A DNA stretch of 64,000 bases from Actinospineispora acaciae DSM 45401 (GTDB lineage Bacteria > Actinomycetota > Actinomycetes > Mycobacteriales > Pseudonocardiaceae), in the NCBI RefSeq assembly GCF_000620785.1, contig NZ_JIAI01000002.1:62001-126000 (forward strand). Reading direction: 5' to 3'. The notes under the pieces are model-generated. The model was not told the origin of the DNA. It worked only from the letters and a program-made list of their open reading frames with translations, and ran no database searches. Shown one piece after another: positions 1 to 64,000 of this stretch. Both the position numbers and the translations under genes were made by a program. Within the stretch, counting starts at the first letter, position 1. Every line of letters begins with the position of its first letter.

Positions 1-138
1 GGTGCGCACAGTGAGAAGGAGCTTGGAGAAGTTCTGCACGGACTGTGCCTACCACACGTGCGCGCGCTCGCCCACGATTGCTCCCGGACCGTCCGCCGTA
101 CCCCCGCCGCACTCCGCCGCAGTAAGGAGCCGACCACC

Positions 139-1413
139 GTGCCCACGAGCAATGCCACCCGCGAGATCAGCGACACCGTCGCCGAGATCATCGCCGACGT
201 CCGGGCGAACGGCGACGACGCGGTGGCCAGGTGGTCACAGAAGCTGGACGGGTGGGCGCCGGACTCGTTGCGGCTGGACCCGGACGCGGTGGCCGCCGTG
301 CTCGCCTCGCTGCCCGAGACGGTGCTGGACGACCTGCGCTACGCCCAGCGCCAGGTGCGCACGTTCGCCCAGGCGCAGCGCGACTCGCTGACCGACTTCG
401 AGGTGGAGACGCTGCCCGGGGTGTTCCTCGGCCAGCGCAACATCCCGGTCTCCGCCGTGGGCGCCTACGTGCCGGGCGGCCGCTACCCGCTCACCGCGTC
501 CGCGCACATGACCGTGCTCACCGCGAAGGTCGCCGGCGTCGAGCGGGTGGCCGCCACCACGCCGCCGCACCAGGCGGCCCCGCCCCCGATCAGCGTGGCC
601 GCCATGCACCTGGCCGGCGCGGACGAGATCTACGTGCTCGGCGGCGTGCAGGCGGTCGCCGCGCTGGCATTCGGCACCGAGTCCGTGCCGGCGGTGGACA
701 TGGTCGTCGGGCCGGGCAACGCCTACGTCGCGGAGGCCAAGCGGCAGCTGTTCGGCGAGATCGGCATCGACCTGCTGGCCGGCCCGACCGAGGTGCTCAT
801 CGTCGCCGACCACACCGCCGACCCGTTCGTGGTGGCCACCGACCTGCTCAGCCAGGCCGAGCACGGGCCGGACTCGCCGGCCGTACTCATCACCACCGCC
901 GAGGAGGTGGCGCGCGGCACCGAGGCGTGGATCGAGCGGCTGCTGGTGAACCTGCCGACCCGCGAGGTCGCCGAGCGGGCCTGGCACGACCACGGCGAGG
1001 TGCACGTGGTGGCCACCCTGGACGAGGCGTTCGCGCTGGCCGACGAGTACGCCAGCGAGCACGTGCACGTGCTCACCGCGGAGCCGCGCATCGGGCTGGC
1101 CAGGATGCGCAACTACGGCGCGCTGTTCCTCGGCGAGAAGACCTGCGTCGCGTTCGGCGACAAGGTGATCGGCACGAACCACGTGCTGCCCACCCGCAAG
1201 GCGGCCCGCTACACCGGCGGGCTGTGGGTCGGCAAGTTCCTCAAGACGGTCACCTACCAGGAGGTTCGGGACCCCGCGAGCAGCGCCGAGCTGGGGGAGC
1301 GGTGCGGGCGGGCGTCCCGGTTGGAGAACTTCGAAGGCCACGCCCGCTCCGGCGACGTCCGAGCCGCGCGCTACGGCTCGGCCCCGCTGCCGTGGACGGA
1401 CCACTCCGTCTGA
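139..1413 (+). CDS. HisD-like zinc/NAD dehydrogenase (probably not histidine biosynthesis)
   Basis: A 424-residue protein of the histidinol dehydrogenase family, NAD-dependent enzymes that oxidise an alcohol through an aldehyde to a carboxylate. Family marks are VGAYVPGGRYPL, GPTEVLIVAD, the zinc-ligand segment LLSQAEHG, the catalytic Glu-His in ASEHVHV, and GTNHVLPT. The segment GDKVIGTNH replaces the GDYASGTNH usual in biosynthetic HisD and is typical of catabolic HisD-like enzymes such as sulfopropanediol dehydrogenases. The C-terminal zinc His is probably in NFEGHAR. The GTG at 139 was chosen because AAGGAG lies 10 bases upstream; an in-frame start at 58 has no such site. No other his genes are nearby. 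It leads an operon with ThuA, ThDP-enzyme and short-chain dehydrogenase genes, so a polyol or hydroxy-acid substrate is likelier than histidinol. The substrate is not identifiable. Confidence 0.85.
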   Translation: MPTSNATREISDTVAEIIADVRANGDDAVARWSQKLDGWAPDSLRLDPDAVAAVLASLPETVLDDLRYAQRQVRTFAQAQRDSLTDFEVETLPGVFLGQRNIPVSAVGAYVPGGRYPLTASAHMTVLTAKVAGVERVAATTPPHQAAPPPISVAAMHLAGADEIYVLGGVQAVAALAFGTESVPAVDMVVGPGNAYVAEAKRQLFGEIGIDLLAGPTEVLIVADHTADPFVVATDLLSQAEHGPDSPAVLITTAEEVARGTEAWIERLLVNLPTREVAERAWHDHGEVHVVATLDEAFALADEYASEHVHVLTAEPRIGLARMRNYGALFLGEKTCVAFGDKVIGTNHVLPTRKAARYTGGLWVGKFLKTVTYQEVRDPASSAELGERCGRASRLENFEGHARSGDVRAARYGSAPLPWTDHSV

Positions 1414-1454
1414 ACCCTGTGAGGCGAGCCTGATATCAACGAGCGGGAGGCGAC

Positions 1455-2123
1455 ATGACCAGGGTGCTCTACCTCTACGGCGGCTGGCCCGGCCACCAGC
1501 CCTACGAGGTCGCGCGGTGGGCACGCTCGCTGTTCGCCGAGCTGGGCTACGACGTGGTGGAGACGAACGACGTGTTCGCCCTGGACGCCGACCTCACCGG
1601 GTACGACCTGATCGCGCTGAACTGGAACAACGCCCTGGTCACCGAGGGCCTGAGCGCCGCGCAGGAGGCCGGCCTGCTCACGGCGGTGGAGAACGGCACC
1701 GGGGTAGCGGCCTGGCACGGAGCGGCGGCCGCGTTCCGCGCGAGCCTGAAGTACCACTGGCTGATCGGCGGCAGCTTCCTGGAACACCCCGCCGGCGAGG
1801 GCGTCAGGTACCCGTACTCGGTGACGATCACCGACCCGGACCACGAGATCACCAGGGGCGTGACCGGCTTCGACGTCGCGTCCGAGCAGTACTACATGTC
1901 CGTCGACCCCAACAACCACGTGCTGGCCGAGACGGTCTTCACCGGCGACCAGCTGCCCTGGCTGGACGGGCTGCGCATGCCGCAGGCCTGGACCCGCACC
2001 TGGGGCGCCGGCCGCGTGTTCTACAGCGCGGTCGGCCACGACCCCGAGGACCTGGCCATCCCGCAGGTCACCCGCCTGGCCAAGCAGGGCTTCGCCTGGG
2101 CCGCCCGCACCACCGCGAACTAA
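1455..2123 (+). CDS. ThuA-like domain protein
   Basis: A 222-residue soluble protein with the class I glutamine-amidotransferase-like fold of the ThuA (trehalose utilisation) family. Visible marks are the N-terminal strand RVLYLYGG, the block GTGVAAWHGAAAAFR around residues 75-90, YHWLIGGSF, and the C-terminal RVFYSAVGHD, the pattern of ThuA-like proteins. Their biochemical role is not settled; they occur in sugar-catabolic operons and ThuA itself has been linked to disaccharide oxidation. There is no amidotransferase cysteine triad, in keeping with the family. It sits 41 bp after the HisD-like gene and 11 bp before the ThDP enzyme, so it is very probably co-transcribed. The ATG at 1455 follows a GGGAGG-like ribosome site. 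Confidence 0.8.
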   Translation: MTRVLYLYGGWPGHQPYEVARWARSLFAELGYDVVETNDVFALDADLTGYDLIALNWNNALVTEGLSAAQEAGLLTAVENGTGVAAWHGAAAAFRASLKYHWLIGGSFLEHPAGEGVRYPYSVTITDPDHEITRGVTGFDVASEQYYMSVDPNNHVLAETVFTGDQLPWLDGLRMPQAWTRTWGAGRVFYSAVGHDPEDLAIPQVTRLAKQGFAWAARTTAN

Positions 2124-2134
2124 GGAGCACCCGA

Positions 2135-3919
2135 ATGCCCACGCTCACCGGCGGCCAGATCGTCGCCCAGACCCTGCGCAACTACGGCGTCGAGTACGTG
2201 GCGGGCATCCCCGGCCACGGCATCTGGTCGCTCACCGACGCGTTCCTGGACGACCCCGGCCGCATCCCGTTCGTCCAGACCTACCACGAGCAGAGCGCCG
2301 TGCACCTGGCCGACGGCTACTACCGCGCCACCGGCCGCCCGATGGCCGCCGTGACCTCGATCGGCGCCGGCGCCAGCAACACCGTGATCGGCATGGGCAC
2401 CGCGTTCACCGACTCCACCAGCGTGCTGGTGATCACCGGCGGGCCGCCCACGCACATGCGCGGGCACGGCCTGCTCCAGGAGCTGGACAGATACACCGCC
2501 AACGACTTCCCCAAGGTCGCCGAGGCGGTCACCAAGCGGCACTGGGTGGCCACCCGCGTGGAGGAGCTGCCGTTCATCCTGCACCGCTCGTTCAACTCGA
2601 TGCTCACCGGACGCCCCGGCCCGGTGCACGTCGAGGTGCCGATGGACGTGCAGGCCGAGAGCGCCGACGTCGAGCTGCACGACCTGGCCCGAAGGGTTCC
2701 GGTCGGCCGCCCGCACCCCGACCCGGTCGCGATCGAGCGCGCCGCCGGCGTGCTGCGCGCCGCGACCCGTCCGGTGATCGTGGTCGGCGGCGGGGCGATC
2801 AGCTCGGACGCCGCCGGCGCGGTGCTCGCGCTGGCCGAGCGCTGGTCGGTCCCGGTGGTCACCACCTGGAACGGCAAGGGCGGGTTCCCGGAGGACCACC
2901 CGCTGTTCGCCGGCAGCGTCGGCCAGACCGGCACCGTCGTCGGCAACCGCATCGCCGCGTCGGCCGACGTCGTGGTGGCCGTCGGCTGCCGGTTCACCGA
3001 CTGGTCGTCGTCCAGTTACGCGCGGGGCGTCAGCTTCTCCATCCCGCCCGCGAAGCTGATCCACATCGACGTCGACCCGCACGAGATCGGCAAGAACTAC
3101 CCGGCCGAGGTCGGCATCGTGGCCGACGCCCAGCGCGCGGTCACCGCCCTGACCGACGCCCTCTCGGGAACCCCGCACCGCGCCGACTACCTCGCCGAGC
3201 TGCAAGAGCTGCGCCAGCAATGGGAGGACACCCTGGCCGAGCGCCGCGACAGCCAGCGGTTCCCGTTCACCTCGCAGCGACCGCTCGGCGCGCTGCGCGC
3301 CGTCCTGCCCCGCGACGCGATCATCGTGGCCGGCTCCGGCAACACCCAGGGTGCGGTCAAGCAGACCTTCCCGGTCTACGAGCCGCGCACCCACCTGACC
3401 TCCGGCGGGTTCTCCAGCATGGGCTGGGCGGTGCCGGCCGCCGTGGGCGCCAAGCTCGGCCGGCCGGACCGGGTGGTGGCCTGCGTGCTCGGCGACGGCG
3501 ACTTCCTGATGACCGCCCAGGAGATCGCGCTGGCCGTCACCGCCGACGCCCCCGTGGTGTTCGTGGTGCAGAACAACGCCGGCTACATGTCCATCCGGGG
3601 CGGGCAGCGCAAGCAGACCTCCCGGCACATCGGCACCGAGTTCAACCGCCCGGACGGCACCCCGTACAGCCCCGACTTCGCCGCCCTCGGGGCCGCGTTC
3701 GGCATCGAGTCGTGGAAGGTCTCCGAGCCCGGCTCGCTGGAGCCGACGCTGCGCAAGGCCGTCGAGTCCGGCGCGCCCGCGCTGGTCGAGGTGCCCACCG
3801 ACCGCGACGCCGCCGGCCCCTGGGTCCCCGGCTGGTGGGACTTCCCGGTGCCGGCCTACATCCGCGACGAACGCCAGGACGAGTACCACCGCATCCGCGC
3901 CACCGAACAGCACCTCTGA
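2135..3919 (+). CDS. Thiamine diphosphate-dependent enzyme, acetolactate synthase/IolD-like
   Basis: A 594-residue ThDP enzyme of the acetolactate synthase superfamily. Domain order is an N-terminal pyrimidine-binding domain with the conserved Glu about residue 52 (YHEQSAVHLADGYYRATG), a central Rossmann-like domain (VIVVGGGAISSDAAGA), and a C-terminal diphosphate-binding domain with GDGDFLM near residue 453 and NN near 480, the metal/ThDP motif. The segment GTEFNRPDG...DFAALGAAFG resembles IolD (the trihydroxycyclohexanedione hydrolase of inositol catabolism) more than anabolic IlvB. The length also fits IolD-like or sulfoacetaldehyde acetyltransferase-like proteins. The reaction cannot be fixed by reading; C-C cleavage of a diketone or 2-oxo acid produced by the neighbours is an inference. 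AAGGAG at 2122-2127 precedes the ATG. The next gene starts 12 bp later. Confidence 0.85.
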   Translation: MPTLTGGQIVAQTLRNYGVEYVAGIPGHGIWSLTDAFLDDPGRIPFVQTYHEQSAVHLADGYYRATGRPMAAVTSIGAGASNTVIGMGTAFTDSTSVLVITGGPPTHMRGHGLLQELDRYTANDFPKVAEAVTKRHWVATRVEELPFILHRSFNSMLTGRPGPVHVEVPMDVQAESADVELHDLARRVPVGRPHPDPVAIERAAGVLRAATRPVIVVGGGAISSDAAGAVLALAERWSVPVVTTWNGKGGFPEDHPLFAGSVGQTGTVVGNRIAASADVVVAVGCRFTDWSSSSYARGVSFSIPPAKLIHIDVDPHEIGKNYPAEVGIVADAQRAVTALTDALSGTPHRADYLAELQELRQQWEDTLAERRDSQRFPFTSQRPLGALRAVLPRDAIIVAGSGNTQGAVKQTFPVYEPRTHLTSGGFSSMGWAVPAAVGAKLGRPDRVVACVLGDGDFLMTAQEIALAVTADAPVVFVVQNNAGYMSIRGGQRKQTSRHIGTEFNRPDGTPYSPDFAALGAAFGIESWKVSEPGSLEPTLRKAVESGAPALVEVPTDRDAAGPWVPGWWDFPVPAYIRDERQDEYHRIRATEQHL

Positions 3920-3931
3920 GGGGACGAGACA

Positions 3932-4318
3932 ATGGGCAGGCTCGACGGCAAGGTCGCGTTCATCACCGGGGTCGCGCGCGGCCAGGGCCGCTCGCACGCC
4001 AAGTTCGGCGTCACCGGCCTGATGGAGGTGATGGCCAAGGAGCTCGGCCGCCACCACATCAGGGTGAACAGCGTGAACCCCACCTGCGTGGACACCCACA
4101 TGATCCAGAACCCGGTGGTGTACGGCCTGTTCAAGCCCGACCTGCCCGACCCCACCAGGGAGGACGTGACGGACGCCTTCGCCGTCACCCATCTGCTGCC
4201 GGTGCCGTGGATCGAGCCGCGTGACGTCAGCGAGGCGATCCTCTGGCTGGTCGCCGACACCGGTCGCTATGTCACCGGCGCCCGCATCCCCGTCGACGCC
4301 AGCTTCATCCTCCAATGA
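3932..4318 (+). pseudogene. Mycofactocin-type short-chain dehydrogenase with large in-frame internal deletion
   Basis: The 128-residue reading frame carries both ends of a mycofactocin-coupled short-chain dehydrogenase but not the middle. The N-terminus MGRLDGKVAFITGVARGQG is the dinucleotide-binding TGxxxGxG segment. After residue 23 (GRSHA) the sequence jumps to KFGVTGLMEVMAKEL, which normally follows the catalytic YxxxK, and continues through RVNSVNP, PDLPDPTRED and YVTGARIPVDA to a normal C-terminus. Family members are about 270 residues, so roughly 140 are missing, including the beta2-beta5 core, the catalytic Ser and Tyr, and everything but the Lys side of YxxxK. It cannot be an active dehydrogenase. 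The frame is intact, has a ribosome site (GAGGGGAC) and its stop overlaps the next start, so the deletion is precise or recent. A base-calling error cannot explain so large a loss. Confidence 0.85.
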
Positions 4319-5295
4319 CGCTCGCCGAGGACGCCCACGCCGTCCTGCTGCCCGTGCTGGACGGCCTGACCCTGCCCGCCTGGGCCGAGGACTTCCTGCG
4401 CGCCGGCGGCCGCGCCCTGCTGCTGGGGGAGACCCGCGAGGAGTACGTGGCCAGGCGGATGTCCGAACACCGCCGCCGCACCGAGCGCGCGGAGGCGTTC
4501 ACGGCGCTCGCCCGCCGGGCCGCCGAAACCGCCGGCGCACCGGTGCTGATCGCGGTGGACCAGGAGCCGGACGGCATCCAACGGCTGCACGGGCTGGTGG
4601 CGCCCCTGTCCGAACCGGCCGCCGAGCCCGTCGCGGCGGCCCTGGCCACGGCGGCGGACGCCCGCGCGCTGGGGGTCACCATGTTCCTTTCCCCGGTGCT
4701 CGACGTCCTGACCGGGGAGAACCCCTGGCTGGCCGGCCGAACCATGGCCGCCGACCCCGCCGAGGTGGCCCGCCTGGGCGCGGCGTTCATCCAGGGCACG
4801 CAGGCGGCCGGCGTCCTGGCGGTGGCCAAGCACTTCCCCGGCTACCGCGCGCTGCCCGCCGACCCCGCCGTCACCGACACCGAGCTGCACGGCACGCTGG
4901 CCGACCTCGAACCCGGCCTCGCACCGTTCCGAGCGGCCATCGACGCCGGCGTGGCCGCCGTGATGCTCGGCCCCGCCACCGTCACCGCCCTCGACGCCCA
5001 GCAGCCCGCGAGCACCTCACCGCCGGTAACCCGCCTACTCCGCAACGGTCTCGGCTTCACCGGCCTGATCGTCACCGACGACCTGGACGCCCCCGCCACC
5101 GCGCGCGGCCGTTCGCTCACCGACACCGCCGTGGCCGCCCTCACCGCCGGCGCCGACCTCCTGCTCCTCGCCGGCGGCCCCCACCTGCCCGAGCTAGCGA
5201 CCGCCATCGACCGCGCCGTGGCCGACCGCCGCCTGAACCCCGACCGCCTGCGCACCGCCGCCGCCCAGGTCCGCTCCCACACCCCCACCCCCTGA
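4315..5295 (+). CDS. Glycoside hydrolase family 3 N-terminal domain protein
   Basis: A 326-residue single-domain family-3 glycoside hydrolase, the size of NagZ-type beta-N-acetylglucosaminidases. Supporting motifs are VLIAVDQEPDGIQRL, LSPVLDVLTGENPW, AVAKHFPGYRALP (Lys near 172) and LIVTDDLDA with the predicted nucleophile Asp at about 255. The Asp-His dyad loop that serves as acid/base in NagZ is not evident: the residue after KHFPG is Tyr and no His follows in the loop, so acid/base chemistry may differ. It has no signal peptide and is probably cytoplasmic. The ATG overlaps the stop of the truncated dehydrogenase gene (ATGA), so translation is coupled. In this operon it probably releases a sugar or inositol moiety from a glycoside that the upstream enzymes degrade; the exact substrate is unknown. 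Confidence 0.8.
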   Translation: MTLAEDAHAVLLPVLDGLTLPAWAEDFLRAGGRALLLGETREEYVARRMSEHRRRTERAEAFTALARRAAETAGAPVLIAVDQEPDGIQRLHGLVAPLSEPAAEPVAAALATAADARALGVTMFLSPVLDVLTGENPWLAGRTMAADPAEVARLGAAFIQGTQAAGVLAVAKHFPGYRALPADPAVTDTELHGTLADLEPGLAPFRAAIDAGVAAVMLGPATVTALDAQQPASTSPPVTRLLRNGLGFTGLIVTDDLDAPATARGRSLTDTAVAALTAGADLLLLAGGPHLPELATAIDRAVADRRLNPDRLRTAAAQVRSHTPTP

Positions 5296-5302
5296 ACCGC
5301 CC

Positions 5303-5346
5303 GCGAGTCGGGGATCCTGGCACAGTGAGTCGGGGTTCCTGGCACA
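5303..5346 (-). repeat. Two tandem units of a 22-bp dispersed repeat
   Basis: Two adjacent 22-bp units (5303-5324 and 5325-5346) differ at only two positions and share the core GAGTCGGGG-TCCTGGCACA. Read on the minus strand they match the family at 60719-60806, with a unit starting TGTGC and ending GACTCGC or a close variant. They fill the gap just after the glycoside hydrolase stop codon. The function is unknown. Confidence 0.75.
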
Positions 5347-5370
5347 TCCCGCGCCGGTTCACGCATAGTG

Positions 5371-5388
5371 CATCAAATCAGTTTGATG
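5371..5388. promoter_or_regulatory. ArsR-type palindromic operator
   Basis: A perfect inverted repeat, CATCAAA-TCAG-TTTGATG, ends 13 bp before the GTG start of the ArsR-ArsC fusion gene. Seven-base arms with ATCAA/TTGAT edges fit operators of the ArsR/SmtB family. Autoregulation by the downstream ArsR domain is inferred. Confidence 0.7.
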
Positions 5389-5401
5389 TATTCTACGGCT
5401 C

Positions 5402-6178
5402 GTGGTCGAGCAGGTACCCGTTCCGCTGGTGATGCGGATGGCCGCGCACCCGTTGCGGTGGGCGCTGCTGAGCGACCTGGCGGCCAGCGACCGCCGGGTG
5501 CGCGAGCTGGTCGCCGCCGTCGATGAGCCGCAGAGCCTGGTCTCCTACCATCTGCGGCTGTTGCGCTCGGCCGGGCTGGTCACGATGCGGCGCAGCAACT
5601 TCGACGGGCGCGACAGCTACTACCACCTCGACCTCGCGCGTTGCGGCACCGCGTTCGCCGAGGCCGCCTCGGCGCTGCACCCGGCGCTGGCTCCGGCAGC
5701 CGCGAGCCCATCCGAGACCGCCGGGGGCGCGGTGTTGTTCCTGTGCACGGGGAACAGCGCGCGTTCGCCCATGGCGGAGGCGCTGCTGCGGCGCCGTTGT
5801 GGCGGGCGGGTCGAGGTGGCCAGCGCGGGCAGCCATCCCAGGCCCGCGCTGCATCCGAACACCGTGCGCGTCATGCGGGAGTGCTACGGCATCGACCTGC
5901 GCGGCCACCGCACCGGGGGGCTGTCGGCCGTTGCCGGTCGCCGTTTCGACTACGTGGTGACGCTGTGCGACAAGGTCCGCGAGGTGCCCCGCGATCACGG
6001 ATCCGCCACGAGCGTGCACTGGAGCCTGCCCGACCCACCGGCCGCCGCGGGCACCGATGATGCCAGCTACCCCGAGTTCCGCCGGGTCGCGGCCGAGCTC
6101 GACGTCCGCAACCGGTTCCTGTCGAACCTGCTCACGCCCACCCTCAGGAGTGCCGATCATGTCGAACACCGCAACTGA
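5402..6178 (+). CDS. ArsR-type repressor fused to arsenate reductase/low-molecular-weight phosphatase domain
   Basis: A 258-residue two-domain protein. Residues 1-90 form an ArsR winged helix (VMRMAAHPLRWALLSDL, recognition segment QSLVSYHLRLLRSAGLV). Residues 108-245 form a low-molecular-weight phosphatase/ArsC domain with the P-loop VLFLCTGNSARSPMAEAL (nucleophile Cys near 115, Arg near 121) and the later LCDKVREVP block. In thioredoxin-linked ArsC that block has two cysteines; here only the first remains, as in mycothiol-linked actinobacterial reductases, so arsenate reduction through mycothiol/mycoredoxin is the favoured reading. Tyrosine phosphatase activity cannot be excluded. The GTG start lies 13 bp after the palindromic operator; an alternative ATG is at 5432. 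The fusion would join sensor and detoxifying enzyme in one chain. No arsenite pump is adjacent. Confidence 0.85.
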   Translation: MVEQVPVPLVMRMAAHPLRWALLSDLAASDRRVRELVAAVDEPQSLVSYHLRLLRSAGLVTMRRSNFDGRDSYYHLDLARCGTAFAEAASALHPALAPAAASPSETAGGAVLFLCTGNSARSPMAEALLRRRCGGRVEVASAGSHPRPALHPNTVRVMRECYGIDLRGHRTGGLSAVAGRRFDYVVTLCDKVREVPRDHGSATSVHWSLPDPPAAAGTDDASYPEFRRVAAELDVRNRFLSNLLTPTLRSADHVEHRN

Positions 6179-6551
6179 ACAGGCCAGCGTCCGGTATCTC
6201 GTCGATGACGTCACCGCCGCCGTCGACTTCTACACCAACCACCTCGGCTTCACCCTCGACCTCGACGGCCGCCCCGCCATCGCCATCGTCACCCGGGGCC
6301 CGCTGCGGCTGCTGCTGGCCGGCCCCCAGAGCTCCGCCGGCCGCCCGATGCCCGACGGCGCCGTCCCGCAACCGGGCGGCTGGAACCGGATCCACCTCAT
6401 CGTCGACGACATCGCCGCCGAGGTCGAACGGCTGCGCACCGCCGGCGCGAGCTTCCGCAACGACATCGTCAGCGGCCCCGGCGGACGACAGATCCTGGTG
6501 AACGACCCCGCGGGCAACGTCGTCGAGCTGTTCCAACCCGCCGCCCGGTGA
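6159..6551 (+). CDS. VOC (glyoxalase/bleomycin-resistance fold) family protein
   Basis: A 130-residue single VOC module with paired beta-alpha-beta-beta-beta units: VRYLVDDVTAAVDFYTNHLGF at the N-terminus, GGWNRIHLIVDDIAAEVERL in the middle, and the closing NDPAGNVVELFQP. Metal-site candidates are the His in NRIHLIV and the Glu in VVELF. It contains no cysteine, so it is not the ArsI-type C-As lyase that its position after an ArsR-ArsC gene might suggest. The ATG at 6159 has CAGGAG nine bases upstream and lies inside the 3' end of the fusion gene. Its own stop overlaps the start of the next gene, so the three genes form one coupled operon. The substrate is unknown. Confidence 0.8.
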   Translation: MSNTATEQASVRYLVDDVTAAVDFYTNHLGFTLDLDGRPAIAIVTRGPLRLLLAGPQSSAGRPMPDGAVPQPGGWNRIHLIVDDIAAEVERLRTAGASFRNDIVSGPGGRQILVNDPAGNVVELFQPAAR

Positions 6552-7204
6552 TCACCGCGACCCTCGGCATCCTGCGCCGATGGTGGCTTCCGCTCGCCTA
6601 CGGGGCGGTGTTCGTCGCCGCGCTGTCGGCGCCGCATCCCACACCCGGGCAGGTGCGCGACTGGGCCGACACGACGGGGCCCGTCGCCCCGCTGATGTTC
6701 CTGATCGTGCACAGCCTGGTCACGATCGCGCCGTTCCCTCGGACAGTCCTCACCCTCGGCGCCGGGCTCCTGTTCGGCCCCGCGCTCGGCATCGGGCTGG
6801 CCGTCATCGCCACGACGGTCAGCGCGGTGCTGGCCTTCCTGCTGGTGCGCGCCCTCGGCCGGGACCGGCTCGCGGCCCGGCTGACCCACCCGACGGTTCG
6901 CGCCGTCGACCGCCGCCTGGAGCGCCGCGGCTGGCTCGCCGTCGGGTCACTGCGGCTGATCGCCCCGGTGCCGTTCTCGATCGTCAACTACTGCGCCGGG
7001 CTCTCCTCGGTGCGACTGTCGCCGTACGCGCTGGCCACCGTCGTCGGCATCCTGCCCAACACCATCGGCGTGGTCCTGCTCGGCGACGCCCTGACCGGCA
7101 CCACCGAACCCGCCCTGCTCGTCCTCTCGGCGGCCTGCCTCGCCGTCGGCGTCATCGGCCTGATCGTCGACGCCAAGATCGACGTCCGCACCGTCAGTAG
7201 ATGA
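6548..7204 (+). CDS. TVP38/TMEM64 (DedA-like) membrane protein
   Basis: A 218-residue integral membrane protein with about five or six hydrophobic segments. The DedA/TVP38 core reads FPRTVLTLGAGLLFGPALG, followed by LRLIAPVPFSIVNYCAGLS and a terminal LPNTIGVVLLGDAL. These are the reentrant-loop signatures (E/xFP...GxLFG and RxxPxxPF) of the VTT domain. Family members are implicated in polyprenyl-phosphate or phospholipid flipping, or are linked to membrane stress and metal tolerance; the role here is not known. The GTG at 6548 overlaps the VOC gene stop by four bases. Its 3' end overlaps the convergent DinB-like gene by 11 bp. Confidence 0.8.
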   Translation: MITATLGILRRWWLPLAYGAVFVAALSAPHPTPGQVRDWADTTGPVAPLMFLIVHSLVTIAPFPRTVLTLGAGLLFGPALGIGLAVIATTVSAVLAFLLVRALGRDRLAARLTHPTVRAVDRRLERRGWLAVGSLRLIAPVPFSIVNYCAGLSSVRLSPYALATVVGILPNTIGVVLLGDALTGTTEPALLVLSAACLAVGVIGLIVDAKIDVRTVSR

Positions 7205-8027
7205 TGGACACGATCTGGCAGGCCGCCTCGGCCAGCCGGCGCTCGCCGCTGATCCGGGCGCGGGCGAGCGCGGTCGCGGGCGCGATGCCCCGGGTGCACA
7301 GCAGCCACGCGGTCTCGGGGTCCAGCTCGACGCGGGCGGTGGGCTCGCCGGCGGGCGGCTCGGCCAGCGACCAGCGATCGGTCCCGGCGGTGGCGGTCCA
7401 GGTCCCGCCGGCAGGGCCGTCGACGCCCACCTGGACCTGGGCACCGGCCGGGGCGGTGACCTCCCGCAGGGTGTGCGGCAGCGCGCGCATGAAGGTGTCC
7501 AGGACCACCGCCAGCACGCCCGGCTCGGGATCGGTGCGCTGACCGACCGCGTGGCGTACCTGCTGGCGGTGGGTCCAGTACTCGGTGAGGTCCCGGGCGC
7601 AGTCGAGCCACATCGGGGCCGGGTCGACCCCCGCCCAGGACACCCCCATCGAGGGCCGGTCCAGGTCGACGCCGGCGAAGAACCGCGCGAGCTGCCCGCC
7701 GACCAGGTCCAGGGTGTCGACCAGCGCGGCCGGGCTGACCCGGGCGAACGCATCGACCCACTCCTGGTTGATGCGGTGGATGAACGCCTCCAGCGTCTCG
7801 CCGCCCGAGGGCGCCGGCCCACCCCGATGCGCGTCCCGGTCGCGGGCCAGCCGCCCGTACGCGTCGCCGAGGACGTGCGCGGCCAGGTCGCGCACCGACC
7901 AGCCCGGCACCGCCTCCCGGTCCCAGTCGGCGGGCCGCAGCGCACGCAGCGTCGCCATCATCGCGGCGTGCTCGGCGGCGAACAGCGGACGGGCGTCGAT
8001 GGGCGGGCCGAGCCATGAGACGGTCAT
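7194..8027 (-). CDS. Maleylpyruvate isomerase/mycothiol-dependent DinB-like family protein
   Basis: A 277-residue protein of the actinobacterial MDMPI (mycothiol-dependent maleylpyruvate isomerase) group. The N-terminal four-helix DinB-like domain shows the metal-site pattern WSVRDLAAHVLGDAYGRL, with a further histidine in YWTHRQQVRHAVGQ near residue 170. The C-terminal SCP2-like half includes WTATAGTDRW and ending blocks such as ISGERRLAEA. Members use mycothiol as a thiol cofactor or act as S-transferases, and most have no known substrate. It stands alone; both neighbours are unrelated. The ATG at 8027 was used and has no strong ribosome site. Confidence 0.75.
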   Translation of the reverse strand: MTVSWLGPPIDARPLFAAEHAAMMATLRALRPADWDREAVPGWSVRDLAAHVLGDAYGRLARDRDAHRGGPAPSGGETLEAFIHRINQEWVDAFARVSPAALVDTLDLVGGQLARFFAGVDLDRPSMGVSWAGVDPAPMWLDCARDLTEYWTHRQQVRHAVGQRTDPEPGVLAVVLDTFMRALPHTLREVTAPAGAQVQVGVDGPAGGTWTATAGTDRWSLAEPPAGEPTARVELDPETAWLLCTRGIAPATALARARISGERRLAEAACQIVSIIY

Positions 8028-8078
8028 CCGGACACCCTGCCATCCGGCCTCGGCACGACCGCCGCGCCGGTGGCCCGC

Positions 8079-8672
8079 TCAGTCGAACGACGCCACCAGC
8101 GCGTCCACCTCGGCCTGGTCCGGTCCCTTCGAGCGGGCGTTCGGGCGGGCTCCGGTCGTGTAGCCGACGAGCAGGAGCAGCTCGTCGGGCCGAGGGGCGT
8201 CCGGGACGGCGACGGTGATGGTGTCCATCGCGTCCAGGTCCCAGCCCTGGTCGAGCGGCCCGACGAGGACGTCGATCGAGCCGCCGGCGGTACCGATCTT
8301 CGCGTTGCCCGGGATCAGCATCCGCCCGCGCCGCAGGGTGGCCCGCATGGCCATGCCCAACCTCGGGTGAATCAGCGCGGCGCCGTGTTCAGGGTCGCCG
8401 CCCGTACCGATGAGCGCCGCCTTGCCGTACGCGCGGATCGCCGCCGGGTCGCCGATCCGGTCGAGCGCCCGCGTGGTCAGCTCGACCCCGAGCTGCTCGG
8501 ACAGCTCGACCAGCGGCGTGAGGTCCGTCGGCGCGGGCGTGCCGGCCAGCGGGTTCGGAGCCACCGCGCCCACCACGACGCGGGTCAGCGGCGGGGACAC
8601 CGGGAGCCCCGACTCCGCATGAACCTGCTCCTCGAACTGTACGAACTTGCGGACATTCATCCGAGTGGCCAC
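8079..8672 (-). CDS. Amino acid synthesis family (PF06684-like) protein
   Basis: A 197-residue protein resembling the small 'amino acid synthesis' family, whose fold is like chorismate mutase but whose enzyme activity is not established. Recognisable blocks are the N-terminal MNVRKFVQFEEQVHAESG, VVVGAVAPNPLAG, LTTRALDRIGDPAAIRAYGKAALIG, EHGAALIHPRLG, and the ending VPDAPRPDELLLLVGYTTGARPNAR. These match the family pattern of a YGKxAxxG centre and a PDAPR(P/A)DE tail along the whole length. The GTG at 8672 follows AAGGAGG by four bases; an ATG four codons downstream is possible. In other genomes such genes accompany amidohydrolases or NCS1 transporters. Here it is isolated. Confidence 0.7.
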   Translation of the reverse strand: MATRMNVRKFVQFEEQVHAESGLPVSPPLTRVVVGAVAPNPLAGTPAPTDLTPLVELSEQLGVELTTRALDRIGDPAAIRAYGKAALIGTGGDPEHGAALIHPRLGMAMRATLRRGRMLIPGNAKIGTAGGSIDVLVGPLDQGWDLDAMDTITVAVPDAPRPDELLLLVGYTTGARPNARSKGPDQAEVDALVASFD

Positions 8673-9258
8673 GTCGCCTCCTTGCGCCTGTGTCCAGGAG
8701 AGTAGCCACTTTGCGGCGGTCCAGTGGCCGGGTTCGAGGGCGTAGCCTCCGCACCCATGCAGCGGATCGCCGTCATCGGCTGCGGCGGGTCCGGCAAGAC
8801 CCACCTGGCCCGGCGGCTCGCCGCCGTGCTCGACCTGCCGTTGACCCACCTGGACGGCGCCTACTACGACTCCGGGTGGAACCCGCTGCCGCAGGACGAG
8901 TTCGCCGCGCTGCAACGCACGATGGTGACCCGGCCACGATGGATCATCGAGGGCAACTATGCCGGCACCCTGCCGATCCGGCTGGCCTCGGCCGACACCG
9001 TGATCTTCCTCGACCTTCCGGCGATCACCTGCCTGGCCGGGATCGTGCGGCGCAGGTGGCGCTACCGAGGAGGCCAGCACCCGGAAGCCGGCGTCTACGA
9101 CCGCATCACCTGGAGCTTCGTCCGCTACATCCTCGGTTACCGCTCCACCATGCGCCCCCGTGTTCGGCGCCTGCTGGCCGAGCACGCCCCGCACGCCCGG
9201 CTGGTCACCCTGACCAGCCGCCGCCGCGCCGCCCGGCTGGTGGCCCGGCTTCGGGCCT

Positions 9259-10332
<1,074 letters not shown>

Positions 10333-10551
10333 GATGGTCTCCCTCCGCGGGCTCCCGCCGATGCGGGAATCTTGTTTCGAGCTTAACGCAGGGAAACGAG
10401 CCAGAAAAAGGGTTCGAGGCGATGTGCTAACCAATATCGCCGATGTTACGAATGTGACGGTTCGAAACCGGAGCGGCCCGTGTCGCCGGCGACGGTCGAC
10501 CATTGACAAAGCGTTCGTCGACGCGCTAAGGCCGAGGTCGAGAATGCGTTT

Positions 10552-10580
10552 CACCAGATGGTGCGTTTCACTAGATGGTG
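10552..10580. promoter_or_regulatory. Tandem palindromic operator candidate
   Basis: CACCA-GA-TGGTG (10552-10563) is a perfect inverted repeat. A near copy, CACTA-GA-TGGTG, lies at 10569-10580, exactly 17 bp away. Both share the upstream GCGTTT. Repeated dyads with this spacing look like cooperative repressor or activator sites. The regulator is unknown. Confidence 0.5.
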
Positions 10581-10910
10581 CACTTGTTCGGATCCCCGAT
10601 CGTCGCGCCGGCGGTCGTGTCGCCGACCGGACGGGGCGCGGCGCGGCGGCCGGCCACGACGACGGCGAGCGCGCGCCCAGCCCGTCGAGGCCGACCCCAC
10701 CGCGCGTTCGCCCCTTGCCGGAGCCCGGGCGCCGAGCGGTGGATCGCGTCGCACTCAACACTTCCTTTCGTTTGGACAAATTGGTCGGGCACGACATGTC
10801 TCCCAATGTTGTGTGCGACAGTTCTCCAATATAGCGAAAGTGTGCGAGCGGATTAGTGGATAACGGGACTGGAGATAGGTGTGTGGCCGGAGATGATGTG
10901 CCACCGCCGC

Positions 10911-10938
10911 TTGACCTGTGAGGCGCAGTGGGTATCCT
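10911..10938 (+). promoter_or_regulatory. Candidate sigma-70-type promoter for the cluster
   Basis: TTGACC and TATCCT are separated by 16 bp and lie about 110 bp upstream of the exporter start. This is a reasonable -35/-10 pair for an actinomycete housekeeping-type promoter. It is a by-eye call. Confidence 0.35.
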
Positions 10939-11046
10939 GGCGACGCATCGCCGAAGAGTGGTCGGCCGAAGTCGGGCCGGCGACCACCAATTCCGTGATA
11001 ATGGTGTGCCCTGCCGTGCGACGGTGAGAAGGACGGAGTTTGTTCT

Positions 11047-12414
11047 ATGCCTGTCGAGCATCGGCGGGGTGTTGTGGCGCTCGCGTTGACGGCGGCTTTC
11101 ATGGTTTTCGTCGACGGTACGATCGTGCACCTCACGCTGGCGCAGTTGGCCTCGCAGCTGCACGCGTCGCGTTCGGACCTGGAATGGGTCGTCGACGCTT
11201 ATACGTTGTCCTTTGCGGCCGTGATGTTGGGGGCCGGCGCGGTCACCGATGCGTTGGGGGCGAAGCGCGCTTTCGTCACCGGCCTGCTCGTGTTCACCGC
11301 CGCCTCGGCGGTCTGCGCGGCGGCCGGGTCGATGCTGGTGCTGAACCTCGCGCGGCTGGTTCAGGGGGCGGGCTCGGCGCTGCTGTTGCCCAGCGCGCTG
11401 GTGCTGGCCACCGCGAGCGCGGCCGACGAGCGCGCGCGGCATCGGCTGGTGGGCTGGTGGGCGTCCGCGGCGGGGGTGGGCATGGCGGTCGGGCCGCTGT
11501 TCGGCGGGGCGCTGGTCTCGCTGGCGGACTGGCGGGCCGTCTTCGCGGTCAACGTGGTGATCGGCATCCTGGCCGTCGGGTGGAGCCTGCGCGCGATACC
11601 CGCGGTGCCGGCAAAAGAGCGGCACCGCCTCGATGTCGCCGGGGTGGGCGCGGCGACGGTCCTGATCGGCGGCCTGGTGTTCGCGCTCATCGAAGGCCCG
11701 GTCCGGGGCTGGGGCAGCCCTCCGGTCCTCGCCGCCGCCGGGCTGGCCGTCGCGGGTGTCCTCGGCTTCGTGGTGGCCGAACGGTCGGTGCGGGCACCGT
11801 TGCTGCCGGTCGGTGTCTACTCCGACCGCGGCTTCGTCACCGCCGCCGTCCAAGGGGCGCTGTTCAACTTCGCGTTCTACGGGCTGCTGTTCGCGATGAG
11901 CCTGATGCTCCAGCAGGGCCGTGGGCTCGACGCGTTGACCAGCGGGTTGTTGTTCCTGCCGCTCACCGGGCTGATCCCGGTGGGCACGATGTGCGCGGCA
12001 CCGTTCGCGCAGCGCGTCGGCCGGCGCGCGGTGCTCGGGATCGGACAGGCGGCCCTGGCCGTCACGCTGCTGGCCGTGGCGTGGGCCGGCACCGCACCCG
12101 CGCTCTGGCCCCTGGTCGTCGCCCTGGTGCCCACCGGGCTCAGCGCCGGCCTGCTGGCCCCGACGATGATCTCCCAGTCGATCGCCGCCGTGGAACCCGC
12201 GCTGCACGGCGCGGCATCCGCCGCGTTCAACACCTGCCGTCAGGTCGGCGCCGCGATCGGCATCGCCATCTTCGGCCCCGTCCTGGGGACCGCACAGGGC
12301 CTCGCGAGCGGGTTCGTGGCCTGTGTCGTCGTCAGCGCCGCCGCGACCGCGGCCGCGCTCGTACTGACCTCCCTGGTCCGGCCGGCCCCGGCCGTGAAGG
12401 CGCTGGCGGCCTGA
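11047..12414 (+). CDS. MFS drug:H+ antiporter, DHA2/EmrB-QacA family
   Basis: A 455-residue, highly hydrophobic protein of about 14 transmembrane helices. Family marks are the helix-1 segment VDGTIVHLTLAQLASQL, LEWVVDAYTLSFAAVMLGAGAVTDALGAKRAF (the QacA/EmrB WVVxxYxL plus loop motif A), RLVQGAGSALLLPSAL, and GWWASAAGVGMAVGPLFGGALV (antiporter motif C), with a final QVGAAIGIAIFGPVLG. DHA2 members export drugs and natural products. It is the first gene of the A-PCP cluster, 45 bp before the next start, so it is the likely exporter and self-resistance gene of the product. The ribosome site AAGGACGGAG lies eight bases before the ATG. Confidence 0.88.
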   Translation: MPVEHRRGVVALALTAAFMVFVDGTIVHLTLAQLASQLHASRSDLEWVVDAYTLSFAAVMLGAGAVTDALGAKRAFVTGLLVFTAASAVCAAAGSMLVLNLARLVQGAGSALLLPSALVLATASAADERARHRLVGWWASAAGVGMAVGPLFGGALVSLADWRAVFAVNVVIGILAVGWSLRAIPAVPAKERHRLDVAGVGAATVLIGGLVFALIEGPVRGWGSPPVLAAAGLAVAGVLGFVVAERSVRAPLLPVGVYSDRGFVTAAVQGALFNFAFYGLLFAMSLMLQQGRGLDALTSGLLFLPLTGLIPVGTMCAAPFAQRVGRRAVLGIGQAALAVTLLAVAWAGTAPALWPLVVALVPTGLSAGLLAPTMISQSIAAVEPALHGAASAAFNTCRQVGAAIGIAIFGPVLGTAQGLASGFVACVVVSAAATAAALVLTSLVRPAPAVKALAA

Positions 12415-12459
12415 CGGCCGGGCGCGTGAGTAGTCAACCCCGGCACAGAAGGAGATTCG

Positions 12460-14217
12460 ATGCCGTCGACCGAGCGGAAACTGCTGCACAGCATTCTGGA
12501 GGACCGAGTAGCGGACGATGTCGCGGTCCGCGACAGGAATGGTTCGCTCACCTACCGCGACCTCGACCGCCGCTCGCTCCGATTAGCGGCCTCGCTCCAG
12601 GACCGGGGCGTGGGTCTCGAAACGCCCGTCGGGGTGTGCGTCGGGCGGTCGGTGGACCTCGCCGTCGCATTCTTCGGCGTGGTGCGGGCCGGTGGTGCCT
12701 ACGTCCCGCTCGATCCCGCTAACCCCGCCGACCGCCTGGACTGGATGGCAACGGACGCCGGCATCGGCCTGGTCGTGACGGACACCAAGAACAGCGATCT
12801 GCTGCCTCGCTCGGTGGCGGGCTTGCTGGTCGACCAGGACCTCGACGGTCCGGCGCCGGCGTGGCGGCCGATATCCGACCAGCCCGCCGAGAGCCTGGCG
12901 TACATCATCTACACCTCAGGCAGCACGGGCCGCCCCAAAGGCGTCATGGTCTCCCATGAGAATGCGCTCGGGCTCGTTCGCGCGCAGTGCGAGTCCGAGC
13001 TCGTCCCGGCGGGTTCGAACATTCTCGGGTTCGCCCCGATCGGCTTCGACGCGTCGATCTGGGAGATCCTCATGGCGGTCGGCCACGGCGCTCCGCTGCA
13101 CTACGTCGACGGCGTCGACGACCTGGCCACCGCGAAGGACTGCGTTGCCACGCTGGTGCCCTCGGTCCTGGAGCTGCTCGACCCGTCGGCCATGAGCTTC
13201 ACCCATGTCGTCTCGGTGGGGGAGCGGCTGGACGCATCCCTGGCCGAGCGGTGGTCGAAGGCGGCGCCGGTCTCCAACGCCTACGGGCCGGCGGAGGCAA
13301 CTGTGTGGGCCACGCTCTCGGAACGGCTCACGCGTTTCGATGAGGAGCCCGGCATCGGCGGCGCCCGGAGCGGCTGCACGGTGCACCTCGTGGACGGCTC
13401 GGGACGGTTGGCCGCCCCGGGCGAGGTCGGTGAGCTGTGCATCGGGGGGAACGGTGTGAGCAGGGGGTATCTCGGCCGGCCCGGGTTGACGGCCGCGCGC
13501 TTCCAGCCCAACCCCTGGGGGCCGGCGGGAAGCCGCCTGTACCGCACCGGCGATCTTGCCCGGCAGCGGCCCGACGGGACCTACGAGTTTCGCGGGCGGA
13601 TCGACGACCAGGTGAAGATCGGCGGCCGCCGGGTGGAGCTCGGCGAGATCGAGTGCGCGCTGCGAGCGCTGCAGGGGGTCGAGGACGCGCGCGTGGTCCT
13701 CGGCGAGCACGGGCTGGTGGCCGCGGTGAGGACCGGCGACTTCGCCGGGACCGACGAGCAGATGGTCAAGTCGCTCAGGAGCCGGCTGCCCGAGCACATG
13801 GTCCCCACCTCGATCTTCCGGGTGGAGTCGTTCCCGCTGACCGTCAACGGGAAGCTCGACACCGCCGTCCTCCTGGAGCGGATGCCGGCGCCGGATGCGC
13901 ACCCCGCCTTCGACCATCCGGCTCATGCGCTGGTGGCGGCGCTGTGGGCGAACGCGCTCGGGGTGTCGCACGTCGACCTCGACGACAACTTCTTCAGCCT
14001 CGGCGGGCACTCGCTGTCGGCCAGCCGGCTGATCGCGCAACTGCGCGCCACCCTGGGCGTCCCCATCCCGGTTCGCAGCTTGTTCCGGTCGCCGGTGTTG
14101 CGCGCGTTCCTCGACCAGGTCGTGGAACCCGCCATCCGCGGACATCGGGGCGCCGACGATGACGAGACCTATTGGGAAGACCTGCTTCGCGGGTTGTTCC
14201 CGACCGAGGAGAGGTGA
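12460..14217 (+). CDS. Stand-alone NRPS adenylation-PCP didomain
   Basis: A 585-residue loading didomain with no condensation or thioesterase domain. The adenylation domain spans about 1-480: the A3 loop IIYTSGSTGRPKG at 149-161, A4 FDASIWE near 196, A5 NAYGPAE at 273-279, A8 RIDDQVKIGGRRVELGEIE, and A10 NGK with Lys near 465. A peptidyl carrier domain follows, with LGGHSLSA and the phosphopantetheine Ser near 518. Read by eye, the specificity residues are D-A-W-T-V-V-A-V-W-K. This resembles codes for aromatic amino acids such as the phenylalanine code of GrsA, but the assignment is tentative. A-PCP plus P450 plus thioesterase is the known arrangement for beta-hydroxylating a carrier-bound amino acid (NovH/NovI, NikP1/NikQ/NikP2, the vancomycin beta-hydroxytyrosine genes). 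AGAAGGAG precedes the ATG. Confidence 0.9.
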   Translation: MPSTERKLLHSILEDRVADDVAVRDRNGSLTYRDLDRRSLRLAASLQDRGVGLETPVGVCVGRSVDLAVAFFGVVRAGGAYVPLDPANPADRLDWMATDAGIGLVVTDTKNSDLLPRSVAGLLVDQDLDGPAPAWRPISDQPAESLAYIIYTSGSTGRPKGVMVSHENALGLVRAQCESELVPAGSNILGFAPIGFDASIWEILMAVGHGAPLHYVDGVDDLATAKDCVATLVPSVLELLDPSAMSFTHVVSVGERLDASLAERWSKAAPVSNAYGPAEATVWATLSERLTRFDEEPGIGGARSGCTVHLVDGSGRLAAPGEVGELCIGGNGVSRGYLGRPGLTAARFQPNPWGPAGSRLYRTGDLARQRPDGTYEFRGRIDDQVKIGGRRVELGEIECALRALQGVEDARVVLGEHGLVAAVRTGDFAGTDEQMVKSLRSRLPEHMVPTSIFRVESFPLTVNGKLDTAVLLERMPAPDAHPAFDHPAHALVAALWANALGVSHVDLDDNFFSLGGHSLSASRLIAQLRATLGVPIPVRSLFRSPVLRAFLDQVVEPAIRGHRGADDDETYWEDLLRGLFPTEER

Positions 14218-14226
14218 CACGGCCGA

Positions 14227-14421
14227 ATGGACGGAGAATGGACGGTTCTGGTCAACTCGGAGGAGCAGTACGGGCTCTTCCCGTCAGATCTTCCACCCCC
14301 CGCCGGTTGGAGGTCCGCCGGCCGCGTGGGCACCGAGGCGGAATGCGTGGCATTCGTGGACGAACAGTGGACCGACATGCGACCCCGGAGCGTCCGGTAT
14401 GCACGAGATGCAGCTTCCTAA
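14227..14421 (+). CDS. MbtH-like NRPS chaperone
   Basis: A 64-residue protein with the MbtH signature: NSEEQYGLFPSDLPPPAGW at the N-terminal half, the paired Trp/Gly positions of GWRSAGRVGTEAECVAFV, and the family-defining WTDMRPRSVR near the C-terminus. MbtH-like proteins bind adenylation domains and raise their solubility and activity. One difference is that the usual SLWP block reads GLFP, with Phe in place of Trp. The gene starts 10 bp after the A-PCP gene, behind GAGGAG, and overlaps the next gene by 23 bp. The partner adenylation domain is almost certainly the one encoded directly upstream. Confidence 0.9.
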   Translation: MDGEWTVLVNSEEQYGLFPSDLPPPAGWRSAGRVGTEAECVAFVDEQWTDMRPRSVRYARDAAS

Positions 14422-15166
14422 CGGCCTGCTGGTTCAGCAGGTGAACCCCGGTGAGACGGCTCTTCTGTACCGGGACATCTTCACCGAGCGGTGCTACATG
14501 CGGCGACGGCTGTCCCTGAACCCGGGCGACACCGTGTTCGATGTCGGCGCGAACATCGGCATGGCCGCGCTGTTCTTCCACCTCGAGTGTCCGGGCCTGA
14601 CGTTCCACGTCTTCGAGCCGGCCCCGATTCCGTACGCGGCACTCATCGCGAACCTGGCCGCGCACGGGCTGTCCGCCCATCCGAGCCGGTGTGCCCTCGG
14701 CGAGAGCCCGGGCGTAGGGCGGCTCACCTACTATCCCGACTCCACCGTGATGTCGGGCCTGTACGCGGATGCCGAGGCGGAGGCGGCCCTGACCCGTACC
14801 TACCTGACGCGCAGCGGGTTCGACTCCGACGACGTGCGGGAGATGCTGTCCGGGCGGCACGAGAACACGGTGATGAACTGCCCGGTCCAAACGCTCTCCG
14901 CCGTGATCGCCGCGCGCGGTGTCGAATCCATCGACCTGCTGAAACTCGACGTCGAGAAGAGCGAGCTGGACGTGCTGCGCGGGCTGGACGAGCGGGACTG
15001 GCCGAAAGTGCGCCAGGTCGTCGCCGAGGTGCACGACATCGGCGGCGCGCTGAAGTCCTTCACGGCGCTGTTGGAGGTGCACGGTTTCGACGTGGAAACG
15101 GAGCAGGACGAGCTGCTCCGGGGCACCGAGATCTTCGAGGTGTTCGCATTCCGGAAGGGCGGCTGA
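14399..15166 (+). CDS. FkbM-family SAM-dependent methyltransferase
   Basis: A 255-residue methyltransferase of the FkbM family. SAM-binding motif I is DTVFDVGANIGMAALFF, motif II is the acidic end of FHVFEPAPIPYAAL, and the later IDLLKLDVEKSELDVLRGL is the FkbM-typical KxDVExxExxVLxG block. FkbM enzymes mostly O-methylate hydroxyl groups on natural products. A likely target here is the hydroxyl put in by the neighbouring P450, or the carboxylate; this is inference. The ATG at 14399 lies within the end of the MbtH gene and no better ribosome site is apparent; a second ATG is at 14408. The P450 gene follows after 3 bp. Confidence 0.85.
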   Translation: MHEMQLPNGLLVQQVNPGETALLYRDIFTERCYMRRRLSLNPGDTVFDVGANIGMAALFFHLECPGLTFHVFEPAPIPYAALIANLAAHGLSAHPSRCALGESPGVGRLTYYPDSTVMSGLYADAEAEAALTRTYLTRSGFDSDDVREMLSGRHENTVMNCPVQTLSAVIAARGVESIDLLKLDVEKSELDVLRGLDERDWPKVRQVVAEVHDIGGALKSFTALLEVHGFDVETEQDELLRGTEIFEVFAFRKGG

Positions 15167-15169
15167 CCG

Positions 15170-16366
15170 GTGAGTGACGATATCGCCGACCCCGCGCTCT
15201 ACGAGTCCGGCGACCCGGTGGCGGTGTGGGCACGGCTGCGAGCCACCACGCCGGTGTTCTGGAACGAGCACCCGCCAGGCCCTGGTTTCTGGGCGGTCAT
15301 GGCGTACGAGCCCGCGCTGGAGGTCTACCGCAACACCGACGCGTTCACCTCCGAGCTGGGCATGCGGATCGACTCCGACCCGGCCGCGATCAGGGCGGCG
15401 GCGGGCAAGATGCTGATCGTCACCGACCCGCCGGCACATCAGCAGCTGCGGCAGGTGATGAACTCCGCGTTCCTGCCCCGCGTCGTCGCCACGCTCACCG
15501 AGTCGATGCGCACGGTGATCGAGCCGCTGGTGGCGGCGGCGCTGCGCAGGGACAGCCTCGACTTCGTGAGCGAGGTCGCCGCCGTGCTCCCGGCGGCGAT
15601 CATCTGCGACATCATGAACGTCCCTCGGGCGGATCGCTCGACGATGGTCGAGCTGACCAGCAAGGCGTTCGGGGCCTCGGTCGGCGCCGACACTCGGTGC
15701 CCGGCGGGACAGTTGGGCCGAACCGAGGCGCACGCCGAGATCTTCGCCTACTTCGGCGAGCTGATCGAGCGGCGCCGGCGCGACGCCGGCGACGACGTGA
15801 TCAGCGCGCTGGTCGGGGGCGAGATGAACGGCAGAAAGCTGACCGACACCGAAGTCCTGATGAACTGCGACGGGCTGCTCACCGGGGCGAACGAGACGAC
15901 CCGACACGCCTCGGCGGCCGGCCTCATAGCGCTCATCGACAACCCCGGGGAATGGCACCGGCTGCGCAACGGCGAAATCGGGCTCGACTCCGCCGTCGAG
16001 GAGGTCCTCCGGTACACCAGCCCGGCGTTGCACGTCATGCGGGTGGCCACGAAGGATGTGATGGTCGGGGGCCAGCTCGTGCGCGCCGGCGATTCCGTGG
16101 CCGTCTGGAACTCCTCGGCCAACCGCGACGAGACGGTTTTCCCGAACCCCGACACGTTCGACCTCGGCCGGTCGCCGAACCGGCACCTGACGTTCGGCAT
16201 CGGCCCCCATTTCTGCCTGGGTGCGACGCTGGCGCGGGTAGAGCTGAGGGTGTTGTTGGAGGTCCTCGGGCGCCGGGTCTCGCGCATGGAGCTGGCCGGG
16301 CCGGTGCGGCGGATGCGGTCCAACTTCATGTGGGGAATAGACCATCTACCGGTTTCCCTCGCCTGA
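15170..16366 (+). CDS. Cytochrome P450
   Basis: A 398-residue soluble bacterial P450. The I-helix reads TGANETTRH at about 238-246, with the acid-alcohol type pair replaced by Glu-Thr-Thr. The K-helix ExxR is in VEEVLRY, and the heme loop is FGIGPHFCLG with the axial Cys near 349. The N-terminal part, with LIVTDPPAHQQLRQVMN, resembles P450s that act on carrier-protein-bound amino acids. By analogy with NovI and NikQ it probably hydroxylates the beta carbon of the aminoacyl group on the upstream PCP. That is inferred from gene order, not shown. No ferredoxin or reductase is in the cluster, so electrons must come from elsewhere. The GTG start at 15170 is 3 bp after the methyltransferase stop. 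Confidence 0.88.
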   Translation: MSDDIADPALYESGDPVAVWARLRATTPVFWNEHPPGPGFWAVMAYEPALEVYRNTDAFTSELGMRIDSDPAAIRAAAGKMLIVTDPPAHQQLRQVMNSAFLPRVVATLTESMRTVIEPLVAAALRRDSLDFVSEVAAVLPAAIICDIMNVPRADRSTMVELTSKAFGASVGADTRCPAGQLGRTEAHAEIFAYFGELIERRRRDAGDDVISALVGGEMNGRKLTDTEVLMNCDGLLTGANETTRHASAAGLIALIDNPGEWHRLRNGEIGLDSAVEEVLRYTSPALHVMRVATKDVMVGGQLVRAGDSVAVWNSSANRDETVFPNPDTFDLGRSPNRHLTFGIGPHFCLGATLARVELRVLLEVLGRRVSRMELAGPVRRMRSNFMWGIDHLPVSLA

Positions 16367-16375
16367 GGAGCGGCG

Positions 16376-17188
16376 TTGAGCGAGAACCTGGGTTCGACCT
16401 GGCTGTGGGAGCCGCGCCCCCGGCCACCGAGTACGAGCGCGACGCTCGTACTGCTACCTCATTCGGGCGCGATGGCGCAGGCCTATGCGAACTGGGCGGA
16501 CTGGTTCTCCGACGACATCCGCCTGGTGGCCGCGCAGTACCCCGGCCGGGGACAGCGTTTCTCGGAAGAACACGCCACTGACCTCAACGACCTTGCCGGC
16601 CCGCTGGCGGCGGTGCTGGCGCGTGAGCCGGGGCCGCTCTTCGTGTTCGGGCACAGTTTGGGCGGCCTTGTCGGGTTCGAGGTCTGCTGGCGGCTACAAA
16701 GGATGGGGCGCGGCCCGGACGGGTTCTTTCCGTCGGCCACGCCGGCGGCGCACCAGAGCCATTCCTTGCGCGCACCGAGCGAGGCGGAGCTGGTGGCACA
16801 GCTTCTCGACCGCGGCGGAATGGATCGCGTCGCACTGGAGGACCCGGATCTCCTGGACCTGGTTCTGCGGGCCTGCCTGGCCGACTGGGCGATGACGGCG
16901 TCGTACCGGTACGGCGCCGAGCGCCGGGTCCTTGAATGCCCGATCGTCGCATTCGGTGGGGCCGAGGACTCGGCGGTGCCGGGCGCGCTGCTCGGTGGCT
17001 GGGCGGAGTTGACGGCGGGTCCGAGCGAAACGCACGTGCTGGACGGTGGCCATTTCTATTTCGACGGTCAGATGGCCGCGCTGACCGGGCATCTCCGGCG
17101 ACATATGAGAGCGCAACGGCATGAGGAAGACCATGACATCGAGGACAACGAGCAACCACGAGGGCATTCGCCTTCGTACGCTGAGTGA
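16376..17188 (+). CDS. Type II thioesterase
   Basis: A 270-residue alpha/beta hydrolase of the external (type II) thioesterase family. Key parts are LVLLPHSGAMAQAYANWADWF, the oxyanion/substrate segment AAQYPGRGQRF, the nucleophile elbow FGHSLGG with Ser near 94, and the catalytic His near 226 in DGGHFYFDG. In A-PCP/P450 systems such a thioesterase releases the modified amino acid from the carrier; general proofreading is the alternative. The TTG at 16376 was chosen because GAGGAG ends five bases upstream. The C-terminal 20 or so residues are hydrophilic and overlap the next gene by 68 bp, which starts in another frame, so the two are tightly coupled. Confidence 0.85.
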   Translation: MSENLGSTWLWEPRPRPPSTSATLVLLPHSGAMAQAYANWADWFSDDIRLVAAQYPGRGQRFSEEHATDLNDLAGPLAAVLAREPGPLFVFGHSLGGLVGFEVCWRLQRMGRGPDGFFPSATPAAHQSHSLRAPSEAELVAQLLDRGGMDRVALEDPDLLDLVLRACLADWAMTASYRYGAERRVLECPIVAFGGAEDSAVPGALLGGWAELTAGPSETHVLDGGHFYFDGQMAALTGHLRRHMRAQRHEEDHDIEDNEQPRGHSPSYAE

Positions 17189-18230
17189 GATCGAGCAGGC
17201 GGGCCTGCGGACCCTGGACCGGGTGATCGTCGAGTACCTGCAGGGCGGGGCCGGCGCGGAGCTCACGCTCGCCCGCAACCGGTCGGACTTCGACCGGATC
17301 CGGTTCGTGCCACGGGTCATGTCGGGGCGGCCGTACCCGTCGACGGCCACCACGCTGCTCGGCGTCGACCTGCGGATACCCGTCATGACGGCGCCGTTCG
17401 GCTCGGACGGGTACTTCCATGCGGACGGCCACCTGGCGGTGGCGCGCGCCAACGAGCGGTTCGGGACCTGCGGCATCGTCCCGGAGGCCGGCACGTTCTC
17501 GGCCGAGCAGGTGGCCGAGGCCGCGCCGAAGGCGGCGACGTTCGGCCAGCTGCACCCGATGGGCAGCGAGGCGAACTTCCGGTCGATGGTGCGGCGCTAC
17601 GTCGACGCCGGGTACCGCGGCCTGGTGCTGACCCTGGACTGCCCGACGCCCGGTTGGCGCGAGCATTTCCTGCTCAACGACTTCACGGTGGACAGCCGGG
17701 TCGTCTCCGGCAACTACCCGCCCGGTGCCGAGATCGACATGGAGCGCGCCCTCGAACAGCTCAACCCGCGTGGCGAGCCGCCCTGGAGCTGGGACAAGCT
17801 CGGCTCGCTGCTCGCGGAGTACCCGCTGCCGTGGCTGGCCAAGGGCGTGCTGACCCCCGAGGACGCGCTCGCGGCGCTCGACGCCGGCGCCGCCGGGGTG
17901 GTCGTGTCCAACCACGGCGGGCGCCAGCTCGACGGCGTGCGCTCGACGATCGAGGCCCTGGAGCCGATCGCCTCGGCCGTCGGTGGCCGGGGGCCGGTCG
18001 TGCTGGACAGCGGCATCAGGCGCGGCAGCGATGTCGTGAAGGCCATCGCCCTCGGGGCGGACGCGGTGCTGATCGGCCGGCTCGCGGCGTACGGGATCGC
18101 CGCGGCCGGGGAGCACGGCGCCCACCAGGTACTGGACCTGCTGCGCAGGGAGATCGAGACGGTCCTGGTGCTGCTGGGCCGGGGCGACATCACCGACCTC
18201 GATCGCGCCGCCGTCGAATGGGAGGAGTGA
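17121..18230 (+). CDS. FMN-dependent alpha-hydroxy-acid oxidase/dehydrogenase
   Basis: A 369-residue TIM-barrel flavoprotein of the lactate oxidase/glycolate oxidase/mandelate dehydrogenase family. The FMN and catalytic segment VSNHGGRQLDG holds the active His near 265 and Arg. VVLDSGIRRGSDVVKA and ALGADAVLIGR bind the phosphate. Unlike membrane-bound mandelate dehydrogenase it lacks an inserted hydrophobic loop. Hydroxymandelate oxidase in glycopeptide pathways and MftD in mycofactocin maturation show that the family oxidises alpha-hydroxy acids and can also oxidise an alpha-amine. Here it might act on the released amino acid or its hydroxy-acid derivative; which is unknown. The start lies inside the thioesterase gene; an in-frame ATG at 17133 is an alternative. 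The stop overlaps the next ATG. Confidence 0.85.
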   Translation: MRKTMTSRTTSNHEGIRLRTLSEIEQAGLRTLDRVIVEYLQGGAGAELTLARNRSDFDRIRFVPRVMSGRPYPSTATTLLGVDLRIPVMTAPFGSDGYFHADGHLAVARANERFGTCGIVPEAGTFSAEQVAEAAPKAATFGQLHPMGSEANFRSMVRRYVDAGYRGLVLTLDCPTPGWREHFLLNDFTVDSRVVSGNYPPGAEIDMERALEQLNPRGEPPWSWDKLGSLLAEYPLPWLAKGVLTPEDALAALDAGAAGVVVSNHGGRQLDGVRSTIEALEPIASAVGGRGPVVLDSGIRRGSDVVKAIALGADAVLIGRLAAYGIAAAGEHGAHQVLDLLRREIETVLVLLGRGDITDLDRAAVEWEE

Positions 18231-18568
18231 TGGAGGAGGCCATCGTCGCGGTGTACCGATCGATCGACCGCCGCGACTGGGACGCGCTGGAGAGGCTGCT
18301 CAGCCCGGACGTCGTGTACAGCCGCCCGGGGCATCCGGACTTTGCCGGTCGCGCGGACTTCGTCCACTTCTACCGGAACGATCGGAAGATCGACAGCGGC
18401 CGGCACTCGCTGCGGGCGATCGTCGTGGACGGTTCGCTGGGGTGCTGTTGGGGGACCTTCGACGGGGTGGCCAGCGACGGCGAGAAGATCGACATCCTGT
18501 TCACGGACTGGTACACGTTCGAGGACGGTCTGGTCCGCACCCGTCGCACCTTCATCTCCGCGCGCTAG
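18230..18568 (+). CDS. SnoaL/NTF2-like small protein
   Basis: A 112-residue NTF2-fold protein: an N-terminal helix pair (AIVAVYRSIDRRDWDALERLLSPDVVY), the loop GHPDFAGRADFVHFYRND, and four closing strands ending LFTDWYTFEDGLVRTRRTF. Members of this superfamily act as cyclases, isomerases or hydroxylase-like catalysts in natural-product pathways, or simply bind ligands. No catalytic set can be assigned. The ATG shares a base with the stop of the FMN oxidase gene, behind GGAGGAG, so it belongs to the same transcript. It is the last gene of the biosynthetic run; the next gene starts 75 bp later with its own ribosome site. Confidence 0.75.
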   Translation: MEEAIVAVYRSIDRRDWDALERLLSPDVVYSRPGHPDFAGRADFVHFYRNDRKIDSGRHSLRAIVVDGSLGCCWGTFDGVASDGEKIDILFTDWYTFEDGLVRTRRTFISAR

Positions 18569-18642
18569 CGGCGCGTGTAGTAGCTTGGACGGTCGGCGCT
18601 TGGGTGCAACATGTCGATGTCCGGGCGCCTTGGAGGGCGGTT

Positions 18643-19476
18643 GTGAAGGCGCGCGAGCTGATCTTCGACATCTTCGGTGACCACCTGCGGTACCGGGGCG
18701 GCGAGGCGCGGCTGCGTGATCTGTCGTCGCTGATGGGCAGCCTCGACGTGCCGGAGACGACGGTGCGGGTGCTGGTGACGCGGCTGCGCAAGGAGGGCTG
18801 GCTGACCAGCCGCCGCGACGGCCGCGAGACCATCTACGGGCTGACGGACGCGAGTTGGCGGCTGCTCGACGAGGGTAGGGAGCGGATCTTCAGCCGGGCG
18901 ACCGGGCCGTGGGACGGCCAGTGGCACATGATCATCTACTCGGTGCCGGAGAGCGAGCGCGCGGTCCGTGAGCGGCTGCGCAAGAGGCTGGCCTGGTGTG
19001 GTTTCGGGCCGTTCTCCTCGGCGACCTGGCTGAGCCCGCACGACCGAACGGCGCAGGTCCTGGACGCGTTCGTGGACCAGCCCTCGGTGCAGCTGGACGT
19101 CTTCCGCTCCCGGTCGAAGGGGCTCGACGCGGACCGCTCGATCGCCGCGCGCGCCTGGGATCTCGGCGTCCTCGACGACGCATACGCCGAGTACCTGCGG
19201 GACAACCGCCCGCGCCTGGCGGCCTACCGTGCCGGGCGGCCGGAGGGGGTCGAGGCGTTCGTCGAGCGGATGAGGCTGGTCCACCACTACCGCACGTTCC
19301 CGTTCCGCGACCCCGACCTGCCGCCGGAGCTGCTGCCCGCGGGCTGGCACGGGCGGGTCGCGCACGAGGTGTTCCTGGAGGCCCACGGGCTGCTCCGCGC
19401 GGAGGCCGAGGCGTACGTGGACTCGGTCACCGAGGCGCCGGAGACGGGGCCGGCCGCCGAGCGCGAGGCCGGCTGA
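18643..19476 (+). CDS. PaaX-family transcriptional regulator
   Basis: A 277-residue regulator. The N-terminal winged helix (ELIFDIFGDHLRYRGGEARLRDLSSLMGSL, then ETTVRVLVTRLRKEGWLTSRR) matches the PaaX HTH. The central block GPWDGQWHMIIYSVPESER and RLRKRLAWCGFGPFSSATWLSPHD are the PaaX-like signature, and the C-terminal domain ends with GWHGRVAHEVFLEAH. PaaX represses phenylacetate catabolism and responds to phenylacetyl-CoA; relatives control other aromatic and non-aromatic pathways. The GTG at 18643 follows GGAGGG. It lies between the biosynthetic genes and an aromatic-acid transporter gene, so either could be its target. No phenylacetate genes are in the window. Confidence 0.85.
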   Translation: MKARELIFDIFGDHLRYRGGEARLRDLSSLMGSLDVPETTVRVLVTRLRKEGWLTSRRDGRETIYGLTDASWRLLDEGRERIFSRATGPWDGQWHMIIYSVPESERAVRERLRKRLAWCGFGPFSSATWLSPHDRTAQVLDAFVDQPSVQLDVFRSRSKGLDADRSIAARAWDLGVLDDAYAEYLRDNRPRLAAYRAGRPEGVEAFVERMRLVHHYRTFPFRDPDLPPELLPAGWHGRVAHEVFLEAHGLLRAEAEAYVDSVTEAPETGPAAEREAG

Positions 19477-19563
19477 GCTTCTCACGTTGCACTTGAGGGA
19501 CGGGCGTCTTTTTTCTGTTGTAGGCTGCGCTCGCCGCCAGGACGTGAAGGAGTGTGGTCTCCA

Positions 19564-20895
19564 GTGCCGCCCGCGACGAGCTCCGCCAGCCGTTTGGGAC
19601 CCGGCCGTTTGGGACGCAGCGTCGTTGCGCTGTGCTTCCTGACGATCGTGTTCGACGGCTACGACCTGATCGTCTACGGCTCGGCCGTGCCCAGCCTGCT
19701 CGCCGAGCCCGGCTGGGGGCTCAACCCGGCCGGTGCCGGGGTCATCGGCAGCTACGCCCTGGTCGGGATGTTGATCGGGGCGCTGGCGTCGGGCGCGCTG
19801 TCCGACTCGCTCGGCCGCCGGCGCATCATGCTCGTCGGCGTCACCTGGTTCTCGGCGTTGATGATCGGCTGCGCGCTGGCTCCCGGCCCGGAGCTGCTGG
19901 GCCTGCTGCGGTTCCTGGCCGGGCTCGGGCTCGGTGGGGTGATCCCGTCGGCCATCGCGCTGACCGTGGAGTACGCGCCGCGCGAGCATCGGCAGCTGTA
20001 CAACGCGCTGATGTTCGCCGGCTACTCGGTCGGCGGCGTCGTCGCGGCGCTGCTGGCGCTGTTCCTGCTGGCCGATCACGGGTGGCGGCCGCTGATGGCG
20101 TTCGGCGCGGCGCCGCTGGTGCTGGTGCTGCCGCTGTTGTGGCGGAGGTTGCCGGAGTCGGTGGGTTTCCTGTTGGCGGCCGGGCGCGACGCCGATGCCG
20201 AGGCGCTCGCCGCCCGCTACGGGCTCGACCTGGACGCGGTGCGGCGCGAACGCGCGGCGGCCGGGGGCGGGTCCGGGCCGCGCGCCCTGTTCGGCCGCCG
20301 CCGGCTGCCCGCGACAGTGCTGTTCGGCGCGGCGAGCTTCTGCGGGTTGCTGCTGGTGTACGGGCTCAACACCTGGCTGCCGCAGATCATGCGCAGCGCC
20401 GGGTACCCGCTCGGCTCGGCGCTGAGCTTCCTGCTGGTGCTCAACCTCGGCGCGGTCCTCGGCGCGATTATCACGTCCCGGCTGGCCGACCGCTACGGCC
20501 CGAAGCCGGTCACCTCGGTGGCCTTCCTGCTCGCCACCGCCTGCCTGGTGGTGCTCAGCCAGCGCGTCGACACCGCCGTCCTGCTGGTCGCGGTGGCCAT
20601 CGCCGGGCTGGGCAGCGTCGGGACCCAGGTGCTGGTCAACGGCTACGTGGCGGTGCACCACCCGGCGCCGGTGCGGGCCAGCGCGCTGGGCTGGGCGCTG
20701 GGCGTGGGCCGCGCCGGCGCCATCGTCGGGCCGCTGCTCGGCGGCTGGGTGCTCGCCTCCGGCGTCGGCTTCGAGTGGAACTTCTACGGCTTCGCGGTGC
20801 CGGCGCTGGCCGGCGCGTTGCTGATCGCCCTGGTGCCGCGCGGGCGCACCGCTCGCCAGCCGGTGTCCGCGACCACCTCGGCCTCGGCCGGCTAG
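19564..20895 (+). CDS. MFS transporter, aromatic acid:H+ symporter (AAHS) type
   Basis: A 443-residue, 12-helix MFS protein. Helix 1 carries FDGYDLIVYG, the acidic DGxD motif diagnostic of aromatic-acid symporters such as PcaK and BenK. Loop 2-3 has GALSDSLGRRRIM and helix 4 GLGLGGVIPSAIALTVEYAP. A second loop motif (SRLADRYGPKPV) and GRAGAIVGPLLGGWVL close the protein. Uptake of benzoate-like or hydroxylated aromatic acids is expected. The GTG at 19564 was preferred to the GTG at 19552 because the AAGGAG site (19547-19552) overlaps the latter and lies 11 bases from the former. It follows the PaaX gene on the same strand and may supply an aromatic precursor to the cluster, or serve catabolism elsewhere. 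Confidence 0.85.
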   Translation: MPPATSSASRLGPGRLGRSVVALCFLTIVFDGYDLIVYGSAVPSLLAEPGWGLNPAGAGVIGSYALVGMLIGALASGALSDSLGRRRIMLVGVTWFSALMIGCALAPGPELLGLLRFLAGLGLGGVIPSAIALTVEYAPREHRQLYNALMFAGYSVGGVVAALLALFLLADHGWRPLMAFGAAPLVLVLPLLWRRLPESVGFLLAAGRDADAEALAARYGLDLDAVRRERAAAGGGSGPRALFGRRRLPATVLFGAASFCGLLLVYGLNTWLPQIMRSAGYPLGSALSFLLVLNLGAVLGAIITSRLADRYGPKPVTSVAFLLATACLVVLSQRVDTAVLLVAVAIAGLGSVGTQVLVNGYVAVHHPAPVRASALGWALGVGRAGAIVGPLLGGWVLASGVGFEWNFYGFAVPALAGALLIALVPRGRTARQPVSATTSASAG

Positions 20896-20908
20896 CCCAG
20901 CCTGCCTT

Positions 20909-21541
20909 TCAGGCCATACCCGCCGGGGCCATCCGCTGCTGGATGGCGTGCTCGACCAGCCCGATCAGGGTCTGCTTCGTGGACTCGCGGTCGCGGGCGT
21001 CGCAGGCGACGATCGGCACCGTCGGGTTGATCGTCATGGCCTCGCGCACGTCCTCCGACCGGTGCGTCAGCCGGCCGTCGAACCGGTTCAGCGCCACGAT
21101 GTAGGGCAGGCCCCGGTCCTCGAAGAAGTCCACGGCGGCGAACGAGTCGGCCAGCCGGCGGGTGTCCACCAGCACGACCGCGCCGATCGCGCCCCGGGCC
21201 AGGTCGTCCCACATGAACCAGAACCGGTGCTGGCCGGGGGTGCCGAACAGGTAGAGGATCAGGTCGGCGTCCAGCGACACCCGGCCGAAGTCCATCGCGA
21301 CGGTGGTCGTCCGCTTGTCCGGGATCTGGCTCAGGTCGTCGAACCCGGCGCTGGCCTCGGTCATGACGGCCTCGGTCCGCAGCGGGACGATCTCCGAGAC
21401 CGAGCCCACGAACGTCGTCTTCCCGACGCCGAACCCACCGGCCAGGACGATCTTGGCGGACGTCGTCGCGGCGACCGCGCCTGGCTGCCGGTCATATCTC
21501 GCGCTGTCATATCTGGCGCTGTCATATTTCGCGGAGTCCAC
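20909..21541 (-). CDS. Conservon GTP-binding protein (CvnD-like)
   Basis: A 210-residue small GTPase, last gene of the conservon. The G1 loop GGFGVGKTTFVGSVSEI, the G2-region Thr segment KRTTTVAMDFGRV, the G3 replacement LFGTPGQHRFWFMWDDL and the G4-like ALNRFDG are all visible. CvnD proteins bind GTP and are thought to relay a signal with the other Cvn proteins at the membrane, much like eukaryotic GPCR modules. The N-terminus is odd: residues 2-18 consist of repeating K/R-Y-D-S-A units encoded by 15-bp tandem repeats, so the mature domain effectively starts near residue 27 (TSAKIVLAGGFG). The GTG at 21541 lies 20 bp inside the CvnC-like gene. Confidence 0.9.
   Translation of the reverse strand: MDSAKYDSARYDSARYDRQPGAVAATTSAKIVLAGGFGVGKTTFVGSVSEIVPLRTEAVMTEASAGFDDLSQIPDKRTTTVAMDFGRVSLDADLILYLFGTPGQHRFWFMWDDLARGAIGAVVLVDTRRLADSFAAVDFFEDRGLPYIVALNRFDGRLTHRSEDVREAMTINPTVPIVACDARDRESTKQTLIGLVEHAIQQRMAPAGMA
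21491..21535 (-). repeat. Three 15-bp tandem repeats inside the cvnD start region
   Basis: Three units start GTCATAT on the plus strand: 21491-21505, 21506-21520 and 21521-21535. They differ at one to a few bases and encode the repeating pentapeptide at the CvnD N-terminus. The last unit also covers the end of the CvnC gene, so a copy-number change would alter both the gene overlap and the length of the CvnD tail. Confidence 0.8.
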
Positions 21542-21950
21542 TGAGCACCCTTTCCATCCATGCGAGATCGGGAATGCCGCCGGACGCGGCGATCGAGCGG
21601 TGCACCGTGACGAGGCCCTGCTCGGCCATCTCGACGAGCAGGCCCCTGGTGCTGCCCCACGGCAGCCGCAGCACGGATGCCACCTCGGCCACCGATCGGG
21701 GCCGCCGGCACAGTTCGACGACCGACCGCTGTTCGAGCCCCAGCCAGGCGACGTGGTCGAGGCCGTGCGCGCTGGTGGAGACCAGCGTCTCGACCTCCAG
21801 CCGAGCCGGCCACTCCGGGGCCGACGCAGCCTCGGCCAGGTGGTGGCGGCCGGACGGCTTGTCGGACCAGGTGTCCTCCAGCCGGTAGCCGTCCAACGCG
21901 TCCACGAAGGTCGGATGGTGCGGCTCGTGTTGCCGGTTCGTCCGGGTCAT
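21522..21950 (-). CDS. Conservon DUF742 protein (CvnC-like)
   Basis: A 142-residue DUF742 protein, third gene of the conservon. The C-terminal two thirds form a winged-helix-like domain: LEQRSVVELCRRPRSVAEVASVLRLPWGSTRGLLVEMAEQGLVTVHR. The N-terminal part, including DGYRLEDTWSDKPSGRHHLAEAA, is more variable; DUF742 proteins usually carry an RPYxLTxGRT block there, which is only partly kept. The role in the module is not established. Its start is 16 bp downstream of the CvnB-like stop and its end overlaps the CvnD-like start, which fits a single transcript. Confidence 0.85.
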   Translation of the reverse strand: MTRTNRQHEPHHPTFVDALDGYRLEDTWSDKPSGRHHLAEAASAPEWPARLEVETLVSTSAHGLDHVAWLGLEQRSVVELCRRPRSVAEVASVLRLPWGSTRGLLVEMAEQGLVTVHRSIAASGGIPDLAWMERVLSGLREI

Positions 21951-21966
21951 CTGTTCGGGGCGGGAC

Positions 21967-22362
21967 CTACCGGACCGGGTGCAGCGGCGCGGCGGTGAGC
22001 ACCTGGCCGGCCCGGTCCACGAGCATGGTCATCTCGTACGCCACCAGGCCGAGGTCGGCGTTCGGCGAGGCCAGCACGGTCAGGCAGGAGCCGTCGCTGA
22101 TCGACATGAGCAGCAGCAGGCCGTGCTCCATCTCCACGATGGTCTGGATGACCCCGCCCGCCTCGAAGCACCGCGCGGCGCCCTCGGTCAGGCTGACCAG
22201 GCCGGACGTGACCGCCGCGAGCTGGTCGGCGTGGTCTCGGGGCAGCCGTGGCGTGGCGGTCAGCAGCAGGCCGTCCGTGGAGACCACGATGGCGTGCGCG
22301 ACACCGGGCACCTGGTCGGCGAAGTTGGCGAGCAGCCAGCCGAACTCGCTCTGATCGTTCAA
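21967..22362 (-). CDS. Conservon roadblock/LC7 protein (CvnB-like)
   Basis: A 131-residue roadblock/LC7-domain protein, second gene of the conservon. It starts at TTG (22362), chosen because GGAGGAG lies seven bases upstream and the family N-terminus NDQSEFGWLLANFADQVPGVAHAIVVSTDGLLL follows at once. Further family marks are DHADQLAAVTSGLVSLTEGAARCF and the final strand pair MEHGLLLLMSISDGSCLTVLA. Roadblock proteins such as MglB act as regulators of small GTPases, so the CvnD-like protein is the expected partner. The start overlaps the kinase-like gene stop by four bases, so translation is coupled. Confidence 0.9.
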   Translation of the reverse strand: MNDQSEFGWLLANFADQVPGVAHAIVVSTDGLLLTATPRLPRDHADQLAAVTSGLVSLTEGAARCFEAGGVIQTIVEMEHGLLLLMSISDGSCLTVLASPNADLGLVAYEMTMLVDRAGQVLTAAPLHPVR

Positions 22363-24932
22363 CCTTGCTCTCCTCCGGGACGGGACGGGACGTTCAGGGG
22401 CGTGGCGCGCCAGGTACCGGCCCGGCCCTGGCGCAACCCCTCCTGGTAGCTGGCGAGCAGGCCCCGGGTGCGCTCCGGGCGGCGGGCCGGGACCTCCGGG
22501 GGCTGGACGGCTCCGTTGTCGCCGCCGCCGCGCGGGATGAGCTGCGCCCGGGGCGTCCGCTTGGGCAGGCCGGACGCGGTGAGCTGGGTTTCCGCCGCCT
22601 CCGGCATCGGGCGCAGCGGGTCCGACGCGGTGGCCGACGCGGTGGCCGACGTGGTGGCTGCGGCCTCCGACCGCTCCGTGAACAGCTCGCGGCCGCCGCC
22701 GGACCGGAACCAGGCGGACTCCATCCGCGTGTAGATCGGCGTCTCTTCGGGGTCCGGCGGGCGCGGGGCTGGCTCGGACGGGAAGGGCGGCGGACGCTCG
22801 TCGGTGAGCGGGTCGGCCCCGTTCACCGCGGCAGTCACCGGAGTCACCGGAGTCACCGGGCTCGCCGGGGCGGGCGGCGGCTTCGAGGGGGTGCTCGGGC
22901 GCTGCGCGGGCTCCGACCATGCCGGGCCGCGGCGCGCGGCGGGTGCCTCGCCCCCTCCCCGGTCGGTGGCCGTCGGGGCGGTGACCAGGTCGGGGAGGAC
23001 GTGGACGAACGCCGTGATGCCGGCCCGCGCGCCGAGGGACCGCTCGCTGGCGGCCAGCCGCACCTTGATCCGATGCCGCGCGGCGAGCCGGCCGACCACG
23101 AACAGGCCCATCCGCCGCGAGGTGGACACGTCCAGCTCGGCGGTCCCGGACAGGCGGCGGTTGGCGGCGCTCAGCTCGTTCGCGGTCATGCCGACGCCCT
23201 CGTCGGCGATCTCGACCAGCACCGAGCCGTCGCTGGTGCGGTTGCTGTCGAGCACCACCTGGGTGTCCGGCGGGGAGAAGTTGGTGGCGTTGTCCAGCAG
23301 CTCGGCGACCAGGTGCATCAGGTCCTTCGCGGCGCGGCCCAGGATCAGCGCGTCCGGCGAGGTCCGCACGACCACCCGCTTGTACTGCTCGATCTCGGAC
23401 ACCGCGGCGCGCAGCACGTCGACGACCGGGACCGTCTGGTTCGGCCGGTTGGTGACCTCGCTGCCGGCCAGGATCAGCAGGTTCTCGCTGTTGCGCCGCA
23501 TCCGGGTGGCGAGGTGGTCGAGCTTGAACAGGTTGTCGAGCTGTTCGGCGTCCTGCTCGTTGCGCTCCAGCCGTTCGATCAGCCGCAGCTGGCGTTCGAC
23601 CAGGCCCTGGCTGCGCCGCGAGAGGTTGACGAACATGCCGCTGACGCTGGTCTGCAGGGTGGCCTGCTCGGCGGCCAGCCGCACGGCCTGCCCGTGCACC
23701 GCGTCGAACGCCCGCGCCACCTGCCCGATCTCCTCGGTGCTGGTCACCGGGACGGGCTTGACGGTGACGGCGGGCGTGCGGCCCTCCCGCATGGCGCGCA
23801 CCGCGTTCGGCAGCCGGCGGTTGGCCACCTCCATGGCGGTGCGGCGCAGCACCCGCAGCGGGGTGAGCATCGAGCGGCCGACCCCGTACACGACGCCGGC
23901 GGTGGCCAGCAGGCCGAGCAGCAGCAGCACCGAGTCCAGCCCGGCGGCGCCCCGCGCCCGCTCCTGCCAGGCGACGGCGATCGAGCCGAGCTCCGCCCGC
24001 ACGCCGGCCTCGGTGCCGCGCAGGTCGGCCAGCACGGCGCCGTTCGCCGCGTCCCACTGGCCTCGATCGACGGCCTTGTCGACGCCGCGCGCGCCCGCCC
24101 GTCCCAGCGCGGCCTGCTTGAGCTGCTGGCGCGGCGCGGTGGCGTCGCTCTCCGCCCAGTGCAGCAGCTTGCGCCGCCCGTCGGCCATCCCGACCCAGAG
24201 CTGGCCGGCGGCGGTGGCCAGCCGGGTGTCGGCGGCGCGCACGGTGTCGGCGTCCGGCGGCGTCAGCTCGCCCCGGATGGTGGCCGCCGCGATCACCACC
24301 TGCTGCACCGCGACCTGCTCGGCCGCGGCGGCCAGGGTGGTCAGGTCGAGCGGCAGGCCGGCGGCGGCGGGGACGTATTCTTCTCCACCGCCACCACTCA
24401 GGCGGCGGTCCAGGGCCGCCTCGAACCTGAGCAGCGCGCCGATCAGTCCGGAGTACCGCGCGATCACCGAGGACGCTTCGGCCGCCGGCGCGTCGGCCAC
24501 CTGCTCGCGCAGCGCGGCCAGCTGGGTCAGCTCGTCGATGACCTGGGCGTAGGCGGCCCTCGGCCCGTCGCCCAGGGCGGTCGCGTCCCCGACCGCGCTC
24601 GCCGCCTCGGCGGACCGCTTGTCGGTGGCCGCGAACGCGCCCTGTGGCGGTGGAGAATCGTCGTCCCGTTTGCCCGCGACGTAGACGGCCGCGTGGTACC
24701 GCTCGCGTTGCAGTTCAGCGACGAGCGTCGTTACAGAGTCACGTACAGTGAGATACCGGGCCTGGCCGTCCAGCGCCGTCGCGTCGTCGATCCGGTCGCT
24801 GACCCGCAGCGCGCCCAACGTCATCGCCAGCACGATCGGCACTGTCAGCACCGCCGCCAGCTTGACCGGAAGGCTCCAGTTCCCCGGCAGCAGCCACGCC
24901 CTGCCCGGCGGCGGGTCCTCCGGCGCGCTCAT
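22359..24932 (-). CDS. Conservon sensor histidine kinase-like protein (CvnA-like)
   Basis: An 857-residue membrane sensor. Helix 1 (LPVKLAAVLTVPIVLAMTLGAL) and helix 2 (VLLLLGLLATAGVVYGVG, about 310-330) bracket an extracellular nitrate-sensing (NIT)-like domain rich in helices. A HAMP-like linker follows, then a dimerisation helix with LDNLFKLDHLATRMRRNSENLL and an HATPase domain with LLDNATNFSPPDTQV (N box) and EIADEGVGM (G1 box). About 200 C-terminal residues are Pro/Ala-rich and disordered, ending near LASYQEGLRQGR. The last part, common in CvnA proteins, may bind partners. It heads the operon A-B-C-D. No cytochrome P450 (cvnE) gene follows, so this is a four-gene conservon. Confidence 0.9.
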   Translation of the reverse strand: MSAPEDPPPGRAWLLPGNWSLPVKLAAVLTVPIVLAMTLGALRVSDRIDDATALDGQARYLTVRDSVTTLVAELQRERYHAAVYVAGKRDDDSPPPQGAFAATDKRSAEAASAVGDATALGDGPRAAYAQVIDELTQLAALREQVADAPAAEASSVIARYSGLIGALLRFEAALDRRLSGGGGEEYVPAAAGLPLDLTTLAAAAEQVAVQQVVIAAATIRGELTPPDADTVRAADTRLATAAGQLWVGMADGRRKLLHWAESDATAPRQQLKQAALGRAGARGVDKAVDRGQWDAANGAVLADLRGTEAGVRAELGSIAVAWQERARGAAGLDSVLLLLGLLATAGVVYGVGRSMLTPLRVLRRTAMEVANRRLPNAVRAMREGRTPAVTVKPVPVTSTEEIGQVARAFDAVHGQAVRLAAEQATLQTSVSGMFVNLSRRSQGLVERQLRLIERLERNEQDAEQLDNLFKLDHLATRMRRNSENLLILAGSEVTNRPNQTVPVVDVLRAAVSEIEQYKRVVVRTSPDALILGRAAKDLMHLVAELLDNATNFSPPDTQVVLDSNRTSDGSVLVEIADEGVGMTANELSAANRRLSGTAELDVSTSRRMGLFVVGRLAARHRIKVRLAASERSLGARAGITAFVHVLPDLVTAPTATDRGGGEAPAARRGPAWSEPAQRPSTPSKPPPAPASPVTPVTPVTAAVNGADPLTDERPPPFPSEPAPRPPDPEETPIYTRMESAWFRSGGGRELFTERSEAAATTSATASATASDPLRPMPEAAETQLTASGLPKRTPRAQLIPRGGGDNGAVQPPEVPARRPERTRGLLASYQEGLRQGRAGTWRATPLNVPSRPGGEQG

Positions 24933-24966
24933 AGGCCGGTTGCCCCCCGTCCGCGTCCGCGCCCGG

Positions 24967-25344
24967 TCATTCCTCCGGTCGCGCGGACACCAGCCCTTGC
25001 AGCTCCCCCTCGGTGTAGCCGATGGCCAGCAGGTAGTCGGCGTATGCGAACCGTCTCGCCCGGACCGTCCCGGCGGGCCGGGGGGCGACGACGTACGAGC
25101 GGAACTCGCGCACCGCGGCGACGTAGGCGCGGATGGTCGACGGGGTGCGACCGGTCTCGCGCAGGTGGCATACGTAGCGCTCGATGTCGCCCGAATGCCA
25201 GTTCCATGGGGAGTCTCCAGCGAATCGTTGAAATCGGCGCACGGCGGAAACCCGCCCGCTGATCGTGGTCGGGCTCAGCCGCCGTGCATGCAAATGGCTC
25301 CGCCAGTCCCGGAGTGCCGGCGCGAGGCCGGCGTCGTCCGTCAT
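24967..25344 (-). CDS. Orphan tyrosine-recombinase N-terminal (core-binding) domain protein
   Basis: A 125-residue protein that looks like only the SAM-like core-binding domain of a phage-type integrase. LAPALRDWRSHLHARRLSPTTISGRVSAVRRFQRFAG gives helices 1-2, DIERYVCHLRETGRTPSTIRAYVAAVREFRSYV gives helices 3-4, and the chain ends soon after LQGLVSARPEE. The catalytic domain with R-H-R-Y is absent, and no remnant of it was found between its end (24967) and the conservon start (24932). Its ATG overlaps the stop of the DUF485 gene (ATGA), so it is translationally coupled to the acetate-type transporter genes. It may be a DNA-binding protein derived from a recombinase, or a remnant. The coding quality and coupling argue for a working gene. 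Confidence 0.65.
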   Translation of the reverse strand: MTDDAGLAPALRDWRSHLHARRLSPTTISGRVSAVRRFQRFAGDSPWNWHSGDIERYVCHLRETGRTPSTIRAYVAAVREFRSYVVAPRPAGTVRARRFAYADYLLAIGYTEGELQGLVSARPEE

Positions 25345-25724
25345 CGGCTGCCCACTGAGTGGAAGAACTCGGGTTCGTCATCGTCTCCGCGTTGGACCTG
25401 TTCGACCATGCGGCGCACGTTGGCGGCCTCCGGGTCGATTACCTGGTTGGCGTACCGCACGTAGAAGGTGGCCAGGGCGAGGGTGCTGAGAATCTGCAGG
25501 ATGCCGGCCACCAGCGCGACCGTGATGTTTCCGAGCAGCCTGAACGCCATGAACCCCGGCGTGTAGTAGGCGAGCCCGACGTACGCGGCGTACCAGGTGA
25601 TGAACAACATCCCGAACGGGAGGACGAACCGGCGTCGCCTGCGTTTCAGTTGCAGAAACGCGGCGCTCTTGTATACCTGCTGATAGGCGATCGCGTCTGG
25701 GACGGGTCGTTTTTCGGTGGCCAT
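25341..25724 (-). CDS. DUF485 membrane protein (YjcH-like)
   Basis: A 127-residue DUF485 protein. After a charged N-terminus with the typical YQQVYKSAAFLQLKRRRRRFVLPFG, two transmembrane helices follow (GMLFITWYAAYVGLAYY and NITVALVAGILQILSTLALATFYV), then ANQVIDPEAANVR and a short acidic tail. DUF485 proteins accompany ActP-type acetate/solute:sodium symporters and are thought to be accessory subunits. Usually the DUF485 gene comes before actP; here it follows, 20 bp downstream. Its stop overlaps the start of the recombinase-like gene. Confidence 0.88.
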   Translation of the reverse strand: MATEKRPVPDAIAYQQVYKSAAFLQLKRRRRRFVLPFGMLFITWYAAYVGLAYYTPGFMAFRLLGNITVALVAGILQILSTLALATFYVRYANQVIDPEAANVRRMVEQVQRGDDDEPEFFHSVGSR

Positions 25725-25744
25725 GGTTGGGCTTCCCTCGCGTT

Positions 25745-27607
25745 TTAGTCGACGTCGGCCCGGGAGGACTCACGCGCCACGCGGCGGGCAATGGCCTCCA
25801 CCTCGGCGACGGTGAACACCGATTCGGTGGACAGCCGGGCGGGCACCGCGACGGGGGCGTCTCGGGATGCGCGCGGCGGGAGGCTCCGGCGGGCGGCGAC
25901 CACGGCCGAGGCGCCGGTCCGTTCCGGACCCGTCGGCACCGGCGGCGCCGGCCGGTCGGGGGCGTCGTAGCCGTACTCGTCCGTGTCGTCGTCATCGTCG
26001 GTGATGGCCGGGGCGGCTTCGTTACCGGCGCCGGTGAGCGCCCGGACCTGCATCTCGGCGTGCCGTTCCCGGCTGGCCCGGTCGGGGATCAGAATGGAGA
26101 CGACATAACCGAGCACGAACGACAGCGGAATGGACACGACGCCCGGGTTGCTCAACGGGAAGTACTGGAAGTCGTGGTCCTTGAGCATCGACGTCTTCTC
26201 GCCGGAGACCGCCGGAGAGAGCGCGATCAGCGTCACCGAGGAGATGAGTCCGGCGTAGATGCTGGCCAGCGCGCCCGCCGTGGAGAACCCCTTCCAGAAC
26301 AGCGAGTAGAGGATCGTCGGCAGGTTCGCCGAAGCGGCCACCGCGAAGGTCAGCGAGACCATGAAGAGAATGTTCTGGTCCTTGGCGAGGATGCCCCCGG
26401 CGATTCCTACCGCGCCGATCCCCACCGCGCCGAGGCGGGCGACCATGATTTCCTTGCGCGGCTCGGCATTGCCGTGCTTGATGATGCTCGCGTAAATGTC
26501 GTGGGCGAACGACGCGGACGCGGCGATCGTCAGCCCGGCGACCACCGCGAGAATCGTCGCGAACGCCACCGCGGAGACGATGCCCAGCAGGATCTCGCCG
26601 CCCAGCTGGTAGGCCAGCAGCGGCGTCGCCGCGTTCGACTTGCCCGGTGCGTTGGCCATCGCGGCCGGGTCGACCATGCCCCCGGCCGCGTACCCGACCA
26701 CCATCGCCGCGGTGAAGAACCCGCCGATGAGCCAGATCGCCCAGGAGATCGAGCGGCGCGCCTGCCGCGCGTCCGGAACCGTGTAGTACCGCATCAGCAC
26801 GTGCGGCAGCGCGGCGGTGCCCATCAGGAACGCCAGCGCCTGGGAGAAGAAGTCCAGCGTGGAGGTCGGGCTCGCGCCGTACTGCAGCCCGGGGATGAGG
26901 ATCGCCTCGCCGTGCGGGTTCCGCTCGGTGGCGGCGCCCAGGAGCGAGCTGAGGTTGAAGCCCTCCCGGCCCAGCACCCAGGTCATCAGCACCAGCGTGG
27001 TGACCATCAGCAGCCCGGCCTTGATGATCTGCACCCAGGTGGTGCCGCGCATTCCGCCGAGCAGCACATAAACGGTCATGAGGGCGCCGACACCGATGAT
27101 CGCCAGCGCCTGGCCGTACTCGCTGGTGATACCCAGCAACAACGCGACCAGCACGCCAGCCCCGCCGATCTGGGCGAAGAGGTAGGACAGCACGACGGTG
27201 ATCGTGGACAGCGCCGCCGCCACCCGGATCGGGCGCTCGCGCAGACGCAGGATCAGTACGTCGCCCATGGTGAAACGGCCGACGTTGCGGATTGCCTCGG
27301 CGACCAGCAGCGCGGCCAGCCAGCCCACCAGCGCGCCGATACAGTACAGAAATCCGTCGTAGCCGTAGAAGGCGATCGCGCCCGAGATGCCCAGGATGGC
27401 CGCCGCCGAGAGAAAGTCACCGGCCAGGGCGATTCCGTTCTGCGCGCCGGTGAACGCGCGGCCGGCGGAGTAGTAGTCCGCGGCCGAACGATTGCTCTTG
27501 CTCGCTTGCCGGACCACCACCAGAGTGACCAACGCGAAAACCAAGAAGATGCTGATGTTCACCGTCGGTGAGCCGACTCCGGCCGCCAGCGGTGTCGCTG
27601 GATTCAT
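25745..27607 (-). CDS. Sodium/solute symporter, ActP-like (acetate/monocarboxylate)
   Basis: A 620-residue sodium:solute symporter. ActP-like features are SAADYYSAGRAFTGAQNGIALAGDFLSAAAILGISG, GRFTMGDVLILRLRERPIR, LGGMRGTTWVQIIKAGLL, and ALPHVLMRYYTVPDARQARRS, with about 13 helices to residue 510. ActP takes up acetate and other short monocarboxylates with a cation. The last 110 residues or so form a non-conserved cytoplasmic tail, with a run of five Asp (after AITDD) and Pro/Arg-rich sequence ending in a short amphipathic segment; such a tail is not found in E. coli ActP. The ATG at 27607 has GGGGGAC upstream. It is divergent from a MarR regulator gene across 586 bp. Confidence 0.88.
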   Translation of the reverse strand: MNPATPLAAGVGSPTVNISIFLVFALVTLVVVRQASKSNRSAADYYSAGRAFTGAQNGIALAGDFLSAAAILGISGAIAFYGYDGFLYCIGALVGWLAALLVAEAIRNVGRFTMGDVLILRLRERPIRVAAALSTITVVLSYLFAQIGGAGVLVALLLGITSEYGQALAIIGVGALMTVYVLLGGMRGTTWVQIIKAGLLMVTTLVLMTWVLGREGFNLSSLLGAATERNPHGEAILIPGLQYGASPTSTLDFFSQALAFLMGTAALPHVLMRYYTVPDARQARRSISWAIWLIGGFFTAAMVVGYAAGGMVDPAAMANAPGKSNAATPLLAYQLGGEILLGIVSAVAFATILAVVAGLTIAASASFAHDIYASIIKHGNAEPRKEIMVARLGAVGIGAVGIAGGILAKDQNILFMVSLTFAVAASANLPTILYSLFWKGFSTAGALASIYAGLISSVTLIALSPAVSGEKTSMLKDHDFQYFPLSNPGVVSIPLSFVLGYVVSILIPDRASRERHAEMQVRALTGAGNEAAPAITDDDDDTDEYGYDAPDRPAPPVPTGPERTGASAVVAARRSLPPRASRDAPVAVPARLSTESVFTVAEVEAIARRVARESSRADVD

Positions 27608-28193
27608 GTCAGGTCCCCCTGCTGATCTTGTGCGGCCACGAAGCGGCCGGCCGCCCGCGAGGCCGTGCCACCAAGCTTGATCTCCGACGAGCTGTTTGGC
27701 GCTCATCTTCATTGCGTGACCGGCCGGCTCAACGACCCGCTTTGCGGTTGAGTGACGGCGGTCGATTCGCGCCGAGAAACTAATCCGAACGCTTATCAAT
27801 GCCGTTTCGCCTGGTGGTTACCGGTAACGCTGTGCACAACATATCCACATGACTTCACCCTTGTGGGTGGCGTTCACTCTTACGTTCGGCCGATATAGCG
27901 GTCGAATCTCACGGTAGCGGTCGGGTGCGACGCGTGTTGTCACTCGTACGTGGCGTAACGTCCCCTGTACGTGGTCCGGTAGAAAAACCAGCCACGCTCA
28001 CACTCGCTCCCCGGGAGAGGTCATGGCATGCGACGTGCGGCGTCGGGTTTCTCGGCGAGATGGATCTTGTTCCGAACTCCATCTCCGCCTGTCGGACGAC
28101 GGTTTGGTGGATCGACGACACGGTAAGGCGCGGAGTCGGGTATCCGCGCCGAGTCCGGTCCGTCCGGCCAATGGCTAGAAAGGTGCGTCGAAC
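27608..28193. promoter_or_regulatory. Divergent regulatory region actP / marR
   Basis: The 586 bp between the symporter and MarR genes hold no convincing gene. Two direct copies of GTACGTGG (27946-27953 and 27967-27974) lie 21 bp apart, which is two helical turns, so they face the same side of the DNA. The part at 27780-27900 is AT-richer than its surroundings and probably contains promoters. A 91-codon frame at 27925-28200 has no ribosome site or family resemblance. Confidence 0.4.
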
Positions 28194-28685
28194 GTGGTAA
28201 GTGATAACGCGGTCAGCGATTGCGACTCGTCCGCTCCGAGCGGGTCCGAGCCGGAACGCATGCCGCTGGTCGCCGAGCTCTACATCGCGCTGTACACGGC
28301 GTCACGCGCCATGAACGGCTCCTATCGCCCGCTGCTGGCCTCCCTCGGGCTGACCCACACCCAGTACCTGGTGATGCTGGTGCTCTGGGAGCGGCGGGTG
28401 GTCACCGTCGGCGAGCTCGGAGACCGGCTGCACCTCAGCTCGGGAACCGTGTCGCCGCTGCTCGCGCGCCTCGAGCACGCCGGGCTGATCAGCCGGCGCC
28501 GCCGGCTGGACGACGTGCGCGCCGTGGAGGTGTTCGCGACGCAGAAGGGGATGCGGCTGCGGGTCGCGGCCGACGAGGTGCCCGCCGTGATAGCGCGGGC
28601 GGCCGGGCTGACGCCGACCGAGATCGCCGAGCTCCGCGACGCCCTGCAGGTCATGACGATGCGGCTCAGCGTGGCGGAACTGTAG
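28194..28685 (+). CDS. MarR-family transcriptional regulator (OhrR-like)
   Basis: A 163-residue winged-helix regulator. After a serine-rich N-terminal stretch of about 22 residues, the fold reads PLVAELYIALYTASRAMNGSYRPLLASLGLTHTQYLVMLVLWERR, then the recognition part VTVGELGDRLHLSSGTVSPLLARLEHAGLISRRRRLDDVRAVEVF, with the family DxR wing. It resembles OhrR-type regulators in the LTxTQYLVMLVLWE block, but no redox-active N-terminal cysteine lies at the expected site; the only Cys is at about position 10, in the extension. The GTG at 28194 has AAAGGTG upstream. It could control the divergent symporter operon, the esterase downstream, or both. Confidence 0.85.
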   Translation: MVSDNAVSDCDSSAPSGSEPERMPLVAELYIALYTASRAMNGSYRPLLASLGLTHTQYLVMLVLWERRVVTVGELGDRLHLSSGTVSPLLARLEHAGLISRRRRLDDVRAVEVFATQKGMRLRVAADEVPAVIARAAGLTPTEIAELRDALQVMTMRLSVAEL

Positions 28686-28860
28686 GACGCGACGGGTCCG
28701 CTCGCCCACAAGTGCCACTTTGAAGTCGGTCGTCAATCTTTAGTAACTTCTTTTCCGGAGCGGCGTTGGGCGGGGCAGGCCGGTCCGGCGCGGACCCCGG
28801 CGACATTCCCGGGGCTGATGGTTGCCGGACCACGAGGGACATTGAGGAGGTGGGCTTGCA

Positions 28861-28877
28861 TTGCTTCGGCGAAGCAA
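28861..28877 (+). promoter_or_regulatory. Start-codon hairpin
   Basis: TTGCTTC-GGC-GAAGCAA is a perfect seven-base-pair stem with a three-base loop whose first three bases are the TTG start codon. It lies 10 bases after the GAGGAGG site. It could mask the start codon and lower initiation. This is a prediction from sequence only. Confidence 0.5.
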
Positions 28878-31338
28878 GCTCGGGGTACTGGCGCTCACCG
28901 CCGTGGTCGGCGTGGGCCTGGTGTTCGTCGCGCACCCGGTCTTCGCGGACCAGGGCGCGTCGGGGACCGGCGAGCGCCGGCCCGGGCCCGCGTTGCTCTA
29001 CGACGGCCCGGCGAAGGCGCCGATGCTGGAGAACACCGGGATCTGGCGGGCCGCGCCGACCGGGGTGTGTCATTCCAGCGCGTACCGCGACGGTGAGTAC
29101 GTGCACCAGGGCTGCATCTACGACGACCAGGGCGGCGGCAACCAGTACCGCTGGCCGGTCGACGCGCTGCTGCGCACCTACACCTATCCGGAGGACCCCG
29201 AGTACCGGCGCAACGTGGCGGACATCCTCGAGGTGCGGGTCAGGCCGCAGCCCTCGGAGACGGCGTTCCGGGTCACGTTCAACACGATGACCAACCCCGA
29301 CCTGTACGCGCTCACCCTCGCCCTGGGCAACTCCGACCGGCCGATGGAGGTGCCCCACGGCGCCAACACCGTGATGCCGGCGAAGACGTTCGTCACCGTG
29401 CACGGCTCGGAGGGCGACATCACCGACGCCGCGTCCGGCCGCCGGCTCGACGAGAAGCCCACGGTGACGGTCGACAAGGAGCGGCGCCAGGTGGAGATCC
29501 GGGTGCCGCACTCGGTGTTCGACCCGCACGGCAAGGAGCGCATCGCGGCGGCCGCCGGGCTCTGGGACCGCTCCGGCGGCGGGTACCTGGTGCCCCAGGC
29601 CACGGCGGACAGGACGCATCCCGGCGGGGCGGTGCTCGGCGACGCCCACCCGTCGGCGTTCTTCGACAGCGCGTTCCGGTTCGACGAGCCGTTCGAGGCG
29701 CCCTACCTGGACAACGACCAGCGCCGGGCGATCGCCAAGGGCGACCTGAGCCCGTTCCACGCCGACGTCGACTTCGACAAGCTGGCCAACAACGTCAAGG
29801 ACAACAGCGGGATCCCGACCAAGGGGTACATCACCCGCGTCTACGCCAGCCAGTTCGAGAAGGAGCAGGGCAGGCGGCTGCCCAGCGACCCCGGCGGCCC
29901 TGGGGCCGGCGCCGGCACCCAGCAGGGCGGCATCCTGACCGGCCTCGGGAAGGGCTCGAAGGGCCGGCCCAGCCTGCAGTTCGGCTGGCCGTGCCGGGAC
30001 GACTGCGTGCCCGACCTGCCGGGGCGGATGCAGCGCTACAAGGTGTTCGTGCCGGACGCACCACCGCCCAAGAGCGGCTACGCCTCGCTGGTCTGGACCA
30101 ACGGCTACGCGCTGGGCGCCGGCGACGACGTCGCGGGCGAGAAGGACCTGTTCCACGCGTTCGCCGAGCGGCCGGGCAACCCGACGATGGTCATCGACGT
30201 GGACGCGCGCGGCAACGACCAGTGGGGCTACGGCGAGGGCGGCGCTGCCATCTTCGAGGCGCTCGCGGACGCCCGGCGCCACTTCGACCTGGACAGGGAC
30301 CGCACCGCGATGGGCGGGTTCTCCAGCGGCGCGTACATGGCCAACAAGATGTCGCTGAGCTTCCCGGACGTGTTCAACCGCGCGTTCATCTGCGACGGCC
30401 TGGACGTCGCGCCGTCCTTCCCCGGCATCAACGGGCTGACCGACGTGCTCCCGGTGGACACCCTCACCAAGCACGAGCCCGGCTCGAAGATCACCCCGAT
30501 GCTGCCGAGCCGGCGCAACCAGCCGGTCATGGAGTGGGGCGGCCTCAACGACGACTTCATCCCGCTGTCCATCACCCAGGAACGCGCGCGTGCGTACGCC
30601 AAGGGCGACTACGACTACGAGTTCATCAGCTGGATCGGGGTCGCCGCCGAGCACCTGGTGCAGTGCAAGAACGGCATGTGGCCGCTGGTGACCAAGTGGA
30701 TGGGCGACGAGCCGAGGCCGAAGAACCCGCACCACGTGACCTTCGTGCGCAACCCGTACATGGACGACCCGCGCTCCGACCTGGTCGCCGACCACGCGTA
30801 CTGGCTGTCCAAGATCGCGGCGTCGGACGCCAAGAAGGTCGGCCTCATCGACGTGGTCACCCACGGCCTCGGCGTCAAGGACGCCCCGGTGCCGCCCAAG
30901 CACGGCCCCGGCCCCGGCCTCAGCACCGGCACCGTGATCCCGGTCAACCCGTACCTGCGCGAGTACCGGCACCTCAAGGACCCGGTGCCGGCGCCGACGC
31001 TGAACGAGCTGGACATCACCGCCAGCGACATCAACGAGATCACCGTCGACCCCAAGCGGGCCGGTGTCGGCTGCGACGCGAAGCTGAACACGAAGACGAA
31101 CCGCGACCTGACGGTGCACCTGCTCGGCTGTGACCGGTCGGACAAGATCGAGGGCACGGGCGGCTCCGGCGAGATCACCCCGTACAACCCGCCCGACCCG
31201 CTCAAGGGCGTCGAGCTGCCGAAGGGCACGCCGCTGCCGGCGGAGGTGGGCAACCTGCCCCAGCCCCCGCTGACCGACCTGCCACCGCTGCGCTTCCCAC
31301 CCAACACGGACAACCCCAGTCCGTCATCGGGGAGCTGA
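28861..31338 (+). CDS. Secreted alpha/beta hydrolase, large esterase/depolymerase-like
   Basis: An 825-residue secreted protein. Residues 1-29 are a Sec signal peptide (charged MLRRSK, hydrophobic core, AHPVFA cleavage). The first 370 residues or so have no assignable fold by eye but include a paired-cysteine region (GVCHSS...HQGCIYDD). Residues 380-700 resemble prolyl oligopeptidase- or PHB-depolymerase-like hydrolases: GRMQRYKVFVPDAPPP opens the domain, GGFSSGAYMANK gives the nucleophile Ser near 488, and candidate Asp and His lie in GGLNDDFIPLS and AAEHLVQCKN. The C-terminus is Pro-rich. The start is a TTG behind GAGGAGG, and the start codon sits in a perfect hairpin. The substrate is unknown; an extracellular polyester or ester is plausible. 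Its end overlaps the convergent TetR gene. Confidence 0.75.
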   Translation: MLRRSKLGVLALTAVVGVGLVFVAHPVFADQGASGTGERRPGPALLYDGPAKAPMLENTGIWRAAPTGVCHSSAYRDGEYVHQGCIYDDQGGGNQYRWPVDALLRTYTYPEDPEYRRNVADILEVRVRPQPSETAFRVTFNTMTNPDLYALTLALGNSDRPMEVPHGANTVMPAKTFVTVHGSEGDITDAASGRRLDEKPTVTVDKERRQVEIRVPHSVFDPHGKERIAAAAGLWDRSGGGYLVPQATADRTHPGGAVLGDAHPSAFFDSAFRFDEPFEAPYLDNDQRRAIAKGDLSPFHADVDFDKLANNVKDNSGIPTKGYITRVYASQFEKEQGRRLPSDPGGPGAGAGTQQGGILTGLGKGSKGRPSLQFGWPCRDDCVPDLPGRMQRYKVFVPDAPPPKSGYASLVWTNGYALGAGDDVAGEKDLFHAFAERPGNPTMVIDVDARGNDQWGYGEGGAAIFEALADARRHFDLDRDRTAMGGFSSGAYMANKMSLSFPDVFNRAFICDGLDVAPSFPGINGLTDVLPVDTLTKHEPGSKITPMLPSRRNQPVMEWGGLNDDFIPLSITQERARAYAKGDYDYEFISWIGVAAEHLVQCKNGMWPLVTKWMGDEPRPKNPHHVTFVRNPYMDDPRSDLVADHAYWLSKIAASDAKKVGLIDVVTHGLGVKDAPVPPKHGPGPGLSTGTVIPVNPYLREYRHLKDPVPAPTLNELDITASDINEITVDPKRAGVGCDAKLNTKTNRDLTVHLLGCDRSDKIEGTGGSGEITPYNPPDPLKGVELPKGTPLPAEVGNLPQPPLTDLPPLRFPPNTDNPSPSSGS

Positions 31339-32079
31339 GTCACCGACCGCTCCATCGGTGACTCCTTGAAGAGGCGGCGCCGGATCCTCCTGTGTCCGGC
31401 GCCGCCTCGCTGCACGCTGCGCCGCGTCGAGGATCGCCTCGACGGCGGTGTCGTAGATCGCCTTCTCGTCGACGCTGCTCAGCTCGCCGGCGTGGCCCCG
31501 GGCGACGGGGTAGTCCTCGTCGGGAAGCCGGGCGTAGATCCGGGTCCACGCCGTGTCGTCCTTGGCCCTGACCTCGGGGTCCAGCGAGCCGAGCGCGGCG
31601 GAGTGCGCACACAGCCCGAGGGCGGTGTCCACGAAGGTCCGGTAGAACAGCACCGCCTCGGCGGGGGCCAGGCCCGAGCGGGCGAAGCAGGCGAGCATGA
31701 GCTCCACCATCCGCCGCTCGCTGGGTCCGCCGGTGGTGCGCGCGAAGGTCAGGGCGGTGATCGCCGGGAGGCGGGTCTGGATCCGCCAGGTGCTCTCGGC
31801 GATCCGGTGCAGCGTGTCCCGCCACGGCTCGTCCTCGGGCACCTCGCCGATCTCGTCGAGCGCGAGCTGGATGGTGCGCTCGCACAGCGCGAGCAGCAGC
31901 TCGTCCTTGTCCCGGAACAGGCGGTAGAGCGCCGTCGCGTCGACGTTGAGCTCCTGGCCGAGCCGGCGCATGGTGAGCCCGGAGACGCCCTCCCGCTCGG
32001 CCAGCTCGAACGCGGCGTTCACCGCCGCCTCCAGCCGTAGGCCTCGGCGTTCCCGGCGGCTGGCCATCTGTTTCGGCAT
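31324..32079 (-). CDS. TetR-family transcriptional regulator
   Basis: A 251-residue TetR repressor: N-terminal HTH GLRLEAAVNAAFELAEREGVSGLTMRRLGQELNVDATALYRLFRDKDELLLAL, then an all-helical ligand domain of the TetR_C type (LPAITALTFARTTGGPSERRMVELMLACFARSGLAPAEAVLFYRTF). The ATG at 32079 has GGAG just upstream. The gene is divergent from a nitrilase-like gene, and tandem palindromes lie between them, so it probably represses itself and the nitrilase/permease pair. The last five codons overlap the 3' end of the convergent esterase gene. Confidence 0.88.
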   Translation of the reverse strand: MPKQMASRRERRGLRLEAAVNAAFELAEREGVSGLTMRRLGQELNVDATALYRLFRDKDELLLALCERTIQLALDEIGEVPEDEPWRDTLHRIAESTWRIQTRLPAITALTFARTTGGPSERRMVELMLACFARSGLAPAEAVLFYRTFVDTALGLCAHSAALGSLDPEVRAKDDTAWTRIYARLPDEDYPVARGHAGELSSVDEKAIYDTAVEAILDAAQRAARRRRTQEDPAPPLQGVTDGAVGDSAPR

Positions 32080-32122
32080 GGATCTCCTCGGTCGCCGCCC
32101 TCAATTTGACCAACATAGATGA

Positions 32123-32145
32123 CAACGGCGTTGCCAACGGTGTTG
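32123..32145. promoter_or_regulatory. Tandem TetR operator candidate
   Basis: Alternating half-sites CAACG-G-CGTTG-C-CAACG-G-TGTTG fill 23 bp between the divergent TetR and nitrilase genes. Adjacent pairs form perfect or near-perfect palindromes with a one-base centre. This is the expected layout for two TetR dimers. Confidence 0.65.
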
Positions 32146-32207
32146 ACCACATCGATGTGAAAGTGGTTTCGTGCTTCCCGTCACCCTCAAGGAAGCAGGT
32201 GTCTCAC

Positions 32208-33143
32208 ATGAGTCGGCATCTCCGCCTCGCCCTCGTCCAGGCCGCCGCCGAGACCCCGGAGCGGTTCGCCGAAGGGCTGCGATCGCGGATGAGGTCGCCG
32301 AACGCCGCCGAGCTGGTCGTCTATCCCGAGCTGCACCTGTGCTCGCTCGGGATGGACACGATGTCGACCGAGGAGCTCTACGACGCGTACGCCGAACCGC
32401 TGGACGGCCCGCGCGGGAAGGCGCTCGGCGAGCTGGCCCGCGAGCTCGGCATCTGGCTGATCCCGGGCACCGTGCTCGAACGCGCCGACGACGGCCACGT
32501 CCACAACACCGCGGTCGTCTACAACCCGGCCGGCGACCTTGTCGCCGGCTATCGCAAGATCTTCGTCTGGCGCCCGTACGAGCCGATGCGCCCCGGGCGT
32601 CGGTTCGTCGTGTTCGACATCCCGGGCAGGGGCCGGGTCGGGCTGTCCATCTGCTACGACTCCTGGTACCCGGAGGTGACGCGGCACCTGGCCTGGATGG
32701 GGGCCGAGCTGGTGGTCAACCTCGTGCAGACCCCGACGGCCGGGCGCGCGCAGGAGCTGCCGCTGAACCAGGCGAACGCGATCGCCAACCAGGTGTGGGT
32801 GGCCAGCGTGAACGGCGCCGGCCCGACCGCGGTGGGCAGGAGCCTGCTGATCGACCCGGAGGGTGCCGTCCGCGTCGAGGCGACCGGCCCGGAGGACGCC
32901 ACCCTGCTCAGCGTGGTCGACTTCGACCGCGTCGCGGCGGCCCGCAAGTTCGGCACCAGCGGCGACTCGTGGCCCTGGGACCAGTTCCAGCGCGGCGACA
33001 CCCCGCTGGAGCTGCCGCTCTACAACGGCCGGATCGACCCGGCCACCTGGCGTCCCGCGATCTCACCCGACACCCCGGCCGACCTGCGCCCGGCCGGCCC
33101 GGTCGTCCACGAGCGCCCCTCGGCGCCGGAGGCCCGGCGGTGA
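32208..33143 (+). CDS. Carbon-nitrogen hydrolase (nitrilase superfamily)
   Basis: A 311-residue amidase/nitrilase-fold enzyme with the complete Glu-Lys-Cys triad: Glu41 (VVYPELHL), Lys117 (GYRKIFVWRPY) and Cys149 (LSICYDSWYPE). The ICYDxxxPE form is that of aliphatic or omega amidases and N-carbamoyl hydrolases, not of true nitrilases. The C-terminal 50 residues are Pro-rich. An in-frame TTG at 32106 would place the coding region across the operator, so the ATG at 32208 is preferred, although its ribosome site is weak. The stop overlaps the start of a permease gene (GTGA), which suggests uptake and hydrolysis of one amide-type compound under TetR control. Confidence 0.88.
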   Translation: MSRHLRLALVQAAAETPERFAEGLRSRMRSPNAAELVVYPELHLCSLGMDTMSTEELYDAYAEPLDGPRGKALGELARELGIWLIPGTVLERADDGHVHNTAVVYNPAGDLVAGYRKIFVWRPYEPMRPGRRFVVFDIPGRGRVGLSICYDSWYPEVTRHLAWMGAELVVNLVQTPTAGRAQELPLNQANAIANQVWVASVNGAGPTAVGRSLLIDPEGAVRVEATGPEDATLLSVVDFDRVAAARKFGTSGDSWPWDQFQRGDTPLELPLYNGRIDPATWRPAISPDTPADLRPAGPVVHERPSAPEARR

Positions 33144-34495
33144 GCGGCGCGCCGGTCAGGCTGGCCACCACCCTCTCGCTCACCTCCGTGGTGATGTTCG
33201 GCCTGGCGTACATGGCGCCGAGCCTGGTGGTGGTCATCTTCGGGATCATCTCCGCCGCCAGCTCGGGCGCCGCCACCACCGCGTTCGCCCTGTCCACCGG
33301 CGCCATCCTGCTCACCGCGCTCAGCTACGCGAAGATGGCCAGGCACTACCCGGTGTCGGGGTCGGCCTACACCTATGCGCGCCGGCTGCTCGGCTCGCCC
33401 GTCGGCTTCCTTGTCGGCTGGGGCGTGCTGCTGGACTACCTGTTCCTGCCGATGGTCGCCTGGCTGACCCAGGCGCTCTACCTCAACGCGTCGTTCCCTC
33501 AGGTCCCGGTCTGGGCCTGGATCCTGCTCAACGCCGCGCTGACCAGCTCGATCAACATCGCCGGCGTCGTGCTGGCCGACCGGGTGAACCGGCTGCTGAC
33601 CATCGCGGCGGTGACCCTCGTGGTGGTGTTCGCGGCGTACTGCCTGGTCTACCTCGGCCATCACCACCCGGCCTCGTACAGCGCGCCGGTCTGGAACGAG
33701 CACAGCACCGTCACCGGGATCTCCGCGGCGGCGGCGATCGCCGCGTACTCCTACCTCGGGTTCGACGCGGTCACGACCCTGTCGGAGGAGACCCGCGACG
33801 CGGCGCGCACGATCCCGCGAGCCGTCGTCCTGGTGGTCGCCATCGGCGGCACGCTGTTCGTCGCGGTGTCCTACGTCATGCAGCTCGTGCACCCCGGCGG
33901 CCAGTTCGCCGACGAGCAGATCGCCGCGTACGCGATGTCGGTCCAGATCGGCGGCCAGGCCTTCGCCGACTGGCAGAACCTCGCCAGCATCGTCGCCGGG
34001 TTCGGGTCGTGCCTGGCCGTGCAGCTCAGCTCGAGCCGGCTGCTCTACATCATGGGCCGCGACGGTGTGCTGCCCGGGCGGGTGTTCGGGCTGCTCAACG
34101 CGAGGACGAAGACGCCGGTCGTCTGCATCCTGCTGACCGGAGCGATGTGCCTGATCGGGCTGGGGCTCTCGCTCGAGACCGCCACGTCGTTCATCAACTT
34201 CGGCGCGTTCACCGCGTTCACCGCGGTGAACATCTGCACCATTGCTTACTTCGTCCGCAACCGGCGCGGCGCGGGGGTCGGCGTGCTCGGGTACGTCGTG
34301 GTGCCCGTGCTGGCCGCGTGCGTGACCGTCTACATGATCACCCAGCTCAGTGCCGCCGCGATCACCATGGGGGTGTCCTGGATGATTGCCGGGGCCGTCT
34401 ACCTGGTCTGGCTCACCCGGGGGTTCCGGCGGCCGACCCCCGAGCTGGGCATGGACGCGCCGGAGGCGGACGGCGTCAGGACGTCCGGTTCATGA
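33140..34495 (+). CDS. APC-superfamily amino acid permease
   Basis: A 451-residue permease with 12 hydrophobic segments. The APC N-terminal signature is LSLTSVVMFGLAYMAPSLVVVIFGIIS, then YPVSGSAYTYARRLLGSPVGFLVGWGVLLDYLF, and the mid-protein SYLGFDAVTTLSEETRDAARTIPRAVV, as in Puu/Eut-type transporters for amines and amino acids. RLLYIMGRDGVLP follows. It is coupled by a four-base overlap to the amidase-like gene, so its solute is probably the substrate of that enzyme, perhaps an amine or amide. The 3' end overlaps the convergent response-regulator gene by 20 bp. Confidence 0.88.
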   Translation: MSGAPVRLATTLSLTSVVMFGLAYMAPSLVVVIFGIISAASSGAATTAFALSTGAILLTALSYAKMARHYPVSGSAYTYARRLLGSPVGFLVGWGVLLDYLFLPMVAWLTQALYLNASFPQVPVWAWILLNAALTSSINIAGVVLADRVNRLLTIAAVTLVVVFAAYCLVYLGHHHPASYSAPVWNEHSTVTGISAAAAIAAYSYLGFDAVTTLSEETRDAARTIPRAVVLVVAIGGTLFVAVSYVMQLVHPGGQFADEQIAAYAMSVQIGGQAFADWQNLASIVAGFGSCLAVQLSSSRLLYIMGRDGVLPGRVFGLLNARTKTPVVCILLTGAMCLIGLGLSLETATSFINFGAFTAFTAVNICTIAYFVRNRRGAGVGVLGYVVVPVLAACVTVYMITQLSAAAITMGVSWMIAGAVYLVWLTRGFRRPTPELGMDAPEADGVRTSGS

Positions 34496-35135
34496 GGCCG
34501 CTTTCCCAGGCCCAGGCGGCGATTCCGACGCGGTTGCGGACGCCGAGCTTGGTTTGGATGTTGGTCAGGTGGCTTTTGACGGTGCTGAGTGAGATGTAGA
34601 GGCTGGCGGCGATCTCGTGGTTGGTGTGGCCGGCGGCGATGGCCATGATCACTTGTTTTTCGCGCTCGGACAGCGGCCGTGCGGGTTGGGCCGGGGGTCG
34701 GGTGGTGGCCGGTGCGAGGTGCTGGAGCAGCCGCGGGGTGATCGACGGTGAGAGCAGGGCGTGGCCGGTGCTCGCGGCGCGGACGGCCTCGATGAGCAGG
34801 GTGGGGCCGGCGTCCTTGAGGATGAAGCCGACGGCCCCGGCGCGCAGCGCGCCGTAGACGTAGTCGTCGAGGTCGAAGGTGGTCACGATGACCACCTTGA
34901 GCGGGTCGGCGACGCCTGGGCCGGCCAGTGCGCGGGTGACCTCGACGCCGTCGAGGTTCGGCATCCGGATGTCGACCAGGCAGACGTCGGGGCGTAGCCG
35001 TCGGGCCTGGGCAACGGTGTCGGGGCCGTCGGCGGTCTCGGCGATCACGGTGATGTCGGGTTGGTCCTCGAGGATCAGCCGCAGGCCGCCTCGGACCAGC
35101 GCCTGGTCGTCGGCGATGAGGACGGTGATGCTCAC
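34476..35135 (-). CDS. NarL/LuxR-family response regulator
   Basis: A 219-residue response regulator. The receiver domain has the acid pocket Asp9-Asp10 (VLIADDQALVRGGLRLIL), phosphoacceptor Asp55 (CLVDIRMPN) and the Lys in GFILKDAG. The C-terminal LuxR helix-turn-helix reads LSEREKQVIMAIAAGHTNHEIAASLYISLSTVKSHLTNIQTKLGVRNR. The GTG at 35135 overlaps the stop of the sensor kinase gene, so the two form a transcriptionally and translationally coupled pair. The targets are not known; the small membrane-protein and hydrolase genes just upstream of the kinase, on the other strand, are the nearest candidates. Confidence 0.92.
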   Translation of the reverse strand: MSITVLIADDQALVRGGLRLILEDQPDITVIAETADGPDTVAQARRLRPDVCLVDIRMPNLDGVEVTRALAGPGVADPLKVVIVTTFDLDDYVYGALRAGAVGFILKDAGPTLLIEAVRAASTGHALLSPSITPRLLQHLAPATTRPPAQPARPLSEREKQVIMAIAAGHTNHEIAASLYISLSTVKSHLTNIQTKLGVRNRVGIAAWAWESGLMNRTS

Positions 35136-36280
35136 CGAGGGTGTCCCGGCGGGACGGGCAGGGTGGCGCGCACCGACCAGCCCGCGTCGGGTTGGGGGCC
35201 GGCGTGGAGCGTGCCGCCGAGGGCTTCGACGCGTTCGCGCATTCCGACCAGGCCGAACCCGCCGCGGTGGTGGTGTGCTCGTGGTCCTGGTGGGGCGTCG
35301 TCGGTGACCTCGACGGTGAGGGTGTGCGGGTCGTGGGTGACCTCGACGGTGGCCGCTTGGGCGTGCGGGGCGTGGCGGGCGATGTTGGTGAGGGACTCCT
35401 GGACGATCCGGTAGACGGTGGTGGCCACTTCCGGGGGCAGGGTCGGGTGCTCGGCGGGCAGGTTGAGGCGCACGGCGGGTCCGTGCCCGTCGAAGCGGCG
35501 CACCAGTTCGGTGAGCTGCTCGGCTCCGGGGGCCACGGGGGTGTGATGCTCCTCCGTGCGGAGCACGCCGACCACGCGGCGCATGGCGGCCAGCGCGTCG
35601 GTGCCGGCGGTCTCGATGTCCGTCAGGGTGTCGCCGAGTGCCTCGGGGCGCTTGCGGGCGAGGATCCGGCCGGCCTGGGCCTGCAGGATGACGCCGGTGA
35701 TGCTGTGCGCGACGACGTCGTGCAGCTCCCTGGCCAGCGTGAGGCGCTCTTCGCGGCGCACCGTCTCGGTGGCTTCCCGGTGGCGTTGGTCGATGAACCG
35801 CAGCCACAGCCCCACCCCGAGGGCGACGCACCAGGCCACGATCCCGGCCTCGAGCTGGGCGTAGGACGTCCCGGAGCTGGCCGGGGTGAGCCATCCCGCC
35901 GGCAGCACGACGACCCCGGCGGCGACGAGCGCGGCGAGCGGCGCGGGTGCCGCCCGGACCGAGGAGCCGGCGAGCACCAGCAGCGCCAGGGTGGCCGCGA
36001 GGCCCGGCTCACGGGGCAGGTCGGCGAACCGGGCGACCAGACCGGCGACCCCGCCGGCGACCAGGCCGACGGCCGCCGCCCACACCCGGTGGCGCTCGCG
36101 CAGCAGGGCGGCCCCACAGACCACGATCCCGGCGCAGACTCCGAGCACCCAGTGCCGGCCCTGGTTCGCGACCTGGAACGCCGTACCGGCCAGGACCACG
36201 GCGAACGCGAGCCCGAGCCCGGCGTTGACCAGGGTGCCGAACCGCCTCGCCGACGGATCCGATGCGTTCACCCCGCTCAC
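35132..36280 (-). CDS. Sensor histidine kinase (HisKA_3, DesK/NarL-type)
   Basis: A 382-residue kinase. The N-terminal half has about five transmembrane segments (LVNAGLGLAFAVVLAGTAF, HWVLGVCAGIVVCGAALL, and so on). The dimerisation/phosphoacceptor helix is RLTLARELHDVVAHSITGVILQAQAG, with His in the RELHDVVAHS motif. The HATPase is short: VYRIVQESLTNIARHAPHA (N box) and RGGFGLVGMRERVEALGGTL (G box). The GTG at 36280 was chosen because GGGGAG lies eight bases upstream. The signal is unknown; with so little extracytoplasmic sequence it probably senses something in or at the membrane. Confidence 0.9.
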   Translation of the reverse strand: MSGVNASDPSARRFGTLVNAGLGLAFAVVLAGTAFQVANQGRHWVLGVCAGIVVCGAALLRERHRVWAAAVGLVAGGVAGLVARFADLPREPGLAATLALLVLAGSSVRAAPAPLAALVAAGVVVLPAGWLTPASSGTSYAQLEAGIVAWCVALGVGLWLRFIDQRHREATETVRREERLTLARELHDVVAHSITGVILQAQAGRILARKRPEALGDTLTDIETAGTDALAAMRRVVGVLRTEEHHTPVAPGAEQLTELVRRFDGHGPAVRLNLPAEHPTLPPEVATTVYRIVQESLTNIARHAPHAQAATVEVTHDPHTLTVEVTDDAPPGPRAHHHRGGFGLVGMRERVEALGGTLHAGPQPDAGWSVRATLPVPPGHPR

Positions 36281-36392
36281 GTTATGCACTCCCCGCCGCG
36301 CTCCGTACTGGCCGAAAGAACGATCCGTGGTGGCCCGAACCCGTCCGACGGTCGATGTGACCACCGCACCGCGCCCTGCAAGCTCACCGCCC

Positions 36393-36602
36393 GTGACTCA
36401 CATCTATTGGCACGTCCTCGACAGCCTCGCTCCGCTCGCCGACCCGGCCTCGCCGACACCGGACGAACCCAACCAGCCCGGCGTGCTGGTCTACCTCACC
36501 TGGATCTTCGCCGCGGCCGTCGTCCTCGCCGTCCTCTACCTCGCCGCCCGCTACCTCCTGAAACTGACCCGTGGCCGGTCCGGCAAGACCGGGGGTGCGT
36601 AA
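36393..36602 (+). CDS. Small hypothetical membrane protein
   Basis: A 69-residue open frame with one clear transmembrane helix (YLTWIFAAAVVLAVLYLAARYLL, about 34-56). A short acidic, proline-rich outside part (PASPTPDEPNQPG) precedes it and a basic tail (KLTRGRSGKTGG) follows, as expected for a positive-inside single-pass protein. It has no obvious ribosome site before the GTG. It lies in the divergent gap between the sensor kinase gene and the alpha/beta hydrolase gene and reads toward the latter. No family was recognised; it could be a regulatory peptide of the neighbouring system or a chance frame. Confidence 0.45.
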   Translation: MTHIYWHVLDSLAPLADPASPTPDEPNQPGVLVYLTWIFAAAVVLAVLYLAARYLLKLTRGRSGKTGGA

Positions 36603-36745
36603 CACGTTCCTCGCTCCAACAGCACCACAATATTCGGGACGGGGAAATGATGGGGGTTTTCTCAGGGTAGGTCCGGATATCCGGGGCGGGCGGCGGCGGG
36701 CAGGGTTTGGAGCGTTGTTTCCGACCTGGTTTCTGGAGTTATTCA

Positions 36746-38161
36746 ATGGAATTGCCGCGACGGCTGTGCTCGGCCGCGACGGTGGGGTTGCTGTTCTCGG
36801 TTCTCTTTCTCGTCGTGCCGCCGATCCCGGCCGGCGCCGCCCCGGCCCCGGTGGGGGTCGGGGTGGACGAGGAGGAGGTCTCCTTCGCCGGCGGGAACGG
36901 CCTCGTGCTGCACGGAACGGTGGTGACCCCCAAGGGCGCCGCCGGGCCGCTGCCGGCGCTGGCGATGGTCGCCGGGTCCGGAGTGGGTGTGCGGCAGTCC
37001 CATCGGAAGGAAGCGGAGGCGTTCGCCCGTCACGGCGTGGCGACGCTGATCTACGACAAGCGCACGGTCGGCTACTCCGCGGCGCACCGTTCGTACCCGC
37101 TGCTGGCCGAGGACGCCTTGGGGGCGGTGCGTTTTCTGCGCGGCCACGCCGGGGTCGAGCCGACGCGGGTCGGGCTGTGGGGGTTGAGCGAGGGCGGCTG
37201 GGTCGTCCCCCTCGCCGCCGCGCACTCGTCCGACGTCGCGTTCTTGGTGACGGTCGGGGCATCCGGCCTCAGCCCGGCCCGCCAGCAGGCGTGGGCCGAC
37301 GAGAACCAGTTGCGGCACAACGGGATCGCCGGGTCGTTCGTCGACACCCTCGCGGTCAAGCTGCCCCGGGTCGTCGCCGGGAGCCTCGCCGCGCCCGGCG
37401 ACACCCCCAGAGACTATGACCCGGTGCCGACGTGGGAGCGGGTACGACAGCCGGTCCTCGCCCTGTGGGGTGCGCTCGACCAGGACGCTCCGCCTCAGGA
37501 GAGCGCGCACATCATCCAGGCCGCGCTGGACCGGGGCGGCAACCCGCACCACACGGTCCGCTTCCTGCCCGGCGCCGAGCACGCCTTGCACCGCACCTCG
37601 GACGGCTTCAACAAGTCCAAGTCCGCCGACTTCGCCCCCGGCTACCTCGATCCGGTGGCATCCTGGATCAACGGCCTGGCCTCCGGGCTGCCGTCGCCAC
37701 ATGCGGACCCGGCGCCCCACCAGGACCGCCTGAGCACCGCGCAAGTCCCGCCGGCGTGGTACGAGTCCCTGTGGGTGCAGCTCGCGGTGGTGGCGGTCTT
37801 GGTCGTGGTCTTCGCCGGCTACCTGGTGACCGGCCGTGGGCGGGGTGCCGTGGTGCGCCCGGCCCGGTGGCTGTCGGTCGCCGGACTGGCCACCGTGCTG
37901 GGGTTCGCGGCCTACGCGGCGACGCTGGTCCTCTCCGGGGCCGAGGATCCCGGACCACTCCTGGCCGGGCGCCCGCTGCCCTGGTTGGCCCTGCAACTCC
38001 TGGCGGTCAGCGCGGTCGCCGCCGCCGTGGTCACCGGAGTGGCGTGGTGGCGATGCCGGCGTGAAACAGCCGCAACCACCCACGTCCAACTCGGTGCGCT
38101 GTCGGCCGGAGTCGCGATCCTTCTGCCGTGGGCGCTGCACTGGGGCCTGCTGACACCATGA
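36746..38161 (+). CDS. Exported, membrane-anchored alpha/beta hydrolase
   Basis: A 471-residue protein. A signal sequence (about residues 1-32, ending PAGAAPA) leads into an alpha/beta hydrolase domain: VVTPKGAAGPLPALAMVAGSG (oxyanion strand), RHGVATLIYDKRTVG, nucleophile elbow GLWGLSEGGWV, and the late VLALWGALDQDAPP (Asp) and PGAEHALHR (His). It resembles the acyl-peptide hydrolase or dienelactone hydrolase-like EstA group. After about residue 335, three or four transmembrane helices (VQLAVVAVLVVVFAGYLV, LATVLGFAAYAATLVL, LLAVSAVAAAVVTGVAWW, and the last) anchor it. The catalytic domain therefore probably faces outward. The ATG at 36746 has CTGGAG upstream. The function is unknown. Confidence 0.8.
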   Translation: MELPRRLCSAATVGLLFSVLFLVVPPIPAGAAPAPVGVGVDEEEVSFAGGNGLVLHGTVVTPKGAAGPLPALAMVAGSGVGVRQSHRKEAEAFARHGVATLIYDKRTVGYSAAHRSYPLLAEDALGAVRFLRGHAGVEPTRVGLWGLSEGGWVVPLAAAHSSDVAFLVTVGASGLSPARQQAWADENQLRHNGIAGSFVDTLAVKLPRVVAGSLAAPGDTPRDYDPVPTWERVRQPVLALWGALDQDAPPQESAHIIQAALDRGGNPHHTVRFLPGAEHALHRTSDGFNKSKSADFAPGYLDPVASWINGLASGLPSPHADPAPHQDRLSTAQVPPAWYESLWVQLAVVAVLVVVFAGYLVTGRGRGAVVRPARWLSVAGLATVLGFAAYAATLVLSGAEDPGPLLAGRPLPWLALQLLAVSAVAAAVVTGVAWWRCRRETAATTHVQLGALSAGVAILLPWALHWGLLTP

Positions 38162-38203
38162 CCCGGCCGACGTCGCACAACACGAAACAATGACCGACGC
38201 TGG

Positions 38204-39154
38204 TCAAAGCTCAACGGCGGAATCACGATCGGCGTTGCCGACCCGTTCGTTGATCTGGACGCGCAGCTCGGCGACGGCGTTGTCCAGCAGGTCGAGGAAA
38301 GCGACGACAGCGGGTGGTGTGGCGAGCCCGCGCGGGGTGGCGGCGTAGACCGCGCGGACCGGTGCGTCATCGGGATGCAGCGCGGCGAGCACGACGTCGG
38401 GGCGGGTGGCGGCGACGGCGAGCGACGGGATGAGGGTGATGCCCAGGCCCGCCGCGACCAGCCCCTGCCTGGCTATCCACTCGGCGGCCACCAGCGTGAC
38501 GCGGGGGCGGAACCCGACGCGCAGGCTCGCGGTGATCAAGGTGTCCTCGATGCGGCCGCTGCCCGCGACCCAGCGCTCCTCGGCCAGCTCGGCGAGCCGG
38601 AGTACGCGCCGGTGGGCGAGTGGATGGGTGGTCGGCAGCGCGACGAACATGTGATCGTCGATCAGGTGCCTGAGCTCCAGCCGATCGGTGTCGAACGGCC
38701 GGCTCGGTGCGGTGCTCAGGACCGCGACGTCCACCGCACCCGCGTGCAGGCCGGCCACGTGGTCAGGTGTGAAGCCCTCCGAGAGCGTGACGGTGACCTT
38801 GGGGTAGGCCGCGTGGAACGCCGCCATCGCGTGGGGAACGAGCATGGCGTCCGCGGTGCCGAACGCGCCCACCCGCAGGTGCCCGCCGGCGAGGTCGCGG
38901 AGCGCGGCAAGGTCGTCTCGGGCGGCACCGAGCCGGTCGAGTATCGCCTCGGCATGGGAGAGCAGGCACTGACCTTCGGCCGTGAGGCGCACTCCGCGCG
39001 GCAGCCGGTCGAACAACGTGGCACCGGTCGCGCCTTCCAGCGCCGAGACCTGTCGCGAGATCGCCGACTGGGTGTAGCCCATCGCCTCGGCCGCGGCGGT
39101 GAACGATCCGCGCTCGGCAACCTCGCGGAAGACTTCCAACCAGCCGGTGTCCAC
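38204..39154 (-). CDS. LysR-family transcriptional regulator
   Basis: A 316-residue LysR regulator: HTH WLEVFREVAERGSFTAAAEAMGYTQSAISRQVSALEGATGATLFDRLPRGVRLTAEG, then a two-lobe effector domain starting LRVGAFGTADAMLVPHAMAAFHAAYP. Two adjacent GTG codons (39155-39157 and 39152-39154) follow GGGAGG; the second is used here. An upstream in-frame ATG would read across the palindrome at 39169-39183 and is less likely. It is divergent from a RidA-family gene, the usual LysR layout, so activation of that gene by a small-molecule co-inducer is expected. Confidence 0.9.
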   Translation of the reverse strand: MDTGWLEVFREVAERGSFTAAAEAMGYTQSAISRQVSALEGATGATLFDRLPRGVRLTAEGQCLLSHAEAILDRLGAARDDLAALRDLAGGHLRVGAFGTADAMLVPHAMAAFHAAYPKVTVTLSEGFTPDHVAGLHAGAVDVAVLSTAPSRPFDTDRLELRHLIDDHMFVALPTTHPLAHRRVLRLAELAEERWVAGSGRIEDTLITASLRVGFRPRVTLVAAEWIARQGLVAAGLGITLIPSLAVAATRPDVVLAALHPDDAPVRAVYAATPRGLATPPAVVAFLDLLDNAVAELRVQINERVGNADRDSAVEL

Positions 39155-39168
39155 CACGCCTCCCTGCC

Positions 39169-39183
39169 ATGCGAGATACGCAT
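39169..39183. promoter_or_regulatory. LysR box (T-N11-A dyad)
   Basis: ATGCG-AGATA-CGCAT is a perfect inverted repeat containing the LysR T-N11-A motif. It lies 15 bp before the LysR gene and about 90 bp before the RidA-like gene. A partial second copy, CTGCGAGATCATCG, follows at about 39191. This is a typical regulator-binding plus activation-site pair. Confidence 0.75.
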
Positions 39184-39271
39184 GGTACCCCTGCGAGATC
39201 ATCGCTGGTCGCATCGATCGTGACGGGCTTAGCGTGGCGACGAAGCCGCACAGGAGAGGAAGACCAGAGCC

Positions 39272-39670
39272 GTGCCCAGACGAGAGACTGTCGTTCCCGA
39301 GGACATGAAGGACGTTCCTGAGCGGTTTCGGTATTCGCCCGCCGTGAAGGCTGGGCCTTTCCTGTTCATGGCCGGTCAACTGGGGCGCGACGAGCATCTG
39401 AACGTGGTCAAAGACAAGGAGGCACAGTTCACTCGGGCGTTCGAGAACGTCGAGAAGGTGCTGAGTGCGGCTGGGGCTACGTTCGACGATGTCGTGGACA
39501 TGATCACGTACCACACGGACATGCGAGACCTGCAGCTCTTCATCAAAGTGAAGGATCGGTACTTCACAAATCTCGACCGGCTACCGACCTGGACCGCGCT
39601 CGGCGTGGCCGCCCTGGCCATGCCGGGCCTGTTCGCCGAGATCAAATGCACGGCGCTCCTGCCTGATTGA
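39272..39670 (+). CDS. RidA (YjgF/YER057c/UK114) family protein
   Basis: A 132-residue RidA-fold protein: RFRYSPAVKAGPFLFMAGQLGRDEH at the N-terminus, EAQFTRAFENVEKVLSAAGATFDDVVDMITYHTDM in the middle, and LPTWTALGVAALAMPGLFAEIKCTALLP at the end. Archetypal RidA has an active Arg in the block before the last strands (about 105, IEIEA...); here the matching region reads TWTALGVAALAMPG without Arg, so this is a relative and not a canonical 2-aminoacrylate deaminase. It starts with GTG behind GAGAGGAAG. It is divergent from its LysR regulator gene. Confidence 0.85.
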   Translation: MPRRETVVPEDMKDVPERFRYSPAVKAGPFLFMAGQLGRDEHLNVVKDKEAQFTRAFENVEKVLSAAGATFDDVVDMITYHTDMRDLQLFIKVKDRYFTNLDRLPTWTALGVAALAMPGLFAEIKCTALLPD

Positions 39671-40542
39671 TCTCCCGCCGAACTAGCGTATGTGCGGCGG
39701 TCGCGGGATTCGCCGCAGCGTGCGGCCGAATGGCAGACACGCCAGACCGATCGCACCTACGCGCAGTAATAGGAACGCGCCGAGGGCGACGGCCAACCCC
39801 AAGATCATCACCGCTCGGCCCGGTCCACGCTCTTTGCAACTGTGTCGCTCTGGTAGATACCAACTAGGCTGGGCCCAGCAGAAGTAGCGAGTCTGGACAA
39901 TCGCGATGCCTTCAGTATGTTGAGCTCGATGAACGAGCTCGCCTTACGGGCGATCAGTATGTGACCGCGATTGCAATTTGTCTGAGAACCTCACAAGATC
40001 GATCGGCCGGCCGTGGCACCTTTCGAAACGCCTACCGCTTCCGCACGAGCATGAGCGGAGCGCATCTGCTCCTCCGAAAACAGGCAGACCGGAGTCGTTA
40101 ACCAGATCCAATTCAAGTTCTGAGAGTGACGTGCTCGATCCATCTGGTAGCAGGGAAACTATGTCTGCGGGTGCTGTCTTCGAGTTCGGCGAGTTTGAGC
40201 CATTCGTCGAGCACGTGGCCTAACGACACGGCGGAGGACGGACCGCGTGCCTTCTCGGCCTCGGCGACGAGGCGGTTGCGGGCCTTACAACGTGTCGCCT
40301 CGTCGGGGCCGGGGACGGGTCTCTCGGAGGTAGAACAGGCTTTCCGGTTTGCGAGGGCTGGGCTGGCGTGGACGCGGGGCGGAGCGACTTGCCACAGGTT
40401 TTCGATGTCGCGTTGAGGGCGCTTGTCGGCTGGCCGAGCGGCTGCCGTGGGCATGAGTTGAAGGGGTAGCTCAGGTCCACGAGCATGCCCAGAGATCGTT
40501 TGCAAAGTAGCGATCAGTACCATCTGCGCTGGTCACGCTGTG
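39671..40542. other. Gene-poor region beside tRNA
   Basis: This 870-bp stretch lies between the RidA-like gene and the tRNA and is visibly less GC-rich than the rest of the window. No intact gene is convincing. It includes the decayed integrase-like frame at 40113-40523. Its composition and place at the 3' side of a tRNA suggest leftover DNA from an integrated element. Confidence 0.55.
40113..40523 (-). pseudogene. Probable remnant of a tRNA-integrating tyrosine recombinase gene
   Basis: The minus-strand frame contains a segment that reads like the middle of an actinophage/ICE integrase: GPDEATRCKARNRLVAEAEKARG, then SSAVSLGHVLDEWLKLAELEDSTRRH. In complete integrases a lysine/arginine-rich linker, a TLGELLDxWL-type helix and an xxxSTRRxY block follow in this order. 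The frame stops soon after, and no catalytic domain (R...HxxR...Y) was seen in the neighbouring 400 bp in any frame. It ends 20 bp from the 3' end of the tRNA gene, the normal place for such an integrase. The N-terminal 50 residues show no resemblance. The assignment rests on one short region. Confidence 0.45.
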
Positions 40543-40617
40543 TGGGGCAGGTGGGACTCGAACCCACGACCTGACGGATTATGAGTCCGCTGCTCTGACC
40601 GGCTGAGCTACTGCCCC
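40543..40617 (-). tRNA. tRNA with CAT anticodon (Met or Ile2)
   Basis: A 75-nt cloverleaf. The acceptor is GGGGCAG paired with CTGCCCC and discriminator A. The D arm is GCTC/GAGC, the anticodon arm GCGGA-CTCATAA-TCCGT with anticodon CAT (plus-strand 40581-40583), and the T arm GTGGG-TTCGAGT-CCCAC. CCA is not encoded. The U33/A37/A38 loop fits either elongator methionine or lysidine-modified isoleucine-2 tRNA. It is not an initiator: there is no run of three G-C pairs (GGG/CCC) in the anticodon stem. Which one it is cannot be settled by eye. Confidence 0.95.
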
Positions 40618-40637
40618 GGGTGGATGTGGTGGTTAGC

Positions 40638-41261
40638 CTAAGCGGTCGGCTGGGCGAGTGTGGCGGCGAGGTAGGCGCGTAGGACGGTCTTGAGTTCGGT
40701 GACGGCGGTCGGGCGCTCGGCGTCGTCGGCGGAGATGATCGGCGCGAGCATGGCCTGGAAGACGCGGATCATGGTGTGGGCGGCGCGGTCCTGGGCGGCG
40801 GCGGGGAGGTTGCGGGCGGCCAGCATGGCGCGCAGGCGGCCTAGTAGGGCGGACTGGATGGGTTCGGTGGCGTCGACCAGGCCCGGGGGCATGTCGGGGC
40901 GGGCGAAGAGGGCCTTGAAGCCGGGGTTGGCGACGTTGAAGGCGACGATCGGGTCGACGATGCGGTCGATGGCCTCGTCGAGGGTTACGGCGGCGAAGTC
41001 GGTGGTCTCGAACGCCTCGTGGTGGGCGGCGCGCATGTGGGTGACGAAGCGGTCGGCGAGGGCGTGCGCGATCGTCTCCTTGCTGGCGAAGAACTGGTAG
41101 AGCGAGCCGGGGGAGATGCCGGCCTCGGCGGCGATCGCGTTGGTGGTGGCCTTCTCGTAGCCGGCGCGCGCGAAGACCCGGCCGGCGGCGTCCAGGATCT
41201 CGCCGATCCGCCGTTCCCCACGGGCCTGTCGACGTCGCGGTCGTGCCTGGTCGGCGGGCAT
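40638..41261 (-). CDS. TetR-family repressor of the MMPL transporter
   Basis: A 207-residue TetR regulator. The HTH reads RRIGEILDAAGRVFARAGYEKATTNAIAAEAGISPGSLYQFFASKETIAHAL, followed by a helical ligand domain (LDEAIDRIVDPIVAFNVANPGFKALFARPDMPPG). The N-terminus is very basic (RPRRRQARGERR). AAGGAG lies six bases before the ATG at 41261. It is divergent from an MMPL transporter gene with two repeated palindromic sites between them, so autorepression and repression of the pump is the natural reading. The gene ends 20 bp from the tRNA. Confidence 0.9.
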   Translation of the reverse strand: MPADQARPRRRQARGERRIGEILDAAGRVFARAGYEKATTNAIAAEAGISPGSLYQFFASKETIAHALADRFVTHMRAAHHEAFETTDFAAVTLDEAIDRIVDPIVAFNVANPGFKALFARPDMPPGLVDATEPIQSALLGRLRAMLAARNLPAAAQDRAAHTMIRVFQAMLAPIISADDAERPTAVTELKTVLRAYLAATLAQPTA

Positions 41262-41308
41262 GTCGGGCTCCTTGATCGCGAACACGGCAACGAACATGGT
41301 GGCGAACG

Positions 41309-41363
41309 CGAGCGTTTGCTCGTATCTTGGCGGACGGCGGGCGAATACGAATGCTTGCTCGTA
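41309..41363. promoter_or_regulatory. Two TetR operator candidates
   Basis: Two related 23-bp sites occur: one with the dyad CGAGC-GTTT-GCTCG (41309-41322), the other TACGA-ATGCTTGC-TCGTA (41346-41363). Both begin GCGAA and end TTGCTCGTA. The second ends 19 bp before the MMPL start and would block its promoter or ribosome access. Confidence 0.65.
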
Positions 41364-41382
41364 AAAACTACCAAGGAGAGCC

Positions 41383-43563
41383 ATGCTCGGCAGGCTGGTG
41401 GTGCGGCGTGCGCGCTGGGTGGTGGGGATCGGCGTCCTGGTCATGGTGGTCGCCGGCGTGGCCGGCGGGTCGGTCGTCGACCTGCTCTCGCTGAACAGGT
41501 TCGAGGCGCCGGGGTCGGAGTCGATGCGCGCCCGCGAGGCGCTGGCCGACGGGTTCGGCACGGCCAGCCCGAACGTGGCGCTGCTGGTCACCGCGACCGA
41601 GGGCGGCGGCGTGGACGACCCCGAGGTCGCGGTGGCCGGGCGGGCGCTGACCGAGCGGCTGGCGGCATACCCGGGGGTCGGTGGCGCGTGGTCGTACTGG
41701 AGCCGTGGCGGGCCGGCCACGTTGCGCAGCGTGGACGGGCGCCGGGCGATGGTGCTGGCCTGGGTGCCCGGCGACGCCGACCGGGTGCGCCGCGACGTGC
41801 TGCCGGGGCTGGTGCCGAGGTTCGCGCAGAACGGCCCGGTGGTCAGGGTCGAGGTCGGCGGCGGGGACGAGGTGTTCCGCAACGTCATGGTCCAGGCCCG
41901 GCGGGACTTCGTGCGCGCCGAGCTGGTGGTGCTGCCGCTGGCGTTGCTGCTGCTCTGGCTGGTCTACCGGCGGTTCGTGGCCGCCGCGCTCACCCTCGGG
42001 GTCGGGGTGTTCGCCGTGCTGGGCTCGCTGGCGCTGCTGCGGGCCGTCGTCGAGCTCGTGGAGATCTCCACCTTCGCGGCGAACATCTCGCTGGTGATGG
42101 GCATCGGCCTGGGCGTGGACTACGGGCTGTTCATGATCTTCCGGTTCCGCGAGGAGCTGCGCGGCGGCGCCGAGGTGCCGGTCGCGGTGGTCAGGACGGT
42201 CCGGACGGCCGGGCGGACGGTGCTGTTCAGCGGCCTTACGGTGGCCGCGTCGCTGGCCGTGCTGTTCGTCTTCCCGTTCCCGTTCCTCAGCTCGTTCGGC
42301 TACGCCGGCATCGCGGTGGTGCTCGCCGCCGTGTGCGCAGCCACCGTCGTGCTGCCGGCCGCGCTGGCGCTGCTCGGGCACCGGGTGGCGCGTCGGCGGC
42401 ACGGGCTCGCGCAAGAGGCGCAGGGAGTGTGGGGCCGGATCGCCGGGGCGGTGGTGCGCCGGCCGGTGGCGCTCGGCGGCGCCGCGCTGGTCGTCGTGTT
42501 GGCGTTGGGCGCGCCGTTCCTCGGAGTGCGCTTCGGCCTGCCGGACGACAGGGTGCTGCCGGGCTCGGCGTCGGTGCGCCAGCTCTACGACCAGGTCAGG
42601 GCCGGTTTCGTGGCCGAGGAGGCGGACGCTGTCATGGTGGTCGCGGCGGGCCGGGCGGCGGACCCGGCCGCGACCGGCGACTACGCGGCGGCGCTGTCCC
42701 GGTTGGACGGCGTGGTCAGGGTCGACTCGGCGGCCGGGTCGTACGCGGCGGGAGCGCCCACCGCAGGCCCGACCGGCGTCAACTACGCGAACGCCACCGG
42801 CACCTGGCTGTCGGTGGTGGTCGACTCGCGGCGGCTGGAGGCGGACCCGACAGGCGTGGTCGGCCAGGTGCGGGCGGTGCCGGCGCCGTACCCGGTGCTG
42901 GTCGGCGGCTATCCGGCCGAGCTGACCGACTACCGCGACGGAGTCGCCCAACGGCTGCCGCTGGTCGCGCTGCTGATCGTGCTCGTCACGTTCGCTGTGC
43001 TGTTCGGCATGACCGGCAGCCTGGTCGCGCCGGTCAAGGCGGCGGTGCTCAACCTGCTGAGCCTGTCGGTCATGTTCGGCACGCTGGTGTTCGTCTTCCA
43101 GTGGGGCAACCTGGCCGGCGTGCTCGGCTTCACCCCCACCGGATCGATCGAGCCGAGCATCCCGATCCTGATGTTCTGCATCGCGTACGGGCTGTCCATG
43201 GACTACGAGGTGCTGCTGCTGTCCCGGATCAAGGAGGAGTACGACCGCACCGGCGACCCGGTGGGCTCGGTGCCGGCCGGCATCGCGCGCAGCGCCCCGC
43301 TGGTCACCGCGGCGGCCGCCATCCTGGCCATATCGTTCCTGGCCTACGCCACGGGCGAGGTGGTGTTCCTGCAGCAGCTCGGGGTGGGCACGGCGGTCAC
43401 GGTGATCGTGGACGCCACGCTGATCAGGGGGTTCCTGGCGCCGGCGGCGATGCGGCTGGCCGGCCGGGCGAACTGGTGGACGCCCGGGAGCCCGCGGTGG
43501 CCGCGCCGGTCAGCCGGTGGGGACCGGGCGGCGCTGCAGCGCGTTGATCACGGCGTCGAGTAG
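41383..43563 (+). CDS. MMPL-family RND transporter
   Basis: A 726-residue transporter with the MMPL duplicated architecture: helix 1 at 10-30, a large extracytoplasmic loop (about 35-175), five helices including LVVLPLALLLLWLVYRRFV and SLVMGIGLGVDYGLFMIFRFREEL, a second loop, and the closing helices with MFCIAYGLSMDYEVLLLSRIKEEY. The GxxxDYG/DYE segments in helices 4 and 10 hold the proton-relay Asp-Tyr pairs of MmpL proteins. It probably exports a lipid or hydrophobic compound. The ribosome site AAGGAG lies four bases before the ATG. The last 54 bp overlap the convergent ArsR gene. Confidence 0.9.
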   Translation: MLGRLVVRRARWVVGIGVLVMVVAGVAGGSVVDLLSLNRFEAPGSESMRAREALADGFGTASPNVALLVTATEGGGVDDPEVAVAGRALTERLAAYPGVGGAWSYWSRGGPATLRSVDGRRAMVLAWVPGDADRVRRDVLPGLVPRFAQNGPVVRVEVGGGDEVFRNVMVQARRDFVRAELVVLPLALLLLWLVYRRFVAAALTLGVGVFAVLGSLALLRAVVELVEISTFAANISLVMGIGLGVDYGLFMIFRFREELRGGAEVPVAVVRTVRTAGRTVLFSGLTVAASLAVLFVFPFPFLSSFGYAGIAVVLAAVCAATVVLPAALALLGHRVARRRHGLAQEAQGVWGRIAGAVVRRPVALGGAALVVVLALGAPFLGVRFGLPDDRVLPGSASVRQLYDQVRAGFVAEEADAVMVVAAGRAADPAATGDYAAALSRLDGVVRVDSAAGSYAAGAPTAGPTGVNYANATGTWLSVVVDSRRLEADPTGVVGQVRAVPAPYPVLVGGYPAELTDYRDGVAQRLPLVALLIVLVTFAVLFGMTGSLVAPVKAAVLNLLSLSVMFGTLVFVFQWGNLAGVLGFTPTGSIEPSIPILMFCIAYGLSMDYEVLLLSRIKEEYDRTGDPVGSVPAGIARSAPLVTAAAAILAISFLAYATGEVVFLQQLGVGTAVTVIVDATLIRGFLAPAAMRLAGRANWWTPGSPRWPRRSAGGDRAALQRVDHGVE

Positions 43564-43875
43564 GCCGGGGAAGCGGTCGTCCATGGCGTCGCGGCGCAGC
43601 CTGACCACGCGCGTGCGGCCCTCGACGGTCGTGGCGGTCACGCCGGCCTCGCGGAGCACCCGGTAGTGGTGCGACACCGTGGACTTGTGCAGGTCGATGC
43701 CGTCGCACGTCTTCGTGCAGTTCTCCGGGCCGCCGGCGGCGAGCCGGGCCACGATCTCCAGGCGTGCCGGGTCGGACAGCGCGTGCATGACCTGCGCCAG
43801 CTCGATGTCCTCGGTCGCCGGGTGCCACGGTGCACCCATCACGTCACCTGCGCTCTCGCTTGTTCCGGTGCTCAC
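43510..43875 (-). CDS. ArsR-family winged-helix regulator
   Basis: A 121-residue ArsR/SmtB-type regulator. MHALSDPARLEIVARLAAGGPENCTKTC leads into the recognition segment DLHKSTVSHHYRVLREAGVTATTVEGRTRVVRL. Two cysteines, in ENCTKTC, lie just before the recognition helix, near the ELCVCDL position of arsenic sensors, but spaced CxxxC instead of CxC, so metal or redox sensing is possible. It starts at GTG 43875 and is divergent from an MFS efflux gene, with a strong dyad between them. Its end overlaps the MMPL gene. Confidence 0.85.
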   Translation of the reverse strand: MSTGTSESAGDVMGAPWHPATEDIELAQVMHALSDPARLEIVARLAAGGPENCTKTCDGIDLHKSTVSHHYRVLREAGVTATTVEGRTRVVRLRRDAMDDRFPGLLDAVINALQRRPVPTG

Positions 43876-43890
43876 ATGGTTGGACGAACT

Positions 43891-43911
43891 TCAAACTAGT
43901 GAGTAGTTTGA
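43891..43911. promoter_or_regulatory. ArsR operator
   Basis: TCAAACTA-GTGAG-TAGTTTGA has perfect eight-base arms between the divergent ArsR and MFS genes. A further outer pair, GGTTGG (43878-43883) and CCAACC (43919-43924), brackets it almost symmetrically. Binding by the adjacent ArsR protein is inferred. Confidence 0.75.
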
Positions 43912-43954
43912 TAGTCACCCAACCATCTCCAAGATAGCAAGAGGGCGAGTCGAC

Positions 43955-45187
43955 TTGCTGACACGCACACGTCGCCCCGGGACGGTAGCCACGGACGGCC
44001 ACCGCACGTCCGGGCTCTCGATGTCCGCGCGTACCTACCTCCTCGCCGGCGGCGCCTTCGCTGTCGGCACCAGCGCGTACGTGGTATCCGGCGTGCTGCC
44101 GCTGGTCAGCGCCGACCTCGGCGTGTCCATCGCGGCCGCCGGGCAGCTCGCCACCGCGTTCGCGCTCAGCTACGCGGTGGGCGCCCCGATCCTGGCCACG
44201 CTCACCGGCCGGTGGGAACGGCGCACGCTGTTGTTCGTCGCGCTGCTGGTCTCCGGGTTCGGCAACGCGCTGGCCGCGGTGGCTCCGAACTACCCGCTGC
44301 TGGTGGCGGCGCGGATCATCGGCGCGTTCGGCGCGGCCGTGTACACCCCGGCCGCCACCCTGTTCGCCACCGGGCTGCTGCCGCCGGCCGAGCGGGGGCG
44401 GGCGGTGGCCCGGGTCTTCGGCGGGTTGACGTTCGCCCTGGTCCTGGGCGTGCCGGCGGGCACGCTGCTGGGTGGCAGCCTCGGCTTCCGGGGTGTGTTC
44501 GGGCTGATCGCGCTGATCTGCGTGGCGGTCGCGGTGGCGGCGTGGCGGCTGCTGCCGAAGGTCGACCCGCCGCCCCAGGTGAGGCTGCGCGAGCGGTTCG
44601 CGGTCGCGGCCGACCGGCGGGTCCTGACGGTGCTGACGATCACGGTGCTCGGCGTGCTCGGCACCATGACCGTGTTCATCTACGCCGTCCCGCTGCTGGG
44701 CGCGACGGCCGGGGTGAGCGGGGTGGTCCTGAGCCTGGTGCTGTTGGCGTACGGCGTGGGCGGGATGCTCGGCAACGCGCTCGCCGGCCGCTTCACCGAC
44801 CGCTTCGGGTCCACCCGGACGCTGCTGGTGGCCACCGTCGGCGTCGTGGTCGTGATGGCGACGTTGCCGCTGACCGCGACCACGGCGGTCGGGGCCGGGC
44901 TGGCGTTCTTCGTCTGGGGCGCCACGGCGTGGGCGTTCAACCCGCCGCTGCAGAACATCCTGCTCGAGCTCTCGCCGGCCGGCGGCCTGCTGCTCTCGCT
45001 GAACGCCTCGGCCATCTACTTCGGCTCCGGGGTGTCCGGCGTGGTCGGCGGGGTGGTGCTCGGCCTGTCCGGGCCGACGCTGCTGCCGGTGGTCGGTGCC
45101 GGGCTCGCCGTGGTGGTGCTGCTGCTGGTCGTGCTGCTGCGCCGGATCGTCGGCGCCCGGCTGGCCAAGCCGTCCCGCACGCTGTAG
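43955..45187 (+). CDS. MFS efflux transporter, DHA1 family (AraJ/YdhP-like)
   Basis: A 410-residue, 12-helix MFS protein. Helix 1 and loop show LAGGAFAVGTSAYVVSGVLPLVSADLGVSIAAAGQL, then LSYAVGAPILATLTGRWERRTLL (motif A), ARIIGAFGAAVYTPAATLFATGLLPP, and VLGVPAGTLLGGSLGFRGVFG (motif C of antiporters). The second half starts with LTITVLGVLGTMTVFIYAVPLL. Export of sugars or drugs is typical. The TTG at 43955 is used; an ATG at 44021 (MSARTYLL) would drop 22 hydrophilic residues and is possible. The final 172 bp overlap the antisense tail of the MurJ-like gene. Confidence 0.8.
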   Translation: MLTRTRRPGTVATDGHRTSGLSMSARTYLLAGGAFAVGTSAYVVSGVLPLVSADLGVSIAAAGQLATAFALSYAVGAPILATLTGRWERRTLLFVALLVSGFGNALAAVAPNYPLLVAARIIGAFGAAVYTPAATLFATGLLPPAERGRAVARVFGGLTFALVLGVPAGTLLGGSLGFRGVFGLIALICVAVAVAAWRLLPKVDPPPQVRLRERFAVAADRRVLTVLTITVLGVLGTMTVFIYAVPLLGATAGVSGVVLSLVLLAYGVGGMLGNALAGRFTDRFGSTRTLLVATVGVVVVMATLPLTATTAVGAGLAFFVWGATAWAFNPPLQNILLELSPAGGLLLSLNASAIYFGSGVSGVVGGVVLGLSGPTLLPVVGAGLAVVVLLLVVLLRRIVGARLAKPSRTL

Positions 45188-46746
45188 CCGGTGAGCGCCG
45201 CGAGCGCCAGCCCGAAGCATGCCGAGGCGAGCAGCCCGAGGCCGATCGCCGCCAGCACCTGAGCCACCCTGCCGGCGACCAGCTCGTGCAGAACCCACCG
45301 CCCGAGCACCAGGGCGGGCAGCATCGCGGCGGTGGCCAGCCCGACCTGGCGCAGCCGCCGGCGGTCGAGCAGCCGCTCCGGGCGGATGGCCGCGCGCACC
45401 CGCCGCAGCCCGAGCACCGCCGCGACCGCCTCGCCGACCAGCACCCCGCAGCACAGCGCGACCAGTCGGGGCTGGCCGGCCGGGAGCGCCAGGCTGGCCG
45501 CGCCGATGGCCAGCCGGATGGCCAGCGTGACGGTGCTGAACAGGCGCGGGCCGGTGTCGTCGAGGCGGGCGAACAGGGCCTGGCGGCCGATCTCGTTGAC
45601 CGCGTTGGCGAACGTGGCGACGGCGAACACCGCCACGCAGGCCGCCATCCAGCCCAGGATCTCCGGGTTGCGCAGCCTGCCGTTGGCCAGCACCGCCGCC
45701 GCCGGCTCGGCGAAGGCCAGCAGCAGGCAGGCGGCCGGCAGGCTCGCGGTGACGGCCAGCGACAATGCCTGGCGCCAGGCACCGGCGAACCGGGAGGTGT
45801 CGTTCCGTTCGACCGCGGCGCTCATCCCGGGCAGCGCGGCGACCGTGACGGCCTTGGCGCCGAGCGCGCCGACCACGAAGTACACCGAGATGCCGGCCTG
45901 GAACACGAACGTGCCGCCGGGGACGGTGGCCGCGAAGGCCAGCATGCCGAACATGGACGCGGACGGGAACGCCGCCACGATCACCGACCGGCGCAGCCGC
46001 CGGGTGACGTCGCGCGCCGCCCGGTCCGTCCGCCAGCCGCGCCGCAACCGGATCGGCAGCCCGACCCGGTGCGCGCCGAACAGTTGGGCGCCGGCGTGCA
46101 CGGCCACCGACGCGGTGGAGCCAAGGCCCATGAGCAGCACCATGCCGACGGGGATGTCGGCCACCTCCGGGCCCGGCCGATAGCACAGCTCGACGGCCGC
46201 CATGGTGGCGATCAGGCCCAGGTTCTCGACAGCGGGCGCGGCGGCGGCCAGCGCGAACCGACCGTGCGCCTGCTGCACCGCGACGCCGATGCCGGCCAGC
46301 GTGTAGCAGACGACCTGGGGCGCGACGAACAGCACGACCAGGATGGTCAGCCGCCAGGCCTGCTCGCGGACCTGGCCGTCCGGGATCCCGGCGGTGAGCG
46401 CCAGCGCGAGCAGCGGCGAGGCCAGCGCGAGCGCCCCGGCGGCCGCCGTCGCGACGGTGACCAGGTAGCCGGTGACCTTGGCTACCAGGTCGGCCGACGC
46501 CCGGGGGTCGGCCAGCGACCTGACCAGCACCGGCACCAGCACCATGGCCAGCACCGGCCCGGCCATGGCGGTGTAGGTCAGGTTGGGGACGCTGTTCGCG
46601 GCCAGGAACGCGTTGGCGAAGAACGTCGGCCCCAGCACCGCGCCGATCACGACCACCCGCAGCAGCCCGGTGACCCGGCTGACCATGGTCCACGCCGAGA
46701 CCGTCAGCGAACCTCGGGCCGTGCTCGGCCGCTGGGTGTCGATCAC
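45016..46746 (-). CDS. MurJ/MviN-like lipid flippase
   Basis: A 576-residue MOP-superfamily protein with about 14 helices. The MurJ-type N-terminus reads SAWTMVSRVTGLLRVVVIGAVLGPTFFANAFLAANSVPNL, then YTAMAGPVLAMVLVPVLVRSLAD. TM7-8 and later parts (FQAGISVYFVVGALGAKAVTVAALPGMSAAVERND) fit the MviN family of lipid-II flippases. About 45 residues at the end are Ser/Thr/Pro-rich (TTSSSTTTASPAPTTG) and lie antisense to the end of an MFS gene. Its GTG overlaps the stop of the ATP-grasp gene. Cell-wall MurJ usually sits near the origin; this copy, in a cassette with FemAB-like and ATP-grasp genes, probably flips a specialised lipid-linked intermediate. Confidence 0.82.
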   Translation of the reverse strand: MIDTQRPSTARGSLTVSAWTMVSRVTGLLRVVVIGAVLGPTFFANAFLAANSVPNLTYTAMAGPVLAMVLVPVLVRSLADPRASADLVAKVTGYLVTVATAAAGALALASPLLALALTAGIPDGQVREQAWRLTILVVLFVAPQVVCYTLAGIGVAVQQAHGRFALAAAAPAVENLGLIATMAAVELCYRPGPEVADIPVGMVLLMGLGSTASVAVHAGAQLFGAHRVGLPIRLRRGWRTDRAARDVTRRLRRSVIVAAFPSASMFGMLAFAATVPGGTFVFQAGISVYFVVGALGAKAVTVAALPGMSAAVERNDTSRFAGAWRQALSLAVTASLPAACLLLAFAEPAAAVLANGRLRNPEILGWMAACVAVFAVATFANAVNEIGRQALFARLDDTGPRLFSTVTLAIRLAIGAASLALPAGQPRLVALCCGVLVGEAVAAVLGLRRVRAAIRPERLLDRRRLRQVGLATAAMLPALVLGRWVLHELVAGRVAQVLAAIGLGLLASACFGLALAALTGYSVRDGLASRAPTIRRSSTTSSSTTTASPAPTTGSSVGPDRPSTTPPTTPDTPEPK

Positions 46747-47918
46747 GCGGCCAGTTTGGCGCGCAGCAGACCGAACGCCCGGGCGGCGGTGTGCCGGGAC
46801 CGGATCACGGCCGGCAGCGGGTCGCGGCGGGAGGCCACCGCGAACACCGGGCGGGTCAGGTACGGGCGGACGAACCTGCGCACGGAGTAGTCGGCACGCC
46901 GCAGGTAGCTGGGCGCCGCCCGCAGGTCGCGGGTGATGTCGATCCAGTGCACGCCCTCGGCGTAGTCCCGCTGCGCGGGCGTCTCGCCGTACATCCGGTG
47001 CAGGTACTCCAGCCTGGGGAAGTTGACGCCGGCGCGGATGGCCAGCTGGGCCGACAGGTTGTGCCGGGCGTTGACCTCGATGAGCTTGTACAGCCCGTCC
47101 CGGGGGTCGCGCTTGAACTCGACGTTGGCGTAGCCGAGGTAGCCGAGCGCGGCGAGCAGCCGCCGCCCGGCCTCGGCCAGCTCGGGGATCTTGCGGCTGA
47201 CCACCACCGACGGCGAGCCGGTCTCGGCCGGCGAGTTACGGATCTTGGCGGCGGTCAGGTCGACGCAGCCGCCGTCCCAGGCGTAGGCGTTGTAGTTCGC
47301 CCCGCACAGCTCGTCACCGGGGATCAGCTCCTGGATGAGCACGTCGAAGCCGGCCTCGCGGGCCTCCCGGTAGTGGGTGAGCGCCTGCGCCGCGCCGTCC
47401 ACCCTGGTCCACTTGCGGCCGAAGACCGCCTTGTAGCGGTGGCTGACGGTCGGCTTGAGCACGGCGGGGAACTTCGCCTCGGCGGTGAACCTGTCCAGCT
47501 CCTCGGGGGTGTCCAGCACGAACCCGACAGGCGCCGGCACCTGGTGGGACCGCGCGAGCCGGTAGGTGGACGGCTTGTCCAGGCAGTTCGCCACCACGTC
47601 CGGCGGGGGCGCGGCGAGCACGTAGCCGAGCCCGGCCAGCCGCTGGGCGTGCGTGGCGACGGCGGCCACCGAGGTGTCCGAGGGCGGCACCAGCAGCGCG
47701 CCGGGGAAACGCTCGGCCAGCCGCTCCAGGGTGGCCAGGAACAGCTCCGGCTCCTGCTCGGGATGGGCGCATCCGACCACCTCGCGCACCCACCGGGAGC
47801 GGTACCCCATGTCGCCCCGGTGGTAGCGCAGCACCACCACCGGCACCCCCATCGAGCCGAGGGCGCGGATTACCGCCAGGCCCTGCATTCGGCTGCCGAT
47901 CACGATCGCGGGTTCCAC
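46743..47918 (-). CDS. ATP-grasp carboxylate-amine ligase
   Basis: A 391-residue ATP-grasp protein. The N-terminal Rossmann part is AIVIGSRMQGLAVIRALGSMGVPVVVL, the middle carries CLDKPSTYRLARSHQVPAP and FPAVLKPTVSHRYK (ATP-binding Lys), DVLIQELIPGDELCGANYNAY (adenine/grasp region), and YLGYANVEFKRDPRDGLYKLIEVNARHNLS with the Mg-binding Glu/Asn. This fits ligases that activate a carboxylate as acyl-phosphate and couple it to an amine, as in capsule or teichuronopeptide-like biosynthesis. It is the middle gene of a FemAB-ligase-flippase operon; both borders are tight (33 bp before, four-base overlap after). The substrate is unknown. Confidence 0.85.
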   Translation of the reverse strand: MEPAIVIGSRMQGLAVIRALGSMGVPVVVLRYHRGDMGYRSRWVREVVGCAHPEQEPELFLATLERLAERFPGALLVPPSDTSVAAVATHAQRLAGLGYVLAAPPPDVVANCLDKPSTYRLARSHQVPAPVGFVLDTPEELDRFTAEAKFPAVLKPTVSHRYKAVFGRKWTRVDGAAQALTHYREAREAGFDVLIQELIPGDELCGANYNAYAWDGGCVDLTAAKIRNSPAETGSPSVVVSRKIPELAEAGRRLLAALGYLGYANVEFKRDPRDGLYKLIEVNARHNLSAQLAIRAGVNFPRLEYLHRMYGETPAQRDYAEGVHWIDITRDLRAAPSYLRRADYSVRRFVRPYLTRPVFAVASRRDPLPAVIRSRHTAARAFGLLRAKLAA

Positions 47919-47951
47919 CCGACCCCCTCGCTGCCATGAGAACCGAGGACT

Positions 47952-49106
47952 CTAGGGGTCCGCCGTGCCGCCCCGGAACGCGGTGCGAAGCAGCCCCTGC
48001 ACCCGATGCGCGCCCGGAACCTGTCGGGACAGGTCGTAGCCGTGGCGCAGCAGCCGGGGGCCGATCAGCTCGACCGGACGCGGATAGCGGTAGGCCTCGC
48101 CGCCGAAGCTCGCCTTGAACTGGTCGGGCCCGGGAAGCTCGGCCGGATCCACCGGCTCTCCGGAGAGCAGCGTGCTCGTCGCCTGCTCGGACAGCCCGCC
48201 GAAGTCGAAGTACCGGTAGCCGTTGGCCTTGGCCCACGCGATGGCCGACCACCGCACCGCCGCCGGCGCCCGCAGCTCGGCCGTCGCCCGCGACCTGTCG
48301 AACCCGCTCACCCGCGTCTTCAGCACGCCGCCGCACGCGGTCATCAGCGCCGCCGCGACCGGGTCGCCCTCGACCTCGGCGACGAACAGCCGCGCCTTCC
48401 CGGACGGGCTCAGCTCGGCGTAGAGCCGGCGCAGGTAGTCCAGCGACAACGGGGTGAACCCCTGCCGCGCGGCCGTCTGTTCGAGCAGCCGCGCCAGCAG
48501 CGGCAGGTCGGATCGCCCGCCCATCCGCACCCGCACGCCGCGCTCCGGCCACCGCCGCGTCCACCGCCGCAGCTTGCGGCCCAGCGCGGCGCGCAGCTCG
48601 TCGTCGCGCTGGCGCAGGTCGACGCGCATCGACGACCGGGGCGCGATCCCGGCGGCGGACGGCCGGAACCCGAGCGCCGACAGTTCCTCGCCGATGTCCT
48701 CGCCACCGTCCGGCGGCTGGACGAACAGCGCGCGCAACCCCAGCCCCGGCAGGTCGCGCAGGGCGGCACACAGCGCGGCGCGCACCGCGTCCCGCCGCGA
48801 CTCGGTGAAGATCAGTGGTCCGTATGGCAGGTAGCCGATCCCGCCCGCGACCGGCACCCGCTTGCGGAACAGCTGGGCGCCGCCCACCAGCTCGCGGTCG
48901 CGGTAGGCCAGCACGAAGCTGGGCTCGAACCCGACGCTGCTGCGCAGCCGGCCCCATTCGAGCTGTTGGGTGACGTCCGCGCCCGGCTGCCGGTCCACCA
49001 GCCGCTCCCAGTGCGCGCCGAGCTCGGCATCCAGCCCGGCCCGGCGGATGACCGAGACCGATTGGTCCTCGACCACCGCGGTGGAATTCGATCTCCCTAA
49101 ATACAT
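47952..49106 (-). CDS. FemAB/FemX-like aminoacyl or peptidoglycan-bridge transferase (GNAT fold)
   Basis: A 384-residue protein with two GNAT-like halves as in FemABX. The first half has AHWERLVDRQPGADVTQQLEWGRLRSSVGFEPSFVLAYRDRELVGGAQLFRKRV and GIGYLPYGPLIF. A linker with RKLRRWTRRWPERGVRVRMG follows. The second half has ARLLEQTAARQGFTPLSLDYLRRLY and VAEVEGDPVAAALMT, ending in YRYFDFGGLSEQ and FKASFGGEAYRYPRPVEL, a block diagnostic of FemAB/PEP-CTERM-FemAB proteins. Members transfer amino acids from aminoacyl-tRNA to lipid-linked cell-wall precursors. It is the first gene of the operon, followed by a ligase and a flippase, so it may decorate a lipid-linked precursor before export. Confidence 0.82.
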   Translation of the reverse strand: MYLGRSNSTAVVEDQSVSVIRRAGLDAELGAHWERLVDRQPGADVTQQLEWGRLRSSVGFEPSFVLAYRDRELVGGAQLFRKRVPVAGGIGYLPYGPLIFTESRRDAVRAALCAALRDLPGLGLRALFVQPPDGGEDIGEELSALGFRPSAAGIAPRSSMRVDLRQRDDELRAALGRKLRRWTRRWPERGVRVRMGGRSDLPLLARLLEQTAARQGFTPLSLDYLRRLYAELSPSGKARLFVAEVEGDPVAAALMTACGGVLKTRVSGFDRSRATAELRAPAAVRWSAIAWAKANGYRYFDFGGLSEQATSTLLSGEPVDPAELPGPDQFKASFGGEAYRYPRPVELIGPRLLRHGYDLSRQVPGAHRVQGLLRTAFRGGTADP

Positions 49107-49275
49107 TGGCCTGCACCATACATGCGGCTCTCAGCCGGGAGTGGGACGGCACACTATGCACCCGTGATCAAGACGTAATTGCGCCGTGATCAGGCAAGAT
49201 AAGCGCGCGATGTGACATTGCATCGGCGGCGGTCGTCCAAGTGAAGCGGCCGGCGGCGTGTGCTGTACTTGCGGC

Positions 49276-49848
49276 ATGGTTGCCGGGCCCCGGCTCCTGA
49301 ACGTCGTCGACGTCGAAGCCACCTGCTGGCCGTCGCGGCCACCGCCGGGCCAGGTCAGCGAGATCATCGAGATCGGCCTGACGGTGGTCGACGTCGACGC
49401 CGGGGAGCGCATCGGTCGGCATCGAATAGTGGTCCGGCCTCGGCGATCGACCGTGAGCGCGTTCTGCACCGAGCTGACCGGCCTCACCCGGTCGGAGGTG
49501 GACGCGGGCGTCGAGTTCGCCGAGGCGTGCCGGCGGGTGATCGACGATTACGCCGGTCGCGATCGCGAATGGACGAGCTGGGGAGATTACGACCGCAAGC
49601 AGTTCCAGCGCCAGTGCACGACCGACTATCCCTTCGGCGCGCGCCATATCAATGCGAAGTCGCTGTTCGCCGCCTCGTTCGGCCTGTCCCGCCCGGTCGG
49701 CATGGCGCGCGCCCTGAAGATCGCCAACATTCCGCTGGAGGGCAGGCACCATCGCGGCGAGGACGACGCCTGGAACATCGCCGCCCTGGTCCTGCACCTG
49801 GCCGCTCGCGGCGACTGGCCGAGGTGCGGTCAAGGCGCGGCACGCTAG
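49276..49848 (+). CDS. DEDDh 3'-5' exonuclease (ERI-1/KapD-like)
   Basis: A 190-residue exonuclease of the ERI-1/KapD subgroup. Exo I is VVDVEATCW (Asp12, Glu14) with the typical ATCW of ERI-1-like nucleases, and IIEIGLTVVDV follows. Exo II lies in WTSWGDYDRKQFQRQC, and Exo III is HHRGEDDAWNIAAL (His and Asp). ERI-1-like enzymes trim RNA 3' ends; bacterial members are uncharacterised or spore-related (KapD). It stands alone between two minus-strand units and overlaps the end of the permease gene by four bases. The ATG at 49276 was chosen by family length. Confidence 0.85.
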   Translation: MVAGPRLLNVVDVEATCWPSRPPPGQVSEIIEIGLTVVDVDAGERIGRHRIVVRPRRSTVSAFCTELTGLTRSEVDAGVEFAEACRRVIDDYAGRDREWTSWGDYDRKQFQRQCTTDYPFGARHINAKSLFAASFGLSRPVGMARALKIANIPLEGRHHRGEDDAWNIAALVLHLAARGDWPRCGQGAAR

Positions 49849-50957
49849 TCCGGGATGCCGATGGCGCGTTCCTTGCGGCGGCGCTGTTGGGCGATGACGG
49901 CGATGAGCAGCAGCGTTCCCTGGGCGACGTTCTGCCAGAACGTGTTGATGTTGAGCACGTTCATGCCGTTCTCCAGGAAGCCGAGCAGCACGATCGCGAG
50001 CACCGCGCCGAGCACGCCGCCCCGGCCGCCGCGCAGCGACGCCCCGCCCAGCGCGGCCACCGTGACCGCCTTGAGCTCGAGGCCGTCCACCGAGCCGGTC
50101 TGCTGGCCGAAGCCCTGCCGGGCCATCAGGATCACGCCGGCGATCGCGCACACGAAGCCGACAACCAGGTAGACCGCGAGCACGTAGCGGTTGATGCTTA
50201 CCCCGGCCAGCCGGGCGGCCGTGGGGTTGCCGCCGATCGCATAGATGTTGCGGCCGATGTCGGTGAACAGCAGCAGGAACGCTAGCGCGAGCGCGACGAT
50301 GACCAGCACGAACAATTGGGTGGGCAGGCCGGCCACGCTGCCGCGCTGGATGAAGATGAAGATCGCGTTCGAGCTGAAGCCGCTGCCGATCGCGCCGCCG
50401 TTGGACATCACCTGGCCGATGCCCTTGAACGCGGCCAGGGTGGCCAGCGTGGCGATGAACGGGTTCACCCGGCCGTAGATGATCAGCAGCCCGTTCACCA
50501 GCCCGCAGGCCAGGCCGATGCCGAGCGCGGCGAGCACGGCCAGCGCGCCGTTCTGGCCGGTGTGCGTCCAGACCAGGGCGCCGGCCACCGAGGTCAGCCC
50601 GACGATCGAACCGACCGAGATGTCCAGCCCGCCGACGATGATCACGAGCAGCTCGACCAGGCCGGTGAGGCCGAACAGGATGATCGTGCCGGTCACCGCG
50701 ACGCTGAGGTTGTTCCAGGTCAGGAACGCGGGCTGGCGGGAGGTGACGAACACGGCGATCAGCACGATCACGGCGAGCAGGATCAGGTTCTGGACCCGGT
50801 CGGCGTGGGTGAGAACGCCCAGCGCCCGCAAAACCGACCGACGGTCGGTCTGTCTTGGCGCGGTGGTCGCCTCGGTCGCGGCGGTGGCCGCGTCGGCGCC
50901 GTCGCCCCGGCCGCCCGCCGCCGCCTCCCGCTCGGTCACGTCGCTGCGCTCGGTCAC
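49845..50957 (-). CDS. Sugar ABC transporter permease (RbsC/AraH-like)
   Basis: A 370-residue permease of the ribose/arabinose/galactose class (BPD_transp_2) with about ten hydrophobic segments. Marks are AFLTWNNLSVAVTGTIILFGLTGLVELLVIIVGGLDISVGSIVGLTSVAGAL, GRVNPFIATLATLAAFKGIG, DIGRNIYAIGGNPTAARLAGVSINR, and LKAVTVAALGGASLRGGRGGVLGAVLAIVLLG. The GTG at 50957 gives a 35-residue Ala/Thr-rich cytoplasmic leader, with a ribosome site GGGGG. It is the third gene of the importer operon, separated from the ATPase gene by a 96-bp gap with a strong hairpin. With galT and galK divergent next to the operon, D-galactose or L-arabinose is the likely solute. Confidence 0.88.
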   Translation of the reverse strand: MTERSDVTEREAAAGGRGDGADAATAATEATTAPRQTDRRSVLRALGVLTHADRVQNLILLAVIVLIAVFVTSRQPAFLTWNNLSVAVTGTIILFGLTGLVELLVIIVGGLDISVGSIVGLTSVAGALVWTHTGQNGALAVLAALGIGLACGLVNGLLIIYGRVNPFIATLATLAAFKGIGQVMSNGGAIGSGFSSNAIFIFIQRGSVAGLPTQLFVLVIVALALAFLLLFTDIGRNIYAIGGNPTAARLAGVSINRYVLAVYLVVGFVCAIAGVILMARQGFGQQTGSVDGLELKAVTVAALGGASLRGGRGGVLGAVLAIVLLGFLENGMNVLNINTFWQNVAQGTLLLIAVIAQQRRRKERAIGIPD

Positions 50958-50981
50958 GTCGCCCCCTTCTCGGCCGGCTCG

Positions 50982-51033
50982 CACACCCGGTGTGTACCCC
51001 GCACACGCACTGAAACGGGTGTGCGGGGGGTAC
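50982..51033 (-). terminator. Intra-operon hairpin pair between ATPase and permease genes
   Basis: A long stem forms between 50994-51006 (GTACCCCGCACAC) and 51019-51033, with the same sequence in reverse complement except for two extra G. The 12-base loop lies between them. A second perfect dyad, CACACC-C-GGTGTG (50982-50994), shares its last base with the first. No T-run follows. Attenuation, partial termination or RNA processing between the two genes is possible. Confidence 0.45.
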
Positions 51034-51053
51034 GAACTGGGTGTGCGGCCAGG

Positions 51054-52571
51054 TCATTGGGTTAGCAGGGTGGAGAGGTCGTCGGCCATGGCTAGGGCTA
51101 GGACGGCCTCTTCGGTTGCGGTGGCGCGGGGGAGTTCGCCGGTGATGCGGCCGTTCTGCATGACGATGATCCGGTCGGCCAGGCCGAGGACCTCGGGCAG
51201 CTCGGAGGAGACCATCAGGATCGCGATGCCCGCGCCGGCCAGCTCGTGGATGATCGCGTAGATCTCGGACTTGGCGCCGACGTCGACGCCACGGGTCGGT
51301 TCGTCAAGGATCAGCAGCGCCGGGTTGCGCGCCAGCCAGCGGGCCAGCACCACCTTCTGCTGGTTGCCGCCGGAGAGGTTGGAGACCGGGTACTCCATCC
51401 CGGGCGTGCGCACCCGCAGCCGCTCCAGGAACCGGGCCACGGTGGCCCGCTCCCGGCGCCGGCTGATCACCCGGCCACGGCGGAGCTGGTCGTAGATCGC
51501 CGCCGCGGTGTTCTCCCGGACGCTGCGCTGCAGGAACAGCGCCTCGGCCTTGCGCTCCTCCGGGGCCAGCCCGATGCCGGCGCGCACCGCGTCCCGGGGC
51601 GAGCCGAACCGCCGCCCGATGCCCTGGAACACGATCGACCCACCGGTCACCGGCTCGGCCCCGACCAGCGCACGAACCAGCTCGGAGCGCCCGGCGCCGA
51701 CCAGCCCGGCCAGCGCCACGATCTCCCCGGCCCGCACCTGGAACGACACGTCCCGCACATCGGCCGACGACAGCGAGTGCACCTCCAGCACCACCTCGCC
51801 GGGCTCCGGCCGGGGCACCTCGTCGTGGAACAGGCTGGCCAGGTCGCGCCCGACCATCATCCGGATCAGCTCCGCCTCGGACAGCTCGGCCGCCGGCCTG
51901 GTACCGACATGCGAGCCGTCGCGCAGCACCGCCACCCGGTCGGCGAGCGCGAACACCTCCTTGATCCGGTGGCTGACGTAGATCACCGCCACGCCCTGCT
52001 CGCGCAGCCGGCGGATCAGCGCGAACAGCAGGTCCACCTCGGTGTCCGACAGCGACGAGGTGGGCTCGTCGAACGCGATCACCCGGGGCTGGTCGGTGAG
52101 CGCGCGCAGGATCTCCACGAGCTGGCGCTGTGCGGGCGTGAGCTTGGATCCGAGCGTCTCGGGGTCGAGCACCTGGCCGAACCCGTGCCGCACGATCAGC
52201 TCGCCGGCGCGCGCGACCAGCTCGGCGCGGCGGAACAGCCGGCGCCGGGACGGCAGCGCGCCGACGAAGATGTTCTCCGCCACGCTGACGTGCGGGATGA
52301 TCTCCGGCTCCTGGGCGACCACCCTGACCCCGGCCGCCCGCGACGCCGTCGGGTCGGCGAACCGCACGGCGGAGCCGTCCAGCTCGACCGAACCCGAGTC
52401 CACCGGCAGCGCCGCGACCAGAACCTTGAGCAGCGTGGACTTGCCCGCGCCGTTCTCGCCCATCAACGCGGTGATCTCGCCGGCCCGGAACTCCACGGTC
52501 ACGTCCCGCAGCGCGCGCACCGGCCCGAAGCGCTTGCTCACGCCGCTCATCCGCAGTGCTACCGGGGTCAC
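51054..52571 (-). CDS. Sugar ABC transporter ATP-binding protein, duplicated (RbsA/AraG/MglA-like)
   Basis: A 505-residue protein with two fused nucleotide-binding domains. The first has Walker A GENGAGKST near residue 40, signature LTPAQRQLVEILRAL and Walker B VIAFDEPTSSL. The second has a degenerate Walker A, GLVGAGRSEL, with the Lys replaced by Arg, signature LSGGNQQKVVLARWLA and Walker B LLILDEPTRGVD. This asymmetry is normal for the ribose/galactose/arabinose class, in which the second site is impaired. It is coupled to the binding-protein gene with a seven-base gap and drives the importer. Confidence 0.92.
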   Translation of the reverse strand: MTPVALRMSGVSKRFGPVRALRDVTVEFRAGEITALMGENGAGKSTLLKVLVAALPVDSGSVELDGSAVRFADPTASRAAGVRVVAQEPEIIPHVSVAENIFVGALPSRRRLFRRAELVARAGELIVRHGFGQVLDPETLGSKLTPAQRQLVEILRALTDQPRVIAFDEPTSSLSDTEVDLLFALIRRLREQGVAVIYVSHRIKEVFALADRVAVLRDGSHVGTRPAAELSEAELIRMMVGRDLASLFHDEVPRPEPGEVVLEVHSLSSADVRDVSFQVRAGEIVALAGLVGAGRSELVRALVGAEPVTGGSIVFQGIGRRFGSPRDAVRAGIGLAPEERKAEALFLQRSVRENTAAAIYDQLRRGRVISRRRERATVARFLERLRVRTPGMEYPVSNLSGGNQQKVVLARWLARNPALLILDEPTRGVDVGAKSEIYAIIHELAGAGIAILMVSSELPEVLGLADRIIVMQNGRITGELPRATATEEAVLALAMADDLSTLLTQ

Positions 52572-52578
52572 GATGGGC

Positions 52579-53619
52579 TCAGGTGCACTTCAGCGTCGTC
52601 GACCCGGCGGTGCCGGCGTCCACGATCTGGGTCTTGGCGATGGTCTTGGGCGGCAGCGGGGTGCCGTTGCGGATCTTGGCGACCAGTGCCTTCACCGCGT
52701 CGCCGCCCACGTCGTGCCCGTCGATGTAGAGCGCGGACACGAAGCCGTCCGGCGTCGCACCCGGCTGCCAGGACTTGCACGCGATGTACGCGCCGAGCCC
52801 GACGCCCACCACGTTGTTCGCCGGCACCTTGGCGTTGGCCAGCGCCTGCAGCACGCCGGAGACGTTCTCGTCGTTGCAGCCCATGACCACCCAGTTCTTG
52901 ATGTTCGGGTTGCCGGTGATCACGCCGGACGCGGTGCTCTGCGCGCCGTTCACGCTGTTGTCGGTGCCGACCTCGATCGCGGTGCCCTTGCCGCCGCCCT
53001 CGGCGAACCGCTGCTTCTCCCCGCGCACCCGGTCCTGGCACACCGTGAGGTCCTGCTTGTAGGCGTACAGCACGCCGGTCTCCGCCGGGTTCCAGCCCTT
53101 GCCGGCCACCCGCTTGGCGGCCTCGGTGCCCACCTTGGAGCCCATGTCATAGCCGTCGAACCCGACGAACGGCACCTCGGCCCCGCTGCCGTCGTTGATC
53201 GAGTCGTCGGAGGCCACCATCGGGACACCGGACGCGCTCACCGCGTTCGCCACCTGGGGGCCGATCTTCTGGTCGGGCACGACGATCGCGATGCCGTGCA
53301 CCTTCTGGCCCACCGCCGAGTCGGTCTCGGTGACCGCCTTGTTGGCGTCCTGGCCCAGGTTGACGATCTTGACGGTGACCGTCGAGCCCGGCTTGGACAG
53401 CTCCTTGGCGGCGGCCTGGGCGCCGGCGGCCTCGTCCAGGAAGTACTGCTGGTCGCCCTGTTTCTGCAGGTAGGCGATGGTGATGTCGCCGGAGATCGGC
53501 GCGGCGTTCTGGCCCGACGGGCCGGACTGCTGGCCGCTGGAGCACCCGGTGGCCAGCGCCGTCATCAGCACGGCAACGCTCAGGGTGCCCACGACCACGG
53601 GGAAGCGGGACAGTCTCAT
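52579..53619 (-). CDS. Sugar-binding lipoprotein of ABC importer (AraF-like; galactose/arabinose)
   Basis: A 346-residue periplasmic-binding-protein-type lipoprotein. The signal MRLSRFPVVVGTLSVAVLMTALATGC has lipobox LATGC, with Cys near 26. The mature protein shows AYLQKQGDQQYFLDEAAGAQAAAKEL, GIAIVVPDQKIGPQVANAVSASGVPMVASDD, PFVGFDGYDMGSKVG and WVVMGCNDENVSGVLQALANAKV. The VPDQK and DD segments resemble E. coli AraF, which binds L-arabinose and D-galactose. The ATG at 53619 has AAGGAG nine bases upstream. The operon starts here, opposite deoR-galT-galK, so galactose is the favoured ligand; that is inference from context. Confidence 0.88.
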   Translation of the reverse strand: MRLSRFPVVVGTLSVAVLMTALATGCSSGQQSGPSGQNAAPISGDITIAYLQKQGDQQYFLDEAAGAQAAAKELSKPGSTVTVKIVNLGQDANKAVTETDSAVGQKVHGIAIVVPDQKIGPQVANAVSASGVPMVASDDSINDGSGAEVPFVGFDGYDMGSKVGTEAAKRVAGKGWNPAETGVLYAYKQDLTVCQDRVRGEKQRFAEGGGKGTAIEVGTDNSVNGAQSTASGVITGNPNIKNWVVMGCNDENVSGVLQALANAKVPANNVVGVGLGAYIACKSWQPGATPDGFVSALYIDGHDVGGDAVKALVAKIRNGTPLPPKTIAKTQIVDAGTAGSTTLKCT

Positions 53620-53692
53620 CGGGGGTGCTCCTTTGCACGGCCGTGCCGGTGTACTCGAAGTCTGGGGTGCAGCATCACCGACGTAGTACGCC

Positions 53693-53770
53693 AAAGTCAA
53701 CATTTTCGAACAGATAGGCGCAGAAACTGTGGCTGCTGACGCCCAAGTGATGTTCGATATTGTTGACTTT
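53693..53770. promoter_or_regulatory. DeoR-type divergent operator
   Basis: Two 20-bp arms, AAAGTCAACATTTTCGAACA (53693-53712) and TGTTCGATATTGTTGACTTT (53751-53770), are reverse complements at 18 of 20 positions, with a 38-bp spacer. Each includes a TTGAC element that could double as a -35 box. They lie between the importer operon and deoR, so one DeoR repressor probably bridges both promoters. Confidence 0.75.
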
Positions 53771-53797
53771 CCGTGACCTGGTGGACATCATGACCGC

Positions 53798-53833
53798 ATG
53801 ACCACGCCCCCTCGCCCGCCCCGTCCGGGCTGA
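53798..53833 (+). other. Proline-rich 11-codon leader ORF overlapping deoR start
   Basis: ATG at 53798 opens MTTPPRPPRPG and its TGA shares an A with the deoR ATG (TGATG). The deoR start itself has no visible ribosome site, so translation may depend on reinitiation after this leader. Two Pro-Pro pairs could slow ribosomes. A chance frame cannot be excluded. Confidence 0.4.
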
Positions 53834-54606
53834 TGCTGGCCAGGCAGCGCCAGCAGCTCATCCTGGACGAGGTGGCTCGCAGCGGCGCGGTCAAGGTGGC
53901 CGACCTGGTGGCCGCGTTGGGCGTCTCGGACATGACGGTCCGCCGCGACATCGGCGAGCTGGCCGGGCGCGGGCTGGTGGACCGGGTGCACGGCGGCGCC
54001 GCGCTGCCCCGGATGGCCAGCGTGCACGAGCCGGGCTTCGCCACCAAGGCCACCCAGGAGGTGGAGGCCAAGACGGCGATCGCGCGGGCGGCGGCGTCAC
54101 GGGTGCCGGCCGGAAGCTCGCTCGGGGTGTCGGCGGGCACTACCACGCACCTGGTCGCCACCCAGTTGCTGGACGTCCCGGACCTCACGGTGGTGACCAA
54201 CTCGCTGCCGGTCGCCGACGAGCTGCACCGCAACCGGCGGGTGGAGCAGACGGTGCTGCTCACCGGCGGCATGCGGACCCCGTCGGACGCGCTGGTCGGA
54301 CCGCTCGCGGTGGCCGCGCTGCGCGGCATCCACCTGGACCTGCTCATCCTCGGCGTGCACGGCATGGACCCTCGCGCCGGCCTGACCGGCCCGAACCTGT
54401 TGGAGACGCAGACGAACCGGGCGCTGATCGAGGCCTCCCGGCGGATCCTGGTGGTGGCCGACCACACCAAGTGGGGCGTCGTCGCCCTGCAGACCACCGC
54501 CGCCCTGACCGAGGTGGACATCATGGTCACCGACGACCGGCTGGACGGCGCCGCGCGCGAGCAGCTCACCGGGCTGGTCGGCGAGCTGGTTGTCGCGGCA
54601 TGGTGA
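53833..54606 (+). CDS. DeoR-family repressor of the galactose unit
   Basis: A 257-residue DeoR regulator. N-terminal HTH: RQQLILDEVARSGAVKVADLVAALGVSDMTVRRDIGELAGRGLVDRVHGGA, the classic DeoR sequence. The sugar-phosphate-binding C-terminal domain follows: SLGVSAGTTTHLVATQLLD, LTVVTNSLPVADEL, LTGGMRTPSDALVGPLAV, and the late VVADHTKWGVVAL. DeoR proteins are released by phosphosugars; galactose-1-phosphate or a related phosphosugar is a reasonable effector. It is the first gene of deoR-galT-galK and its end overlaps the galT start by seven bases. Confidence 0.9.
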   Translation: MLARQRQQLILDEVARSGAVKVADLVAALGVSDMTVRRDIGELAGRGLVDRVHGGAALPRMASVHEPGFATKATQEVEAKTAIARAAASRVPAGSSLGVSAGTTTHLVATQLLDVPDLTVVTNSLPVADELHRNRRVEQTVLLTGGMRTPSDALVGPLAVAALRGIHLDLLILGVHGMDPRAGLTGPNLLETQTNRALIEASRRILVVADHTKWGVVALQTTAALTEVDIMVTDDRLDGAAREQLTGLVGELVVAAW

Positions 54607-55682
54607 GGACCAGTCCGGACGTGGTGAGGGTGCGCAAGACCTCGACCCGGCTCGCCGACGGCCGCGAGCTGATCTACTTCGACGACCGGGAGCCGTACCT
54701 GTCCGGCGCGGCCACCCGCGAGGTGCCGGACACCCGGGCGCTGCCCGCGAGGGACACCGTCTCGGAGATCCGCCTCGACGTGCTGACCGGCGAGTACGTC
54801 GCGATCGCCGCACACAGGATGAACCGCACCTACATGCCGCCCGCCGAGGAGAACCCGCTCGCGCCCAGCCGCCCCGGCGAGCCGCCCACCGAGATCCCGG
54901 CGGCGGACTACGACGTGGTGGTCTTCGAGAACCGGTTCCCGACGTTCTCCGGCGGGAACGGGCGCTGCGAGGTGGTCTGCTTCACCAGCGATCCGACCGG
55001 CAGCTTCGCCACCCTGTCCGAGCGGCGGGCGCGCACCGTGATCGAGGCCTGGGCGGACCGCACCGCCGAGCTGTCCGCGCTGCCGGCCACCCGCCAGGTG
55101 GTGCCGTTCGAGAACCGCGGCGAGGAGATCGGCGTCACCCTCACCCACCCGCACGGCCAGATCTATGCCTACCCCTACCTGCCGCCGCGCACCCAGGCCC
55201 TGGTCCGTCGTGCCCGCGAGCATTTCGAGGAGACCGGCCGCTCGCTGCTCGCCGACGTGCTGGCCGCCGAGCGCGAGGCCGGGGAGCGGATGGTGCTGGG
55301 CGGCCAGGCGTGGAGCGCCTATGTGCCGAGGGCGGCGAAGTGGCCGCTGGAGGTGCACCTCGCGCCGCACCGCGACGTCCCCGACCTGACCGCGCTCACC
55401 GACGCCGAGCGCGCCGAGCTGGCGGTGCTGTACCTGGAGCTGCTGCGCCGGGTGGACAGGTTCTTCCCGGGCGTGGCGCGCACGCCGTACATCGCGGCCT
55501 GGCACCAGGCCCCGGTCGGGGCGGACCGCGAGCTGGGCCGCCTGCACCTGCAGCTGTTCTCGCTGATGCGGGCGCCCGGGCGGATGAAGTTCCTGGCCGG
55601 CTCGGAGTCCGCGATGGGCGCCTGGATCAACGACACCACCCCGGAGCTGATTGCCCGGCGGCTACGCGCGGTAGCGTCTTAG
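54600..55682 (+). CDS. galT: Galactose-1-phosphate uridylyltransferase
   Basis: A 360-residue HIT-superfamily nucleotidyltransferase catalysing exchange of uridylyl between UDP-glucose and galactose-1-phosphate in the Leloir pathway. The active site THPHGQIYAYPYLPPR carries the nucleophilic His (near 185) of the HPH motif. VVVFENRFPTFSG and EVVCFTSDPTGSFATLS bind the uridine part, and WPLEVHLAPHRDVPDL and YIAAWHQAP follow in the usual order. The ATG at 54600 lies within the deoR end (ATGGTG); the GTG just after is an alternative. galK follows in the same operon. No galE is in the window. Confidence 0.93.
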   Translation: MVRTSPDVVRVRKTSTRLADGRELIYFDDREPYLSGAATREVPDTRALPARDTVSEIRLDVLTGEYVAIAAHRMNRTYMPPAEENPLAPSRPGEPPTEIPAADYDVVVFENRFPTFSGGNGRCEVVCFTSDPTGSFATLSERRARTVIEAWADRTAELSALPATRQVVPFENRGEEIGVTLTHPHGQIYAYPYLPPRTQALVRRAREHFEETGRSLLADVLAAEREAGERMVLGGQAWSAYVPRAAKWPLEVHLAPHRDVPDLTALTDAERAELAVLYLELLRRVDRFFPGVARTPYIAAWHQAPVGADRELGRLHLQLFSLMRAPGRMKFLAGSESAMGAWINDTTPELIARRLRAVAS

Positions 55683-55716
55683 CCCCTTGACGCTTAGCTC
55701 GGAGGAGTGGCCGGCC

Positions 55717-56931
55717 GTGATCGAGTGGCATCCGCCGTCGTCGGTCGCGTCCGCGCGGGCGGCGGCCGGGCTGTTCGCCAAGGCGTTCTCCGGTGAGCCG
55801 GTGGGGGTGTGGTCCGCGCCGGGGCGGGTGAACCTGATCGGCGAGCACGTGGACTACGTGGGCGGGATCTGCCTGCCGTTCGCGCTGCCGCAGCGCACCT
55901 GGGCGGCGGTGCGGCCGCGTGCGGACGGTCGGTTGCGGCTGGTGTCCGGGCAGCGCGACGAGCCGTGGAGCGGGGCGGTCGCGGACATCCGCCCGGGCTA
56001 CCCGACGGGCTGGGCGGCGTACCTGGCCGGGGTGGTGTGGGCGATGGTCGCCGAGGGCGTGCTGCCGGCCGCGTTCGGCGGCGCGGACGTGGCGGTGCAC
56101 TCCGACGTGCCGTTGGGCGCCGGGTTGTCCAGCTCGGCGGCGCTGGAGTGCGCGCTGGCGGTGGCGCTGGCGGAGCTGTGCGGGCCGTGCCCGCCGTCGG
56201 CGGTGCGCGCCGAGCTGGTGCAGGCGTGCATCCGGGCGGAGAACGAGATAGCGCTGGCCGCGACCGGCGGCATGGACCAGGCGGTGGCCCTGCACGCCCG
56301 GGCTGGTCACTGCCTGCGGCTGGACTGCGCGACCGGCGAGGCGGACGCGGTGCCGCTGTCGCTGCACTCGGCCGGGCTGGCGCTGCTGGTGATCAATACG
56401 AACGCGCCGCATCGGCTGGTGGACGGGCAGTACAGGTCTCGGCGTGCGGTGGTGGATCGAGCGACGCGGTTGTTGGGGGTGACCTCGCTGCGGCGGGTGG
56501 CGTCGGTGGCCGACGCGGTGGCCGGGCTCGCGGCGGTCGGCGAGGACGACCCGATGCTGCTGCGCCGGGTCCGGCACGCGATCTCCGAGACGGCGCGCGC
56601 GGGCGAGGCGGCGTCGTTGCTGGCCTCCGGGCGGTTGGCCGAGCTGGGGCCGTTGCTGGACGCCTCGCACGCGTCGCTGCGGGACGACTACGAGGTGAGC
56701 AGCCCTGAGCTGGACGCCGCGGTGACCGCCGCGACCGAGGCCGGCGCTCTGGGCGCCCGGATGGTCGGCGGCGGGTTCGGCGGGTCCGCGATCGCCCTGG
56801 TCCACGAGTCGCGGCTGGACTCCGTGGCGAACTCCGTAGCCACCGCGACCGCCCGCGCCGGCCTCCCGACGCCGAGCTTCCTGCGCGCCGAACCCGCCGG
56901 CCCCGCCGCCCGCGAATGGGGCCCGGCTTAG
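55717..56931 (+). CDS. galK: Galactokinase
   Basis: A 404-residue GHMP kinase phosphorylating D-galactose at O1. The galactose signature is GRVNLIGEHVDYVGG near residue 40, with Val in place of the usual Thr-Asp-Tyr-Asn context (GEHTDYN is standard), which may affect sugar specificity slightly. The ATP loop is VPLGAGLSSSAALE near 140. Catalytic Asp lies in TGGMDQAVAL, and the third GHMP motif is GARMVGGGFGGSAIAL. The GTG at 55717 was chosen because GGAGGAG lies nine bases upstream; a TTG at 55687 precedes that site. Its last four bases overlap the convergent XRE gene. Confidence 0.92.
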   Translation: MIEWHPPSSVASARAAAGLFAKAFSGEPVGVWSAPGRVNLIGEHVDYVGGICLPFALPQRTWAAVRPRADGRLRLVSGQRDEPWSGAVADIRPGYPTGWAAYLAGVVWAMVAEGVLPAAFGGADVAVHSDVPLGAGLSSSAALECALAVALAELCGPCPPSAVRAELVQACIRAENEIALAATGGMDQAVALHARAGHCLRLDCATGEADAVPLSLHSAGLALLVINTNAPHRLVDGQYRSRRAVVDRATRLLGVTSLRRVASVADAVAGLAAVGEDDPMLLRRVRHAISETARAGEAASLLASGRLAELGPLLDASHASLRDDYEVSSPELDAAVTAATEAGALGARMVGGGFGGSAIALVHESRLDSVANSVATATARAGLPTPSFLRAEPAGPAAREWGPA

Positions 56932-57779
56932 CTTTGCCCGCGCTCCAGGTCCCGAAGCGCGTTGGTGATCAGCTCGCGGGCTTCTGGGCCGAAGACGGCG
57001 GACTGTTGCAGCCTGGCGAACGCCTTGGCGTAGATCGCGATCTCCCTGGGCTGGGTGATGGTCAGCGCGGCCGAGAAGGTTTCGACCATGACCATACGGT
57101 CGTCGTACATAATGAAGCCCTCGTTGGGAAAAATCTTGCGCGATGCCATCGAGGGGACGATGCCCAGGCTGACGCGGTGTAGCCTCGCTACGCTCAGCAG
57201 CCTGTCGAGTTGGCCCGCCATGGTTTCTCTACCGCTGACCTGTGTGCGTAGAGCCTGCTCTTCCAAGACCGTGAGAAATCGGCGATCGCCGTTGTACAGC
57301 ACATATTGGCGTTCCATGTGTGCGGCCAGTGCGAGATCGACATCATCTGTGATATCCATGAAATCGATGGCCTCGGCCATCAACGCCGCCGCGTATTCAG
57401 CGGTTTGGAACAGGCCCGGGATCAGCATCGGCCGGTAGATTCGGAACAGTCGAGTCCGCAGGTATCGCTCGTTGCCGGCCTCCTGCAGCCGCTTCATTCC
57501 CCCGTGCAGCCGGCGACGCCACTCGACGTACATCGACTCGATGGACCGGACGGTGGCGATCAGGTCGGCAATCTGATCCTCGGCATTGCAGTGCCGGCAC
57601 CACACGCGCAGGTCCTTCTCCGTCGGAGCCTGCGTACCATGCTCGATCTTGGAAATCTTGGTGAAGTGCCACCCCGCAAGCGCGGCGAGAGCACGCCCGG
57701 TGAGATCGGCGTCCTTGCGGATCTCACGCAGGCGTGCTCCCAGCGCCTGTCGTGCTCTGTCAGCGGGGTTGGTAGTCAC
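56928..57779 (-). CDS. XRE-family regulator with DUF5753 domain (WhiJ-like)
   Basis: A 283-residue actinobacterial regulator. An N-terminal Cro/CI helix-turn-helix (ALGARLREIRKDADLTGRALAALAGWHFTKISKIEHGTQAPTEKDLRVW) is joined to a DUF5753 domain (LFRIYRPMLIPGLFQTAEYAAALM, ERQYVLYNGDRRFLTVLEEQALRTQV, RVSLGIVPSM, FIMYDDRMVMVETFSAALTIT). Such proteins are abundant in streptomycetes, where WhiJ-type members control development with small partner proteins such as DUF397. Here the partner position is held by a DUF6879-like gene. The GTG at 57779 overlaps that gene's end by 20 bases; a TTG at 57794 is possible. Confidence 0.9.
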   Translation of the reverse strand: MTTNPADRARQALGARLREIRKDADLTGRALAALAGWHFTKISKIEHGTQAPTEKDLRVWCRHCNAEDQIADLIATVRSIESMYVEWRRRLHGGMKRLQEAGNERYLRTRLFRIYRPMLIPGLFQTAEYAAALMAEAIDFMDITDDVDLALAAHMERQYVLYNGDRRFLTVLEEQALRTQVSGRETMAGQLDRLLSVARLHRVSLGIVPSMASRKIFPNEGFIMYDDRMVMVETFSAALTITQPREIAIYAKAFARLQQSAVFGPEARELITNALRDLERGQS

Positions 57780-58290
57780 TATGTGGAGTGGCAATCTCCC
57801 AGACGGCGTCGAAGGCCGAGTGACACAGCTTGATCACGGCGGGCTCGGTGACGAACTCCTTGCCCGCCGAGCCGCCATCCCCCGTGAAGTGGTTGAACAT
57901 CACCGTCTTGTCGTCGAACAGCCAGAAGTCGTTGCCGGGCAGCGCGATCCCCGAAGCCAACCGTCGCGGCAGCCATCGGACCTCCTCACCGGCTTCGACG
58001 TTCTGGTACGTGCCCTCCCACTCGTAGCGAATGTAGTCGGTGACCGGCTCGGAGACGATCCGCGCCCGGCGTACCACGGCACCCCGCTGCCTGGCGTCGC
58101 GGATGATCGTGTGCCAGGGCCGCCACCAGTCTTCCTTGGACATCGGGCGTACCTGCTCGCCGGCCCGCCACCGGGCCAGCCGGTCCTTCTCTTCGTCGAC
58201 CGCGTACCAGTCCCGCATCTCCAGGTGATAAGCGAAGCGCTCGAATGAGCTGAATATGTCCTTCCGCTGCTCAGGCGTCAGTCTTTGCAT
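57760..58290 (-). CDS. DUF6879-like protein
   Basis: A 176-residue soluble protein of a type commonly found next to XRE/DUF5753 genes in actinomycetes. Visible blocks are FSSFERFAYHLEMRDWYAVDEEKDRLARWRAGE, then DWWRPWHTIIRDARQRGAVVRRARIVSEPVTDYIRYEWEGTYQNVEAGEEVRWLPR, and NDFWLFDDKTVMFNHFTGDG. The aromatic-rich W-F-D-D core resembles DUF6879. The biochemical role is unknown; by position it should act with the XRE protein as its partner or effector. It overlaps the genes on both sides by 20 bases, so three proteins are made in a coupled manner. Confidence 0.75.
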   Translation of the reverse strand: MQRLTPEQRKDIFSSFERFAYHLEMRDWYAVDEEKDRLARWRAGEQVRPMSKEDWWRPWHTIIRDARQRGAVVRRARIVSEPVTDYIRYEWEGTYQNVEAGEEVRWLPRRLASGIALPGNDFWLFDDKTVMFNHFTGDGGSAGKEFVTEPAVIKLCHSAFDAVWEIATPHSDYQPR

Positions 58291-58660
58291 GCTGCTCCTC
58301 CACGGCCCGGCGAAGCGCCGACGAGACCTCGACCACGGTTTCGTGGTCGGGCAACCTCAGTTGGGCCAGCGCCTCCGCGTCGGTCACCTTACGGCCTTTG
58401 ATGATGTAGGTGTCGTGATCGGTACGGATAACGGTCGGTGGTTCGGCTTGCTCATTGTCGATGAGGTCGCTCTTGGACAGGAAGGACATCAACTTTCTGG
58501 TTACCTCCACGCAGGTCTCGTCGGCGTCGAGGTCGAGCTGGGCGAGGATCTCGACGTCGTTCACCTTCCAGCCCTGCACGAGATGCGAATTCCGCGAGGT
58601 ATCGTACAGTGTTGGTGAGTCGTCGATCGGAGAGTCCTTGCCGAGGAAGCGCAGTCTCAC
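58271..58660 (-). CDS. Small protein of two tandem ~45-residue repeats, first gene of XRE operon
   Basis: A 129-residue protein with no recognised family. Residues 19-61 and 78-120 are two versions of one unit: both contain G-W/R-K-V-N/T-D-x-E-x-LAQL, then an acidic DADET or PDHET and VEV, with leading YDTSRNSHLV or IRTDHDTYII. It has no signal or membrane segment. The ATG at 58660 opens the operon that continues with the DUF6879-like and XRE genes, overlapping the former by 20 bases. It may be a protein-binding accessory of the regulatory pair. The gene is divergent from a HerA-like ATPase gene across 246 bp. Confidence 0.7.
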   Translation of the reverse strand: MRLRFLGKDSPIDDSPTLYDTSRNSHLVQGWKVNDVEILAQLDLDADETCVEVTRKLMSFLSKSDLIDNEQAEPPTVIRTDHDTYIIKGRKVTDAEALAQLRLPDHETVVEVSSALRRAVEEQHAKTDA

Positions 58661-58906
58661 GATTGTCCTCCGGTTTGCCGGCGTCCGGCTGATTGCCGAA
58701 CCGCCGCGCCAGCCTGTTCCTTCCGTTTAGGCGGTGTCAAGCATTGCGACCAGTCCGAGAAACACGCCGCAACATCCTTTGGAAAAAGAATAGCGGAGTG
58801 CTACCGATTGCGGTCGGCCGCTGCGAGAGCGGGCCTGCGAGATGGATGGTCCGACGGCTGTGGTAGCAAGGCCGCTCGGGTTCGGGCTTCGGTGGAGGAG
58901 CGGTCG

Positions 58907-60706
58907 GTGGCGGAGAGAGCGGCGGTCGGGCTGGTCGCGGGTACGGAGGACGCCACGCCGCTGTTGTTCAGTGTGGCGATCGCGGACGGGGCGTACCTGC
59001 AGCTCGACGACGTGGTGGTCACGGTGCGGCAGGTCGCGGGCGTGGGGCCGGTGCTGGCGTCCGGGGTGGTCACGCAGGTACGAGCCCGGCACGAGGGGGC
59101 CAGCTTCGGCTCGGACGTGTTCCTGATCAACGAAGGCGTACTCCCAGCGCAGGTGCAGGAGATCGCCGAGGTCACCACGACCAGGGTCGACCCGGAGTGC
59201 TACGTCCCGCCGCGCCCGGGCGAGCCGGTGCACCGCGCCGTCGGGGAGGAGCGCGCGCAGGCGCTGTACTTCGACCGGATGGAGCGCAAGGTCGCCGCCG
59301 GGATGGGCCGCGACGGCGAGCCGATCTACCTCAACCTGGAGTTCCTGGACGGCACCCGGGGCGGGCACGTGTCGATCAGCGGCGTCTCCGGCGTGGCGAC
59401 CAAGACCAGCTTCGCGCTGTTCCTGCTGTACTCGATCTTCCGAGGCGGCGCGCTCGGGAACCGGGCGGTGAACGCGAAGGCGCTGGTGTTCAGCGTCAAG
59501 GGCGAGGACCTGCTGTTCCTGGACCACGCCAACCGCCGGCTCACCGACCCCGAGACCGGCCCCGGCCTGCGCGACGCGTACGGCCGGCTGGGGCTGCCGG
59601 CCGAGCCGTTCCCCAGCGTGGGGTTCTTCGCGCCGCCGACGCCCGAGGACCCCACCGGCCGCCCGTACGTCACCGGCCGGACCAGCGGCGTCGGGGCGTT
59701 CTGGTGGACGCTTCGGGAGTTCTGCGCCGAGGAGCTGCTCAGGTTCGCGTTCGCCGACGCCGAGGACGAGCGCAACCAGTACACGTCCGTGATCCACCAG
59801 GTGGCGACCAGGCTGCGGCGCGACGCGATGCCGGCCGGCGTGGACGGCGCGGTGAGCGTCGAGGGCCAGTTGCTGCGCACCTACGCCGACCTGGTCGGGT
59901 TCGTCTCGGACAAGCTGACCGACGAGGACCATTCGGTGCGCGCGCCGTGGGCCGGCCCGGTCACCGGCACCGGGACGATCAACGCGTTCCTGCGCCGGCT
60001 GCGCTCGTCGCTCAAGCCGCTGGGCACGATCGTGCGCGGCGACCTGCCGGACACCCCGGGCCGGCGGGTGAGCACGGAGGGGCAGCAGGTCACGGTCGTC
60101 GACCTGCACAACCTGCCGGAGCGCGCGCAACGCTTCGTGGTCGGCGTGGTGCTCGCCGCCGAGACCGCGCGCAAGGAGGCGGCCGGCCCGGGCGGGCTGC
60201 TGTTCACCATGATCGACGAGCTGAACAAGTACGCGCCGCGCGAGGGCAGCAGCCCGATCAAGGAGGTGCTGCTGGACATCGCCGAGCGCGGGCGGTCGCT
60301 GGGCATCATCCTGGTCGGGGCGCAGCAGACCGCCAGCGAGGTGGAGCGGCGGATCGTGGCCAACTCCTCGATCAAGGTCGTCGGGCGGCTGGACCCCGCC
60401 GAGGCCGGGCGCCCGGAGTACGGCTTCCTGCCTGCCTCGCAGCGCGGCCGGGCCACGCTGGCGCGGCCGGGCACGATGTTCGTCTCCCAGCCGGAGATCC
60501 CGGTGCCGCTGGCCGTGGAGTTCCCGTTCCCGGCCTGGGCGACCCGGCTGTCGGAGAGCGCCGGCGAACCGGCCCACGCCCCGTCCACCGGCGGCGGCGC
60601 CGAAGGCGGGAACGGAGCTCGCGCAAGCGGCGGCGCGAGCGGGAACGGCGCCGTGCGCGACCCCCTCCGCCGCCTCCCCCCGGTGGACGACCCACCGCCG
60701 TTCTGA
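58907..60706 (+). CDS. HerA-like FtsK-superfamily ATPase
   Basis: A 599-residue ATPase. A beta-barrel-like N-terminal HAS domain (about 1-100) is followed by ISGVSGVATKTSFALFLL, a P-loop whose Lys-Thr lie near 166-167 but which lacks the usual Gly before Lys. Walker B is LLFTMIDELNKYA (Asp437-Glu438), and the sensor/arginine-finger region holds LLDIAERGRSLGIILVGAQQTASEVERRIVANSSIKVVGRLD, diagnostic of HerA/VirB4-type hexameric motors. The Pro/Gly-rich tail after 560 is disordered. HerA acts with the nuclease NurA in DNA end processing, or as a phage/plasmid defence motor; no nuclease gene is adjacent. The GTG at 58907 was chosen because GGAGGAG ends six bases upstream. Confidence 0.85.
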   Translation: MAERAAVGLVAGTEDATPLLFSVAIADGAYLQLDDVVVTVRQVAGVGPVLASGVVTQVRARHEGASFGSDVFLINEGVLPAQVQEIAEVTTTRVDPECYVPPRPGEPVHRAVGEERAQALYFDRMERKVAAGMGRDGEPIYLNLEFLDGTRGGHVSISGVSGVATKTSFALFLLYSIFRGGALGNRAVNAKALVFSVKGEDLLFLDHANRRLTDPETGPGLRDAYGRLGLPAEPFPSVGFFAPPTPEDPTGRPYVTGRTSGVGAFWWTLREFCAEELLRFAFADAEDERNQYTSVIHQVATRLRRDAMPAGVDGAVSVEGQLLRTYADLVGFVSDKLTDEDHSVRAPWAGPVTGTGTINAFLRRLRSSLKPLGTIVRGDLPDTPGRRVSTEGQQVTVVDLHNLPERAQRFVVGVVLAAETARKEAAGPGGLLFTMIDELNKYAPREGSSPIKEVLLDIAERGRSLGIILVGAQQTASEVERRIVANSSIKVVGRLDPAEAGRPEYGFLPASQRGRATLARPGTMFVSQPEIPVPLAVEFPFPAWATRLSESAGEPAHAPSTGGGAEGGNGARASGGASGNGAVRDPLRRLPPVDDPPPF

Positions 60707-60718
60707 GCCGCGCGGCGG

Positions 60719-60806
60719 TGTGCTGAAACGCGCGACTCGGTGTGCTGAAACGCGCGACTCGCGCTGACGAAAACCCCGACTCGCCCTGACGGAATCCGCG
60801 ACTCGC
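60719..60806 (+). repeat. Four tandem units of a 22-bp dispersed repeat
   Basis: Units at 60719-60740, 60741-60762, 60763-60784 and 60785-60806. The first two differ only at the last base; the third and fourth keep the CTGA-A core and the GACTCGC end. The array fills the convergent gap between the HerA-like gene and the racemase gene. The same family is at 5303-5346 in the other orientation. Confidence 0.8.
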
Positions 60807-60812
60807 GGGCGC

Positions 60813-61556
60813 CTAGGACGGGAGGGTGAACGGGCGGAGGAGGCCGGTGTACGGCTTGGGTGGGGGTGCGGCGTAGTCGGTGCGAGCGCTGGTACGGAGT
60901 TGCATGGTTACGAGCGACTGGACGGTCAGGACCGCGGCGCGGACGCCGTCGACCACGGGGACGCCCAGTTCGGCGGTGAGCTTGTCGGACCACTCGCTCA
61001 TCCCCGCGCAGCCCAGGACGATCGCGTCCGAGCCGTCGGTCTCCAGCGCGGACCGGCACGAGTCGAGGACCGTCTGGACCGCGGCGGGGTCGGTGTCCAG
61101 GGCGAGCGGCGGGATGCCGCAGGCGTGCACGCCCCGGCAGAACCGGCGCATGCCGTAGCGCTCGGCCAGGTCCCAGGCCCGGCCGCAGGTACGGGCCAGG
61201 GTGGTGACCACGCTGAAGCCCCGGCCCAGGAACGACGCGGTGTGCATGGCGGCCTCCGCGATCCCGACCACCGGCCCGCCCGCCAGCTCGCGCGCCGCGT
61301 CCAGCCCCGGGTCGCTGAAGCAGGCGATCACGTACCCGTCGCTGCCCTCCCGTTCCCCGGAGGCGATCGACGCCAACAGCCCGGGCACGCTCAGCGCCTC
61401 GTCGTAGCTGCTCTCCACGGACGCCGGCCCCATCGGCGGGCACACCACCCGCACCTCGGTACCCGGCGGGGCGACGGCCGTGGCGCCGGAGGCGATCGCC
61501 TGGGTCATCTCGTCGCTGGTGTTGGCGTTGATGACGGTGATGAGCATGGGGCTCAT
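60813..61556 (-). CDS. Asp/Glu/hydantoin racemase family protein
   Basis: A 247-residue protein of the Asp/Glu/hydantoin racemase superfamily. The start is ITVINANTSDEMTQAIASGA, a sequence typical of hydantoin and allantoin racemases. The two catalytic cysteines are in YVIACFSDPGLDAA (near 80) and VLGCAGMSEW (near 185). EAAMHTASFLGRGFSVVTT separates the halves. It probably racemises hydantoins or allantoin, or a related amino-acid derivative. Its ATG overlaps the stop of the NCS1 permease gene (ATGA), so uptake and racemisation of the same compound are linked. No hydantoinase or carbamoylase gene is adjacent. Confidence 0.85.
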   Translation of the reverse strand: MSPMLITVINANTSDEMTQAIASGATAVAPPGTEVRVVCPPMGPASVESSYDEALSVPGLLASIASGEREGSDGYVIACFSDPGLDAARELAGGPVVGIAEAAMHTASFLGRGFSVVTTLARTCGRAWDLAERYGMRRFCRGVHACGIPPLALDTDPAAVQTVLDSCRSALETDGSDAIVLGCAGMSEWSDKLTAELGVPVVDGVRAAVLTVQSLVTMQLRTSARTDYAAPPPKPYTGLLRPFTLPS

Positions 61557-63046
61557 CTTTCCCGGGCCACGGCGGTGTGTCGGCCGAGTGCGGCATACAC
61601 CACAAGCCCCACGGCCATGCCGATGAACCAGGTGTACTGCACCGCGACGGCCATCCCCGGCCCGTGCGTCCACAGCACCGGGACCAGCGCCGCCGCCGCC
61701 GCGACCACCGTCGCCACGATCGCCGCCGGGTGGTACCCGCGCCGGTACCAGTACCGCCCACCGGGCGACATGGTGAACAGATCATCAGTCACCACCCGCC
61801 GCTTCCGCACCAGGTAGTAGTCCGCGATCAACACCCCGAACAGCGGGCCGATGAACGCGCCCAGGGTCTCCAGCGTGTAGTGGATCACCGACGGGGAGTT
61901 GTACAGGTTCCACGGCGTGATCAGCACCGAGCCGACGGCCGCGATCATCCCGCCGGCCCGCCAGCTGATCCGGCGCGGGTTGGCGTTGGAGAAGTCGAAC
62001 GCGGGGGAGATGAAGTTGGCCACGATGTTGATCCCGACGGTGGCGATGGCGAAGGTCAGCGCGCCCAGCGCGATGGCGAACGCGTTGTCGATGCGGGCCA
62101 CCGTCGCCACCGGGTCGGTGATCAGCTCGCCGAAGATCGGCAGGGTGAGCGAGGTGGTGACCACGACCAGGATGGAGAACACCAGGAAGTTGATCGGCAG
62201 CCCCAGGAAGTTCCCGCGCCGCACCGCGTCGAACGAGCGCCCGTAGCGGGAGAAGTCGCCGAAGTTGAGCATCGGGCCGCAGAAGTACGACACCACCAGC
62301 GCGATCGCGCCGAGCATCACCGGCACCGAGCTCCAGCCGGTGTAGCGGACCTCGCCGAGGGTCAGGTCGATCGCCGACCAGCCGGCGCGGTGGATCAGGT
62401 ACCCGGTGAGCAGGAACATCACCACGTAGACCGCCGGGCCGCAGAAGTCGATGAACCGCCTGATGGACTCCATGCCGGTCCAGAACACCGCCGCCTGCAG
62501 CACCCAGAGCAGCGTGAACGAGCACCAGCCCAGCAGCGAGAGCCCCACGAAGCCGTACTCGTGCACGTTCGCGTACGGGGTCAGCGCTGGGAACAGCTTG
62601 AGCAGCACCACGTCCAGCGCGGCCGAGGCCAGGTAGGTCTGGATGCCGTACCAGGCCACCGCGATCAGCCCGCGCACGATGGCCGGGATGTTCGCCCCGA
62701 GCACGCCGAACGCCGCGCGGCAGATCACCGGGTACGGCACCCCGGAGGCCTGGCTGGGCCTGGCCACCAGGTTGCAGAAGACGTTCACGATGCCGATCCC
62801 GATCAGCAGCGCGACCAGCACCTGCCAGCTGGACAACCCGAGCATGAACAGGCTGCCGGCCGTGACGTAGCCGCCCACGCTGTGCACGTCCGACATCCAG
62901 AACGCGAAGATGTTGTACGAGCCCCAGGACTGCCGGCGCAGCGGCGCGAGGTCGTCGTTGGTCAACCGGGGGTCGTAGCCCGGCTTGACCACACCGGCGC
63001 CGGTCTCGGTGGTTTCGGCCTGGGGGTGCGGCGCGACCTCTGTCAT
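61553..63046 (-). CDS. NCS1-family nucleobase/hydantoin/allantoin permease
   Basis: A 497-residue, 12-helix NCS1 transporter. The N-terminus DDLAPLRRQSWGSYNIFAFWMSDVHSVGGYVTAGSLFMLGLSSWQV matches the family; GIGIVNVFCNLVARPSQASGVPYPVICRAAFGVLGANIPAIVRGLIAVAWYGIQTYLA holds the substrate-binding Trp and the RPSQ segment. NFISPAFDFSNANPRRISWRAGG and DYYLVRKRRV are also characteristic. It is a sodium- or proton-coupled importer of nucleobases, allantoin or hydantoins (Mhp1, PucI). Coupling to a hydantoin-type racemase favours the latter two. The GTG or ATG start region is just before 63046. Confidence 0.88.
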   Translation of the reverse strand: MTEVAPHPQAETTETGAGVVKPGYDPRLTNDDLAPLRRQSWGSYNIFAFWMSDVHSVGGYVTAGSLFMLGLSSWQVLVALLIGIGIVNVFCNLVARPSQASGVPYPVICRAAFGVLGANIPAIVRGLIAVAWYGIQTYLASAALDVVLLKLFPALTPYANVHEYGFVGLSLLGWCSFTLLWVLQAAVFWTGMESIRRFIDFCGPAVYVVMFLLTGYLIHRAGWSAIDLTLGEVRYTGWSSVPVMLGAIALVVSYFCGPMLNFGDFSRYGRSFDAVRRGNFLGLPINFLVFSILVVVTTSLTLPIFGELITDPVATVARIDNAFAIALGALTFAIATVGINIVANFISPAFDFSNANPRRISWRAGGMIAAVGSVLITPWNLYNSPSVIHYTLETLGAFIGPLFGVLIADYYLVRKRRVVTDDLFTMSPGGRYWYRRGYHPAAIVATVVAAAAALVPVLWTHGPGMAVAVQYTWFIGMAVGLVVYAALGRHTAVARER

Positions 63047-63131
63047 GCCGGGTGACCGTATGTGTGCTGTGTTACACCGGCGTCACGCGAAACGTATATC
63101 TTTCGGGCCGCCCGATCTCGTCACCGCGCGC

Positions 63132-63998
63132 TCAAGGCCGAGCGTAGTCGGCCCACCACCATCCATCGCCGAGCTCGATGCGCGGCCGCAGCCGCTGCCC
63201 CAACCCGTCGAGGCCGTCGTTCTCAGCCGGGCCGGTCAGGTGCACGAACCCGTACGGGGCGGTGTGCCCGATATCGATATGGGCCGGGAGCAACAGCACC
63301 GGAGCCCCACCCGGCTTGCCGATCGTCGCGGTGGCCATCTTGCCGTTTACCGACAGGCCTCGGTATCGCGGAGGCAGGTCGCTTCCGTCGCTCATCCACC
63401 TCTCGGGCTCGCCGAGCTCGCCGGACCGAGCCAGGCGCTCGACGGCCACGAAATCGCTCCGGTGCGCGACGAACCACCCCACAGCGAACACCGAACGCCA
63501 GTCGACGAGGCAGATGGTCGCACCCGCCGCCACCACGATCAGGCCGGTGGCCAGGCCGACCCGTCCACCCCGCGACCGGACCGTCATGTTCACGGCGACC
63601 ACGCTCGTCGTCAGGGCGACCAGCCACGCCGCCGCGAGCGGACCGGACGCCAACAACAACATCCAGGTGGAGAGCCACGGCCAGAACAGATGCATCGCGG
63701 CGACGGCGCCCCAGGACAGCGCGCAGGCCACCCACCATCTCGGCGGTCGGGGATCGGCGGGGCCGCCCGGCCCACACTGACGACGTACGGTCACGACCAC
63801 CGCGACCACTGTGAACGTCATCGCGGCCAGCCACGCCGCGACCATGACACCGAACCCATAGCCAGAAAGCCGGGTGACCAGCCACGATCCGAACACATTG
63901 CACGCGGCGACGGCGCCCCAGGACAGCGCGCAGGCCACCCACCATCTCGGCGGTCGGGGACCGGCAGCGGCGCCACCCAGCCCGAACAGACGTCGCAC
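63132..63998 (-). CDS. Membrane protein with recently duplicated N-terminal unit (5' end at window edge)
   Basis: The visible frame is 288 residues; translation begins with GTG two bases from the window end, so the true start may lie outside. No family was recognised. Two units of about 65 residues, each starting PRPPRWWVACALSWGAVAA and holding two transmembrane helices, are followed by a further helix near LIVVAAGATICLVDW. A hydrophilic C-terminal half follows (about 180-288), containing GKPGGAPVLLLPAHIDIGHTAPYGFVHLTGP. The 58 bp encoding the start of the two units are identical or nearly so, while the rest has diverged, which suggests recent gene conversion or duplication. The function is unknown. 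Confidence 0.6.
   Translation of the reverse strand: MRRLFGLGGAAAGPRPPRWWVACALSWGAVAACNVFGSWLVTRLSGYGFGVMVAAWLAAMTFTVVAVVVTVRRQCGPGGPADPRPPRWWVACALSWGAVAAMHLFWPWLSTWMLLLASGPLAAAWLVALTTSVVAVNMTVRSRGGRVGLATGLIVVAAGATICLVDWRSVFAVGWFVAHRSDFVAVERLARSGELGEPERWMSDGSDLPPRYRGLSVNGKMATATIGKPGGAPVLLLPAHIDIGHTAPYGFVHLTGPAENDGLDGLGQRLRPRIELGDGWWWADYARP
63696..63960 (-). repeat. 58-bp direct repeats inside the terminal membrane-protein gene
   Basis: Copies at 63696-63753 and 63903-63960 match base for base by eye and encode the shared PRPPRWWVACALSWGAVAA block. They lie 207 bp (69 codons) apart, so recombination between them would delete or add exactly one in-frame unit. Confidence 0.85.
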
Positions 63999-64000
63999 GG

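Follow-up and report, generated by a model that had tools for sequence, protein, structure and literature searches.

The window, a stretch of 64,000 nucleotides from Actinospineispora acaciae DSM 45401 (contig NZ_JIAI01000002.1, positions 62,001 to 126,000), contains a minus-strand operon in the order symporter, DUF485 protein, a short gene with the core-binding (CB) domain of tyrosine recombinases (CB gene) and histidine kinase (Table 1). The symporter and DUF485 genes are separated by 20 nt, the DUF485 stop and the CB gene start overlap in ATGA, as already given in the preliminary description of the locus, and the histidine kinase starts 34 nt past the CB gene stop codon. The symporter ORF is readable from a TTG at 27799, with the ATG at 27607 as the likely start. 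Its product scored 732.9 bits against the MctC equivalog NF058657 (NCBIfam; cut-off 670) and was assigned to this type. ActP was rejected as an assignment, at 400.1 bits and a cut-off of 1099.25 (NCBIfam); an ActP-like symporter had been proposed to head the operon, of which the position was retained and the type was corrected.

Table 1 Features of the locus (coordinates of the window; P. eucalypti, Pseudonocardia eucalypti DSM 45351)
Feature	Position	Strand	Remarks
NIT-domain sensor histidine kinase	22359..24932	(-)	directly downstream of the CB gene, likewise in P. eucalypti
CB-only recombinase-derived protein, 125 aa	24967..25344	(-)	CB domain residues 5-89, tail 90-125
DUF485 membrane protein, 127-aa ORF	25341..25724	(-)	Pfam DUF485, E 1.2e-25
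MctC-type monocarboxylate/sodium symporter (SSF family)	25745..27607	(-)	SSF, E 1e-76; NCBIfam
Intergenic region separating the symporter from the MarR gene	27658..28025	(.)	conserved in P. eucalypti
MarR-family gene, divergent from the symporter	28194..28685	(+)	

Histidine kinase, Roadblock/LC7, DUF742 and ATP/GTP-binding genes are consecutive at 20909-24932 (-), a gene row that corresponds to an actinobacterial conservon. A tRNA-Met gene (cat anticodon; 40542-40617, minus strand) was the sole tRNA gene found in the window, and PADLOC returned no match for the three proteins submitted. The best DUF485 match per genome, viewed with about 1.5 kb on each side, was located upstream of its symporter in 28 of 28 other loci of the genus, and neither the CB gene nor the NIT kinase was detected within the same distance. 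DUF485 proteins of the type found here (E ≤ 1e-32) were confined to the own genome among 297 sampled family genomes, a sample that possibly excludes P. eucalypti. The divergent MarR gene is a candidate regulator of the operon and a more obvious one than the CB protein.

The 125-residue protein had been described as the N-terminal, DNA-binding half of a tyrosine recombinase, and this was borne out by two Pfam matches above cut-off, Phage_int_SAM_4 (PF13495; E 9.6e-9, 36 bits, cut-off 27) and Phage_int_SAM_1 (PF02899; E 3.9e-8, 33.9 bits, cut-off 22.3), which define a core-binding (SAM-like) domain, and by a score of 76 bits for residues 5-89 against a profile of full-length actinobacterial recombinases. 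The protein stops at residue 125, before the catalytic domain with its R, K, H/R, H/W and Y residues. No Pfam catalytic domain (PF00589) was found in the CB protein or on the window's contig, in agreement with the earlier remark that no catalytic half exists nearby. Elsewhere in the genome, PF00589 was matched at 8 places (E ≤ 0.001), every one in a frame of 301-488 aa; a lone catalytic half was not found in the genome, where a full-length relative used as query detected only the CB stretch (E ≤ 0.01). PF13495 was matched at 23 places in 62 genomes of the genus (E ≤ 1e-5). Only two of these are in frames below 200 aa, namely the CB gene and a gene matched up to a point 86 bases short of a contig end, so that a frame restricted to the CB domain is more than would be expected by chance.

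Relatives were gathered from both strands (41 distinct full-length sequences), and one distant Xer-type sequence (L022) was left out of the charge and profile comparisons and retained in the tree. The CB protein scored 84.6 bits against the CB profile, compared with a minimum of 82.5 and a mean of 114.4 among full-length relatives (n = 37). The net charge of its CB part is +9; the 40 relatives range from -2 to +6, and none is as high. Residues 90-125 gave marginal scores against profiles of the recombinase region that follows the CB domain (the same score was reached by 0.9-3.3% of shuffles), and when the 62 genus genomes were searched with this tail, two further genomes were matched weakly (E 0.29 and E 0.47) in addition to the loci already known here and in P. 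eucalypti. PHROGs gave no match to the CB protein.

The structure of the CB protein, which had been suggested for prediction, was modelled with AlphaFold2 from a 19-row alignment. The model has a mean pLDDT of 85.4, with block means of 93-97 over residues 11-80, and displays four CB helices followed by two less certain helices in the tail. VIA-align ranked the CB domains of XerA (5hxy) and integron integrase (2a3v) best, both with Z 12.7 over model residues 6-88, a range of Z (below about 13) that can be common among helical bundles. Foldseek gave no match in the PDB at E ≤ 0.001, and the fold assignment draws on sequence and VIA-align. According to the model, the product of the CB gene probably folds as a four-helix CB domain.

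Searches of 62 genomes of the genus and of 390 of the family detected the same set of genes, which was to be looked for elsewhere, in P. eucalypti DSM 45351 and, apart from the own genome, in no other. Among the matches listed for the order (397 genomes sampled) and the class (394 genomes sampled), there was no further copy of the locus. A first scan of named genomes gave no match to the CB protein, and a second matched P. eucalypti and, weakly, a single MAG of the Bacteroidota. In P. eucalypti, the gene order and the 3′ end of the CB gene are as here, with the histidine kinase next downstream. Protein identities are 79% for the symporter, 63% for DUF485, 55% for the kinase and 74% for MarR, and dS of the neighbouring symporter, DUF485 and kinase genes amounts to 0.57-0.78. 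The CB gene itself is broken there: near its start there is an out-of-frame gap of 38 nt (41 nt less when counted from the DUF485-coupled ATG), and a net 66 nt have been lost in frame in mid-gene. Tail and stop codon align with the copy described here, which places the truncation before the species split. As P. eucalypti broke the CB gene and kept transporter, DUF485, kinase and promoter region, the CB gene is not needed for persistence of the locus. In both species, the DNA of the CB gene also contains a second open frame (window 24929-25381, minus strand; P. eucalypti locus L094:5979-6287); the deletion in P. eucalypti moves the DUF485-coupled ATG into this frame, and the codon-position differences favour the CB frame.

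The region 27658..28025 aligned to P. eucalypti with a local score of 132, compared with 35 for the best of 300 mononucleotide shuffles (0/300 as high). With the arms at most 60 apart, inverted repeats in the promoter region were limited to two of 8 nt. A near-palindrome located between symporter and MarR gene, CATGACCTCTCCCGGGGAGCGA (minus strand, 28004-28025), shares 20 of 22 bases with P. eucalypti and is a candidate operator.

For the CB gene, 68 codons retained in P. eucalypti gave dN 0.135 and dS 0.339 (ratio 0.40, Fisher p 0.027), and the 65 safely aligned codons, with the three before the gap dropped, gave a dN/dS of 0.37 (p 0.020), in a sample of two sequences, one of them broken, that was compared over the segments still aligning. 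The ratio is raised because the dS of the CB gene is unusually low for the locus. Synonymous divergence is low at 25150-25260 (pS 0.273); among 277 windows across the neighbouring genes, 10 have values this low. Differences at codon positions 1, 2 and 3 numbered 10, 6 and 17 (17/33 at the third position, one-sided p 0.023), or 9, 5 and 16 on the safely aligned codons (16/30, p 0.019, one-sided). Of 22 CB residues for which 85% or more of 20 relatives agree, 17 are kept, and four of the five changed ones are located in the first helix; this count, like alignments A2 and A3, was made with relatives read on one strand only. At 0.285-0.34 substitutions per site, 11-22% of the runs of a neutral simulation restricted to substitutions kept the frame free of stops; at 0.1-0.2, the share was 21-49%. 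From these sequence comparisons, some constraint in the history of the gene pair is likely, and the signs of use of the CB protein are moderate.

Relatives of the CB protein are mostly full-length recombinases. The family search yielded 42 places, 40 of which are other genes, 35 in frames of at least 347 aa and 5 in frames below 260 aa. Inspection of three of the five short frames identified two full-length genes with one frameshift each and one CB-only piece. The former (L101 and L102, in genomes G632 and G633) are family recombinases in which one frameshift has moved the catalytic half to the next frame. The latter (L103, G537; 2189-2782, minus strand) is an independent CB-only piece from another genus of the family, whose match to full-length relatives ends after the CB domain. 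The CB domain was also matched by 107 plasmid records, including a P. autotrophica plasmid with the same match coordinates as in genus genome G067; phage records gave no match at 1e-5, and viral contigs gave none. In a tree with full-length recombinases, the two CB fragments grouped together as a clade (99/98), the long stem of which measures 1.04 changes per column. This clade is positioned near the midpoint root with poor support (84/13), and the tree is thus silent on descent from within the full-length group.

That a full-length integrase was freshly truncated in this strain is very improbable. Frameshifted and truncated members of the family do occur in other genomes, as just described; however, P. 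eucalypti has the same 3′ end and tail at the neighbouring-gene divergence given above, and a full-length integrase at a homologous locus, which the preliminary description had named as the mark of such an event, was not found among the 390 family genomes. It is likewise hard to credit that the CB protein is one part of a split recombinase that is completed in trans by a catalytic half encoded elsewhere. The protein retains the CB fold and the genome offers eight other catalytic-domain places, but all eight belong to long frames, none is a lone half or lies on the window's contig, and the full-length query found nothing beyond the CB stretch. A chance open frame in G+C-rich DNA that yields no protein is supported by the second frame open in both species across the same DNA, and is still scarcely believable in view of the Pfam matches above cut-off, the score against the family profile and the concentration of differences at third positions of the CB frame.

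Once truncated, the CB domain may also have been exapted into a small, basic protein of regulatory or nucleoid type that is made with DUF485 and the symporter and was secondarily lost in P. eucalypti, a possible but doubtful course of events. Consistent with it are the dN/dS of 0.37-0.40 together with the third-position bias, the largely kept conserved residues with changes mainly in the first helix, the net charge unmatched in relatives, the confident predicted fold and, in MrpR (see below), a precedent for a recombinase fold turned repressor. Against it, the CB gene is broken in the sole other species with the locus, where the promoter region is still conserved; only two taxa are involved, the promoter region holds just the two 8-nt inverted repeats, the divergent MarR gene is the obvious regulator, and MrpR retains both domains where the CB protein has one. 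At high G+C, drift towards arginine may account for part of the basic charge, and the frame could plausibly have survived under neutrality, as it did in 11-22% of simulated copies. The regulatory role linked to transport that was put forward originally hence found no direct support, since P. eucalypti broke the gene and kept the rest. The narrower proposal, a CB domain freed of its catalytic half and recruited as a stand-alone basic DNA-binding protein of the monocarboxylate transporter operon, with the catalytic domain deleted and not just inactivated, is rather unlikely.

The CB gene is, with fair probability, an old tyrosine recombinase relic, trimmed at both ends, still translatable and at most encoding a minor DNA-binding protein. 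An old relic is the most economical reading of the locus, and a regulator is an unlikely one. The source would be a tyrosine recombinase of the kind now present on actinobacterial plasmids and chromosomes. In the common ancestor with P. eucalypti, a CB-only piece trimmed at both ends would have been lodged between the DUF485 and histidine kinase genes and then passed down vertically. In the genome described here, the frame would have stayed intact and be translated by coupling to DUF485, and its product could bind DNA weakly and would not cut it. The gene would be under weak constraint at most and dispensable for the transporter locus, and would already have been broken in P. eucalypti. The signs of use speak against this reading, namely the dN/dS, the third-position bias, the kept conserved residues, the net charge, the clean ATGA coupling to DUF485 and a CB profile score above that of the lowest full-length relative, if well below the mean. 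If it is a relic, the locus clearly exemplifies a fragment from a mobile-element gene that sits in a host operon, with decay speeds differing between two species.

The closest known systems are actinobacterial tyrosine recombinases of about 370-430 aa, whose CB domains are about 31-47% identical in the better matches and share the PW.W and STIR.Y motifs; unlike the CB protein, they possess the catalytic domain and have partner genes, and their N-terminus is longer. In three plasmids inspected (Streptomyces sp. NBC_01217, Prescottella equi p1-WH99 and S. mirabilis pI; L091, L092 and L093), the recombinase is followed by a small HTH gene and then by a larger one whose annotation reads integrase or Fis-family regulator. 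The CB domains of XerA (5hxy; rmsd 1.8 over 83 residues) and integron integrase (2a3v; rmsd 1.5 over 82 residues) resemble the CB model in fold, but each is part of a full enzyme, at identities of 22% and 13%, respectively. Literature searches in one open collection returned no report of a stand-alone CB protein. According to PMC10516654, MrpR (YopR) of the Bacillus subtilis prophage SPbeta has a recombinase-like fold with a CB domain, has no recombinase function and is a DNA-binding repressor. Its structure (PDB 8bj6, titled YopR) was aligned to the CB model with Z 6.7 and rmsd 3.0 over 79 residues (VIA-align). MrpR retains the catalytic-fold domain at its C-terminus and has been proven to act as a repressor, whereas the protein described here has the CB fold only, not the combination with a C-terminal recombinase fold devoid of catalysis, and its function is putative. 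As the second domain is absent and DNA binding is putative here, the CB protein was not classed with MrpR. It would, if at all, act like MrpR by binding DNA without recombining it; the conversion of a recombinase fold into a repressor is already known from MrpR, in which both domains persist.
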